DNA from: a virus
Length of the DNA: 33,561 bases
Virus record (IMG/VR): IMGVR_UViG_3300009155_003165
Location: 1-33,561 of that record
Direction: 5' to 3' (one strand)
The notes under the pieces were generated by a model that saw only the letters and a program-made list of their open reading frames with translations, had not been told where the DNA came from and ran no database searches. Shown here in pieces: positions 1 to 33,561 of the stretch. The position numbers were made by a program, and so were the translations under genes. Every line of letters begins with the position of its first letter. Positions within the stretch are counted from its first letter, which is position 1.

Positions 1-96
1 CAAGTCGAGAGCCAAGTCGAGCGCCAAGTCTGGCGCCAAGTCGAGAGCCAAGTCAGGAGCCAAGTCGAGAGCCAAGTCGAGAGCCAAGTCAGTCTA
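1..96 (+). repeat. Tandem 12-bp coding repeat (CAAGTCGAGAGC consensus), 8 units
   Basis: Eight contiguous 12-base units starting at 1, 13, 25, 37, 49, 61, 73 and 85 all begin CAAGTC. Four are exactly CAAGTCGAGAGC and the others differ in the last six bases. Each unit encodes one Gln-Val-x-x tetrapeptide. Because the unit is a multiple of three, gain or loss of units changes repeat length without shifting the frame. The array continues off the left edge. Confidence 0.95.
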
Positions 97-765
97 CAAA
101 AAATTTCGAAAAAATATGGCCTGTCGGTCTACGATTACCGCGCTGCAAACTTGTGGGCAGGGTGGCATGCCTACGTCACTTTCTTTATCGAAAACGGCTT
201 TCTCGACGGTACTACAAAGGCAGTCCAGAATTACGATCTCGACCGCGAGGTTGCCGAGAGCTGCGGACTGGTCTGGTACTCGTCGGCGGTCGCTGCGATC
301 AGCGACAGGCCGGAGGCGCTGCACCGGGATGAGCAAGGCCGTCTGCATTGCGAAACCGGCCCGGCGATCCTCTACCGCGATGGATGGGCTATCCATGCAT
401 GGCACGGAACGGTTGTTCCGGCACATTGGATTGATCAGCGCGAAAGCCTGACCCCCACCGAAGTTTTGCGAACGCAAAATGTTGAGCAGAAAGCGGCGGG
501 CTGCGCGATCATTGGTTGGCCCAAGATGCTGCCTATGATGGACGCCAAGGTCATTGATGCCGATCCTGACCCGATGCACGGCGAATTGCTTGAGGTCCGG
601 CTTGATGGCTTGCCTCGCCCCGGTCGCTTTCTCAAAGCCTGGTGTCCACGCAACGGCGACATTTGCGAAGGCGTTCCCAGCAACATCACCACCGTTCTTG
701 CGGCTCAGGCGTGGCGCGTTGGGCTTGAGCCGCATGAGTTCAGTTACCCCACCGTGCGCACTTAA
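1..765 (+). CDS. DUF6745-like protein with N-terminal QVxx tetrapeptide repeat (5' end outside window)
   Basis: Frame 1 is open from base 1 to the TAA at 763-765, so the gene starts upstream of the window; a TTG at 151 is internal and not the start. The visible protein begins with eight tetrapeptides of the form Gln-Val-x-x (QVES, QVER, QVWR and so on), a short linker with the motif YGLSVYDY, then about 200 residues containing ALHRDEQGRLHCETGPAI, YRDGWAIHAWHG, a W-I turn and NVEQKAAGCAI. From memory this order (QV repeat, 'alhrde.grlh...gpai...dG..iyawhG') is that of DUF6745 proteins, whose function is unknown. Catalytic residues cannot be assigned. The next gene starts 11 bases after the stop and is the usual neighbour of this family, so the two probably act together. 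Confidence 0.8.
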   Translation, partial: QVESQVERQVWRQVESQVRSQVESQVESQVSLQKISKKYGLSVYDYRAANLWAGWHAYVTFFIENGFLDGTTKAVQNYDLDREVAESCGLVWYSSAVAAISDRPEALHRDEQGRLHCETGPAILYRDGWAIHAWHGTVVPAHWIDQRESLTPTEVLRTQNVEQKAAGCAIIGWPKMLPMMDAKVIDADPDPMHGELLEVRLDGLPRPGRFLKAWCPRNGDICEGVPSNITTVLAAQAWRVGLEPHEFSYPTVRT

Positions 766-776
766 GGAGCATGAAT

Positions 777-1127
777 ATGAAGCGTGAAGTCATCGGAGCA
801 CAGGGCGAGATTACCCTGTTTCGTGTCAGCGAGATGCCGGAAGGTCTGGTGCCGTTCACCGACACCGACAAGCTCGGTCGCCCCATCATCAGCCACTCGG
901 AAAGCGGGCATCATCATGTTCTCGACCGGGCGGTGGCGGTCATGGAAAAGCCGAACCCGCCCGAGGGAATGCGCATCCTCTACGCGCTTCTGAAAGAGCC
1001 AACGATGCTCATTCAGGACGCGGCGGACCCGCACGGCTCGCACACGCTGGACGCTGGCGTGATCGAGTTTCGCATTGCGCGCGAATACGACCCGTTTGCC
1101 GAGCAAGCGCGGCAGGTCGCTGACTGA
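777..1127 (+). CDS. Small partner protein of the DUF6745-like gene, unknown function
   Basis: 116 aa. The ATG at 777 is chosen over the one at 771 because AAGGAG (764-769) lies 7 bases before 777 but only 1 before 771. The sequence opens with GAQGEITLFRVSEMPEG, has SESGHHHVL in the middle, then HTLDAGVIEFRIAREYDP and ends with QVAD. From memory, short proteins with this order (a 'QGdv...r' start, a G-H-x-H patch, a 'REY.P...R.VAD' tail) commonly follow DUF6745 genes in unrelated bacteria and phages. It reads like a small beta-rich domain with a histidine cluster that could bind metal, but no activity is known. It is probably co-translated with the upstream gene. Confidence 0.75.
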   Translation: MKREVIGAQGEITLFRVSEMPEGLVPFTDTDKLGRPIISHSESGHHHVLDRAVAVMEKPNPPEGMRILYALLKEPTMLIQDAADPHGSHTLDAGVIEFRIAREYDPFAEQARQVAD

Positions 1128-1142
1128 TTTTCCACCAAGGGG

Positions 1143-1175
1143 CCGGGGCGGCGACCGCAAGGACAGTCGCCCCGG
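1143..1175 (+). other. GC-rich hairpin, possible attenuator or factor-dependent terminator
   Basis: The arms 1143-1155 (CCGGGGCGGCGAC) and 1166-1175 (GTCGCCCCGG) pair over 10 bp with a 2-nt bulge and a 10-nt loop, 16 bases after the previous stop codon. There is no T-tract, so it is not a classic intrinsic terminator. It sits between the gene pair at the left edge and the integrase genes. Confidence 0.35.
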
Positions 1176-1237
1176 TATGGATATGACCGCGCAGGAGGCG
1201 CAAGCAGCATGAGCACCCTGCTCCCCGAGGCTGTGGC

Positions 1238-1414
1238 ATGACGGCCCCAGCACGATTCCGCGAGGCCGACATCAAGCGAGCCGCGTCTGGCGTCCTCCGC
1301 GCTGGCATCCCGATCCAGCGGATAGAGATAGACCACAACGGCAAGATCGTCATTATCCCGGGCCAGCCAACCACGGCCACGGAATCGGACGAATGGGCAG
1401 ACCTCGAACGGTGA
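1238..1414 (+). CDS. 58-aa protein upstream of and overlapping the integrase
   Basis: ATG at 1238, TGA at 1412-1414. The protein starts MTAPARFREADIKRAASG, continues with a short 'AGIPIQRIEIDHNGKIVII' type strand segment and ends EWADLER. The pattern (helix with 'RF.eADi.Ra..g', then 'v.ri.id..GkivI') is one I associate with small proteins encoded directly before integrases in sphingomonad-type prophages. Its role is not established; a recombination-directionality or DNA-binding accessory role is a guess. It overlaps the integrase start by 22 bases in another frame, so translation is likely coupled. Confidence 0.7.
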   Translation: MTAPARFREADIKRAASGVLRAGIPIQRIEIDHNGKIVIIPGQPTTATESDEWADLER

Positions 1415-2475
1415 ACACATCGCTTCCCCAATATGCGAGCGCCTACCGCGACCGCCACGGCAAGCAGCGTATTCGCTTGCGCCGCACCGGATGGCCGACG
1501 CTACAGGTTCATGCCGCGCCGGGGACGACCGAGTTCACCGAGATCTATCACCGATGGCTGGAAAGCGGGCGCAAGCAAATCGCCGCAGACAGGCCAGCGC
1601 CGGGCACGTTTGATGACCTGATCGCCCGTTTCTACCGATCAAAGGCGTGGGCCGACATCAAGGAAACGACCCGCTACACCTATCGCGGCGAACTTGAACG
1701 GTTCCGCGCCAAGTATGGCAGCAGATCGGCCAGCACCATGACCGCGCGCCATGTGGCGAATCTGGTCAACCAAATGGCCGGCACCCCGAGCGCCGCGAAC
1801 AATCTTCGCAAGAGGCTGGGGCAGTTGTTCCGCCTCGCGATCGAACTAGGCTGGCGCACCGACAACCCGGCCAAGAGCGTTGCAGGGCTGCGTATCCGGT
1901 CCAAGGGCTTCGCCACATGGCAAGAGGAGCAGATTGCGCAGTTTGAGGCGCACTGGCCTGTAGGGACCGTCCAGAGGCTTGCGTTCGACCTTGCGCTCTA
2001 CACAGCCCAGCGCCGCAGCGACGTGCGCGTGATGGGGCCACAGCACGTAACAGCCGGTTCGATTCGCGTCCGCCAGCTGAAGACCGACAAGGAACTGGTG
2101 ATCCCCATGCACCCGCGCCTGATCGAAAGCATCTTGGCGACCAAGACCGGACACCTGGCATTCGTGACCAGCGCGAAGGGCGCGCCGTTCAGCACCAAGT
2201 CGTTCGGCATGTGGTTCACCAAGCAGTGCAGGGCAGCGGGACTCGTTGGCTATTCCATGCACGGCCTGCGGAAAGCAGCATCGCGGCGCATGGCAGAGGC
2301 AGGGCTTACCAATCAGGAGATCAAGGCCATCACCGGCCATGTGACCGACAGCGAGGTTGCCCGGTACACCCGCGAAGCCGAGCAAGTGACCATCGCCAAG
2401 CGCGCGATGAAGGTGATGAGCTTGGCGCACAACCCCGAAAATTCCACTTCACAAGAGCGGAATTCCACTGTATAG
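1393..2475 (+). CDS. int: Tyrosine recombinase / phage integrase
   Basis: 360 aa, the usual size. The N-terminal ~56 residues (MGRPRTVNTSLPQYASAY... ending near Y52) form a small basic domain, probably the arm-site-binding part. A core-binding domain runs over roughly 70-165 and the catalytic domain over 175-335. The catalytic set is complete: R207 (TAQRRSD), K230 (LKTDKEL), H290 and R293 (HGLRK), H316 (TGHVTD) and nucleophile Y325 (ARYTREA). It would catalyse site-specific insertion and excision of the phage at an att site. It lies inside a run of same-strand accessory genes rather than at the edge of the module. The last codons overlap a 21-bp direct repeat. Confidence 0.95.
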   Translation: MGRPRTVNTSLPQYASAYRDRHGKQRIRLRRTGWPTLQVHAAPGTTEFTEIYHRWLESGRKQIAADRPAPGTFDDLIARFYRSKAWADIKETTRYTYRGELERFRAKYGSRSASTMTARHVANLVNQMAGTPSAANNLRKRLGQLFRLAIELGWRTDNPAKSVAGLRIRSKGFATWQEEQIAQFEAHWPVGTVQRLAFDLALYTAQRRSDVRVMGPQHVTAGSIRVRQLKTDKELVIPMHPRLIESILATKTGHLAFVTSAKGAPFSTKSFGMWFTKQCRAAGLVGYSMHGLRKAASRRMAEAGLTNQEIKAITGHVTDSEVARYTREAEQVTIAKRAMKVMSLAHNPENSTSQERNSTV

Positions 2476-2481
2476 GAGCGG
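2440..2481 (+). repeat. 21-bp imperfect tandem repeat at the integrase 3' end
   Basis: Bases 2440-2460 and 2461-2481 are head-to-tail copies that match at 17 of 21 positions: both begin AATTCCACT and end GAGCGG, with differences only in the six middle bases. A third AAT begins at 2482. The repeat spans the integrase stop codon and supplies the ribosome-binding site of the next gene. Position beside int makes an arm-type integrase site or part of attP possible, but nothing here proves it. Confidence 0.7.
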
Positions 2482-2482
2482 A

Positions 2483-2620
2483 ATGCAATGGAAAGATTTT
2501 CTTGAGCCTCAAGAGGCGGAACGATTGGCGGAACTGGATCGGCAGCGCGCTAGCCTGACCAAAGAATATCGGCGCATTTACGACAGATGCCGCAAGCGTA
2601 TGGAGAAAGCCCGTGGGTAG
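2483..2620 (+). CDS. 45-aa charged helical protein between integrase and GIY-YIG gene
   Basis: ATG at 2483 with AGGAG at 2474-2478, stop TAG at 2618-2620. Sequence starts MQWKDFLEPQEAERLAELD and ends KRMEKARG; it is highly charged and predicted helical by eye, resembling a short coiled coil. The stop overlaps the GTG start of the next gene by 8 bases. Function unknown. The strong ribosome-binding site and the overlap support it as a real gene. Confidence 0.65.
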   Translation: MQWKDFLEPQEAERLAELDRQRASLTKEYRRIYDRCRKRMEKARG

Positions 2621-3188
2621 GCCAAAGGCTGTCAGGCAAGATTTGCCGCCGTACGTTTCAGCTTACGTTGATCGGCATGGGCGTGAGCGGTATCGGTTCC
2701 GTCGAGCGGGTGTAGGCACAATCCAGATTAGGCACATGCCGGGGACGCCTCATTTTGAGCAACAGTATCAGGAACTTTTGCGCCTAGAAGCGAAGGTCGA
2801 AAAGCCATCAAATGAGATTGCGCTTTTACAGGCCATGATTGCGCAAGTGTCCGCGCTGCGCACTCCCCGCCTGCATTCATTCGTGTATGCAATCGGTGAG
2901 GCGGTAGATGAAACTGCGCCGATTAAGATTGGCTTTGCGACTGATCCGCTGGCGAGGCTCTATGCACTTCAAACCGGCAACCCGCTCCGATTGACCATAA
3001 TCGGTTTGCGCGCCGGAACGCGAAACACTGAGCGCGATATCCATAGGCGGCTGTCTGGCGCCCGCATGGTTGGCGAATGGTTCGAGCGCGAAGCTGTTTG
3101 CCGTATGATGAAAACGCGTGGCTTTTGGCTCACCCGGTCGGCTTTCGCCTTGGCTAACTTTCCGCAAGGCATTGAAAATGAAACATGA
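2613..3188 (+). CDS. GIY-YIG-type nuclease (T5orf172/MUG113-like) fused to an integrase-like N-terminal domain
   Basis: 191 aa, GTG start at 2613. Residues 1-56 match the integrase N-terminus without gaps at 28 of 56 positions, including MGRP, SAY, DRHG, the RxRxR-R run and PGT. Residues ~60-85 are a linker helix. Residues 88-160 carry the marks of the GIY-YIG relatives T5orf172/MUG113: VYAIG (91-95), KIG (105-107), DPLARLYALQTGNP (111-124), E140, H144 and GEWF (154-157). The family cleaves DNA or is nuclease-like; activity here is inferred. The shared N-terminus suggests it binds the same arm-type sequences as the integrase. An alternative is a homing-type nuclease that captured the domain. 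Confidence 0.85.
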   Translation: MGRPKAVRQDLPPYVSAYVDRHGRERYRFRRAGVGTIQIRHMPGTPHFEQQYQELLRLEAKVEKPSNEIALLQAMIAQVSALRTPRLHSFVYAIGEAVDETAPIKIGFATDPLARLYALQTGNPLRLTIIGLRAGTRNTERDIHRRLSGARMVGEWFEREAVCRMMKTRGFWLTRSAFALANFPQGIENET

Positions 3189-3384
3189 AAAAAAGATAGT
3201 GGCGCGCCCTGCAGGGGTGTATGTTGCCAATTCCCGCAGCGGCTTAGTTTGGCGCACCGGCCACAGACGGGCAACGCGATTCCGGGCATCCTGCGGCAGT
3301 TTGGCTAACCCAAACGGGCCGATGCAGCGCGCCAACGCTGACACCGGCCCTCACCACCACGCGAAGGAACCGCGCAATGGCTGA
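3178..3384 (+). CDS. 68-aa basic protein, unknown function
   Basis: ATG at 3178 overlaps the end of the GIY-YIG gene by 11 bases, and the TGA at 3382-3384 overlaps the next gene by 8. The protein begins MKHEKKIVARPAGVYVANS, is rich in Arg and His, and ends AKEPRNG. The C-terminal residues are read from the next gene's ribosome-binding site and start, exactly as at three later junctions in this operon, which is the main reason to accept it. If it is not translated, 3189-3376 is a 188-bp gap and would be a candidate for attP or regulatory DNA. Confidence 0.5.
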   Translation: MKHEKKIVARPAGVYVANSRSGLVWRTGHRRATRFRASCGSLANPNGPMQRANADTGPHHHAKEPRNG

Positions 3385-3625
3385 CACTGATCTAGCGCCC
3401 GATGGCGGCGCTGCAACCCCCGACCCCCGCTTCACCACCCGCGCCGAGCTTGAGGCGTGGGCGGCGGGCGTTGCGCGCGATGCGTCCGAAGCCGTTGTCC
3501 CTGAGACGCGGGCGCAGAAGCTTGAACGGCAGTTGCGAGCGCTTGACCGCATCCGCCGCGTCACCCTCGCTCATGTGCATCTGGGGGACGACTGTGACTG
3601 GCACGCTCTGGACGTGCGGTTTTGA
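3377..3625 (+). CDS. 82-aa hypothetical accessory protein
   Basis: ATG at 3377 with GAAGGA a few bases upstream. It begins MADTDLAPDGGAATPDPR, contains a helical stretch (FTTRAELEAWAAGVARDA, then ETRAQKLERQLRALDRIRR) and ends in a short H/D-rich tail (HVHLGDDCDWHALDVRF). No family is recognised. The start MADTDL resembles MPTDLT of two later genes in the same operon, a consequence of the shared junction sequence. Confidence 0.65.
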   Translation: MADTDLAPDGGAATPDPRFTTRAELEAWAAGVARDASEAVVPETRAQKLERQLRALDRIRRVTLAHVHLGDDCDWHALDVRF

Positions 3626-3637
3626 GGAGTGAGTTAG

Positions 3638-3952
3638 ATGTTCCCCATCGAATATCCGTGCTGCACGATAGATCAGGCCGAAAGCGATGCGATCATTGCC
3701 AGCGGTCAATATCGGACGTGGATGTGTCAGGACTGGCGCTGCCCGAAGCATGGGCATTGCGCCAAGCATTTCGGCCTCAGCAAGCGCTACGCCGAAATGG
3801 GTGATCAGCCTGCCAATGAAGCGCTCGTAACGCCGTCACGTACCGAAGGCGGTTGCCGATACTACCAGCGCGCCACCCGCGACTATGTTTCGGAGAGCTT
3901 AGGCCAGCGCCCCTCTTTCCCCGTTGCCATCGGAGATGAGCGCCATGACTAA
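3638..3952 (+). CDS. 104-aa Cys/His-rich hypothetical protein
   Basis: ATG at 3638 preceded by GAGGAG. The sequence begins MFPIEYPCCTIDQAESDAI and has C8, C9, C30, C35, H38, H40, C41 and H44, clustered around MCQDWRCPKHGHCAKHF. Such spacing could bind zinc, though it is not a motif I can name. The C-terminal third is polar and has no clear features. The stop overlaps the next start by 8 bases. Probably an accessory protein made early in infection; function unknown. Confidence 0.65.
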   Translation: MFPIEYPCCTIDQAESDAIIASGQYRTWMCQDWRCPKHGHCAKHFGLSKRYAEMGDQPANEALVTPSRTEGGCRYYQRATRDYVSESLGQRPSFPVAIGDERHD

Positions 3953-4157
3953 CCCCCAGATTGCCGAGATCGCGGCGAAAGCGTGGTGCCGATGGACGCA
4001 TGGCGGCGGGCGTATCGAGCGCGACGAACATGGGCGTCTCAACTGGCGCGGCGTCAAGTGCGGGCGCTGGGGCGATCACCCCGTCGAAAGGAAGGACGAG
4101 TGGCAACCGATCGGCCAATCCCTCGCCGCCTATCTCAAGGAGCAGAGTGATGCGTAA
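3945..4157 (+). CDS. 70-aa hypothetical accessory protein
   Basis: ATG at 3945 is preferred over a TTG at 3924 because GGAG lies at 3932-3935 and the overlap with the preceding stop is short. It begins MTNPQIAEIAAKAWCRWTHG and ends LKEQSDA, with GRLNWRGVKCGRW in the middle. It is Trp- and Arg-rich, and no family is recognised. The overlap of 8 bases with both neighbours fits the operon style. Confidence 0.6.
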   Translation: MTNPQIAEIAAKAWCRWTHGGGRIERDEHGRLNWRGVKCGRWGDHPVERKDEWQPIGQSLAAYLKEQSDA

Positions 4158-4317
4158 CAAGTATCCCGGCACCTGCTACCGCTGCGGCAATACCGTGGAG
4201 GCGGGCGCAGGGCACTTTGAGCGCCACAATGGCGGATGGCGGACGCAGCACGCAGGTTGCGCCATTTGGAACCGCCGCAAGGCAACACCGACCGAAAGGA
4301 ACCGCAATGCCGACTGA
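4150..4317 (+). CDS. 55-aa zinc-ribbon-like mini-protein
   Basis: ATG at 4150 inside the end of the previous gene. A CxxC pair (C9, C12 in GTCYRCGNTV) is followed by H34 and C37 (QHAGCA), giving a C2HC zinc-ribbon-like pattern, with a glycine/histidine-rich turn between. The last residues, ERNRNAD, are encoded by the next gene's ribosome-binding site and start. Mini-proteins of this type are frequent in phage accessory regions; a nucleic-acid-binding role is possible but not shown. Confidence 0.65.
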   Translation: MRNKYPGTCYRCGNTVEAGAGHFERHNGGWRTQHAGCAIWNRRKATPTERNRNAD

Positions 4318-4828
4318 CCTGACGCCGCTTGAGGCCGAAAGCCTTGTGTACGACCATCTAGGAGGACCAGGCACCATGACTGAGACACCGCTGGAGCTTA
4401 TCGACGAGCAATGGACAGGCTCAAAGCGGCAGCGCGAGACGCTTCAGCAGAAGTACGATGGCAAATGCGCGTACTGCGGTGGTGATCTAGGCAAGGCAAT
4501 GCACGCCGATCATTTGCAGCCTGTCGTTCGCATCATTCGCGACCACATGGGGAAACCGCTTCCGGCCTCGGAATGCTACTACGTCAAGCCGGAGCGGAAC
4601 GTGGTCAGCAACATGATGCCCGCCTGCGCGTCCTGCAATCTGCACAAGGGCGGTTACAGCCTTGAAGGCTGGCGGGACATTATCCAACGCTCAGCCGCGA
4701 TTTGCCGCCGCGATACGTCCACATTCAAGGTCGGTGAGCGCTTCGGGATCATCTCAGTCAACGAACAGCCGGTGCAGTTTTATTTTGAGACTCTCGCCAA
4801 AGCAAAGGACCGCACCAATGCCGACTGA
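4307..4828 (+). CDS. HNH endonuclease
   Basis: 173 aa from ATG 4307, or 150 aa from ATG 4376, which has a strong AGGAGG at 4360-4365. Residues 50-113 are a zinc-stabilised HNH fold: CAYC (C54, C57), the core HADH (66-69), then ACASC (C106, C109) with NLHK (110-113). The start at 4307 shares MPTDLTPLE with the next gene, through a duplicated junction. HNH nucleases cut DNA as homing enzymes, packaging helpers or host-takeover nucleases. This one lies far from the terminase genes, so a packaging role is less likely and a mobile or accessory role more likely. Ends AKDRTNAD, overlapping the next gene. Confidence 0.88.
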   Translation: MPTDLTPLEAESLVYDHLGGPGTMTETPLELIDEQWTGSKRQRETLQQKYDGKCAYCGGDLGKAMHADHLQPVVRIIRDHMGKPLPASECYYVKPERNVVSNMMPACASCNLHKGGYSLEGWRDIIQRSAAICRRDTSTFKVGERFGIISVNEQPVQFYFETLAKAKDRTNAD

Positions 4829-5001
4829 CCTGACACCGCTAGAGCGGGAACTGTGCGAGGCGCTGGAGAACGCAATCGCGCTGATTGCTCATAAAATGCC
4901 GCCAAAGGAAACCGCGCTGGTCGCTGGCGAAACGCTGGTCGCTGGCGATGTGTGGCGAGCCGGGGTGGAAGTCATCCGCAAAGCAAAGGACCGCACCAAT
5001 G
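4798..5001 (+). repeat. 23-bp direct repeat at two gene junctions (4798-4820 and 4979-5001)
   Basis: The two copies are identical and 181 bp apart. Each begins CAAAGCAAAGGACC and ends CACCAATG, supplying the ribosome-binding site and ATG of the following gene and the last residues (AKDRTN) of the preceding one. Related shorter versions stand at ~3364-3379 and ~4293-4309. The interval between the copies is exactly one small gene, so recombination between copies would remove or duplicate a gene cleanly. Confidence 0.9.
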
Positions 5002-5006
5002 GATAA
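4818..5006 (+). CDS. 62-aa hypothetical protein with internal LVAG repeat
   Basis: ATG at 4818 with AAAGGA upstream. Begins MPTDLTPLERELCEALENA, a helical stretch, followed by a short internal duplication (ALVAGET, then LVAGDV), visible at the DNA level as two GCTGGTCGCTGGCGA copies near 4917-4950. Ends KAKDRTNG. No family recognised. The first nine residues equal those of the HNH gene, pointing to recombination at the junction sequence. Confidence 0.65.
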   Translation: MPTDLTPLERELCEALENAIALIAHKMPPKETALVAGETLVAGDVWRAGVEVIRKAKDRTNG

Positions 5007-5235
5007 GGACCAACTCGCCGCGCTGGATCGGGATGTGCGAGAAGCCGAAAATTACGTCTACCGGATGCAATGCGAGGCCTTTTTGGGCCGGGCGCTGATC
5101 AACCTCTACCGCGCCAACCAGATCGCAGTGATCGGGCCGGAGGCGGTGGAGAAGGTGGCGCGGGCGATTGTGAACGCAGGTCCGCACCCCGACAGGCAGG
5201 CAGAAGCCGCCCTCGCTGCGCTGGGGGTGAAGTGA
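4999..5235 (+). CDS. 78-aa hypothetical helical protein
   Basis: ATG at 4999 overlaps the previous stop by 8 bases. Begins MDKDQLAALDRDVREAENYV and contains GPEAVEKVARAIVNAGPHPD, with AALAALGVK at the end. It appears mostly helical and soluble. No domain is recognised. Its stop TGA shares a base with the ATG of the following membrane peptide. Confidence 0.65.
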   Translation: MDKDQLAALDRDVREAENYVYRMQCEAFLGRALINLYRANQIAVIGPEAVEKVARAIVNAGPHPDRQAEAALAALGVK

Positions 5236-5342
5236 TGGGCCACGCACTAGCCATTATCGCCGGGGTACTGATTGGCGCTGGTATCGGAACCGCCCTGCTC
5301 TGGCTTGTTGTCATTCCCGTTCTTGAAAGGATTTGGCCATGA
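5235..5342 (+). CDS. 35-aa single-pass membrane peptide
   Basis: ATG at 5235 overlaps the previous stop (TGATG). Nearly the whole peptide is one hydrophobic helix (LAIIAGVLIGAGIG, then TALLWLVVIPVL), ending RIWP. A GxxxG-like pattern suggests helix packing. The next gene starts inside its last codons. It lies far from the lysis cassette, so an accessory inner-membrane role, such as altering host susceptibility, is a guess only. Confidence 0.55.
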   Translation: MGHALAIIAGVLIGAGIGTALLWLVVIPVLERIWP

Positions 5343-5713
5343 CCCAACCAACCGAAGCAGACATCCGGGCTGCGTGTGAAGAGGCGGGGCTTAAGGACGA
5401 CTGGACAGCATTTGTGCAGGCCAACCCCGGAACGACATCGGCGCTTGTTCTCCTCGCCCTCGCCCGCCGCATCGCTGCCGAGCGAGAGGCTGTGACGATG
5501 GCTTGGGAGCCATTGCACCTTGCACCGCGAGACGGAACGCAGGTTCTGCTTTGGTGCCATCCCCAAGATTGCGAACCGTTCGTAATTCAAGGCTGGTACG
5601 AAAGCGGGGCGTTTGACTCGTGCTGGTATGAAGCATTCCATGAGACCCGGTTGCAGTTCAGGCCAACAGCTTGGCAACCACTCCCCCCACAACCCAAGGA
5701 GCCGACGACATGA
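5339..5713 (+). CDS. DUF551-like accessory protein
   Basis: 124 aa from ATG 5339, with AAAGGA 8 bases upstream. Residues 1-52 are helical (ADIRAACEEAGL, ALVLLALARRIAAERE). The second half follows the DUF551 layout from memory: a start of W-x-P-x-x-x-A-P-x-D-G (WEPLHLAPRDGTQVLLW), a middle GWYESG with aromatic residues, and a closing P-T-x-W-x-P-L-P-x-x-P (PTAWQPLPPQP). DUF551 is common in phage accessory regions and has no known function. The stop overlaps the next ATG. Confidence 0.75.
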   Translation: MTQPTEADIRAACEEAGLKDDWTAFVQANPGTTSALVLLALARRIAAEREAVTMAWEPLHLAPRDGTQVLLWCHPQDCEPFVIQGWYESGAFDSCWYEAFHETRLQFRPTAWQPLPPQPKEPTT

Positions 5714-5964
5714 GCGTGCGTGAGAAGCTGGAGGAGGCTGCGCTTGTTGGGCGCGCTGCGCATGTCATCGACGGCATTGCCTATATCGTGCCGCGCGGCG
5801 AACCTGTTCGCTGGGGAAAGCGCGTTGGCCGTATTGCGCTTGGCGTGACTTGGCGCTGGTCGGGATTTGGCTTCGGCGTTGAACTGCTGCGGGCCGGTGT
5901 GCTGATGCAGATAGGGCCAGTCTATGTTTGGCTTGCGGCCATAGAGAAAGCGAGGACGGTGTGA
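5710..5964 (+). CDS. 84-aa hypothetical protein, weakly hydrophobic
   Basis: ATG at 5710 overlaps the previous TGA (ATGA). Begins MSVREKLEEAALVGRAAHV, then VIDGIAYIVPRGEPVRW, followed by a moderately hydrophobic tail (GFGFGVELLRAGVLMQIGPV). It may be peripheral to the membrane or a small beta protein. No family is recognised. Confidence 0.6.
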   Translation: MSVREKLEEAALVGRAAHVIDGIAYIVPRGEPVRWGKRVGRIALGVTWRWSGFGFGVELLRAGVLMQIGPVYVWLAAIEKARTV

Positions 5965-6197
5965 GCGAGGACCACAGCATGTGCCATGAAGCGGGATGTT
6001 CGTTGGCGCACATTGCTTATCAGATTGCGTCGTGTGGGTGCCTCCACGCTGACTGGATGGCCCGCGCCACAGCAGCCGAGGCCGAGAACGCGATGCTACG
6101 GGAGGCGTTGCGGCAGTGTGCGGAAGCGCCGCTATCAGGCTGGACTATCGCGCAGGGTATCGCCCGCGCAGCCCTAGAGGAGAACCAGCGTGGATGA
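5961..6197 (+). CDS. 78-aa hypothetical protein with Cys pairs and a helical tail
   Basis: A GTG at 5961 overlaps the previous stop; an ATG at 5979 is an alternative. The N-terminal part has several Cys and His residues (MCHEAGCSLAHIAY, SCGCLHADW). The second half is a helix rich in Ala, Glu and Leu (AEAENAMLREALRQCAEA) ending in ALEENQRG. Possibly a small metal-binding protein; no family recognised. Confidence 0.6.
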   Translation: MSEDHSMCHEAGCSLAHIAYQIASCGCLHADWMARATAAEAENAMLREALRQCAEAPLSGWTIAQGIARAALEENQRG

Positions 6198-6423
6198 TCT
6201 AGTGGATCGGGCAGACTATTGCCAAGAACACGGCATTTTTGACGCTACCGAAGCCGGTAAATCTGTGTCCTACGGCGAGCTAGCCGCCGAAATCCGCAGC
6301 CTCCGCGAGCAGGTGGCCGCATACGAAAAGGGGCTGCTAGACCTGCTAGCCAACGGTGTGGACAAGTCGGATTATCCCGAGAGCTTGTGGTCCCTCATGT
6401 TGGCGCTGTGCGAACGTCAATAG
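6190..6423 (+). CDS. 77-aa hypothetical coiled-coil protein
   Basis: GTG at 6190, with GAGGAG at 6178-6183, overlaps the previous stop by 8. Begins MDDLVDRADYCQEHGIFD. A likely coiled coil lies in the middle (GELAAEIRSLREQVAAYEKG), followed by LLDLLANGVDKSD and an acidic/Trp tail. Similar heptad-rich small proteins are common in phage accessory operons and no function is assigned. Confidence 0.6.
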   Translation: MDDLVDRADYCQEHGIFDATEAGKSVSYGELAAEIRSLREQVAAYEKGLLDLLANGVDKSDYPESLWSLMLALCERQ

Positions 6424-6440
6424 AACACGGAGACGCGAAC

Positions 6441-6788
6441 GTGATTAATGTGACCGATGCGGACCGCAAGGCGGCAGTCGAAATCATGGCAGACCGTTGG
6501 AACCGCCCGACGCGGGGTAACGTGCTTGCGGGCAATTGCGACCACTACATACCCGTGCAGGTATGCGCCCGCCACCGTGAAGCCGCCGAAGCCCGCGCAC
6601 GGCTTGAAGGCATGGAGATCATGCGGGAGGCGGCAAAGGACGCGCTGGCAGCGGTGCAGACGCCGCACAAGCAAGTGCTATGGGATGTCAACGCGGCTCT
6701 GAATAGCATCAACGCAGAAGCCGCCATCCTGGAGGCACACACCCGCGCGAAGGCTATGGACAATGCAGGGGATGGGGGCGCGGTCTAG
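6441..6788 (+). CDS. 115-aa hypothetical helical protein, last gene of the + operon
   Basis: The GTG at 6441 has GGAG at 6429-6432; an upstream in-frame start near 6387 would overlap the previous gene heavily and is not preferred. It begins with INVTDADRKAAVEIMADRW, has ARHREAAEARARLEGMEIM and a helical tail. No family is recognised. Its stop TAG (6786-6788) overlaps the stop of the converging - strand gene within the palindrome CTAG. Confidence 0.6.
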   Translation: MINVTDADRKAAVEIMADRWNRPTRGNVLAGNCDHYIPVQVCARHREAAEARARLEGMEIMREAAKDALAAVQTPHKQVLWDVNAALNSINAEAAILEAHTRAKAMDNAGDGGAV

Positions 6789-6985
6789 ATCCGCCCACTA
6801 GCCGCCGTCACCACATTGATCAGGCACATGCCCGCCACCACATCGCGGACAGATTGCCCCTCGCGTATCCGGCGCGCGGCGGCGTCCAGCACTTTGGCGA
6901 AGGCTTCGGCGTGCTCGGGTATGCCCGGAAACGCATATGTTCCGTTTTCGCCGGAAAGCGTATCGTCTGGGTTACGATCGCTCAT
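6785..6985 (-). CDS. 66-aa hypothetical protein, last gene of the - operon
   Basis: ATG at 6985 overlaps the metallophosphoesterase stop (ATGA). Begins MSDRNPDDTLSGENGTYAF and has a helical second half (EHAEAFAKVLDAAARRIREG). Such small proteins with a helical C-terminus often follow structural or lysis genes; no function assigned. Converges with the + strand operon, sharing CTAG at 6785-6788. Confidence 0.65.
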   Translation of the reverse strand: MSDRNPDDTLSGENGTYAFPGIPEHAEAFAKVLDAAARRIREGQSVRDVVAGMCLINVVTAASGRI

Positions 6986-8145
6986 GCCGCCTCCACCATT
7001 TCGGCCGGCACGACTTGTTCGACCACGCGCCCGAACCGTCGATGGTACGTCACCACCTTCGCATCACGCCCTGAGAGCCAACCGCCCCGGCTCGCATGGC
7101 TATCAGGCGCGGCCAGCGTCCGGTGCTGCTCCAGGCGCATGGTGTTCGTTTCCTCCACCCGATCATGATGCAGGTGTCCGGTGTGCGCATAGCTGTGCCG
7201 GGTGCGCCCAAACACCTCGCGGAACTTGGCGATGAACACGGTTTCGAGCGCGGTGAGCTTCTTCTTGTGGCCGTGGTGGAAAAACAGGGACGTGTCGCCC
7301 CATTCGACGCAGTAGTACGGATCGGGCCGGGTGATGACTTCCACGCGCGGTTCATCGGCGTAGAGAGCCGCGAACAGTTCACGCATCCATGCGCTTGAAG
7401 CGAGATCGTGATTGCCCTCCGCCATGAGCAGGATCACGCGCTCATGCTTGGCGAGCAGCATCCCGACAATGCGGCGGATCACGGCAATGGCCACGCGGAT
7501 CATTTTCTGGAATCGGCTGTCCGCATCAAGGACGTGCTTGCTGGTCGGGGTGACGGCTTCCAGACCATCCCAGTGCAGAAAATCCCCGAGCTGGGCAAAC
7601 ACTGCCGTATGGGCATTGGGTGCAAGATCAATGGCGGCCGAGAACCAGTTGACCAGCAAGCGTTCGGCTATTTTCAGATCCCAGTCGGCGCCGGTTTCCT
7701 CGCCCCAAGCCATAGCCCCGAGGTGATAATCGGTAATGACGTAGCAGTTGAGCAAATCAGCCCGCACTCGCGCCATAAAAGGTACAGGCGGTTCCGGGAT
7801 CACTTCCTCCCGCATGGCGTCCACAGCGGCCCTGAGCGCCACGAGCAGCGCCTCTGCCTCCGGGTGCTGCCTCTCCCATGTGCGCTCTATGGAGCCGTCT
7901 GCGGCCCGCTGGATTGTGACCTTGCCCATGCGGTTGCCGGGCGCGGTGCCGTTGACGAAATGACCGGGCGCATAACCTTTGCTTGCGGCATAGGCTTTCA
8001 GGCGTTCAATGGACCGGCGGGCGACATCATGAGCCCAACCTTCGGCGCGCTCGCCGTCGCTCCATGTGTCATACTGCTCCATCGCGCGGATGTATTCCCG
8101 CTGGCGAGGCGTGGCGTATTCCAATAGGCCGGGGTCGAACTGCAC
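6982..8145 (-). CDS. Calcineurin-like metallophosphoesterase
   Basis: 387 aa, GTG start at 8145 with AGAGGTG upstream. The two-metal phosphoesterase motifs are complete and in order: D139-x-H141 (TDYHLG), G187-D188 (QLGDFLH), GNHD 244-247, GH 292-293 (HHGHKKK) and GHLH 323-326. Residues 1-120 before the domain are a helical region (PRQREYIRAMEQYD and following) that could be a substrate- or DNA-binding module. The family hydrolyses phosphodiesters or phosphomonoesters; the substrate here is unknown. Encoded after the lysis genes, so expressed late or as a distal accessory gene. Similar proteins occur in other phages with this gene order. Confidence 0.88.
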   Translation of the reverse strand: MQFDPGLLEYATPRQREYIRAMEQYDTWSDGERAEGWAHDVARRSIERLKAYAASKGYAPGHFVNGTAPGNRMGKVTIQRAADGSIERTWERQHPEAEALLVALRAAVDAMREEVIPEPPVPFMARVRADLLNCYVITDYHLGAMAWGEETGADWDLKIAERLLVNWFSAAIDLAPNAHTAVFAQLGDFLHWDGLEAVTPTSKHVLDADSRFQKMIRVAIAVIRRIVGMLLAKHERVILLMAEGNHDLASSAWMRELFAALYADEPRVEVITRPDPYYCVEWGDTSLFFHHGHKKKLTALETVFIAKFREVFGRTRHSYAHTGHLHHDRVEETNTMRLEQHRTLAAPDSHASRGGWLSGRDAKVVTYHRRFGRVVEQVVPAEMVEAA

Positions 8146-8189
8146 ATCGTCACCTCTTGGCCGTTGGTTTGGTTATCCCACGTTCGGCG

Positions 8190-8699
8190 CTATCTGGCGG
8201 TTGGCGGGATAAGGCCCAGCGCCCATGCGCGCGCCGCTTCAAGGCGAAGCGTGTTTTCCGTGCAGACCTGAATATCCGCCGGGATCACCGCAACCATGTC
8301 GGCCGCTGCACCGGGGCCGTCAGGACTTCCGGCACGGCCACCGTCGGGGGCGGCAACGGCTGCGCTGGCATCACGCGCAAAGGCTTGCCCGCGCACCCGG
8401 TGAGCAGCGATGTAGCGATCAGCAGCGGAACGAGCGTCTGCAAGCTGCGCCAGATAGGACTTGTCGGCTTCATTGGCTTTGCTCCTGTAGCGGGCCTCTG
8501 CGGCGTCGAGTGCGCGCTTGGCGGTGACGGTGGCCTCAGACTGCGCAGCGGCGTAGGCTGCCCTGTCCGCCCTCCTGAGCGCCTTCTCAGCATGGTAGAC
8601 GTGTCGGTAGTGGTTGGCGGCCAGAGCGAGCCCCACGAACGCCAGAGCGGTGGCTAAGGACAGGCCCCACTTCCACCGGGTGAGAAGGGCGGGGATCAT
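8190..8699 (-). CDS. Rz: Rz-like i-spanin
   Basis: 169 aa from ATG 8699, which overlaps the holin stop (ATGA); upstream in-frame codons belong to the holin frame shadow. It has an N-terminal inner-membrane anchor (GLSLATALAFVGLALAANHY, about 12-31) and a long charged helical periplasmic part (AEKALRRADRAAYAAAQ and AKRALDAAEARYRSKANEA), the standard i-spanin layout. Together with the nested Rz1 it would fuse inner and outer membranes at the end of lysis. Position after the endolysin and holin supports this. Confidence 0.85.
   Translation of the reverse strand: MIPALLTRWKWGLSLATALAFVGLALAANHYRHVYHAEKALRRADRAAYAAAQSEATVTAKRALDAAEARYRSKANEADKSYLAQLADARSAADRYIAAHRVRGQAFARDASAAVAAPDGGRAGSPDGPGAAADMVAVIPADIQVCTENTLRLEAARAWALGLIPPTAR
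8285..8473 (-). CDS. Rz1: Rz1-like o-spanin lipoprotein nested inside Rz
   Basis: 62 aa, wholly inside the Rz gene in another frame. ATG at 8473 has AGGAG 8 bases upstream. A lipoprotein signal (SLQTLVPLLIATSLLTGC) ends in the lipobox LTGC with lipidated Cys27, followed by a short Pro-rich mature part (PAQPLPPPTVAVPEV). Signal, lipobox, proline content and nesting all match lambda-type Rz1. The start upstream at 8593 is not needed. Confidence 0.88.
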   Translation of the reverse strand: MKPTSPIWRSLQTLVPLLIATSLLTGCAGKPLRVMPAQPLPPPTVAVPEVLTAPVQRPTWLR

Positions 8700-8923
8700 T
8701 CCGGCGTTTCCTTGGCTGTGCCGATCTTTATCACGCGCGCGCCGCTTGCGGCGGCGAACACGGCCAGCCCGACCAGAGGCCGCGCCCATGCTGGCAGCGT
8801 ATCCACCAGCGCGGTAAAGCCCGCAGGATCGTATGCGGCCCACCCTGCGATGATGCCGGCCAAAACGGCAAGGCGGATCGAGGCAAAGCGCCATGCGTCC
8901 TGAATGTTGTCGATCAGCTTCAT
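8696..8923 (-). CDS. Holin, two-TM type (DUF7940-like)
   Basis: 75 aa. The amphipathic start MKLIDNIQDAWRFASIR leads into a first TM helix (LAVLAGIIAGWAAY) and, after a Pro/Trp turn (LPAWARP), a second (LVGLAVFAAASGARV), with a charged tail. The opening and length match small phage holins of the DUF7940 type as I remember them. It would permeabilise the inner membrane to release the endolysin. GGAGG in the preceding mini-gene serves as its ribosome-binding site. Confidence 0.8.
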   Translation of the reverse strand: MKLIDNIQDAWRFASIRLAVLAGIIAGWAAYDPAGFTALVDTLPAWARPLVGLAVFAAASGARVIKIGTAKETPE

Positions 8924-8924
8924 T

Positions 8925-9017
8925 TCAGCCTCCTATGATCATGAGAACGAACACGGTGATGATGGCGAAGTAGACGGCGCATTCCCGCACGGCTCGGATG
9001 AACTGTGCGCGGGTCAT
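8925..9017 (-). CDS. 30-aa membrane peptide between endolysin and holin
   Basis: ATG at 9017 overlaps the endolysin TGA (ATGA), stop at 8925-8927, one base before the holin ATG. The peptide starts MTRAQFIRAVRECAVY and continues as one hydrophobic helix (FAIITVFVLMIIGG). Its codons for GG supply the holin ribosome-binding site. The placement within the lysis cassette suggests an accessory holin or holin regulator; the sequence alone does not prove expression. Confidence 0.6.
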   Translation of the reverse strand: MTRAQFIRAVRECAVYFAIITVFVLMIIGG

Positions 9018-9532
9018 TTCAACAACGCCAAGGCAGCGTCCTCGACCCGTTTAACGCGTGCGAGCCATCCCTTGCCGAAGCGCCAGAAGGTTGGCAGCGC
9101 CCGGTAGTAATCCCGGCGTGCGTCGGCATAAGCTTCGATTAGCGCATCTATGCCCTTGCGCATGGAATAGGCTTGCACCGCCTGCAAAGTGCCGCGCCCG
9201 ATCTGCCCGTCAGGTATGGCCAACACGATCTTTTGCAGCATCTTGGCTGCCCGCCCCGGTCCCGCATTTACCGCAAAGTCGAACACCATGAGCCCGAGCG
9301 CATCGCCCAGTTGGTCGCCAGCTACCTTGTCCCAATATCGGGACTTGTAGAGCGGTGCGACGGCAACCTGCGTCAGCCCGCGCATGACAGCCTCGGTTGC
9401 GGGCCTGCCAGTGTATTCCGCCCAGGTCTTTGCCGTGACGCCAAGATTGGTCATGCCCCCCGGATCGTGCGGGTCATTCACGAAGCCGCCTTCCTCTTTG
9501 AGCAGGACGGCAAGTGCGTCTGAAAAGCTCAT
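9014..9532 (-). CDS. Endolysin, glycoside hydrolase family 108 (ZliS type)
   Basis: 172 aa. The N-terminal motif is EEGGFVNDPHDPGGMTNLGV (13-32), the GH108 signature with catalytic Glu14; the second half (PDGQIGRGTLQAVQAY and following) matches the peptidoglycan-binding region that usually follows. It would cleave peptidoglycan glycan strands at lysis. No signal peptide is seen, so release needs the holin. The start ATG at 9532 overlaps the previous stop by 1 base. Confidence 0.93.
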   Translation of the reverse strand: MSFSDALAVLLKEEGGFVNDPHDPGGMTNLGVTAKTWAEYTGRPATEAVMRGLTQVAVAPLYKSRYWDKVAGDQLGDALGLMVFDFAVNAGPGRAAKMLQKIVLAIPDGQIGRGTLQAVQAYSMRKGIDALIEAYADARRDYYRALPTFWRFGKGWLARVKRVEDAALALLK

Positions 9533-9774
9533 CAGTGCCCCCCGAAAATGAGCGCGCCGAACTTCGCCACCAACCCGCCGACGAACCCCGCGAACAGCAT
9601 CAGCGCACCGACGGCGCCTTTGCGCTTGTTCTCGGACGCTTCGAGCCTCGCCAACCGGCTATCGATTCGCTCAAGCAGGTCCTCGATTTTGTCCAAGCGA
9701 GCCCCCATGGCGTCCTGCTTGCCCTCTACGCGCCCCATGTCGCGGCTCAGGTCGGTGTGGTTTGGCGGGTTCAT
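9532..9774 (-). CDS. Coiled-coil/TM protein, hemolysin XhlA-like lysis accessory
   Basis: 80 aa. Residues ~12-50 form a coiled coil (MGARLDKIEDLLERIDSRLA) and the C-terminus is one TM helix (GALMLFAGFVGGLVAKFGAL). This order is that of XhlA-type proteins next to endolysins, which assist membrane lysis. It could equally be a tail-associated membrane protein. Located between the tailspike and endolysin genes. Confidence 0.65.
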   Translation of the reverse strand: MNPPNHTDLSRDMGRVEGKQDAMGARLDKIEDLLERIDSRLARLEASENKRKGAVGALMLFAGFVGGLVAKFGALIFGGH

Positions 9775-9782
9775 TGCTTGCC

Positions 9783-12473
9783 TCAGAACGCATTAAAGTT
9801 GGCAACATCGGCACCAAGCACCACCACATGCAAGCTCGGCGTTTTCTGAACAGTCGCGGCGACATCAGCAATCGGCGCACTAGCCGAGCCGACCGCAGTT
9901 ACACTATCACAATAAACCACAAACTGCGTCGTGCTGGGCACATCAACAATCTTGAATGTCTTGTCGTTAAATGCCGCGTTTACCGATCCGGTAACCAGTA
10001 CAATGTCACCGACAAGGAACCCATGCGCAGCGGTGAAGTTGATCACCCCAAGATTGGTGTTGTTATCACCAGCCTGTCGCCCTGTAAGGTAACTCGACCC
10101 CGAAGCCCCCGTAACAACCGCAGCCGGTTTTGCCTGCGTGGCGTTGCCCTTCCAGAACATGCCATCTGTTGCCCCCGTAGGCGCGCTTCGCAAAACCGTA
10201 GCCTCGCTAGCGGCCAAGGGGATCGACAGAACCTTGCCCGTATCGGTCAGGGTCGCAAGCGCCTGATTGTTGACATTGGAGATCAACGTTGCGCCGCCCG
10301 TGTCGGCATAAACGCCCGCCGTCGCCGTGGTCATCGAGACAGACGGGTGGAAAGCTAAAATCTCCCGGATTTTGTACTGCCCTTTTGAGGCGGTGAAAAT
10401 GCGCTGATAGCTGCTTGAATTGGCGTCGGCATCAAGCAGATAACCAACGCAATCAGGCGGCAAAAGGCTTCCAATAGACACCTGCCCGGCTGAGGTTGTA
10501 GGCGTCACAAACTGCCCACTCGGATACAAACCGCCGTCACGGTTATAAATCCAACTGTCAATCTTGATCTGCGTCACGTTGTTTGAAAAGAAACCCGCCA
10601 CATAGGCTCGGCCATTAGGCGGGGTACGTTCAAAGATGTTCTTGCGTGTGTTGAGCTGCTTGACGCGCCATTCCCCGCGATTGGAGCCTAGCGTAGTCCC
10701 AGGCACTGACCGGGGATAAAAAATCGTTGCCGCATTGGAGATGTCCGTTGTCAAAACGGTCCAGTACTCAACTTGCACAAGGTCAAAATCCATATCTGAA
10801 ATCGTACCGGAGATTAGCCCGGTGTTGTTGGCGTACGACCTGCACCCCTCAATATGAACCTCGCCCAGCTTCATGTGACGGCCCGCAATATAGAGGGCAT
10901 CCGAGTTCAGGCCCAGAAATTCCATGTTCACCTGCGCGATCGAGCCCGCTGATTTGCCAGTAATGTAAATTGCGCTCTCGATTGTGTAAGGCGGCGTAGT
11001 GACATCGTTTGCTGTGCCCGGCGTGCGCACTTTGAGGTTTCCGATGGCATCACCAGTCCCGGTGCCCCGGTCCACATACCCGTACCGCGAAGGCTCGTTC
11101 ACAAAGATGAGAGCAATGGTATTGGAAAACATGGCGGAGGGGAACGTAGACGGCGGGGTAGAACCGGATACCGAAACCGCCGCGCCGACCGCCACGCTGC
11201 GGCTTGCCGGGATAGGCGTTGCAAGCCCGAGCGTTGCTCCCGAAACCGACGAAAGCCGCGTGATGTGCAGGCCCGCATCAAGCGCGATCTGCACAAACAT
11301 GCCCGGAACCCAAGGATAAGCCCCGATTGCATCCGTCTGCGCATTGGCGACGACGATACTTGTTGCGCCTTCCGCATAGGCGTTGGTCGTGGTTGAAGCG
11401 AACGAGGGATGATTGAACACGCCAACGTTTGCGCCGTTCTGCACCATAATCCGGCCAATGGTATTGTAATACCATCCCACTTGACCGGGATAGGGTGAAA
11501 TGAGAAGCCCGACAGCGCTGTAATTTGTCGTGCTCTGCCGTGCCATGTATTCAAGGATCGGGAACTGCCAAACCCCGCGCGAACCGTAGCAGGTCATGAT
11601 CGGGATGTTGTCGGTGCGCTGGATAATCTTTGCCTGCGGGTCGCATTGCATCCCGGCATTGGCGTTCACACTGACGCTACCGTTCCAATTGATTGTCTGT
11701 GTTGTGCCGTAGTTGCCCGCAGGCATGACACGGGTGCAGACCTCGCTGGCCCATGCTTGGAGCGCCGCGCCGTCATCCGTCCCCGGCGAACCCGACGAAA
11801 CGTAATCGGCTTTCGCGCCAAAGTGCTGCGGGGTGAGGCGCTGCCACAGGGGAAGGGTGATCTTGGATACTTCGGAGGCGGTAAAAACTTGCTGGTAATC
11901 GGTCGCAATGAACCCGTTTGACAAGTTCAGCGTGTAAGAACCGCACGAGACTGTGAACCCCAGCGCAAACACCATTTGGCGCGTGGCGGTGAAATTGCCG
12001 GTCAACGCCCATGCCGAGTTGACAACCACGTACGTTTTGCCCGCGCTTACCGCCGCAGCATGAGCAGCCTCTACACTTGCATAGGACGCCGAAAAAACCG
12101 CGTTGGCGTAGATGCTGGCAAGGTCCTGAACCGTGCCGCCGCCCGCAATACCGATGGCAGCGGCGCCGGTGCTGGCCGCAAGATCAGAGCGCAATCCAAC
12201 GTCAGGCCCGGTAACATTGTCCTGCGTGTAAATCGTGACATCGGCGCTGGTCGTGATTGTGACTTTGTAAGACCCGCTCCAAAAAACCGTCGCCTCGCCG
12301 CGCGCATTGAGGATGATCGGGTTTGTGTTTGGAACCACGCCCGCCGCGTCGGTGTACGTGGCCTTGGGTGTGCTGGTGCCCGCAGCATACGTGTAGACCT
12401 TGCCCCCGGCCAGGGGATTGCCGTCAGAGCCGAAGAATTGCTGCCGTGGGTTTGGCAGGAGGGGCAAGGTCAT
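9783..12473 (-). CDS. Tailspike / tail fibre with beta-helix region
   Basis: 896 aa. The N-terminus (PNPRQQFFGSDGNPLAGGKV, then GTSTPKATYTD and NPIILNARGEA) matches the particle-attachment domain common to podovirus tailspikes. Near residue 217 the motif HFGAKADY with TDD at 232-234 marks the entry to a pectate-lyase-like right-handed beta-helix running through the middle. The C-terminal ~150 residues look beta-rich. It should bind, and probably degrade, host surface polysaccharide; specificity cannot be read from the sequence. AAGGA lies 7 bases before the ATG at 12473. The start codon shares CATG with an opposite-strand ATG. Confidence 0.88.
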   Translation of the reverse strand: MTLPLLPNPRQQFFGSDGNPLAGGKVYTYAAGTSTPKATYTDAAGVVPNTNPIILNARGEATVFWSGSYKVTITTSADVTIYTQDNVTGPDVGLRSDLAASTGAAAIGIAGGGTVQDLASIYANAVFSASYASVEAAHAAAVSAGKTYVVVNSAWALTGNFTATRQMVFALGFTVSCGSYTLNLSNGFIATDYQQVFTASEVSKITLPLWQRLTPQHFGAKADYVSSGSPGTDDGAALQAWASEVCTRVMPAGNYGTTQTINWNGSVSVNANAGMQCDPQAKIIQRTDNIPIMTCYGSRGVWQFPILEYMARQSTTNYSAVGLLISPYPGQVGWYYNTIGRIMVQNGANVGVFNHPSFASTTTNAYAEGATSIVVANAQTDAIGAYPWVPGMFVQIALDAGLHITRLSSVSGATLGLATPIPASRSVAVGAAVSVSGSTPPSTFPSAMFSNTIALIFVNEPSRYGYVDRGTGTGDAIGNLKVRTPGTANDVTTPPYTIESAIYITGKSAGSIAQVNMEFLGLNSDALYIAGRHMKLGEVHIEGCRSYANNTGLISGTISDMDFDLVQVEYWTVLTTDISNAATIFYPRSVPGTTLGSNRGEWRVKQLNTRKNIFERTPPNGRAYVAGFFSNNVTQIKIDSWIYNRDGGLYPSGQFVTPTTSAGQVSIGSLLPPDCVGYLLDADANSSSYQRIFTASKGQYKIREILAFHPSVSMTTATAGVYADTGGATLISNVNNQALATLTDTGKVLSIPLAASEATVLRSAPTGATDGMFWKGNATQAKPAAVVTGASGSSYLTGRQAGDNNTNLGVINFTAAHGFLVGDIVLVTGSVNAAFNDKTFKIVDVPSTTQFVVYCDSVTAVGSASAPIADVAATVQKTPSLHVVVLGADVANFNAF

Positions 12474-12594
12474 GGTATGGTCCTTCGTTATCGCAACGAT
12501 GGGGTTTCAAATGGCAGATGGTCAGACGATCATGCTTGTAGCTGGCGCGAACACATTGATCGCGATCGGTTGGAGATGGTTTCGGCGCACATTG

Positions 12595-14163
12595 TCAGCG
12601 CGCTCGGAGGAGTGGGGGTATAACTATGGGCGCAAGTTTGGCCGCTTGCTTAATCGCTTTCGCCGCCGCCGCTGATCCTGCGCCCGTATTGCGAAACACG
12701 AACTTGTTGAGCGCAGTCATGCCCGGCTTGGTGTAGAGGGCAGACGCCGCCAAAGGAACAGCCGCTGCTGGGGTCGAAAACGCTCCCAGCGCAGCACCGC
12801 CGCCGCCACCAAGAAGCATTTGGCCTGCCATTACCCGGCCTGCCGTGCCGCTGTCAGGAATCTTGTTCGGCAGCATATCAAATGCCGCACGCGCAAGTTC
12901 TTGGTTAAACCCGGTCTTGTTGGCTTGGCGCAACAGTGAATTGGGATAAACGACATTATCCAGATTGGCCGCTGCTTGAATTAGTTTAAACTTGGCATAA
13001 CCCTTGTTAATATTTTGAAGGACAACCCCGCTTTTATCACTACGCGCCGCCATGGACCGCAAGGCCCGCTGCGCTTCGGTGATCGCTTCGCCAAGAATGC
13101 GCTGGTCTGTATCAGTGGACTTGCCATAATCCCTTGCAAGTTTGCCGAGACGGCTTTCCGCATCCTTCAGGGCCTGCCCCGAAATAGAGCGCCCGCCGGG
13201 GTCCATCCGGTTGGTAAACACATCGTCCAGAATGGCTTTGAACTGCTGCTGCCGAGCGCGCGGCAAAGTGTTGGTGACCGCTTTTGCTGCCGCCAAATCC
13301 TGCCCGAACTGCTGGTCAATACGGCCAACGAGGTTGGGAACGACCTGTTGATATTTTTCCGACAATTTGTCTTGCACAAGATCAACAAGCTCATGCCCGG
13401 CGCTAATCTTTGTGGGCAGTTTCTCCCCGATCAGCGCCAAAGCATCACTGGCCAGTTTTTTGTTGAGCTGCTCCGTCCCGCGAGCCCTCGCAGCTTTTAC
13501 AACGTCGCCAATAAGCGGCAATCCCGCCGCGCGATCCTCAAGGCCCGCCACAGTTTTGGCAAGAAGGCTGTTGCCACTGCGGGCTAGTTGACCGGGAGTA
13601 AGATCAATTCCCGCATCGTGAAGAACTTGCGCGGTTTTGGAAACGACAGGTTTTGCCGCCCACGCAAGGCCATTTGCCGCAGCGCCGACCAGTTTGCTAC
13701 CGACCGCGCCGATGGTGGAGTCAATCGCTACGCCGGTCGGTGTTTTCTTGTCAGTCAAAAGCGCGCCAGAAACGGCCCCCTGCGCAAGCGCCCCACCCGG
13801 TAGCATCGTCGTTGGCAAGGTGCCCACAATGTTGCCAAGCGTTTGATAGCCGGTGCGTGTGTTGTTTTGACGCAGTTGATCGTTATGCGCCGTGGCCTGC
13901 TGTGCGGATGGAAGGCCCATAGCTTGCCCGACTTGGTCAAGCGCGCTTAAGCCGGGAATGTTCATTGCCGCCGATGTGAGGTTATCGAGTGGCTTCATAA
14001 CACCACCGATGAACCCGCCAAGCGCGCTGTTGTCTTTGGGGGCTTCGGGTGCCGGTGCCTGCCCCGAGATATGCGACTTCACGACACGATCCATCACAGC
14101 ATCCGGCGTGTTATCCGGAAACTCAAGGATTTGTCCGTCAGGAAGTTGCGCGCGTCGGCTCAT
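12595..14163 (-). CDS. Large ejection/internal virion protein (P22 gp16-position)
   Basis: 522 aa. Begins MSRRAQLPDGQILEFPDNTP, an opening often seen in phage ejection proteins, then Gly/Ala-rich hydrophobic stretches (GNIVGTLPTTMLPGGALAQG) and long helices in the middle. The C-terminus is Ala-rich and hydrophobic (KLAPIVIPPLL). It is placed after the gp7-like and M23 genes in the order expected for proteins injected with DNA through the cell envelope. Overlaps the M23 gene stop by 4 bases. Assigned by position and composition; no catalytic motif is seen. Confidence 0.65.
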   Translation of the reverse strand: MSRRAQLPDGQILEFPDNTPDAVMDRVVKSHISGQAPAPEAPKDNSALGGFIGGVMKPLDNLTSAAMNIPGLSALDQVGQAMGLPSAQQATAHNDQLRQNNTRTGYQTLGNIVGTLPTTMLPGGALAQGAVSGALLTDKKTPTGVAIDSTIGAVGSKLVGAAANGLAWAAKPVVSKTAQVLHDAGIDLTPGQLARSGNSLLAKTVAGLEDRAAGLPLIGDVVKAARARGTEQLNKKLASDALALIGEKLPTKISAGHELVDLVQDKLSEKYQQVVPNLVGRIDQQFGQDLAAAKAVTNTLPRARQQQFKAILDDVFTNRMDPGGRSISGQALKDAESRLGKLARDYGKSTDTDQRILGEAITEAQRALRSMAARSDKSGVVLQNINKGYAKFKLIQAAANLDNVVYPNSLLRQANKTGFNQELARAAFDMLPNKIPDSGTAGRVMAGQMLLGGGGGAALGAFSTPAAAVPLAASALYTKPGMTALNKFVFRNTGAGSAAAAKAIKQAAKLAPIVIPPLLRAR

Positions 14164-15896
14164 GGGATGCGGTTCCCCTGTGCGTCATAGCGGATAACAC
14201 CGCCGCCGCTTGAAGTAGGCGGGGAGCCAAGAAACTCCTGATTGGCCGTGCGAATGTTGGCGATAAGTTCGCGCATCATGGCCAGCGCTTCTTTGCGTGC
14301 CTCTGGCGTGTCAGTGCGGCTCAACAACGCCGCTTGCGCTAACTTACTTTCATAATCCGAAGTTGAGCCTTCGCCGGGAACGCGGGTGAGCTGCCGGATC
14401 AACGGCGCAAGGCCAGCAACCGCCTTGTCAAAAGTACCCGAAGCCGCGTCTAGACTGCCAGGGATGTTGCCAAGAAAATAACCGGAATATCCGTTCTTTT
14501 CCATATCCTTCATTGCCGCTTCAACGCGGTTAAGCTGCCCTTCGATTGGGCCTAGCGCCGCAATTTTCATTTTGGCCCAGCCTTGCTGCTGCTTGGTGCC
14601 AGTCGGCCCGCCAGCAGGCTGTTGCCCACTGATAGGCTTAATTTCGCCCTTGGGGCCTTTCTGGTAGATTGTGCCCGCAGGAAGGCCCGCCGCCGCCACT
14701 TCATCGGGTGACATTGTTCGCCAGCCTTCAGCGGGTGGCTTAGTTTTACCTTGAAGCTGCCTTCCCATAGCGGGAGCGCTAGGTGCAGAAGAACCCCCAC
14801 CCGGCCCACGCACACTGAAATGCACATGATTGCCCGTGCTGGTGCTGCCAGAGCTTCCAGCGGTCCCAATAGGCTGACCAGCGCGCACTCGCTGGCCCAC
14901 CTTGACGTTGTACCCGCCAAGATCGGCATAGCCCGTCACCGTGCCGTCAGCATGGCGAATGCGCACCGATTGCCCCCCGCCGTGTGCTGTATCGTTCCAA
15001 GCTGCGATCACCTTACCATCCGCCGCAGCGTTGACAGGCGTGCCAGCGGGAAGCGGCACATCAACGCCGTTGTGAAAATCCGACGCGCCAGGTGAGGGAG
15101 GTGTGCGCGGGCCGAAGCCGCTGCCGACTTGGCCCTTGCCGCCTGTTACGGTCTGGATCAGGTTTGCAGGCGGGGGAATGTACCCGCCACCCGCAGGAGC
15201 GCCGCCAGAAGCAGGTGCGCCGCCGATTGTGACCGGAGACGCGCGGCCCGTGTTCTTGTCCACGGAATAGAACCCGTTGGGGCCTTCCACGATCTGAACG
15301 CTGGGCTTTACACCACCTTCGGCCACCAGATTGTTATCGCCGTCAAAGCGCCGCGCGCCATCGTTCAGCGTGTAGGCCTCATGGGCTTTCGCGTATTCCG
15401 CATAATTTTGCGCGCCGACTTGAACCTGATTGAAGAACCCATCGCGCTGTGCAGGGTCTTTCAACTTTTCCCGAATTTGTTCGATGTGGTCCGCGTTAAA
15501 ACCGTACTGCCCGAGAAGCGGCGCAATCTGGCTTAATGCCTGATCCACACCTTCAGGCGGCACGCTTCTAAGTGACAGCAAAGCAGGCGCGGTGCCGCGT
15601 GCAATTTCAGCCGCACGGGCATGGTTATCGGTTTCGAACTTGCCGACTTGGCTTACGGCCTCGGGGTCGCCTAGCTCAAATGCCCGTTTGCGCGCGGCCT
15701 CCAAATCAGTGCCAGCAAGCTGCACGATACCGCGTCTTGCCGCTGCATTCTGTTGAGCTAGAGCCTGTGCCTGCTGCTGCTGGGCATAGGCCGCGTCCTG
15801 CCGCCTACGATCCTCGGCATCGCGCATTGTACCCACAATGTCGAGTTGCGGGGTTGCAAACGCCTTCAGGACGATGTTGCTGTCAAGTTCAGCCAT
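14160..15896 (-). CDS. Ejection protein with internal M23 peptidase domain
   Basis: 578 aa. The first ~170 residues are Gln/Ala-rich helices as in ejection proteins. Residues ~255-363 are an M23 (LytM) domain: SGFGPRTP, DFHNGVDVPLPAGTPV (zinc ligands H275 and D279), GQSVRIRH, VGQRVRAGQPIG and NHVHF (H357, H359). In most active members a YxHL motif supplies a catalytic His; here it reads YADL, with D325 in its place. The domain is flanked by Gly/Pro-rich linkers and a helical C-terminus. It should help cross the cell wall during DNA entry, either by cutting peptide cross-links or only by binding. Neighbours are other ejection genes. Confidence 0.8.
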   Translation of the reverse strand: MAELDSNIVLKAFATPQLDIVGTMRDAEDRRRQDAAYAQQQQAQALAQQNAAARRGIVQLAGTDLEAARKRAFELGDPEAVSQVGKFETDNHARAAEIARGTAPALLSLRSVPPEGVDQALSQIAPLLGQYGFNADHIEQIREKLKDPAQRDGFFNQVQVGAQNYAEYAKAHEAYTLNDGARRFDGDNNLVAEGGVKPSVQIVEGPNGFYSVDKNTGRASPVTIGGAPASGGAPAGGGYIPPPANLIQTVTGGKGQVGSGFGPRTPPSPGASDFHNGVDVPLPAGTPVNAAADGKVIAAWNDTAHGGGQSVRIRHADGTVTGYADLGGYNVKVGQRVRAGQPIGTAGSSGSTSTGNHVHFSVRGPGGGSSAPSAPAMGRQLQGKTKPPAEGWRTMSPDEVAAAGLPAGTIYQKGPKGEIKPISGQQPAGGPTGTKQQQGWAKMKIAALGPIEGQLNRVEAAMKDMEKNGYSGYFLGNIPGSLDAASGTFDKAVAGLAPLIRQLTRVPGEGSTSDYESKLAQAALLSRTDTPEARKEALAMMRELIANIRTANQEFLGSPPTSSGGGVIRYDAQGNRIP

Positions 15897-16636
15897 TAGA
15901 AAATCCCCGAGTTGGCGGGGTCATTGATCGTCTGTGAGGCGCTAGGGGTAAGGCGTGAATACGTGCTGCCCCGGTTTGCAAAATAGTTGCCCAGATTGTT
16001 AGCCGTCTGCCCGATGGTGTTACCGATACCCGCATACATTGACGCCGTTGCATTGCCCGCCGAACCGATAGCGTCACTGATCTGCCCCCGCGCGTTGGCA
16101 TTGGCGGTCTGCATCGCCTGACCCGCTGCAATGCCGCTATTCGTCGCAGTCTGCCCCGTGCCGGCCAATCCAGCCAAGCGGTTGTAGCGGCCCGTCAGGT
16201 TGCTGTTGAACCGATCATAGGCCGCGCCAAACTCGTTGGACGCATAGCCCTGCTGATACCGTGCCAGCGCCTTCAACGCACCGCCCGACAAAGCACCGCC
16301 GCGCGCCGCCGCTGAAGCCTCGACCCCCCGCGCGCCTTCATCCATGCGGAATTGATAGCCAGGGTCTTTGACAAAATCGGCGTTGGTGAAAACCTTGTCA
16401 AACTGCCCGCCGGGACGTGTGCCCGCAACCAAGTCCTTCAGTGACGTATAACCCGCGTCACGATACGGCGCGAGATCGGCGCGGCTCTGATCGTACTGGC
16501 GGCGGTTCTCGGCAATCTGCTCGCGGCCAAGTTGCGCCTGCTGTGCCGCAGCGTCCTTTTGCGCGCCCGCCGCCTGACTACCCCCAATGATGCTGCCAAT
16601 AGCACCAACCCCAGCGGCAATAGCTACGAAAGCCAT
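15896..16636 (-). CDS. P22 gp7-like DNA ejection protein
   Basis: 246 aa. A hydrophobic Gly-rich start (AIAAGVGAIGSIIGGSQAAG) is followed by a helix, then the characteristic DPGYQFRMDEG and AAARGGALSGGALKALARY, and later NRLAGLAGTGQTA. This pattern is shared by podovirus DNA-transfer proteins of the gp7 type as I remember them. It would be packaged in the virion and injected to help form a channel. Length is close to the P22 protein (229 aa). Overlaps the cupin gene by 13 bases. Confidence 0.75.
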   Translation of the reverse strand: MAFVAIAAGVGAIGSIIGGSQAAGAQKDAAAQQAQLGREQIAENRRQYDQSRADLAPYRDAGYTSLKDLVAGTRPGGQFDKVFTNADFVKDPGYQFRMDEGARGVEASAAARGGALSGGALKALARYQQGYASNEFGAAYDRFNSNLTGRYNRLAGLAGTGQTATNSGIAAGQAMQTANANARGQISDAIGSAGNATASMYAGIGNTIGQTANNLGNYFANRGSTYSRLTPSASQTINDPANSGIF

Positions 16637-17043
16637 TTCACAGCCTCCTCGTCGGGCAGGATCAACAGCGCCTCAGCATCATCCGCCGTCTTGGCCTCGC
16701 ACGCATGGATCGTCGTCCACACCGCGTCCTCAAGGACATGCACGCAGTTCTTGCGGCCAGCAGGCACAACAAACGTTGCGGGGGCAGTGACCTCACTAAC
16801 GCCGTCCTCCGTCACGATCTGCAACCGGCCCTTGGAGATGATCGTCACATGCTCTTGCGCGTGCATATGCCCCACCGCAATGCACCCCGCAGGTAGCGAC
16901 ACCTCACGCACGTAAAGCCCGTGTGCAAAGCGATGCACCGGGATAATCTCAATGTGATGTTCAGGCGCAGCCCAAAGCGCCGCTTCCATCGCGCGCACCC
17001 GGTCAATGGCCGGAAGGGAAGGGGAAGCAATGTCAGGCAGCAT
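16624..17043 (-). CDS. Cupin-fold protein
   Basis: 139 aa. The cupin motif GHMHAQEH (H59, H61, E64/H65) and the second half's H102 (CVHVLED) are arranged as metal ligands, with IISKGRLQIVTEDG and TFVVPAGRKN forming the strands between. It would be a single-domain beta-barrel metal-binding protein. No substrate is implied; cupins of this type are recurrent in podovirus structural operons. Start ATG 17043 overlaps the previous stop by 1 base. Confidence 0.8.
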   Translation of the reverse strand: MLPDIASPSLPAIDRVRAMEAALWAAPEHHIEIIPVHRFAHGLYVREVSLPAGCIAVGHMHAQEHVTIISKGRLQIVTEDGVSEVTAPATFVVPAGRKNCVHVLEDAVWTTIHACEAKTADDAEALLILPDEEAVKWLS

Positions 17044-17381
17044 CAGCTTACCTCGCGCCCGGAAACGCGAAACGTCAGCGCGGTCGCCGTGCCAGCTTTG
17101 GCCGAAATGAAGTCGCCGGGGTTCAGGATATGCCCAACCACCTCGGGGCAGACATAGGACGTTCCCGCCGCCACCGATTGCGCGCTGATGATCGTATTCG
17201 AAGCCGACACCGCGCCCGCAGCCTTGACCAGGTTCACGGTCACAGTCGCCGCCGCGCCGGTCGTGTTAGTCACCGTCATCTTGTCAATGATGGCCCGCGT
17301 GCTGCCCGCTGCCGTGTATTGCGTCACGTCGGAAGTCGTAAGCTGAAGCGGGTCAACCAGTGCTTTTGCAACTACAGTCAC
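17043..17381 (-). CDS. 112-aa beta-rich structural-module protein
   Basis: GTG start at 17381 overlapping the previous stop (GTGA). Rich in Thr, Val and Ala (STRAIIDKMTVTNTTGAAAT, NTIISAQSVAAGTSYVCP), with no charged core, which fits a small beta-sandwich virion protein. No family can be named. Located between the gp10-like/122-aa genes and the cupin, so likely a neck or tail accessory protein. Confidence 0.65.
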   Translation of the reverse strand: MTVVAKALVDPLQLTTSDVTQYTAAGSTRAIIDKMTVTNTTGAAATVTVNLVKAAGAVSASNTIISAQSVAAGTSYVCPEVVGHILNPGDFISAKAGTATALTFRVSGREVS

Positions 17382-17746
17382 GAGAACGTGCCCTTCCGCA
17401 AGTCATCAATTTGAGCTTGGAGACTAGCGATCATCCCGAGATAATCAGGGAGAGGGGCTAGATCGTCAGGGGCGCTCACGGTCTGAACAGACACGGGCGA
17501 AAGATTGTCATCGGCGGGCACTGCCACACCCGCAACAGGTAAGAGATCACCTCCTCCCTGATTGAGCAGTGCAGTCAGACTATCACTTTCGCTGTTCGGA
17601 TACAAGAGGAACGCTTGATCATCCGAAACGCCGCCGTCGCCATATGTGCGGAACAAATCCGTCAGCGCCCGATACCAAATCGGCGTGGGAATACCCGTCG
17701 CCGGGTCTACCATTGGCACGCGCGGCGCGATGAATATCGCAGTCAT
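17378..17746 (-). CDS. 122-aa structural-module hypothetical protein
   Basis: Begins MTAIFIAPRVPMVDPATG, followed by IPTPIWYRALTDLFRTYG, an opening I associate with small proteins of podovirus tail modules, then an acidic Pro-rich middle and a helical tail (YLGMIASLQAQIDDLRKG). Function unknown. It overlaps the gp10-like gene stop by 4 bases. Confidence 0.65.
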   Translation of the reverse strand: MTAIFIAPRVPMVDPATGIPTPIWYRALTDLFRTYGDGGVSDDQAFLLYPNSESDSLTALLNQGGGDLLPVAGVAVPADDNLSPVSVQTVSAPDDLAPLPDYLGMIASLQAQIDDLRKGTFS

Positions 17747-19170
17747 GCCTTGCCCCCGATCATTTCAAGCGATGCCCCGGTAAACACTACCCTGATCGGA
17801 TCGCTGATCGTCACCTTGAACAGCCGGTCCCTTGACTTGCCCAAGCGGCGCCATCTTACGCGGGTCTCGTACTCACCGATCGCGCCAATGTCGGCCCATT
17901 GCTCACTGGACCATACATAACCGCCGTCATCCGACCATTGCAGCATCGCTTGGGGATCAACGCCTTGGCCGGTTTGAAGCCCGACGCCGGTTTGCATGAA
18001 CAGTTCAAGCGCCTGATAGAACGAATATTTGCCGTCATTGGTGATGTGCGGGCAAATGCGGAACCGCTCGATTGCGTCCCCGTTGTCGGTGAAAGTGTCG
18101 AGATCAAGCGCGTAAACGTTGCCGTTTTCCCAATCCCCCACCAGCGTTTCGCCCGCAAAGTTCATCTGGCAGTTGGAACGGTGCCGGGTCAGCGTGCCAT
18201 CGGCCTTGCGATAGCCCCGTTCGTGCCAAAGCCCGTTGGATGCATCAAAACACCATGTGGCCCCTGCGGTCGGGAACGTGACCACATAGAAGCTATGGCC
18301 CTCTTGCTGGTAAGTGTAGGCCACCGCGTCCGAGATCCTGCTGTACGAGCCCACAGCGACCTCAAATGCATGGTTCGACACCCGTTGCGGCGTGTAACCC
18401 GCCGCCCGCTGCACAATGCCAAAGCCCCGGTCGTCCGTAGACAGCCAAAACACGGTATTGTCCATTTTGGCAACGCTATAAGGTGCAGCGCAGCCGCTTT
18501 CGATAAACGCGCCCTGAATGCGCTGCAACGGGAAGTCGCCGCCCCCGCTGTTGTACCAAACTTCGGTCGAGTTTTCGCCAAAAAGCCAAATTTCACGGTG
18601 ATTGACCAAGAGCGAAACTATGTCATCAGGCGAGCCTTCAGCCGACGCAAAATCAAGCCCGTCAATGGCTGCCCCATAAAGCTGCGTGATCTGAAATTTG
18701 CCTGTCCCCGGCACCGACCAGATAAAATAGCCGTCGATATAGTCAACGCGCACGCCGCCAAGAAAGTCGGGGTCCGTAATCAGCGTCACGGTGCCCGCTG
18801 CGGGGTCAATGAAATAACCGCTCAAATTGCCCATTACGAGCATGACCAGCGAGCCGTTTGACGCCATTGAAACCGTTGGCGTGGTGTTCAGGATTGTGCC
18901 CAGCAACGTTGCGGTTTTGCCGCTGGTCACCTTCCACACGCTGCTTCCGGCAACGATGATCGACGTTGACGCATCGAACCGCAGCATCCCGCGAATGCCG
19001 CCGCCCGTCAGCGTGGTCCACAGCGCAAGGCCCGGCGTGCCGATCAGCGCAACAGGCGAACGCGATGAACCGCTTTCCCCCATCTCGGGGTACAGGTTGA
19101 ACGTCCGCTGTGCGTCAAACGATGGCGAGCGCCCGTTGAACGAGCCGCCGAGGAAGGGGAAGGCGGTCAT
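17743..19170 (-). CDS. P22 gp10-like packaged-DNA stabilisation / tail hub protein
   Basis: 475 aa, close to P22 gp10 (472 aa). The start FPFLGGSFNGRSPSFDAQRT with NLYPEM and ALIGTPGL is the recognisable opening of this family. The body is beta-rich with repeated aromatic/glycine turns, as in a propeller. It would plug the portal with the gp4-like protein and hold DNA in the head before tailspike attachment. Its start codon overlaps the gp4-like gene's stop. Confidence 0.85.
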   Translation of the reverse strand: MTAFPFLGGSFNGRSPSFDAQRTFNLYPEMGESGSSRSPVALIGTPGLALWTTLTGGGIRGMLRFDASTSIIVAGSSVWKVTSGKTATLLGTILNTTPTVSMASNGSLVMLVMGNLSGYFIDPAAGTVTLITDPDFLGGVRVDYIDGYFIWSVPGTGKFQITQLYGAAIDGLDFASAEGSPDDIVSLLVNHREIWLFGENSTEVWYNSGGGDFPLQRIQGAFIESGCAAPYSVAKMDNTVFWLSTDDRGFGIVQRAAGYTPQRVSNHAFEVAVGSYSRISDAVAYTYQQEGHSFYVVTFPTAGATWCFDASNGLWHERGYRKADGTLTRHRSNCQMNFAGETLVGDWENGNVYALDLDTFTDNGDAIERFRICPHITNDGKYSFYQALELFMQTGVGLQTGQGVDPQAMLQWSDDGGYVWSSEQWADIGAIGEYETRVRWRRLGKSRDRLFKVTISDPIRVVFTGASLEMIGGKA

Positions 19171-19865
19171 CAGTACCCACGAGCCGGGACCACCCGACCA
19201 CCCCCGACAAGCAGGCTGTCATAGCCCGATACAGGCGTGTTGCGGTTGGCGCGCTTGATCGTCGCCTTGGTCGCCCGCGCATAGGCCGACACATCCGGGC
19301 CGCCGTATTCCGCTTGCAGCTCGACCGCGACCGCGTATTGCAGCGCGCGGGCATAGCCTGGTGCAAGGTTCAGAACATCCGTGCCGCCCGTCACCTGAGT
19401 AAGCTGCTGGTTGTAATTCACCGTGAACGTGGTCGCATAGAGCGGGGTCGGCCACAGGATGATCCGGCCAAGCGGCGCGTCATTGACGTACACGTAGCGT
19501 TCGGTGATTTGCTGCTGCACCGTCTTGAGCGGTTGCCCCATCCACTCCTCAAGCGTCCATTCGCCTACCGGAAAATCAACGCCATTAACGCTGCAATAGG
19601 CCGCGTGAATCGCGGTTGGGCGGATGCCATCCCAGTTCCCGCCCGGCCCCATCGTGTAAATGTTCTGGCCCGCGATCGTCGCATAAGTGGTCGGGGTCGA
19701 GCCGTAGATTGACAGGTTCTCAATATTCCACGTCTCAAGCACATCGTTGAGCGCTTGAATGCCGTCCTGCAATTCCGCAGCCGTAGGGGTTTCTCCTACC
19801 GCCAGCGCATTGATCTTGCGCATGGCGGTGGTGACGATGGTCAGGACGGTTACGGGGCTGGGCAT
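19170..19865 (-). CDS. P22 gp4-like head-completion / neck protein
   Basis: 231 aa from ATG 19865; the in-frame stretch upstream (to 19940) lies in the neighbour and is a shadow. Opens SPVTVLTIVTTAMRKINALA, then AELQDGIQALNDVLETW and NIENLSIYGSTPTTYA, as in podovirus proteins joining the portal. Longer than P22 gp4 (166 aa). It should bind the portal and prepare the site for the gp10-like protein. Confidence 0.8.
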   Translation of the reverse strand: MPSPVTVLTIVTTAMRKINALAVGETPTAAELQDGIQALNDVLETWNIENLSIYGSTPTTYATIAGQNIYTMGPGGNWDGIRPTAIHAAYCSVNGVDFPVGEWTLEEWMGQPLKTVQQQITERYVYVNDAPLGRIILWPTPLYATTFTVNYNQQLTQVTGGTDVLNLAPGYARALQYAVAVELQAEYGGPDVSAYARATKATIKRANRNTPVSGYDSLLVGGGRVVPARGY

Positions 19866-20695
19866 TAGGCGCCCGTGTGCCCGGAGCAGTTGGCCGTGAC
19901 GGTGCCAACGGTGTTCGCCGTGGTGGTGACGATCTCCCACAGCGTGTTAGCCGTGCCTCGAAGCGGCGGGCTGAACGTAACAATCACGGGCTGCAAGAAC
20001 CCGGTTGTCGGGACAGTTAGCGCCCAGATGACAGTGCCGCCCGCGCCATCCCGAAGCGCCAAGGGCACGCTTGTGGTGAACGCAGTCGTCGTGATCTGGC
20101 AGCTATCAATGTAGTTGCGTACCGATGCACCCGCTGCGGCCTTGATCGTCACCGCTGTCGTGGTGTTCGAAAGGATTGGCGAGGCGCCGCTGGTGTAGGA
20201 CCAGAACGTGCTGGAAAGGCCCGGCTGAACGACCATGCCATTGGCATCGCCGCGCATGCGGTCGTAGGTCGCGCCGTTGAACAACAATCCGTACGTGACC
20301 ATCGGCAGGCTGGTCAAAGCGCTGGAACCGTCGGCAGCCGCAATCGATGAAAGGCCGGATGAAGAGTTAAAGCCCTTCAAGACAAACATGGCTCCGCCGC
20401 GTGGATCAAGCTGCAGATCCCCCCGCTGGCCGTCGGCCAGGGTCGGCAGTGTTGCGTTGTATCGCCCGCCGATCTTCACCGGATTGCCGCTATCGGTTGC
20501 ACCGCTGGCGACGTTGCCGCCGGTCGGTGTCGGGTTGGTTGAAGTGAGCGGCAAACAGCTTGTATAGCTGTCGTTGCATTGAAGCGGGACAACGGGCGGC
20601 GTCCCTGCCGAGGGATACGTGTAGGATGGCACCGTTTGCGCCGCCGCGCTGGTGGCAAGCAGCCCAAAAAACGCAAGGAAAATGCGCTTGTTCAT
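19865..20695 (-). CDS. Protein with Sec signal peptide inside the structural operon
   Basis: 276 aa. Starts with a clear signal peptide: basic MNKR, hydrophobic IFLAFFGLLATSA, cleavage site near AAAQ (about residue 20). The rest is beta-rich, Thr/Ser/Gly-rich and non-charged (GGRYNATLPTLADGQRGDLQ, VTYGLLFNGATYDRMRGDAN, VTIKAAAGASVRNYI), with four Cys that could form disulphides in the periplasm. Position between coat and neck genes suggests a virion-related protein, but the signal peptide predicts export. Overlaps both neighbours by 1-4 bases. Confidence 0.75.
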   Translation of the reverse strand: MNKRIFLAFFGLLATSAAAQTVPSYTYPSAGTPPVVPLQCNDSYTSCLPLTSTNPTPTGGNVASGATDSGNPVKIGGRYNATLPTLADGQRGDLQLDPRGGAMFVLKGFNSSSGLSSIAAADGSSALTSLPMVTYGLLFNGATYDRMRGDANGMVVQPGLSSTFWSYTSGASPILSNTTTAVTIKAAAGASVRNYIDSCQITTTAFTTSVPLALRDGAGGTVIWALTVPTTGFLQPVIVTFSPPLRGTANTLWEIVTTTANTVGTVTANCSGHTGA

Positions 20696-20862
20696 GCTTC
20701 CACTACCTTGCGCGGGCGGCCCCGGCGCGGCGCTTCTGCCGCTTCCACAGGCTCAACAGGGAACGGGCTATAGCCTTCGCCCAGCGCGGCTTCTTCCTCG
20801 GCATCCGCGATCAGAATGCCTTCCATACCGTCGTAGAGCCATTTGGGATATTCTTGGAACAT
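20692..20862 (-). CDS. 56-aa acidic protein with a C-terminal RGRPRK (AT-hook-like) motif
   Basis: ATG at 20862 with GGAGG just upstream (an upstream TTG at 20874 is rejected). Begins MFQEYPKWLYDGMEGILI, has an acidic middle (DAEEEAALGEG) and ends EAPRRGRPRKVVEA. The RRGRPRK tail is the AT-hook core. Proteins of this layout are common in phage head modules; they may bind DNA, but function is unknown. The stop overlaps the following ATG. Confidence 0.7.
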   Translation of the reverse strand: MFQEYPKWLYDGMEGILIADAEEEAALGEGYSPFPVEPVEAAEAPRRGRPRKVVEA

Positions 20863-20911
20863 ACCGCCCTCCAAGGGTGTCGGGGCGGCCCTGAAGCCAC
20901 CCCTAGCCTAC

Positions 20912-21622
20912 TCACTGATACAGCCAACCAATCGGGCCTACGTCCGCAGTGAACGTGGTCGGAGCGGTGAAGCTGGCGGGAACCGTGCCGAACGTGCCGG
21001 TTGCGCTGCTGGTCATCTGGTTGCCGCCGTTCGCCGCCGCATGGGTGCGGATCGTGGCGGTGGTGCCGTTCTGCTGATAGGCGATGAAATACCGGCCCGG
21101 CGTCAGGGTCACGGTGTTCAGAAATGCGCGGTTCTGGAACGCGTTGGCACCCGTCGAAAGCGCACCTGCCACAGCCGAGTTGGTAATCAGCACGCCGTTG
21201 CTGTCATACAGCGCAACAAGCCCGTTATCAGTGCCCGCCGTGGTGCCGTTCAGAATGCCGATGCCCGTCCACGTTGCGAGGAACGGAACGAAAATCTCCG
21301 AACGGTACAGTGTGCCCGCAACCATCGTGGTGTTGGTGCCCGCCGAAGCAAACGCCTGAATATTGGTGTTGGGCAGAATGCGCGGACCCTGCGGCGTGGT
21401 CGGAACAGCAACGCCAGCGCCCGAAGGCTGATAGGTCACGTTGCCGCCCTGCGTAATCGACATGATCGGGCTGTCGAGCAGGAGAGTGTTGGTCTGCACC
21501 GGATAACCCGTTGCAGCCGTGGCGATGCCCTGCGCAATCAGCGCGGCTTCAGTGACGCTATCAAAAACTTGGACCGTGCTTGCAGCGTAGCCCTGATACG
21601 AACGAATGAGAGAAACAGCCAT
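20912..21622 (-). CDS. Structural protein downstream of the coat gene (236 aa)
   Basis: ATG at 21622 has AAGGA 9 bases upstream; the eight extra in-frame residues to 21646 are not preferred. Begins MAVSLIRSYQGYAASTVQVF, a start seen after coat genes in some P22-like phages, and continues with beta-rich, Thr/Ala/Gly-rich sequence (YPVQTNTLLLDSPIMSITQG, VTLTPGRYFIAYQQNGTTA). It could be a head decoration or fibre-like protein. No enzymatic motif. Confidence 0.7.
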   Translation of the reverse strand: MAVSLIRSYQGYAASTVQVFDSVTEAALIAQGIATAATGYPVQTNTLLLDSPIMSITQGGNVTYQPSGAGVAVPTTPQGPRILPNTNIQAFASAGTNTTMVAGTLYRSEIFVPFLATWTGIGILNGTTAGTDNGLVALYDSNGVLITNSAVAGALSTGANAFQNRAFLNTVTLTPGRYFIAYQQNGTTATIRTHAAANGGNQMTSSATGTFGTVPASFTAPTTFTADVGPIGWLYQ

Positions 21623-21653
21623 TTCGAAAAATCCTTGAATGAGCAAACAACGA

Positions 21654-21673
21654 GGGCGAGCCGAAGCCCGCCC
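21654..21673 (-). terminator. Hairpin with UUCG loop after the coat gene (terminator or attenuator)
   Basis: On the - strand the sequence is GGGCGGGC-TTCG-GCTCGCCC: an 8-bp stem (one G-U pair) closed by the very stable UUCG tetraloop, followed by a moderately T-rich stretch (TCGTTGTTTG). It sits between the coat stop (21683) and the next gene's ribosome-binding site, where a partial terminator can favour coat expression over downstream genes. Confidence 0.6.
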
Positions 21674-21682
21674 GTCGCCGCG

Positions 21683-22897
21683 TCAGGTTGCGTAGATGCA
21701 CGCCAGTTCAGGATAGGTCGCAGCCCACCCGAACAGCACGTCCAGACGCATGATGTAGTTGTCATTCACGCCGTCGTAGAACTCGGTCACCTTCAAGTTC
21801 ATGCCCTTGTAGGATTCCTGCGCCACGTCGATTACACCCCGGCCCGAAGGCGGCGCGTACATCGGGACCATCGCCAGCGTGTAGGCATCGCGGTGGAAGC
21901 CGACGTTGGTGTTATACGAACCCGACGCGGTGCCGAAGATTGTGATGGTGGCCGAGTTGGCAGGCGAGGCGGTCACGTTCTGGAACGCGCCGGTCGGGGT
22001 AAGCGCCGGGCTGATCGAGATCGAAGTTGCGCCGCTTGCCGCATCCGCCGTCACCACGAACTGCGCCAGGGTGCCGGTCGAAGCGCGCGACTGCGGGTTG
22101 ACCGCGTTCACGCCCGCAAACGTAATCTTGGTGCCGCGCGTGATCGTGCCGTTGAGTGAGTTGACGGTGATCGTCGAACCCGTCTGGCCCGCGCCGTTGA
22201 CGGTGTTGGTGGCAACCACAGCCGTGCCGTTGGTGTGGATCGCAACGTTCTGATCCATACCAACGTCAAGGCCGAAGCTGTTCTGCAAACGCCCGGTCGA
22301 GAACTGCTTGCCCACCTTGTCGGTGTTGTTGAACAGACCGGCCATGCCCTGAACCATGGAAGCGTTGAACGCCGGGTTCATGATCAGCGAGCGCCCGCCG
22401 TCCTTCACCGGAGCGCCCATTTCGTCCAGACGCTGATTGACGCCGGTCATTGCAGCGATAGCAAGGGCCTGCGTGTTAGGCAGCGTGCCGGGGGTGCCGA
22501 TGGTGTTGAAGGTGTTGAGACGGGCCATATCAAGGCCCTGACGATCGATCTCGTTCGCCACGGCCGCCATCGCAGCCTGAAGCTTTTGGCTCATCTGCTG
22601 GATCGAGAGGGTGCGCTCCTGCCCGGTGAAGTTCAGGTCCGTACCGCCCTGCGACAGGGTAAGCGGGACAGTCGTTTCAACGGTCGCCTGCGGCACAGCA
22701 ACGCGACCAGCGCGGTAGTTGTACCGGGGCGGGCGCTTGATGTTGATCGTGGCGCCCGGCGAATAACCGCGCGACTGATTGGAGGTGAACTCCTGGTCCC
22801 AATCGCGGTTGACGACCGAAGCAAACTGGAGCTGGTTTTCCAAGACGGCGAGCGCCTCCTTGGCAATGATCGAGCAAGTAACGAGCGTGTTCGACAT
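21683..22897 (-). CDS. Major capsid protein, P22 coat-like (HK97 fold)
   Basis: 404 aa (P22 coat 430). Start MSNTLVTCSIIAKEALAVLE, then NRDWDQEFTSN, SPGATINIKRPPRYNYRAGR, later GQERTLSIQQ and NEIDRQGLDMAR; the end contains YIMRLDVLFGWAATYPELAC, the closing motif of P22-type coats. It forms the procapsid shell with the scaffold encoded upstream. The Ala/Thr-rich middle fits the inserted I-domain region. Its ribosome-binding site is weak (GGA 8 bases before the ATG). A UUCG hairpin follows the gene. Confidence 0.93.
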   Translation of the reverse strand: MSNTLVTCSIIAKEALAVLENQLQFASVVNRDWDQEFTSNQSRGYSPGATINIKRPPRYNYRAGRVAVPQATVETTVPLTLSQGGTDLNFTGQERTLSIQQMSQKLQAAMAAVANEIDRQGLDMARLNTFNTIGTPGTLPNTQALAIAAMTGVNQRLDEMGAPVKDGGRSLIMNPAFNASMVQGMAGLFNNTDKVGKQFSTGRLQNSFGLDVGMDQNVAIHTNGTAVVATNTVNGAGQTGSTITVNSLNGTITRGTKITFAGVNAVNPQSRASTGTLAQFVVTADAASGATSISISPALTPTGAFQNVTASPANSATITIFGTASGSYNTNVGFHRDAYTLAMVPMYAPPSGRGVIDVAQESYKGMNLKVTEFYDGVNDNYIMRLDVLFGWAATYPELACIYAT

Positions 22898-22958
22898 GGT
22901 AAAAAGTCCATCTATGGGAAAGCCGACGCTTCACAGCGTGGGCAATTTCGTGATGACC

Positions 22959-23762
22959 TTAGAACGCAGCCCCTTGTTTGCGGCGAAGTGCGATGTAATC
23001 ATCCATCGAAACATTCGCCAAATCCGATTGCCGTGCCGGTGCCGTGCGGATCGGGCTCACTGGGGCCGGTGCCTTGGTCGTCGGTTTGGCAACGGGCGTC
23101 GATAGTGCCACTTCAAGCCGCCCCATCTCCAAAGCTGCCTTGACCGGGCTGAGTGTGTTCAGCCGCTCGACAAGCTCGGGATGTTGCGCGAAGTGATAAG
23201 CCAAATGGCCGCCTAGATCGCTGTCAACCATGGCGTCCTCAACGTGCTTTGCGAGCCGTATCTCGGACGAACCGACCACCTCTGCGAAGTCGGGAATTGT
23301 TGACACCGCCTCTGCCAGCTTTGCATCCCATGACGCGGCTCTTACCATTTCGGTCGTCTGCTGCGCTTTAGCCGATGACTGCTTGCTGATCGTCTGCTCG
23401 ACTTTCCAATCGGTCAGAGCCTCAACATACTCATCATAGGTATCAAAGCTGTCGGCTGTTGGCTTTGGCGCGCCCTCGACGGGCGAAGCTGGCGTCGGTT
23501 GGGTGACGAGCCCTTTGTAAAAATCGCGTTCGCGTTCGGCTTCCCGACGCGCACGAGTAAGATCGTTGATGCGATCCTGCGCCGTCTTACCACGCGGCTT
23601 GTGTTCTTGCAAGTTATCAGGCTGTCCGGTTTCTTCGCTTTCCGCTTCCGGTTCTGCGGCTTCGGTTTCGGCCTGCGGTGCTTCGGCAAAGCGGCCCTGC
23701 TCATCACGCGGGATTGCGGGCGTCTCAACCGGCGCGGCGTCAATCGTCAGTTCTTCGCTCAT
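22959..23762 (-). CDS. Scaffolding protein
   Basis: 267 aa, between portal and coat as in P22 (303 aa). Acidic low-complexity N-terminus (AEAPQAETEAAEPEAESEET preceded by PRDEQGRF), helical middle (NDLTRARREAERERDFYKG, EYVEALTDWKVEQTISKQS) and a basic C-terminal helix (DDYIALRRKQGAAF) like the coat-binding helix of P22 scaffold. It directs capsid assembly and exits before DNA packaging. ATGA overlap with the portal gene. Confidence 0.85.
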   Translation of the reverse strand: MSEELTIDAAPVETPAIPRDEQGRFAEAPQAETEAAEPEAESEETGQPDNLQEHKPRGKTAQDRINDLTRARREAERERDFYKGLVTQPTPASPVEGAPKPTADSFDTYDEYVEALTDWKVEQTISKQSSAKAQQTTEMVRAASWDAKLAEAVSTIPDFAEVVGSSEIRLAKHVEDAMVDSDLGGHLAYHFAQHPELVERLNTLSPVKAALEMGRLEVALSTPVAKPTTKAPAPVSPIRTAPARQSDLANVSMDDYIALRRKQGAAF

Positions 23763-25909
23763 GCTTCGGCTCCTTCAGGGGCGGGCGCGGGGTCCGGTTG
23801 CATCGCTTGCTGCTGCTCCATCGCCTGCGCGTCCGCTGGGGCCTGTTCCATGCCCTGTGCGATAGGTGCGGGCGCATTAGGGTGCATCGGGTCCGCTGCG
23901 GCCTGTACGGCGGCGCTGTGGTCAATCTCAGGCTGGGCGCGCATCATGAGCAGCTTGGCAAACGCGCTCAGTTCGGCGTTGTCGCCCTTGGCTTCAGCGT
24001 TAATTCTCGCAACCTCAATGGAGGCCGCCGCTGCGATCTCCGCTTTGCGAATGCCTGCCTCGTGCTTTTCGAGTTCGTCGTTCATCCGCGACAAGGCGTC
24101 GTCCATCTGCCCGATCATCTGGCCCGCCTGATCAAGCGGAATAGGACCGTTCGGCGTCTGCACCATCGGCGGTGCATCCTTTTGCTTTTTGTCATCATCA
24201 ACCAAGCCCGCCGGCAACGTCTTGGCAATCCGGTCGGCAATGTCATCGGCGCCCGGCCAATCCATCGCGCGCACAACCTTGTCGCCCGCCACTTCCATGA
24301 GTTTCGGCCAAGACTGCGACATCTGGACCATGCTTTCGGCAGCTTCCTGCTTGAGCGTGTTGTAGGCAGGCCCGGATGACACCACCACGCCGTACTCGCC
24401 AATGGTCAGGTCATTCAGCACGCGCCGCACCGCGTTGCCGTATTCGTCCATGCCTTCTTCGGGCTTGTTGACCTCGACCTGAGACGCCTGCCCGTCTTTG
24501 CCCATCGCCCGCAAAACCCGCTGCGTATCGTACACATACGGGATGCCGCTGATGATGACGCGGCCAAGGTGGCGGATCGTGCGCGCAAGGTTGCCGCTGA
24601 AATGGTAGTTCCCAACGTCGCCCTGGTGCTGCCGCGCGCGGATCGCAATGCCGCTGGTTTCGTTGGACCTGTTGCCCAGCGAGGCGTCGTAAATGCCCGT
24701 GACGGCCTTCACGCTGTCCCGCATCATCCCCGCCATGGCGATAAACCCGCTTGGCACGTCCGCCGGGGGTTGCCTTTGCGGCGGCGGTGCCTGTGTGCCG
24801 TCGATCGTGACCGGGTTATATTCCAGATAGCTGAACGACTTGACGTTGGCCGACTGCCAATCGTCTTCAACGCCTTCGAACTGGCCCATTGCGCCGATGT
24901 ACGGAACCTTGGTGCGAAGCGCGATCTCCTCAGTCGCCGCCGTCATCCAGTAGTTTTCCATCTTCTTCGGGTCTTTGGCGTTTCGAATGATGCCAAACCG
25001 CGTGACCTTGCCGTCAAGGTCAATCTCGTCGCCGTAGACCGGGAACAGCGGAATCCACTTGAACGGCACCTCAGCCTTTTCCAGCACTTCGCGCGCGGTC
25101 AGTTTGTACCACATAACCTTGCGCAGCGTGGTTTGCCGGGTGCGGCCCGTAGGCGCTACGCCGGGCGGGATGTCCTGCACCGTGAACTTGCCTTTGACGC
25201 GGCCCAAACCGTCCGAAAACTCAACCAGCGTAGCGGTTTCGTACTCAAAGCGATAATACTCGCAGATGCGGACAAAATCCTCGCCCAGCCAATTTTCATC
25301 GTCGCCAGTGCCCTTGGCAATGTAATCGTATGACGGGTCTTTGTTCGGATACAGCCGTTCGAATTCCTTTTTGGGCTCTTTGGACGTGACAAAACCAAAC
25401 TCCGCATCGCTGCCATCCGGTTCCTGGCTCGACGGGTCAAGGTAGATCGTGAACGGGTTGCGCACCCGCTTGATCTTCATCTCCTGCTCAAACGAGGTCT
25501 CGTTGCAATACTCCGTCACCAGCCTGAAAAACCCGAAGCCGATGCTCGCCGCGCTATCCAGCGCCGTGTCGTATGCCGTGTCCGCGCAGCTATCGTACTC
25601 GATGTGCCGGATCAGCCCTTCAATGACCTCCGCAACCTCTTCATCCGCCCCGTCGCCAACCGGATGCACATGGATGGACTGCTCGTTTTGGCGCACATCG
25701 TTGACAACCTGGTGGATGATTGCCGGGATGTTGTTGATCGTGAGGCACGGGCGGCTGTCCAGTTCGCGCTGGCGCACTGACTGCTCATCCCACTGGTCGC
25801 CCTTCTTGAACTTCAGGTCCTCCAAGGCAAGCGAGCGGTCGCCGTCGTCTGCGTTGATGCAAAGCTCGAGGCGTTCGCGGGCTTCGGCGATGATTTCGGC
25901 GTCGGTCAC
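23759..25909 (-). CDS. Portal protein, P22 gp1-like
   Basis: 716 aa from GTG 25909, which overlaps the upstream TGA (GTGA) and has GGAAGG 8 bases before it; two extra codons to a TTG at 25915 are not preferred. Length is near P22 gp1 (725). Features: KKGDQWDEQSVRQRE, RPCLTINNIPAIIHQVVNDV, DSAASIGFGFFRLVTEYCNE, NPFTIYLDPSSQEPDGSDAE; the C-terminus has a long helical, Gln/Ala-rich barrel region (EQAPADAQAMEQQQAMQ). It forms the dodecameric DNA channel at one capsid vertex and docks the terminase. Confidence 0.93.
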   Translation of the reverse strand: MTDAEIIAEARERLELCINADDGDRSLALEDLKFKKGDQWDEQSVRQRELDSRPCLTINNIPAIIHQVVNDVRQNEQSIHVHPVGDGADEEVAEVIEGLIRHIEYDSCADTAYDTALDSAASIGFGFFRLVTEYCNETSFEQEMKIKRVRNPFTIYLDPSSQEPDGSDAEFGFVTSKEPKKEFERLYPNKDPSYDYIAKGTGDDENWLGEDFVRICEYYRFEYETATLVEFSDGLGRVKGKFTVQDIPPGVAPTGRTRQTTLRKVMWYKLTAREVLEKAEVPFKWIPLFPVYGDEIDLDGKVTRFGIIRNAKDPKKMENYWMTAATEEIALRTKVPYIGAMGQFEGVEDDWQSANVKSFSYLEYNPVTIDGTQAPPPQRQPPADVPSGFIAMAGMMRDSVKAVTGIYDASLGNRSNETSGIAIRARQHQGDVGNYHFSGNLARTIRHLGRVIISGIPYVYDTQRVLRAMGKDGQASQVEVNKPEEGMDEYGNAVRRVLNDLTIGEYGVVVSSGPAYNTLKQEAAESMVQMSQSWPKLMEVAGDKVVRAMDWPGADDIADRIAKTLPAGLVDDDKKQKDAPPMVQTPNGPIPLDQAGQMIGQMDDALSRMNDELEKHEAGIRKAEIAAAASIEVARINAEAKGDNAELSAFAKLLMMRAQPEIDHSAAVQAAADPMHPNAPAPIAQGMEQAPADAQAMEQQQAMQPDPAPAPEGAEA

Positions 25910-26268
25910 TTGCAAGGCCTTCCAATGCAGGGGCGCACCATCAACAGCGGGTCGGCTTGAATGGGCGCAAAGCCGAAGCGGCTGTAAAACTCGGCAAGGC
26001 GGTTGCGGTCGAGCGGACTGTCCGCGTCCGGTTCAACGTGAACCATGAGAAATTTGCCCGCGATGTCCGCATCAGTGCAGGTGCTGAAAAGCAGTTCCGT
26101 TGCCCAGCCTTGCCCGCGATACTCGGGCTCAGTGCGGACGCTCGACACTTCCATCACCTGCTTGCGCATGTGAATCGGCAGCGCCTTGGCAACGCCCACC
26201 TTGAGGCTTGCATGGCCGTGGTGACGGATGCCGGGCGTCATGTGGGCAACCTTTTGAAGCGCGCTCAT
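25906..26268 (-). CDS. GNAT-family N-acetyltransferase
   Basis: 120 aa from ATG 26268, which overlaps the previous stop (ATGA); the 29 upstream residues in the same frame are a shadow. Acetyl-CoA motif A is VRTEPEYRGQGWATELL (R/Q-x-x-G-x-G/A core in RGQGWA), followed by MVHVEPDADSP and EFYSRFGFAPI, the usual last strand-helix. The family transfers acetyl groups to amines; the target is unknown. It lies between terminase and portal genes, a site where phages often carry an acetyltransferase. Overlap with the portal start is 4 bases. Confidence 0.82.
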   Translation of the reverse strand: MSALQKVAHMTPGIRHHGHASLKVGVAKALPIHMRKQVMEVSSVRTEPEYRGQGWATELLFSTCTDADIAGKFLMVHVEPDADSPLDRNRLAEFYSRFGFAPIQADPLLMVRPCIGRPCK

Positions 26269-26480
26269 GCCGGTGACCCCTTGTAGACATCGCGGTCGCC
26301 AAATTGATGTCGGATCATCTGAAACGTGACCGGCCAAGCTTCGTCCGTCGTCCACTCGGCAGGCATGACCAATTCAAGCGCAGTGACCGCGCCTGTTGAC
26401 GCCTTGCACGGATCATCAAGCGCAACCCGGACCCGCACGCCGCTACCCTCCGGTGTCTTGGTGACTGTATGCGGCTTCAT
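26265..26480 (-). CDS. 71-aa hypothetical protein in the packaging operon
   Basis: ATG at 26480 overlaps the upstream TGA. Begins MKPHTVTKTPEGSGVRVRVA and ends HQFGDRDVYKGSPA, with ALELVMPAEWTTDEAWPV in between; beta-rich by eye. No family recognised. Located with a 78-aa neighbour between large terminase and GNAT genes. Confidence 0.65.
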   Translation of the reverse strand: MKPHTVTKTPEGSGVRVRVALDDPCKASTGAVTALELVMPAEWTTDEAWPVTFQMIRHQFGDRDVYKGSPA

Positions 26481-26713
26481 GCCACCGCTCCCATCTCGAT
26501 CTGATGAAACAGCGCCTGCCGTTTGTTGCCGCGTATCTGGACACCGTGGCGCGATGCCTGAGACACCAGCGTGTCGATTGCGGCGTTTACCGCGTCATCA
26601 TCGGCAGGCAGCATCAATTCAGCCGAGCCAACACGCGCACCGTCCACAGACAGCGCCAGCGCCAGGCCAGGGCTGTTGCCGATCACAAATGCGGTGCGGT
26701 CAAGGTGCATCAT
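26477..26713 (-). CDS. 78-aa hypothetical protein in the packaging operon
   Basis: ATG at 26713 (with a second ATG right after it) overlaps the terminase stop. Begins MMHLDRTAFVIGNSPGLAL, then ALSVDGARVGSAELMLPADD and helical DAVNAAIDTLVSQASRHG. No known domain; may be a small alpha/beta protein. Gene order suggests late expression with terminase. Confidence 0.65.
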   Translation of the reverse strand: MMHLDRTAFVIGNSPGLALALSVDGARVGSAELMLPADDDAVNAAIDTLVSQASRHGVQIRGNKRQALFHQIEMGAVA

Positions 26714-27936
26714 GCGGCCCAGCTCCGCACTTGCAGCGGCGGACGAACCTTGCGCACCACCTTGGTTGCCATGGCACGGCGGGCGCCCTCGCAGGCGTAC
26801 CGGAGCGCGTCGATGCAGTGATTGTTCTTGTCGGCCAGCTTGGGCAGGACCTGCTCCGTAAGCGGATCAACCTCGAAGCTGTACAGCGTCAACTCGTCAA
26901 TCACATGCTGGCAGCGCGGGTGCACGATGATGTCGAACGACTTCAGAAACTCAACACCCTCCTCGACTGACCGCGCGCCTTTGACGGCGGCGAGGATCTT
27001 GGGGAAGCCATGATTGCGCAGATAGCTGATCGTCTCAGGCCGGGCGCTGTCGGCAGTCAAGGGCCAGCGTTCCGATTCCGGCACGCTCATGAACAGCGCG
27101 GGCAGATTGTTGATCTCGCAACCGACCTGCCAAGCCTCGTGATCAATGTAGAGGTTGTGCCCGTCGATGTAGCACCGCACCAGCACGCTAGGATCGATGC
27201 TGAAGCCGAAGTCCGCGCCCATGCGGAACGTGACGCCCGCGGGTGTCTCAAAATCTTCCACACGCCAGTTGCGAAACACGCGGGCCTCGCTGTTGCGCTG
27301 GTACTCGCCAAGCCAAATGTGCGCGAACTTGTCCGGGTCGCGGCTGCGATCGTATTCCAGTTCGCCCTTGAGAACGTCAGGGAGCCATGGGTTGTCGCGG
27401 TAGTTGGCCTGAACAACGATGGCGTCAGGCGGCGGGCTCTCGCCGCGTAACAGCGCGTCTACCGGATCGGTGGATTGCGACGGGTTCCATGTAAACCACA
27501 GTTCGCTGCCGGGCTTACGGATTGTCGGTCGGAGCAAGTCAAGGCTGCGCTGCGATAGCGACTGCGCTTCCTCGACCCATGCAATGTCATAACCTTCAAG
27601 CGACTTGATGCTGTCGGCTGTGTGGTTTTGAAGGCCTTGAAAAATAATCAATCCACCATGCGGGCACTTGATCTGATTAAGCTGGACCTCAAACAATTGC
27701 CCGATGCCCATCGCTTCAATCTTAAGCTCCAAGAGCTTCTTTACCGATTGAGCCAATGACTTTTGAATTTCGCGCAAGCACACCGCGTGTGTGCGTTCCA
27801 TGATGCACTTTTCGAGAAGCATCTCAGCAAATGCGTGCGACTTACCCGAACCACGGCCACCATATACGCCCTTGTAGCGCGATGGCTTCATCATCGGCAA
27901 AAGCCAACGCGGGGTTTCGATGACCAGTTCAGTCAT
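26710..27936 (-). CDS. Terminase large subunit
   Basis: 408 aa. ATPase domain: Walker A GGRGSGKS (26-33), Walker B YDIAWVEEAQ (116-125), coupling motif near LWFTWNP (146-152). Nuclease domain: first acidic residue in GADFGFSIDPS (D242), with further acidic residues in the C-terminal KNNHCIDALRY. It is the PBSX-like phage terminase type. It pumps and cuts DNA at the portal. Overlaps the small subunit by 8 bases. Confidence 0.95.
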   Translation of the reverse strand: MTELVIETPRWLLPMMKPSRYKGVYGGRGSGKSHAFAEMLLEKCIMERTHAVCLREIQKSLAQSVKKLLELKIEAMGIGQLFEVQLNQIKCPHGGLIIFQGLQNHTADSIKSLEGYDIAWVEEAQSLSQRSLDLLRPTIRKPGSELWFTWNPSQSTDPVDALLRGESPPPDAIVVQANYRDNPWLPDVLKGELEYDRSRDPDKFAHIWLGEYQRNSEARVFRNWRVEDFETPAGVTFRMGADFGFSIDPSVLVRCYIDGHNLYIDHEAWQVGCEINNLPALFMSVPESERWPLTADSARPETISYLRNHGFPKILAAVKGARSVEEGVEFLKSFDIIVHPRCQHVIDELTLYSFEVDPLTEQVLPKLADKNNHCIDALRYACEGARRAMATKVVRKVRPPLQVRSWAA

Positions 27937-28195
27937 GCGCGCTGTCGATCACGCGGCGAGTGATTTGCTGAACCGCTAATGCGCCATCGTCGCCAGTACC
28001 GCTAAGTGTGATGGCCGAAAGGTCGGGCAGCGCCTTTTTGAGCAGTATTTCAATTGACTTGATTTGGCCCGTGGTTAATTCCACTTCACCAAAAGCGCTT
28101 TTTTCCAAACGGTTGACAAGCTGACTGGTGCGGATTTTCTCCCGCGTCCGCTGATCGTGTGAGAGGTTCTTGCGCGTTGCCATGCGCCAAGCCAT
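27929..28195 (-). CDS. Terminase small subunit (short type)
   Basis: 88 aa from ATG 28195, or 83 aa from 28180. Contains NLSHDQRTREKIRTSQLVNR, then EVELTTGQIKSIEILLKKAL and PDLSAITLSG, a pattern of short small terminases found just upstream of terL. It would recognise the packaging site and load the large subunit. No strong ribosome-binding site is seen for either start. Confidence 0.75.
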   Translation of the reverse strand: MAWRMATRKNLSHDQRTREKIRTSQLVNRLEKSAFGEVELTTGQIKSIEILLKKALPDLSAITLSGTGDDGALAVQQITRRVIDSAHD

Positions 28196-28245
28196 CTACA
28201 CGCATTGCGAAGCCCTGTGCATATGACATAAATAGGCCCACGAAA

Positions 28246-28410
28246 TTAAATCGACAACCTCGGCAACGCGCGAAACACCGTCCGTAGCGGGATATGCAGC
28301 TCCCTGGCAATGCGTGACTTGTTCACCCTGCCATCGGTTGCCCGCATGTCCTGGGCGCGCTGTAGGATGCGATGGCGCTGCTTGGCGGGTCTGCCTCGTG
28401 TCTGTGTCAT
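28246..28410 (-). CDS. 54-aa helix-turn-helix DNA-binding protein
   Basis: ATG at 28410 overlaps the upstream stop (ATGA), TAA at 28246. The N-terminus has an AT-hook-like TRGRPAKQRHR, then a helix-turn-helix: DGRVNKSRIARELHIPLRTV followed by FRALPRL, resembling the resolvase/Hin-type HTH. Too short for an enzyme. Just before the small terminase, so it could regulate late genes or assist packaging-site binding; role not shown. Confidence 0.72.
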   Translation of the reverse strand: MTQTRGRPAKQRHRILQRAQDMRATDGRVNKSRIARELHIPLRTVFRALPRLSI

Positions 28411-28772
28411 GCTCCATCATCTCCGTCACTGTCGGCCAGGGTGTCGTGGTGATCGTTGGCGGGGGAGTGGCCCAAAGCTGACCACGCTTCCCCTCGCGCG
28501 CGCGTATTCCTCCCACAGCTCTCTTTTTTCCTCCTTTCTACTTTTCCTTTAGAATAAGAGTAGAAAGAGTGGACAGAGTGGAAAGGGCCAGCATTTCCGG
28601 GCTTTTTTGTGTCCACGTTTGTGTCCACGGAAGGCACTTCGGCGAACGTGGACAAGGCGGGTTGCATGGACACGCCGGAACAGCCGCGCAGAAAAGAAGC
28701 GTGGACAATCGCACTAGCGTGGACACTAGCGTAGACATTTGCGTGGACGGTTGGAAAAGTGTTGCGTTTCAT
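28407..28772 (-). CDS. Candidate 121-aa protein overlapping the repeat arrays
   Basis: Opens with ATG 28772 overlapping the VapE-type gene stop (ATGA) and ends with TGA overlapping the 54-aa HTH gene start (ATGA), so the frame is tied in at both ends. Starts MKRNTFPTVHANVYASVHAS. Its composition is odd, tracking the DNA repeats (VHAS, VDT, STF read from the same motif in different frames) and the C-terminal half is charged and low-complexity. Overlaps at both ends argue for translation; the repeats suggest the DNA itself is under selection. Function unknown. Confidence 0.5.
   Translation of the reverse strand: MKRNTFPTVHANVYASVHASAIVHASFLRGCSGVSMQPALSTFAEVPSVDTNVDTKKPGNAGPFHSVHSFYSYSKGKVERRKKESCGRNTRARGEAWSALGHSPANDHHDTLADSDGDDGA
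28558..28749. repeat. Phased GTGGACA/TGTCCAC repeat arrays, candidate replication origin
   Basis: Three blocks occur. Three 9-bp units lie at 28558-28566, 28567-28575 and 28576-28584 (GAGTAGAAA, GAGTGGACA, GAGTGGAAA). Two 12-bp units in the other orientation are TTTTGTGTCCAC at 28605-28616 and GTTTGTGTCCAC at 28617-28628. Four units of 12, 18, 12 and 12 bp end in GTGGAC or GTAGAC (28695-28706, 28707-28724, 28725-28736, 28737-28748). Further copies are at 28648-28654 and 28666-28672. A pyrimidine-rich tract (28519-28550) and a 9-bp inverted repeat (28534-28542 with 28559-28567) flank the first block. Iteron-like copies plus an easily melted tract next to a replication ATPase gene fit an origin. 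Confidence 0.7.
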
Positions 28773-29947
28773 TCGCTTACGCGCTCCCATCGCCGATAGG
28801 TGCGCCGGTTCTCGTCCTTGGGGGTGCGTAGGACAAACCCCAGCTTCCGCAGGCACTTCGCCACCCTGAGTTCTGCCCGTCGGTCCTTACGCTCGTGCGG
28901 AATGCCAAGCTCTTGCAGCACGGCAGAGGTGGTGCAGGTCTGGAAACCAGCCAGCTTGTCGGCAAGGATTTCCTCCCAGATGTCGTATTCCTCGCGCTCG
29001 GCCACCTGCGTGATGGCAAGCTTCTCTTCCTCGTCTGTCAGCCACCATTGCTCGCCAGCGTCAAACTCTTGCCGCGCCTCTGCCCAGATCTGGTCACGCC
29101 GCGTCTGGATCAGGTCAATGTTCGCAGCTGTGACAGCGACGGGCCAATAGCGCCGGTTGCCGGTCGCATCGGTCAGATAACCGCTCTCGCCGGGATTGAT
29201 CGTGCCGAAGAAAATGCACTGGCGTGGGTGCGTGCTGGCCATCTTGGCATAGGGCAGCACCACGGTATCGGCGCGCATCGAGAGCATGCCCTTGACCGTG
29301 TTCTGGTCCTTGCGCTGGATGGCGATGAACTCGGCAAGCTCGACACACCACGCGCCCATCATGGACATGACCATCTTGTTGTGCTGGTCGAACAGGTTGA
29401 CCGATTCCGCTGTGACCTCGGGGCCAAAGAGTGTGGCAATCGCGGTTGACTTGCGGATGCCCTGCGGCCCTTCAAGGACCAGCACAGTATCGACCTTGCA
29501 CCCAGGCTGAAACGCACGCGCAACAGCGGCAATAAGCGTCTTGCGGCCCACAGCGCGGACAAAGGCAGTGTCAGGCGCGCCAAGGCAAGCTTGTAGCCAA
29601 TGGTCGAGCCGCTTGGTGCCGTCCCATGTCAAACTGGTGAGGTAATCCCGCACCGGGTGAAAAGCGTTCTGCCGCGCGTGACGAATGACGGCGGGGTAAA
29701 CATCGGAGGTGGTAGGCTCAAAGCCGTTGCGCTCAAGGTGCAAACGAACATCAATCAGGTCCGCGTCGGTCAACGGCTTGCCGAACCACTCGGGACGCTG
29801 CGCCAGCTCGTTCCAGCGCAGGTTGGGGCCAAGCTCGCGGACGTTCTCGAGGAACATCATGAGATTGGTCATGGTCTTCTTATAGCCCTGCTTGGACGAT
29901 TGCAGGCGCCCTCGCCATGCTTGCAGGTCAACAACTTCGGACATCAT
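28769..29947 (-). CDS. VapE-family P-loop ATPase (virulence-associated E), replication helicase
   Basis: 392 aa. About 95 N-terminal residues are followed by RDYLTSLTWDGTKRLDHWL, the typical VapE domain start, then Walker A GPQGIRKST (160-168; the usual Gly before Lys is Arg) and the later CVELAEF as the Walker B-like strand. GNRRYWPVAV matches the conserved end of the ATPase core. VapE proteins act with or in place of a phage replicative helicase/primase. Directly upstream of the repeat arrays. ATG 29947 overlaps the preceding stop. Confidence 0.88.
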   Translation of the reverse strand: MMSEVVDLQAWRGRLQSSKQGYKKTMTNLMMFLENVRELGPNLRWNELAQRPEWFGKPLTDADLIDVRLHLERNGFEPTTSDVYPAVIRHARQNAFHPVRDYLTSLTWDGTKRLDHWLQACLGAPDTAFVRAVGRKTLIAAVARAFQPGCKVDTVLVLEGPQGIRKSTAIATLFGPEVTAESVNLFDQHNKMVMSMMGAWCVELAEFIAIQRKDQNTVKGMLSMRADTVVLPYAKMASTHPRQCIFFGTINPGESGYLTDATGNRRYWPVAVTAANIDLIQTRRDQIWAEARQEFDAGEQWWLTDEEEKLAITQVAEREEYDIWEEILADKLAGFQTCTTSAVLQELGIPHERKDRRAELRVAKCLRKLGFVLRTPKDENRRTYRRWERVSE

Positions 29948-30699
29948 GCCGCCCTCGCAATATCGGTGCCATGAGCGGCGTTTGTGCCTGTGCAGAATGG
30001 CAAGCGGGCGGATTTGAGGATGGCGCGATTGAGAGCCTTGGGATCGATGCCAACAGTCGTGAACCTCTCCGGCAGCGTCGGCGTCGGCCAGTGAATCGCA
30101 TCAATGTCGCCGATCGCAAGGCCCCCCGGCAGCTGGTCGATTTCGCGCGGGCGGGCGGACCAAGTCGATGTCATGGCTTGCTGATAGGCGGACGCGAACC
30201 ACGCGCGCTTGCGAGCCCATGCGGTGAAGAACGCGCGGGGTTCGCCATAGACGGTGGCATCCTCGGAAGTGACGGCACCGAACAGTTGCGGGCGGTCGTC
30301 TGTGAGGTTCGTCACTTTTCCGGTCACGGGTTCCCATGCAAGAACGGTTTCGATGCCCAGCCAATCCATATCGATCTTGCCCAACTCATGCGGGCACGGC
30401 CACGCGGCAAGGATCAGGTGCCGCTCGCCGCGCTTGATGTAGCGAAACGGGCGCAGCGCATAGCCTGCCACGCTTTCCATTCGATCAATGCGCAGCGCGC
30501 GCGCAATCGCCGGGTGATCGTAGGTCAAGTGCCACCAGGTCTTTGCCGGGCAATCCTTCGACAGCGCATAATCATAGGCTGCGGCGTAATTCGCGCACTC
30601 GACCCCGACCGTTTGAATAGGATCATCGCCCGCCATGTTGGCCAGCGCCATCGCGTATCGGATTTGATGCACGGTGTCGAAGTCCCAAGGGCTATTCAT
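29944..30699 (-). CDS. 251-aa protein of unknown function in the replication operon
   Basis: ATG at 30699 (MNSPWDFDTVHQIRYAMALA). Contains AAYDYALSKDCPAKTWWHL, then IKRGERHLILAAWPCPHELG and DWLGIETVLAWEP; the C-terminus includes PTPTLPERFTTVGIDPKALN. No confident family. It lies between the VRR-NUC and VapE genes, overlapping both by 4-8 bases, so it probably takes part in replication; a cryptic primase-like function is one possibility since no primase is otherwise recognised in the window. Confidence 0.7.
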   Translation of the reverse strand: MNSPWDFDTVHQIRYAMALANMAGDDPIQTVGVECANYAAAYDYALSKDCPAKTWWHLTYDHPAIARALRIDRMESVAGYALRPFRYIKRGERHLILAAWPCPHELGKIDMDWLGIETVLAWEPVTGKVTNLTDDRPQLFGAVTSEDATVYGEPRAFFTAWARKRAWFASAYQQAMTSTWSARPREIDQLPGGLAIGDIDAIHWPTPTLPERFTTVGIDPKALNRAILKSARLPFCTGTNAAHGTDIARAA

Positions 30700-31009
30700 C
30701 GATCAGGCCCTCCTTCAGAAGGCGAGCCGTCACATCCTCCACAGAGCGGGCAAAAATGTAGATGCCATCTGCCTGCGCCAGCGCGGCGGCGAATTTCTTC
30801 TGCGGCGGCTTTTGCCAATCGCGGCCCACCTTGCACTCGACCCCGATCATCCGGCCCTTGATGCAGGCGAGGATGTCAGGGGAGCCGACGAGGCCATAGC
30901 GCACCAGGCGCCCGGTGCTGTCTTTCAACGCGCCGGTGTTATTGGCCCAGGCGAGGCCGTGGGGGGCAAGGGAGAGCAGCACGGAGGCCACGAGGTCGCG
31001 GTGGGTCAT
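30692..31009 (-). CDS. VRR-NUC domain nuclease
   Basis: 105 aa from ATG 31009, overlapping the helicase stop (ATGA). PDDEXK residues: D45 in GSPDILACI and E58/K60 in IGVECKVG, preceded by NNTGALKDSTGRL and YGLVG as in VRR-NUC domains. This minimal nuclease type often accompanies a phage SF2 helicase and acts on branched or structured DNA. The in-frame extension to 31288 is a shadow inside the helicase gene. Confidence 0.88.
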   Translation of the reverse strand: MTHRDLVASVLLSLAPHGLAWANNTGALKDSTGRLVRYGLVGSPDILACIKGRMIGVECKVGRDWQKPPQKKFAAALAQADGIYIFARSVEDVTARLLKEGLIDE

Positions 31010-32394
31010 GCGGCGCGCTCCTTCGCCTGCCGCTCGTTCCAGACATGCGTTGCCCAGCCCCGCTTGTACCCGCGCAGCCGTGCCAATGTCCGCAGGCCCT
31101 CCAGCGTCTGAATATCGCGCGGCGAAGTGTGAACCGTGATCGCCTTCACCTCTGCCCGCGCGGTGGCCCGGGTCACCTCCGCCAGCGACCCTTCGACCAC
31201 CACCAGCTCGCGCGCCTGCACAGGCGGCACATGCCCGCAATTCGGGCAGCACCGGGCAGGCGGGTAGACGTAGAAGCATTCCTTGCACTGGCGCACCTTG
31301 ACCTCGGAGGCCTCACCCTTCGCGCGCCGCTCCCGGTCCTCCAACGACCATTCGCGATCGTCATCGGGCAGGCCGTGCCGCAGGCTGTTGCCAGCGTGAT
31401 CCAGGATGATCGCTTCGGCCTTGCCCGGCAGCGGACGCAGTGCGCGCCCGACCTGTTGCAGGTGCAGCGACAAGCTCTTGGTCGGCCGCAGCAGAATCGC
31501 CGCCTCGATCGCCGGCACGTCAAAGCCCTCGCCGAACAGGTCCGCATTCGACAGCACCAGCGTCTGCCCAGCCTTGAACCGCTCGACCGCCGCGTCACGC
31601 GCTTCGGGAGACATCGTGCCGTCCACATGTTCGGCGGGAATGCCAGCGGCAAGAAACTGCGCCGCAATGCGCTTGGAATTATCCACGCCCGCCGCAAAAG
31701 CCACCGCGCGCTTGCCGGGGCAGAGGCGGTTGTAATGCGCAATCGCGTCACCGACGATCTGCGGCTTGTCCATCGCAGCGGACAGGGCATCGCGCTTGAA
31801 GTCGCCCGCAGCCGTGCCGACGCCGGTCAGATCGGGCATCGCAGGCGCAAACAGGCGATAGGGCGAGAGCGAGCCCGCTGCGATCAGTTCGGCCACGGTC
31901 GGCCCCGTCACCATGTGTTCAAACCAGTTGCCCAGCCCCTGCCCATCAAGGCGCCACGGTGTCGCGGTCAGGCCAAGGACTTTGGCGCGAGGAAATGCGT
32001 GAAAAATCGCGGACCACGACGTGGCGCCGATGTGGTGACATTCATCGAATACGATCAGCGCAGGCTCGGGAAGCTGGTGCATCCGGTTGGCCACGGTCTG
32101 AATTGACCCGACCTGCACCAGCGCTTGGGGATCGGTCGCATGGCCTCCCTTCACCACGCCGTGCGGGATGCCCATCGCGTAGAATGTGGCGGAGGCTTGG
32201 GCGACAAGCTCCCGGCGATGACAGAGCCACCAGACGACATTGCGCTTCTGCGCCGCGCCATGGACGATGGTCGAGGCGGTTACTGTCTTTCCGCCGCCGG
32301 TCGGCAGGCAGAACAGCACCGCGCGCTTGCCCTGGCGGTAGGCTTCGCGGCCGCCGTCGATCAGGGATTTTTGGTAGGGGCGGAGGGTGATCAC
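31006..32394 (-). CDS. SF2 DEAD/DEAH-type helicase
   Basis: 462 aa, GTG start at 32394. Q-like start RPYQKSLIDGG, Walker A PTGGGKT (31-37), motif II DECH (117-120), motif III TATP (143-146), motif V around LFGEGFDVPAIEAAI and motif VI QQVGRALRP. Residues ~370-386 carry a zinc finger (C370, C373, C382/383, C386). It is the phage-type SF2 helicase usually coupled with VRR-NUC. It would unwind or remodel DNA in replication or recombination. Confidence 0.92.
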   Translation of the reverse strand: MITLRPYQKSLIDGGREAYRQGKRAVLFCLPTGGGKTVTASTIVHGAAQKRNVVWWLCHRRELVAQASATFYAMGIPHGVVKGGHATDPQALVQVGSIQTVANRMHQLPEPALIVFDECHHIGATSWSAIFHAFPRAKVLGLTATPWRLDGQGLGNWFEHMVTGPTVAELIAAGSLSPYRLFAPAMPDLTGVGTAAGDFKRDALSAAMDKPQIVGDAIAHYNRLCPGKRAVAFAAGVDNSKRIAAQFLAAGIPAEHVDGTMSPEARDAAVERFKAGQTLVLSNADLFGEGFDVPAIEAAILLRPTKSLSLHLQQVGRALRPLPGKAEAIILDHAGNSLRHGLPDDDREWSLEDRERRAKGEASEVKVRQCKECFYVYPPARCCPNCGHVPPVQARELVVVEGSLAEVTRATARAEVKAITVHTSPRDIQTLEGLRTLARLRGYKRGWATHVWNERQAKERAA

Positions 32395-32522
32395 TTGACC
32401 ATCTCCCGCAAAGCATCAAGATGCGCCCGGCTTTCCGGCCTGACAACGCAGCCGGTCAGGTCGAGCAGCGCGTCAAGCATCTTGACCGCCCAACGGATCG
32501 CAGCGCGTTGTGCAGCAGTCAC
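32391..32522 (-). CDS. 43-aa hypothetical protein between DnaA-like and helicase genes
   Basis: GTG at 32522 overlaps the upstream stop; TGA at 32391-32393 overlaps the helicase GTG (GTGA). Helical throughout: AAIRWAVKMLDALLDLTGCV followed by ESRAHLDALREMVK. No family recognised. Supported by the two 3-4 base overlaps. Confidence 0.55.
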   Translation of the reverse strand: MTAAQRAAIRWAVKMLDALLDLTGCVVRPESRAHLDALREMVK

Positions 32523-32962
32523 GCCATCACCCCCGCCCGCACCTGCGCCGCAAGCTGCTCATAAGCCGTGATCGAAAGCCGGTGGCGCTTCATTATGCGG
32601 ATCGGAGGCTGGTTGCGCCGGATGTCCTTGATCACCGCTGCGTTGCGGTCACGCACCCACTGTTCACGGGCATGGCGCACCGAAAGCACCAGCGGTTCGG
32701 CTGGATTGAACAGCGCCTTGATCTCGGCGAGCTTGGGATACTTCTCGGCGTACGAGCAAAACTGCGCGACCAGATACATCGCGCTTGTGTGGTGCCGCCC
32801 GCCCAGCCTCCGACCGATGTCAGGTAGCGACAACCCATGCTCGCGCAGCACCGTCGCCACCAGTACACGCGGCCCGACGTACTTCTCACTCCTTCCTGGC
32901 CCTTCGATGCAACCCTCGGGCAGGTTGAGCATGTGCTCGACGGTGCGGATCATCTCTTTCAT
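32519..32962 (-). CDS. DnaA domain IV-like DNA-binding protein (stand-alone)
   Basis: 147 aa from ATG 32962, overlapping the upstream stop; the frame upstream to 33286 is a shadow. Residues ~30-70 (PRVLVATVLREHGLSLPDIG followed by RRLGGRHHTSAMYLVAQF) match the DnaA C-terminal helix-turn-helix with its GGRxHT signature. No AAA+ domain precedes it. The C-terminal half has a basic helical region (HAREQWVRDRNAAVIKDIRR). It probably binds DnaA-box-like or origin sequences; it may start phage replication or compete with host DnaA. Confidence 0.82.
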   Translation of the reverse strand: MKEMIRTVEHMLNLPEGCIEGPGRSEKYVGPRVLVATVLREHGLSLPDIGRRLGGRHHTSAMYLVAQFCSYAEKYPKLAEIKALFNPAEPLVLSVRHAREQWVRDRNAAVIKDIRRNQPPIRIMKRHRLSITAYEQLAAQVRAGVMA

Positions 32963-33135
32963 ACCGCCTGCGCTCCCAGCCCGGCCTTGATCGCAGTCCA
33001 ATGCTTGAACGCCGTGGTTTCGCTGATACCCATGGCGCGCCCGGCTTCGGCGATGCCCTTGCCGTCCGCCACCAGTTCGGCGAGCGTGTCGCGGTTGCGC
33101 TGTCCTTGCGCGCTGCTTGCTGCGGTCGCGGCCAT
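32959..33135 (-). CDS. 58-aa helix-turn-helix protein
   Basis: ATG at 33135, TGA at 32959-32961, overlapping the DnaA-like gene by 4 bases. The HTH reads RDTLAELVADGKGIAEAGRA with MGISETTAFKHWTAIKAG, a turn and recognition helix. Too small to do more than bind DNA; likely a transcription regulator of early genes or a DNA-binding accessory in replication. Confidence 0.7.
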   Translation of the reverse strand: MAATAASSAQGQRNRDTLAELVADGKGIAEAGRAMGISETTAFKHWTAIKAGLGAQAV

Positions 33136-33365
33136 TACGCTGCCTTCCGGTCAGCCACACGAAGCCGCAGTAGTTGCCGCTCCATGGCCCGTGCCGCCGA
33201 GCGTGAAAGCCGCAAGCCAAAGACTTCAACAGTAGAGGCGAACGGATCAGCAAACAGCGCGCGCGTAATCGCAGCGAGCAGCGCATGATCAGACGCGCTC
33301 ATAGTTGCCGCATGGTTACCGAACGTGCTTAACGTTCCAATCCGGGGCGATGCTGACATGGACAC
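33135..33365 (-). CDS. 76-aa hypothetical protein
   Basis: A GTG at 33365 has GGAGG 5 bases before it; ATG at 33359 or 33302 are alternatives. Its stop (33135-33137) shares one base with the next ATG. Helical C-terminal half (ITRALFADPF, then RLSRSAARAMERQLLRLRVA). No family recognised. At or near the start of the - strand operon seen here. Confidence 0.6.
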   Translation of the reverse strand: MSMSASPRIGTLSTFGNHAATMSASDHALLAAITRALFADPFASTVEVFGLRLSRSAARAMERQLLRLRVADRKAA

Positions 33366-33390
33366 TGCGGCCTCCGTCTAAAGCTGGTAT

Positions 33391-33501
33391 TCAGCGGCTA
33401 TGGCTGGAATCGGGAAAAGTGGGCGCTGCCGGGGATTGGGGGACGACAGCGCCCATAGGTGCCGCGCGCTCCGGGAGAGGATGCACGCGCGCGGGTGTCA
33501 T
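33391..33501 (-). CDS. Possible 36-aa Pro-rich peptide
   Basis: ATG at 33501 overlaps the stop of the partial gene upstream (ATGA); ends at 33391. Begins MTPARVHPLPERAAPMGAV, Pro- and Ala-rich without domain. Supported only by the overlap and by filling a 130-bp gap. Confidence 0.3.
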   Translation of the reverse strand: MTPARVHPLPERAAPMGAVVPQSPAAPTFPDSSHSR

Positions 33502-33561
33502 TTCGCCGGCCGATCGTTGAAGGCGCAGAACTCGCCCCATGCGATGCCTGCGATGATGGCG
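33498..33561 (-). CDS. Partial gene at right edge (3' end of an unknown protein)
   Basis: Open from the window edge to TGA at 33498-33500. The last residues read AIIAGIAWGEFCAFNDRPAK. The hydrophobic start followed by a polar tail could be the end of a small protein. Start lies outside the window. Confidence 0.4.
   Translation of the reverse strand, partial: AIIAGIAWGEFCAFNDRPAK

What the first reader, a model, noticed from the sequence alone, without database searches (positions are those of the whole stretch)
1393..3188. GIY-YIG-type nuclease shares its N-terminal DNA-binding domain with the neighbouring integrase
The first 56 residues of the protein at 2613 align without gaps to the integrase start with 28 identities, including MGRP, SAYxDRHG and PGT. 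The rest is a T5orf172/MUG113-like nuclease. A nuclease carrying the integrase's putative arm-binding module, encoded 138 bp downstream, suggests a device that acts at the same att sites: regulating excision, cutting competing attachment sites, or excluding superinfecting relatives.
Basis: partly seen in the sequence, partly recalled or inferred. Interest (0 to 1): 0.85.

Follow-up and report, generated by a model that had tools for sequence, protein, structure and literature searches.

The report
Integrase-guided nuclease nested inside attP
Next to its integrase gene this bacterial virus carries a DNA-cutting enzyme that has the integrase's own DNA-recognition module, and the gene sits inside the virus's attachment site, so it probably steers cutting to attachment sites of the same kind, perhaps those of competing viruses.

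Summary
The intact lambda-type integrase (1393-2475) and the GIY-YIG protein (2613-3188) share 28 of 56 N-terminal residues without gaps, although third codon positions are randomised. The reading was extended in four ways.
(1) The shared domain occupies the place of the arm-binding domain of lambda Int. In the sequences gathered it occurs only on integrases and on GIY-YIG fusions.
(2) The integrase/fusion pair recurs in two other lineages: a viral contig (L017) and a Sphingomonadales prophage in tRNA-Phe (L108). It is rare and patchy.
(3) attP was located. Four arm-type repeats (TTTGGCTAACC-like) and a tRNA-Arg core have the spacing seen in relatives that lack the nuclease. The first two arms lie inside the 3' end of the nuclease gene, and in all three lineages the insert is bracketed by copies of arm P1.
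(4) In L017 the arms differ (TAGC instead of AACC), and integrase and nuclease both carry DNRG instead of DRHG. This covariation fits one shared DNA target.
Best explanation: an Odn-like chimeric nuclease aimed at attP arms, probably acting on related phages through homing or exclusion. Binding, cutting and effect are untested. No published integrase/T5orf172 chimera was found.

The parts
1393..2475 (+). Tyrosine integrase (lambda-Int type), 360 aa; residues 1-63 = arm-binding domain (IntN); catalytic R207, K230, H290, R293, H316, Y325 present
   Evidence: conserved columns; AlphaFold2 model; best PDB match lambda Int 1z1b, E 3.4e-16, 347 columns; profile positions 64-327 align to lambda Int 69-346
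1393..1581 (+). Part encoding the integrase N-terminal IntN domain (predicted three strands + helix)
   Evidence: no Pfam or NCBIfam family
2419..2431 (+). Left, decayed copy of arm site P1 (AGCTTGGCGCACA) in the integrase 3' end, at the position of the intact P1 of the nuclease-less relative L038
2483..2620 (+). 45-aa ORF between integrase and nuclease (MQWKDFLEPQ...), homologous to an ORF at the same place in L026/L027, which have no nuclease
   Evidence: no family
2613..3188 (+). Chimeric nuclease: IntN domain (1-57), helix (66-81), GIY-YIG domain MUG113/T5orf172 (about 88-160; Y92, K105, R115, E140, H144, GEWF154-157), tail encoded over arm sites P1 and P2
2613..2783 (+). Part encoding the nuclease's IntN domain
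   Evidence: (keeps all 18 residues invariant in the six compared integrases)
2874..3092 (+). Part encoding the GIY-YIG (MUG113/T5orf172) domain
3124..3134 (+). Arm-type site P1 (TTTGGCTCACC), inside the nuclease gene
3149..3159 (+). Arm-type site P2 (CTTGGCTAACT), inside the nuclease gene
3199..3215 (+). attP core GTGGCGCGCCCTGCAGG, identical to the integrase-side junction of the L038 prophage at the 3' end of tRNA-Arg(TCT)
   Evidence: single copy in the window
3248..3258 (+). Arm-type site P'1 (TTTGGCGCACC)
3300..3310 (+). Arm-type site P'2 (TTTGGCTAACC)

Best explanation
The 2613-3188 gene encodes an attP-arm-directed endonuclease. It is a chimera of the arm-binding domain of a lambda-type integrase and a MUG113/T5orf172 GIY-YIG nuclease domain, nested between the integrase and the attP core, so that its own 3' coding end carries arm sites P1 and P2. 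The proposed mechanism: it is expressed with the integrase, its IntN domain binds the arm-type repeats that Int uses, and the tethered GIY-YIG domain cuts in or next to attP. The main targets are probably attP regions of related phages without the nuclease (co-infecting or superinfecting). The outcome would be spread of the nuclease gene into the int-P1 junction (homing-like), loss of the competitor's integration site, or both. Shown by sequence: domain sharing, intact putative active site, nesting in attP, recurrence in three lineages, bracketing by P1 copies, one covariation with arm sequence. Inferred: arm binding by the nuclease, cutting, target and biological effect.
For: Shared domain: 28/56 identities, score 148 against a shuffle maximum of 48, with saturated silent sites; all 18 residues invariant in the six compared integrases are kept. 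The integrase matches full-length lambda Int in fold and profile, and the N-terminal 63 residues occupy the arm-binding position. The domain was found on 71 integrase ORFs, 6 truncated integrases, and 3 distinct GIY-YIG fusions (6 redundant records), with no other partner; all three fusions lie directly 3' of an integrase. Four-arm cassette with 24-25/99-100/51-53 spacing in nuclease-less Caenibius, Pan3, L004, L019, L026 and in L181; with that spacing the window's best place is 3124 (score 50, other places below 40). Core identical to the L038 tRNA-Arg junction. L017 and L108 repeat the layout with other arms (TTTGGCTAGCA; TTGTCCAACC) and, in L108, tRNA-Phe. The left P1 copy lies at the same distance from the integrase tyrosine codon in L017 and L034 (50 bp) and in L108 and L181 (42 bp). 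DNRG occurs only in the integrases L017, L034 and L180 (arms with TAGC) and in the L017 nuclease. Precedent: Odn of ICP1, a RepA_N-T5orf172 chimera that cuts the origin bound by RepA (PMC8263062).
Against: All evidence is sequence-based; binding and cleavage are not shown. The nuclease-bearing attP keeps its arms, so simple homing immunity by site disruption is not evident. Patchy presence (2 of about 13 lineages with integrases related at 50% or more) fits a mobile gene but also a dispensable one. The DNRG covariation is one event (frequency 3 of about 63 integrases, so roughly a 1 in 20 coincidence). The L017 nuclease N-terminus is overall closer to other integrases (own integrase rank 21 of 56). 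Trees of both domains are unresolved.
Confidence: 0.5

Rival explanations
1. Recombination regulator: the protein competes with or assists Int at the arm sites (directionality, timing of excision), and the GIY-YIG domain only nicks or has become a structural part.
For: Same arms as Int by location and covariation; placed directly 3' of int, with an ATGA overlap in L108 and a 45-aa ORF between them in the window; in L017 an inverted pair of arm-like sites lies just upstream of the nuclease start, a possible operator; own arms are intact, which a freely cutting nuclease should not tolerate.
Against: Putative catalytic residues Y92, K105, R115 and E140 are invariant in all three fusions. Relatives with 61-89% identical integrases do without it, so it is not needed for recombination.
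Confidence: 0.2
2. Domesticated weapon against other elements, as in Odn: the arm domain was captured from a competing element's integrase and the nuclease destroys that element's attP or att sites, not those of close relatives.
For: Direct precedent for T5orf172 chimeras with a captured DNA-binding domain (PMC8263062, PMC10448857). The L017 nuclease N-terminus is most like integrases of other elements (L060 and others).
Against: The DNRG motif of the L017 nuclease matches its own phage's integrase and arms; its nearest outside integrase L060 has DRHG and TAAC arms. The L108 nuclease is most like its own integrase. The genes sit in their own attP rather than elsewhere.
Confidence: 0.15
3. Ordinary selfish free-standing nuclease that happens to lie next to int; the N-terminal similarity reflects recruitment of a nearby coding sequence without functional targeting.
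For: GIY-YIG genes without the IntN domain also lie beside attP or int in L010, L030, L032, L082 and L181; T5orf172 genes are common homing-type genes at recombination boundaries (PMC10448857).
Against: Protein-level conservation of the domain after saturation of silent sites, all 18 invariant residues kept, and the same architecture in three lineages point to selection on the DNA-binding module.
Confidence: 0.1

Closest known systems
Odn (Gp88), origin-directed nuclease of phage ICP1 (PMC8263062), and odn-like genes of coliphages Inny, Muut and Mt1B1_P17 (PMC10448857)
   Same: N-terminal sequence-specific DNA-binding domain shared with a recognition protein (RepA; 42% identity) fused to a C-terminal T5orf172 GIY-YIG nuclease; small single gene; nuclease domain from a homing-endonuclease family
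   Different: Here the shared domain is an integrase arm-binding domain, so the predicted target is attP, not a replication origin. The gene is encoded beside its own integrase and inside its own attP, so the presumed target is also present in cis. No activity has been shown.
Free-standing GIY-YIG / T5orf172 homing endonucleases of phages
   Same: Nuclease family (MUG113 and T5orf172 above cut-off), sporadic presence, insertion next to the presumed recognition site, P1 copies on both sides of the insert
   Different: DNA-binding part is an integrase domain rather than a known homing-nuclease module; the arm sites stay intact beside the inserted gene, so self-immunity is unexplained
Lambda integrase (N-terminal arm-binding domain)
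   Same: Integrase fold match over 347 columns (1z1b); the shared domain lies where lambda Int has its arm-binding domain; predicted strand-strand-strand-helix
   Different: The domain has no Pfam or NCBIfam entry, and on the nuclease it is detached from the recombinase

Membership tests
MUG113/T5orf172 GIY-YIG nuclease | Match to the family profile above the curated cut-off | tested here: met
   MUG113 33.9 bits (cut-off 22.3), T5orf172 27.2 (cut-off 20); the L017 and L108 fusions also pass
MUG113/T5orf172 GIY-YIG nuclease | Catalytic tyrosine, lysine/tyrosine, arginine and glutamate present | tested here: met
   Y92, K105, R115 and E140 invariant in the three fusions; assignment to catalytic roles rests on known GIY-YIG enzymes (own knowledge; Odn E180, PMC8263062)
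MUG113/T5orf172 GIY-YIG nuclease | Endonuclease activity | not testable with these tools
   needs purified protein
Odn-type chimeric nuclease | DNA-binding domain shared with a recognition protein of a mobile element, fused to T5orf172 | tested here: met
Odn-type chimeric nuclease | Cuts the DNA site recognised by that protein and blocks a rival element | not testable with these tools
   only indirect: nesting in attP and DNRG covariation
Odn-type chimeric nuclease | Target site belongs to another element rather than to the encoding genome | tested here: not met
   The arm sites are in the same genome; so it is described as working like Odn, not filed as an Odn
Homing endonuclease | Patchy presence at one site among close relatives | tested here: met
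   Present in window and L017; absent in L003/L038, L004, L011, L012, L019, L022, L025, L026, L034 and L180 at the same site
Homing endonuclease | Insertion destroys or alters the recognition site of the carrier | tested here: inconclusive
   All four arms remain; the P1-P2 spacing is 25 in the carriers and 24 in 9 of 10 non-carriers of the tRNA-Arg group, but 25 also in L022 and L181
Homing endonuclease | Double-strand-break-driven transfer of its gene | not testable with these tools
   needs co-infection crosses
Lambda-type tyrosine integrase (for 1393-2475) | R-K-HxxR-H-Y catalytic residues and lambda-like fold | tested here: met
Lambda-type tyrosine integrase (for 1393-2475) | attP with direct arm-type repeats flanking a core that matches a tRNA 3' end | tested here: met

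The most novel reading that the evidence does not exclude
A new class of attachment-site-directed nuclease that tells self from rival by architecture. In a lysogen the phage's own arms are split between the two prophage ends, whereas an incoming relative presents all four arms within about 190 bp in attP. A nuclease that needs several arms together would cut only the incoming attP and so give att-site-specific superinfection exclusion. The three lineages would then be repeated inventions or transfers of an integrase-derived immunity gene.
Probability: 0.15. Interest if true: 0.9.

Novelty: new variant of a known kind. Interest (0 to 1): 0.72.

Why it matters
If true, phages have reused the integrase's own recognition module to aim a nuclease at attachment sites. 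That would extend the Odn principle (captured DNA-binding domain + T5orf172 nuclease) from replication origins to integration, and suggest a route to competition between temperate phages that share an attB. It also gives a natural pair (Int and nuclease with the same arm-binding domain) in which residue changes (DRHG/DNRG/DAYG) appear to go with arm-site changes. That makes DNA recognition by arm-binding domains, and the origin of nuclease specificity by domain capture, directly testable.

Tried and rejected
Octapeptide scans with the nuclease alone found no close relative in viral or genome contigs. Published phages and plasmids hold no full-length fusion. A recent duplication of the integrase 5' end was rejected: third codon positions are at random identity. 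Croceicoccus H107 looked like a non-integrase carrier of the domain, but it is an integrase truncated by a transposase. Whether the three fusions have one origin was tested with trees of both domains; AU tests do not reject a single clade (p 0.49 and 0.64) and do not prove one. A first larger GIY tree had left out the L108 fusion and suggested separate origins; it is not relied on. PDB search of the nuclease model gave only weak GIY-YIG (Slx1) matches, and sequence searches gave none. PADLOC has no model for the window protein. L138, which grouped with the window GIY domain, lies near a terminase-like gene, not an integrase. L031 has a weak, divergent IntN-like N-terminus beside another integrase and is not counted as a fourth case. 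Promoter and terminator scans around the locus gave nothing above shuffles. Literature searches found no report of integrase/GIY-YIG chimeras.

Full report
WHAT IS THERE. The window is a 33,561-base viral record. A 360-aa tyrosine integrase (1393-2475) and a 191-aa GIY-YIG protein (2613-3188) share their first 56 residues without gaps, 28 of them identical; the local alignment score is 148, against a maximum of 48 in 2000 shuffles. Third codon positions are only 27% identical while second positions are 66% identical, so the similarity is old and has been kept at protein level. All 18 residues invariant among six compared integrase N-termini are present in the nuclease. The rest of the nuclease is a MUG113/T5orf172 domain above both Pfam cut-offs. 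An AlphaFold2 model (mean pLDDT 83) gives strand-strand-strand-helix for residues 15-56, a helix at 66-81, and a strand/helix domain for the nuclease part.

THE SHARED DOMAIN. The integrase matches full-length lambda integrase in sequence profile (E 3e-26; its residues 64-327 on lambda Int 69-346) and fold (1z1b, E 3.4e-16). The first 63 residues therefore occupy the place of lambda Int's arm-binding domain and are predicted to have the same strand-strand-strand-helix order (that lambda Int's N-terminal domain binds arm sites is established knowledge). No Pfam or NCBIfam family covers the domain. A profile of it (IntN) searched against all loci collected found it on 71 integrase ORFs, on 6 integrases cut by contig ends, frameshifts or an insertion element, and on 3 distinct GIY-YIG fusions (6 redundant records), and on nothing else. 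The collection is biased towards integrases and GIY-YIG proteins, but the scans used only IntN peptides as bait.

THE PAIR IS CONSERVED BUT RARE. Besides the window, the fusion was found in L017 (viral contig; integrase 63% identical, nuclease 32% over its whole length) and in L108 (prophage end in a Sphingomonadales genome). Each fusion lies directly 3' of an integrase; other GIY-YIG genes of the collection mostly do not. In 398 genomes sampled from the order and 398 from the family of G386, only G386 had a full-length fusion.

THE ATTACHMENT SITE. Relatives without the nuclease (Caenibius plasmid L012, phage Pan3 L011, L004, L019, L026) carry four direct repeats TTTGGCTAACC or variants, spaced 24, 99-100 and 51-52 bp; in several the first two lie in the integrase 3' end. 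With that spacing the window's best place in 33.5 kb, both strands, is 3124/3149/3248/3300 (score 50; other places below 40). Between the second and third repeats lies GTGGCGCGCCCTGCAGG (3199-3215, once in the window), identical to the integrase-side junction of the L038 prophage (integrase 89% identical) at the 3' end of tRNA-Arg(TCT). So attP is located, and its first two arms lie inside the 3' end of the nuclease gene, not of int. The same is true of L017 (TTTGGCTAGCA at 5488/5513/5612/5664) and L108 (TTGTCCAACC at 5002/5027, followed by tRNA-Phe).

HOW THE GENE SITS THERE. In each case a second copy of P1 remains in the integrase 3' end at the ancestral position: 50 bp after the tyrosine codon in L017 and in nuclease-less L034, 42 bp in L108 and in L181 (which has no fusion), and the same place in the window (decayed) as in L038. 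The insert is thus bracketed by P1 copies. L026/L027 carry the 45-aa ORF of the window (2483-2620) between integrase and P1 but no nuclease; the window looks like that state plus a nuclease gene of about 500 bp. This points to repeated insertion, or transfer, at one place. Trees of either domain are too short to tell one origin from several (AU p 0.49 and 0.64).

DO BOTH PROTEINS READ THE SAME DNA? Nearly all IntN domains have DRHG in the first hairpin, and where arms could be read these mostly end in ACC. The integrases L017, L034 and L180 have DNRG and arms with TAGC; Pan3 has DAYG and arms ending AAGG or ATGC. The L017 nuclease also has DNRG, although its closest IntN relatives outside are DRHG integrases (L060, with TAAC arms). 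The L108 nuclease N-terminus is most like its own integrase (rank 1 of 56); the window's own integrase is rank 8, with its 89%-identical sister L003 rank 1. This is suggestive covariation, not proof: one DNRG event with a chance of roughly 1 in 20.

MECHANISM. Shown: domain sharing, intact putative active site, nesting in attP, recurrence. Inferred: the nuclease binds the arms and cuts in or next to attP. The closest precedent is Odn of phage ICP1, a T5orf172 nuclease whose N-terminal domain, shared with the satellite's RepA, makes it cut the satellite's replication origin (PMC8263062); related chimeras exist in coliphages, and T5orf172/MUG113 genes are widespread homing-type genes (PMC10448857). 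The present case differs in that the target is an attachment site and is present in cis. Patchy presence and P1 bracketing favour a homing-like or competitive role against relatives that share the arms. The intact own arms are the main difficulty and leave room for a regulatory role or for an architecture-based self/rival distinction (see novel case).

VERDICT. Observation confirmed; the interpretation that the nuclease acts at the same att sites is supported by location, recurrence and one covariation, while the biological role stays open. New variant of a known kind (chimeric T5orf172 nuclease). No published integrase/T5orf172 chimera was found.

Noticed in passing
window 1238-1414 (+): 58-aa ORF directly upstream of int (MTAPARFREADIKRAASG...), with homologs at the same place in Pan3 (L011) and Caenibius (L012) and an ORF of similar start in Pam5 (L010); no family. 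A candidate directionality factor or regulator.
   Followed up: partly
window 2483-2620 (+): 45-aa ORF between int and nuclease, homologous to an ORF at the same place in L026/L027, which lack the nuclease; a 21-bp tandem repeat (2440-2484) lies just upstream.
   Followed up: partly
L030 4764-5339, L032 6251-6622, L181 after about 3890: GIY-YIG genes without the IntN domain lie just beyond attP on the other side from int; in Pam5 (L010) and L082 such a gene lies just upstream of int. att-flanking GIY-YIG genes seem recurrent in this integrase group.
   Followed up: partly
L031 4722-5366: GIY-YIG protein with a divergent IntN-like N-terminus (PGTPEFEESY) beside a different tyrosine integrase and a tRNA-like core; possibly a fourth, more distant case.
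   Followed up: partly
L017 4946-4977: Perfect inverted pair of arm-like sites (GTTTGGCTAGC / GCTAGCCAAAC, 10 bp apart) about 27 bp upstream of the nuclease start; could be an operator for autoregulation. L032 has a similar inverted pair in its P arm.
   Followed up: no
window 4307-4828 (+): HNH endonuclease ORF (Pfam HNH 1.7e-5) about 1 kb beyond attP: a second nuclease near the attachment site.
   Followed up: no
window 1-90 (+): 7.5 copies of a 12-bp repeat CAAGTCGAGAGC at the window start.
   Followed up: no
window 151-765 (+): DUF6745 protein (Pfam 7.3e-23) shortly after the repeat array.
   Followed up: no
L013 4001-4408: Croceicoccus integrase of this family cut off by an insertion-element transposase on the opposite strand.
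   Followed up: no
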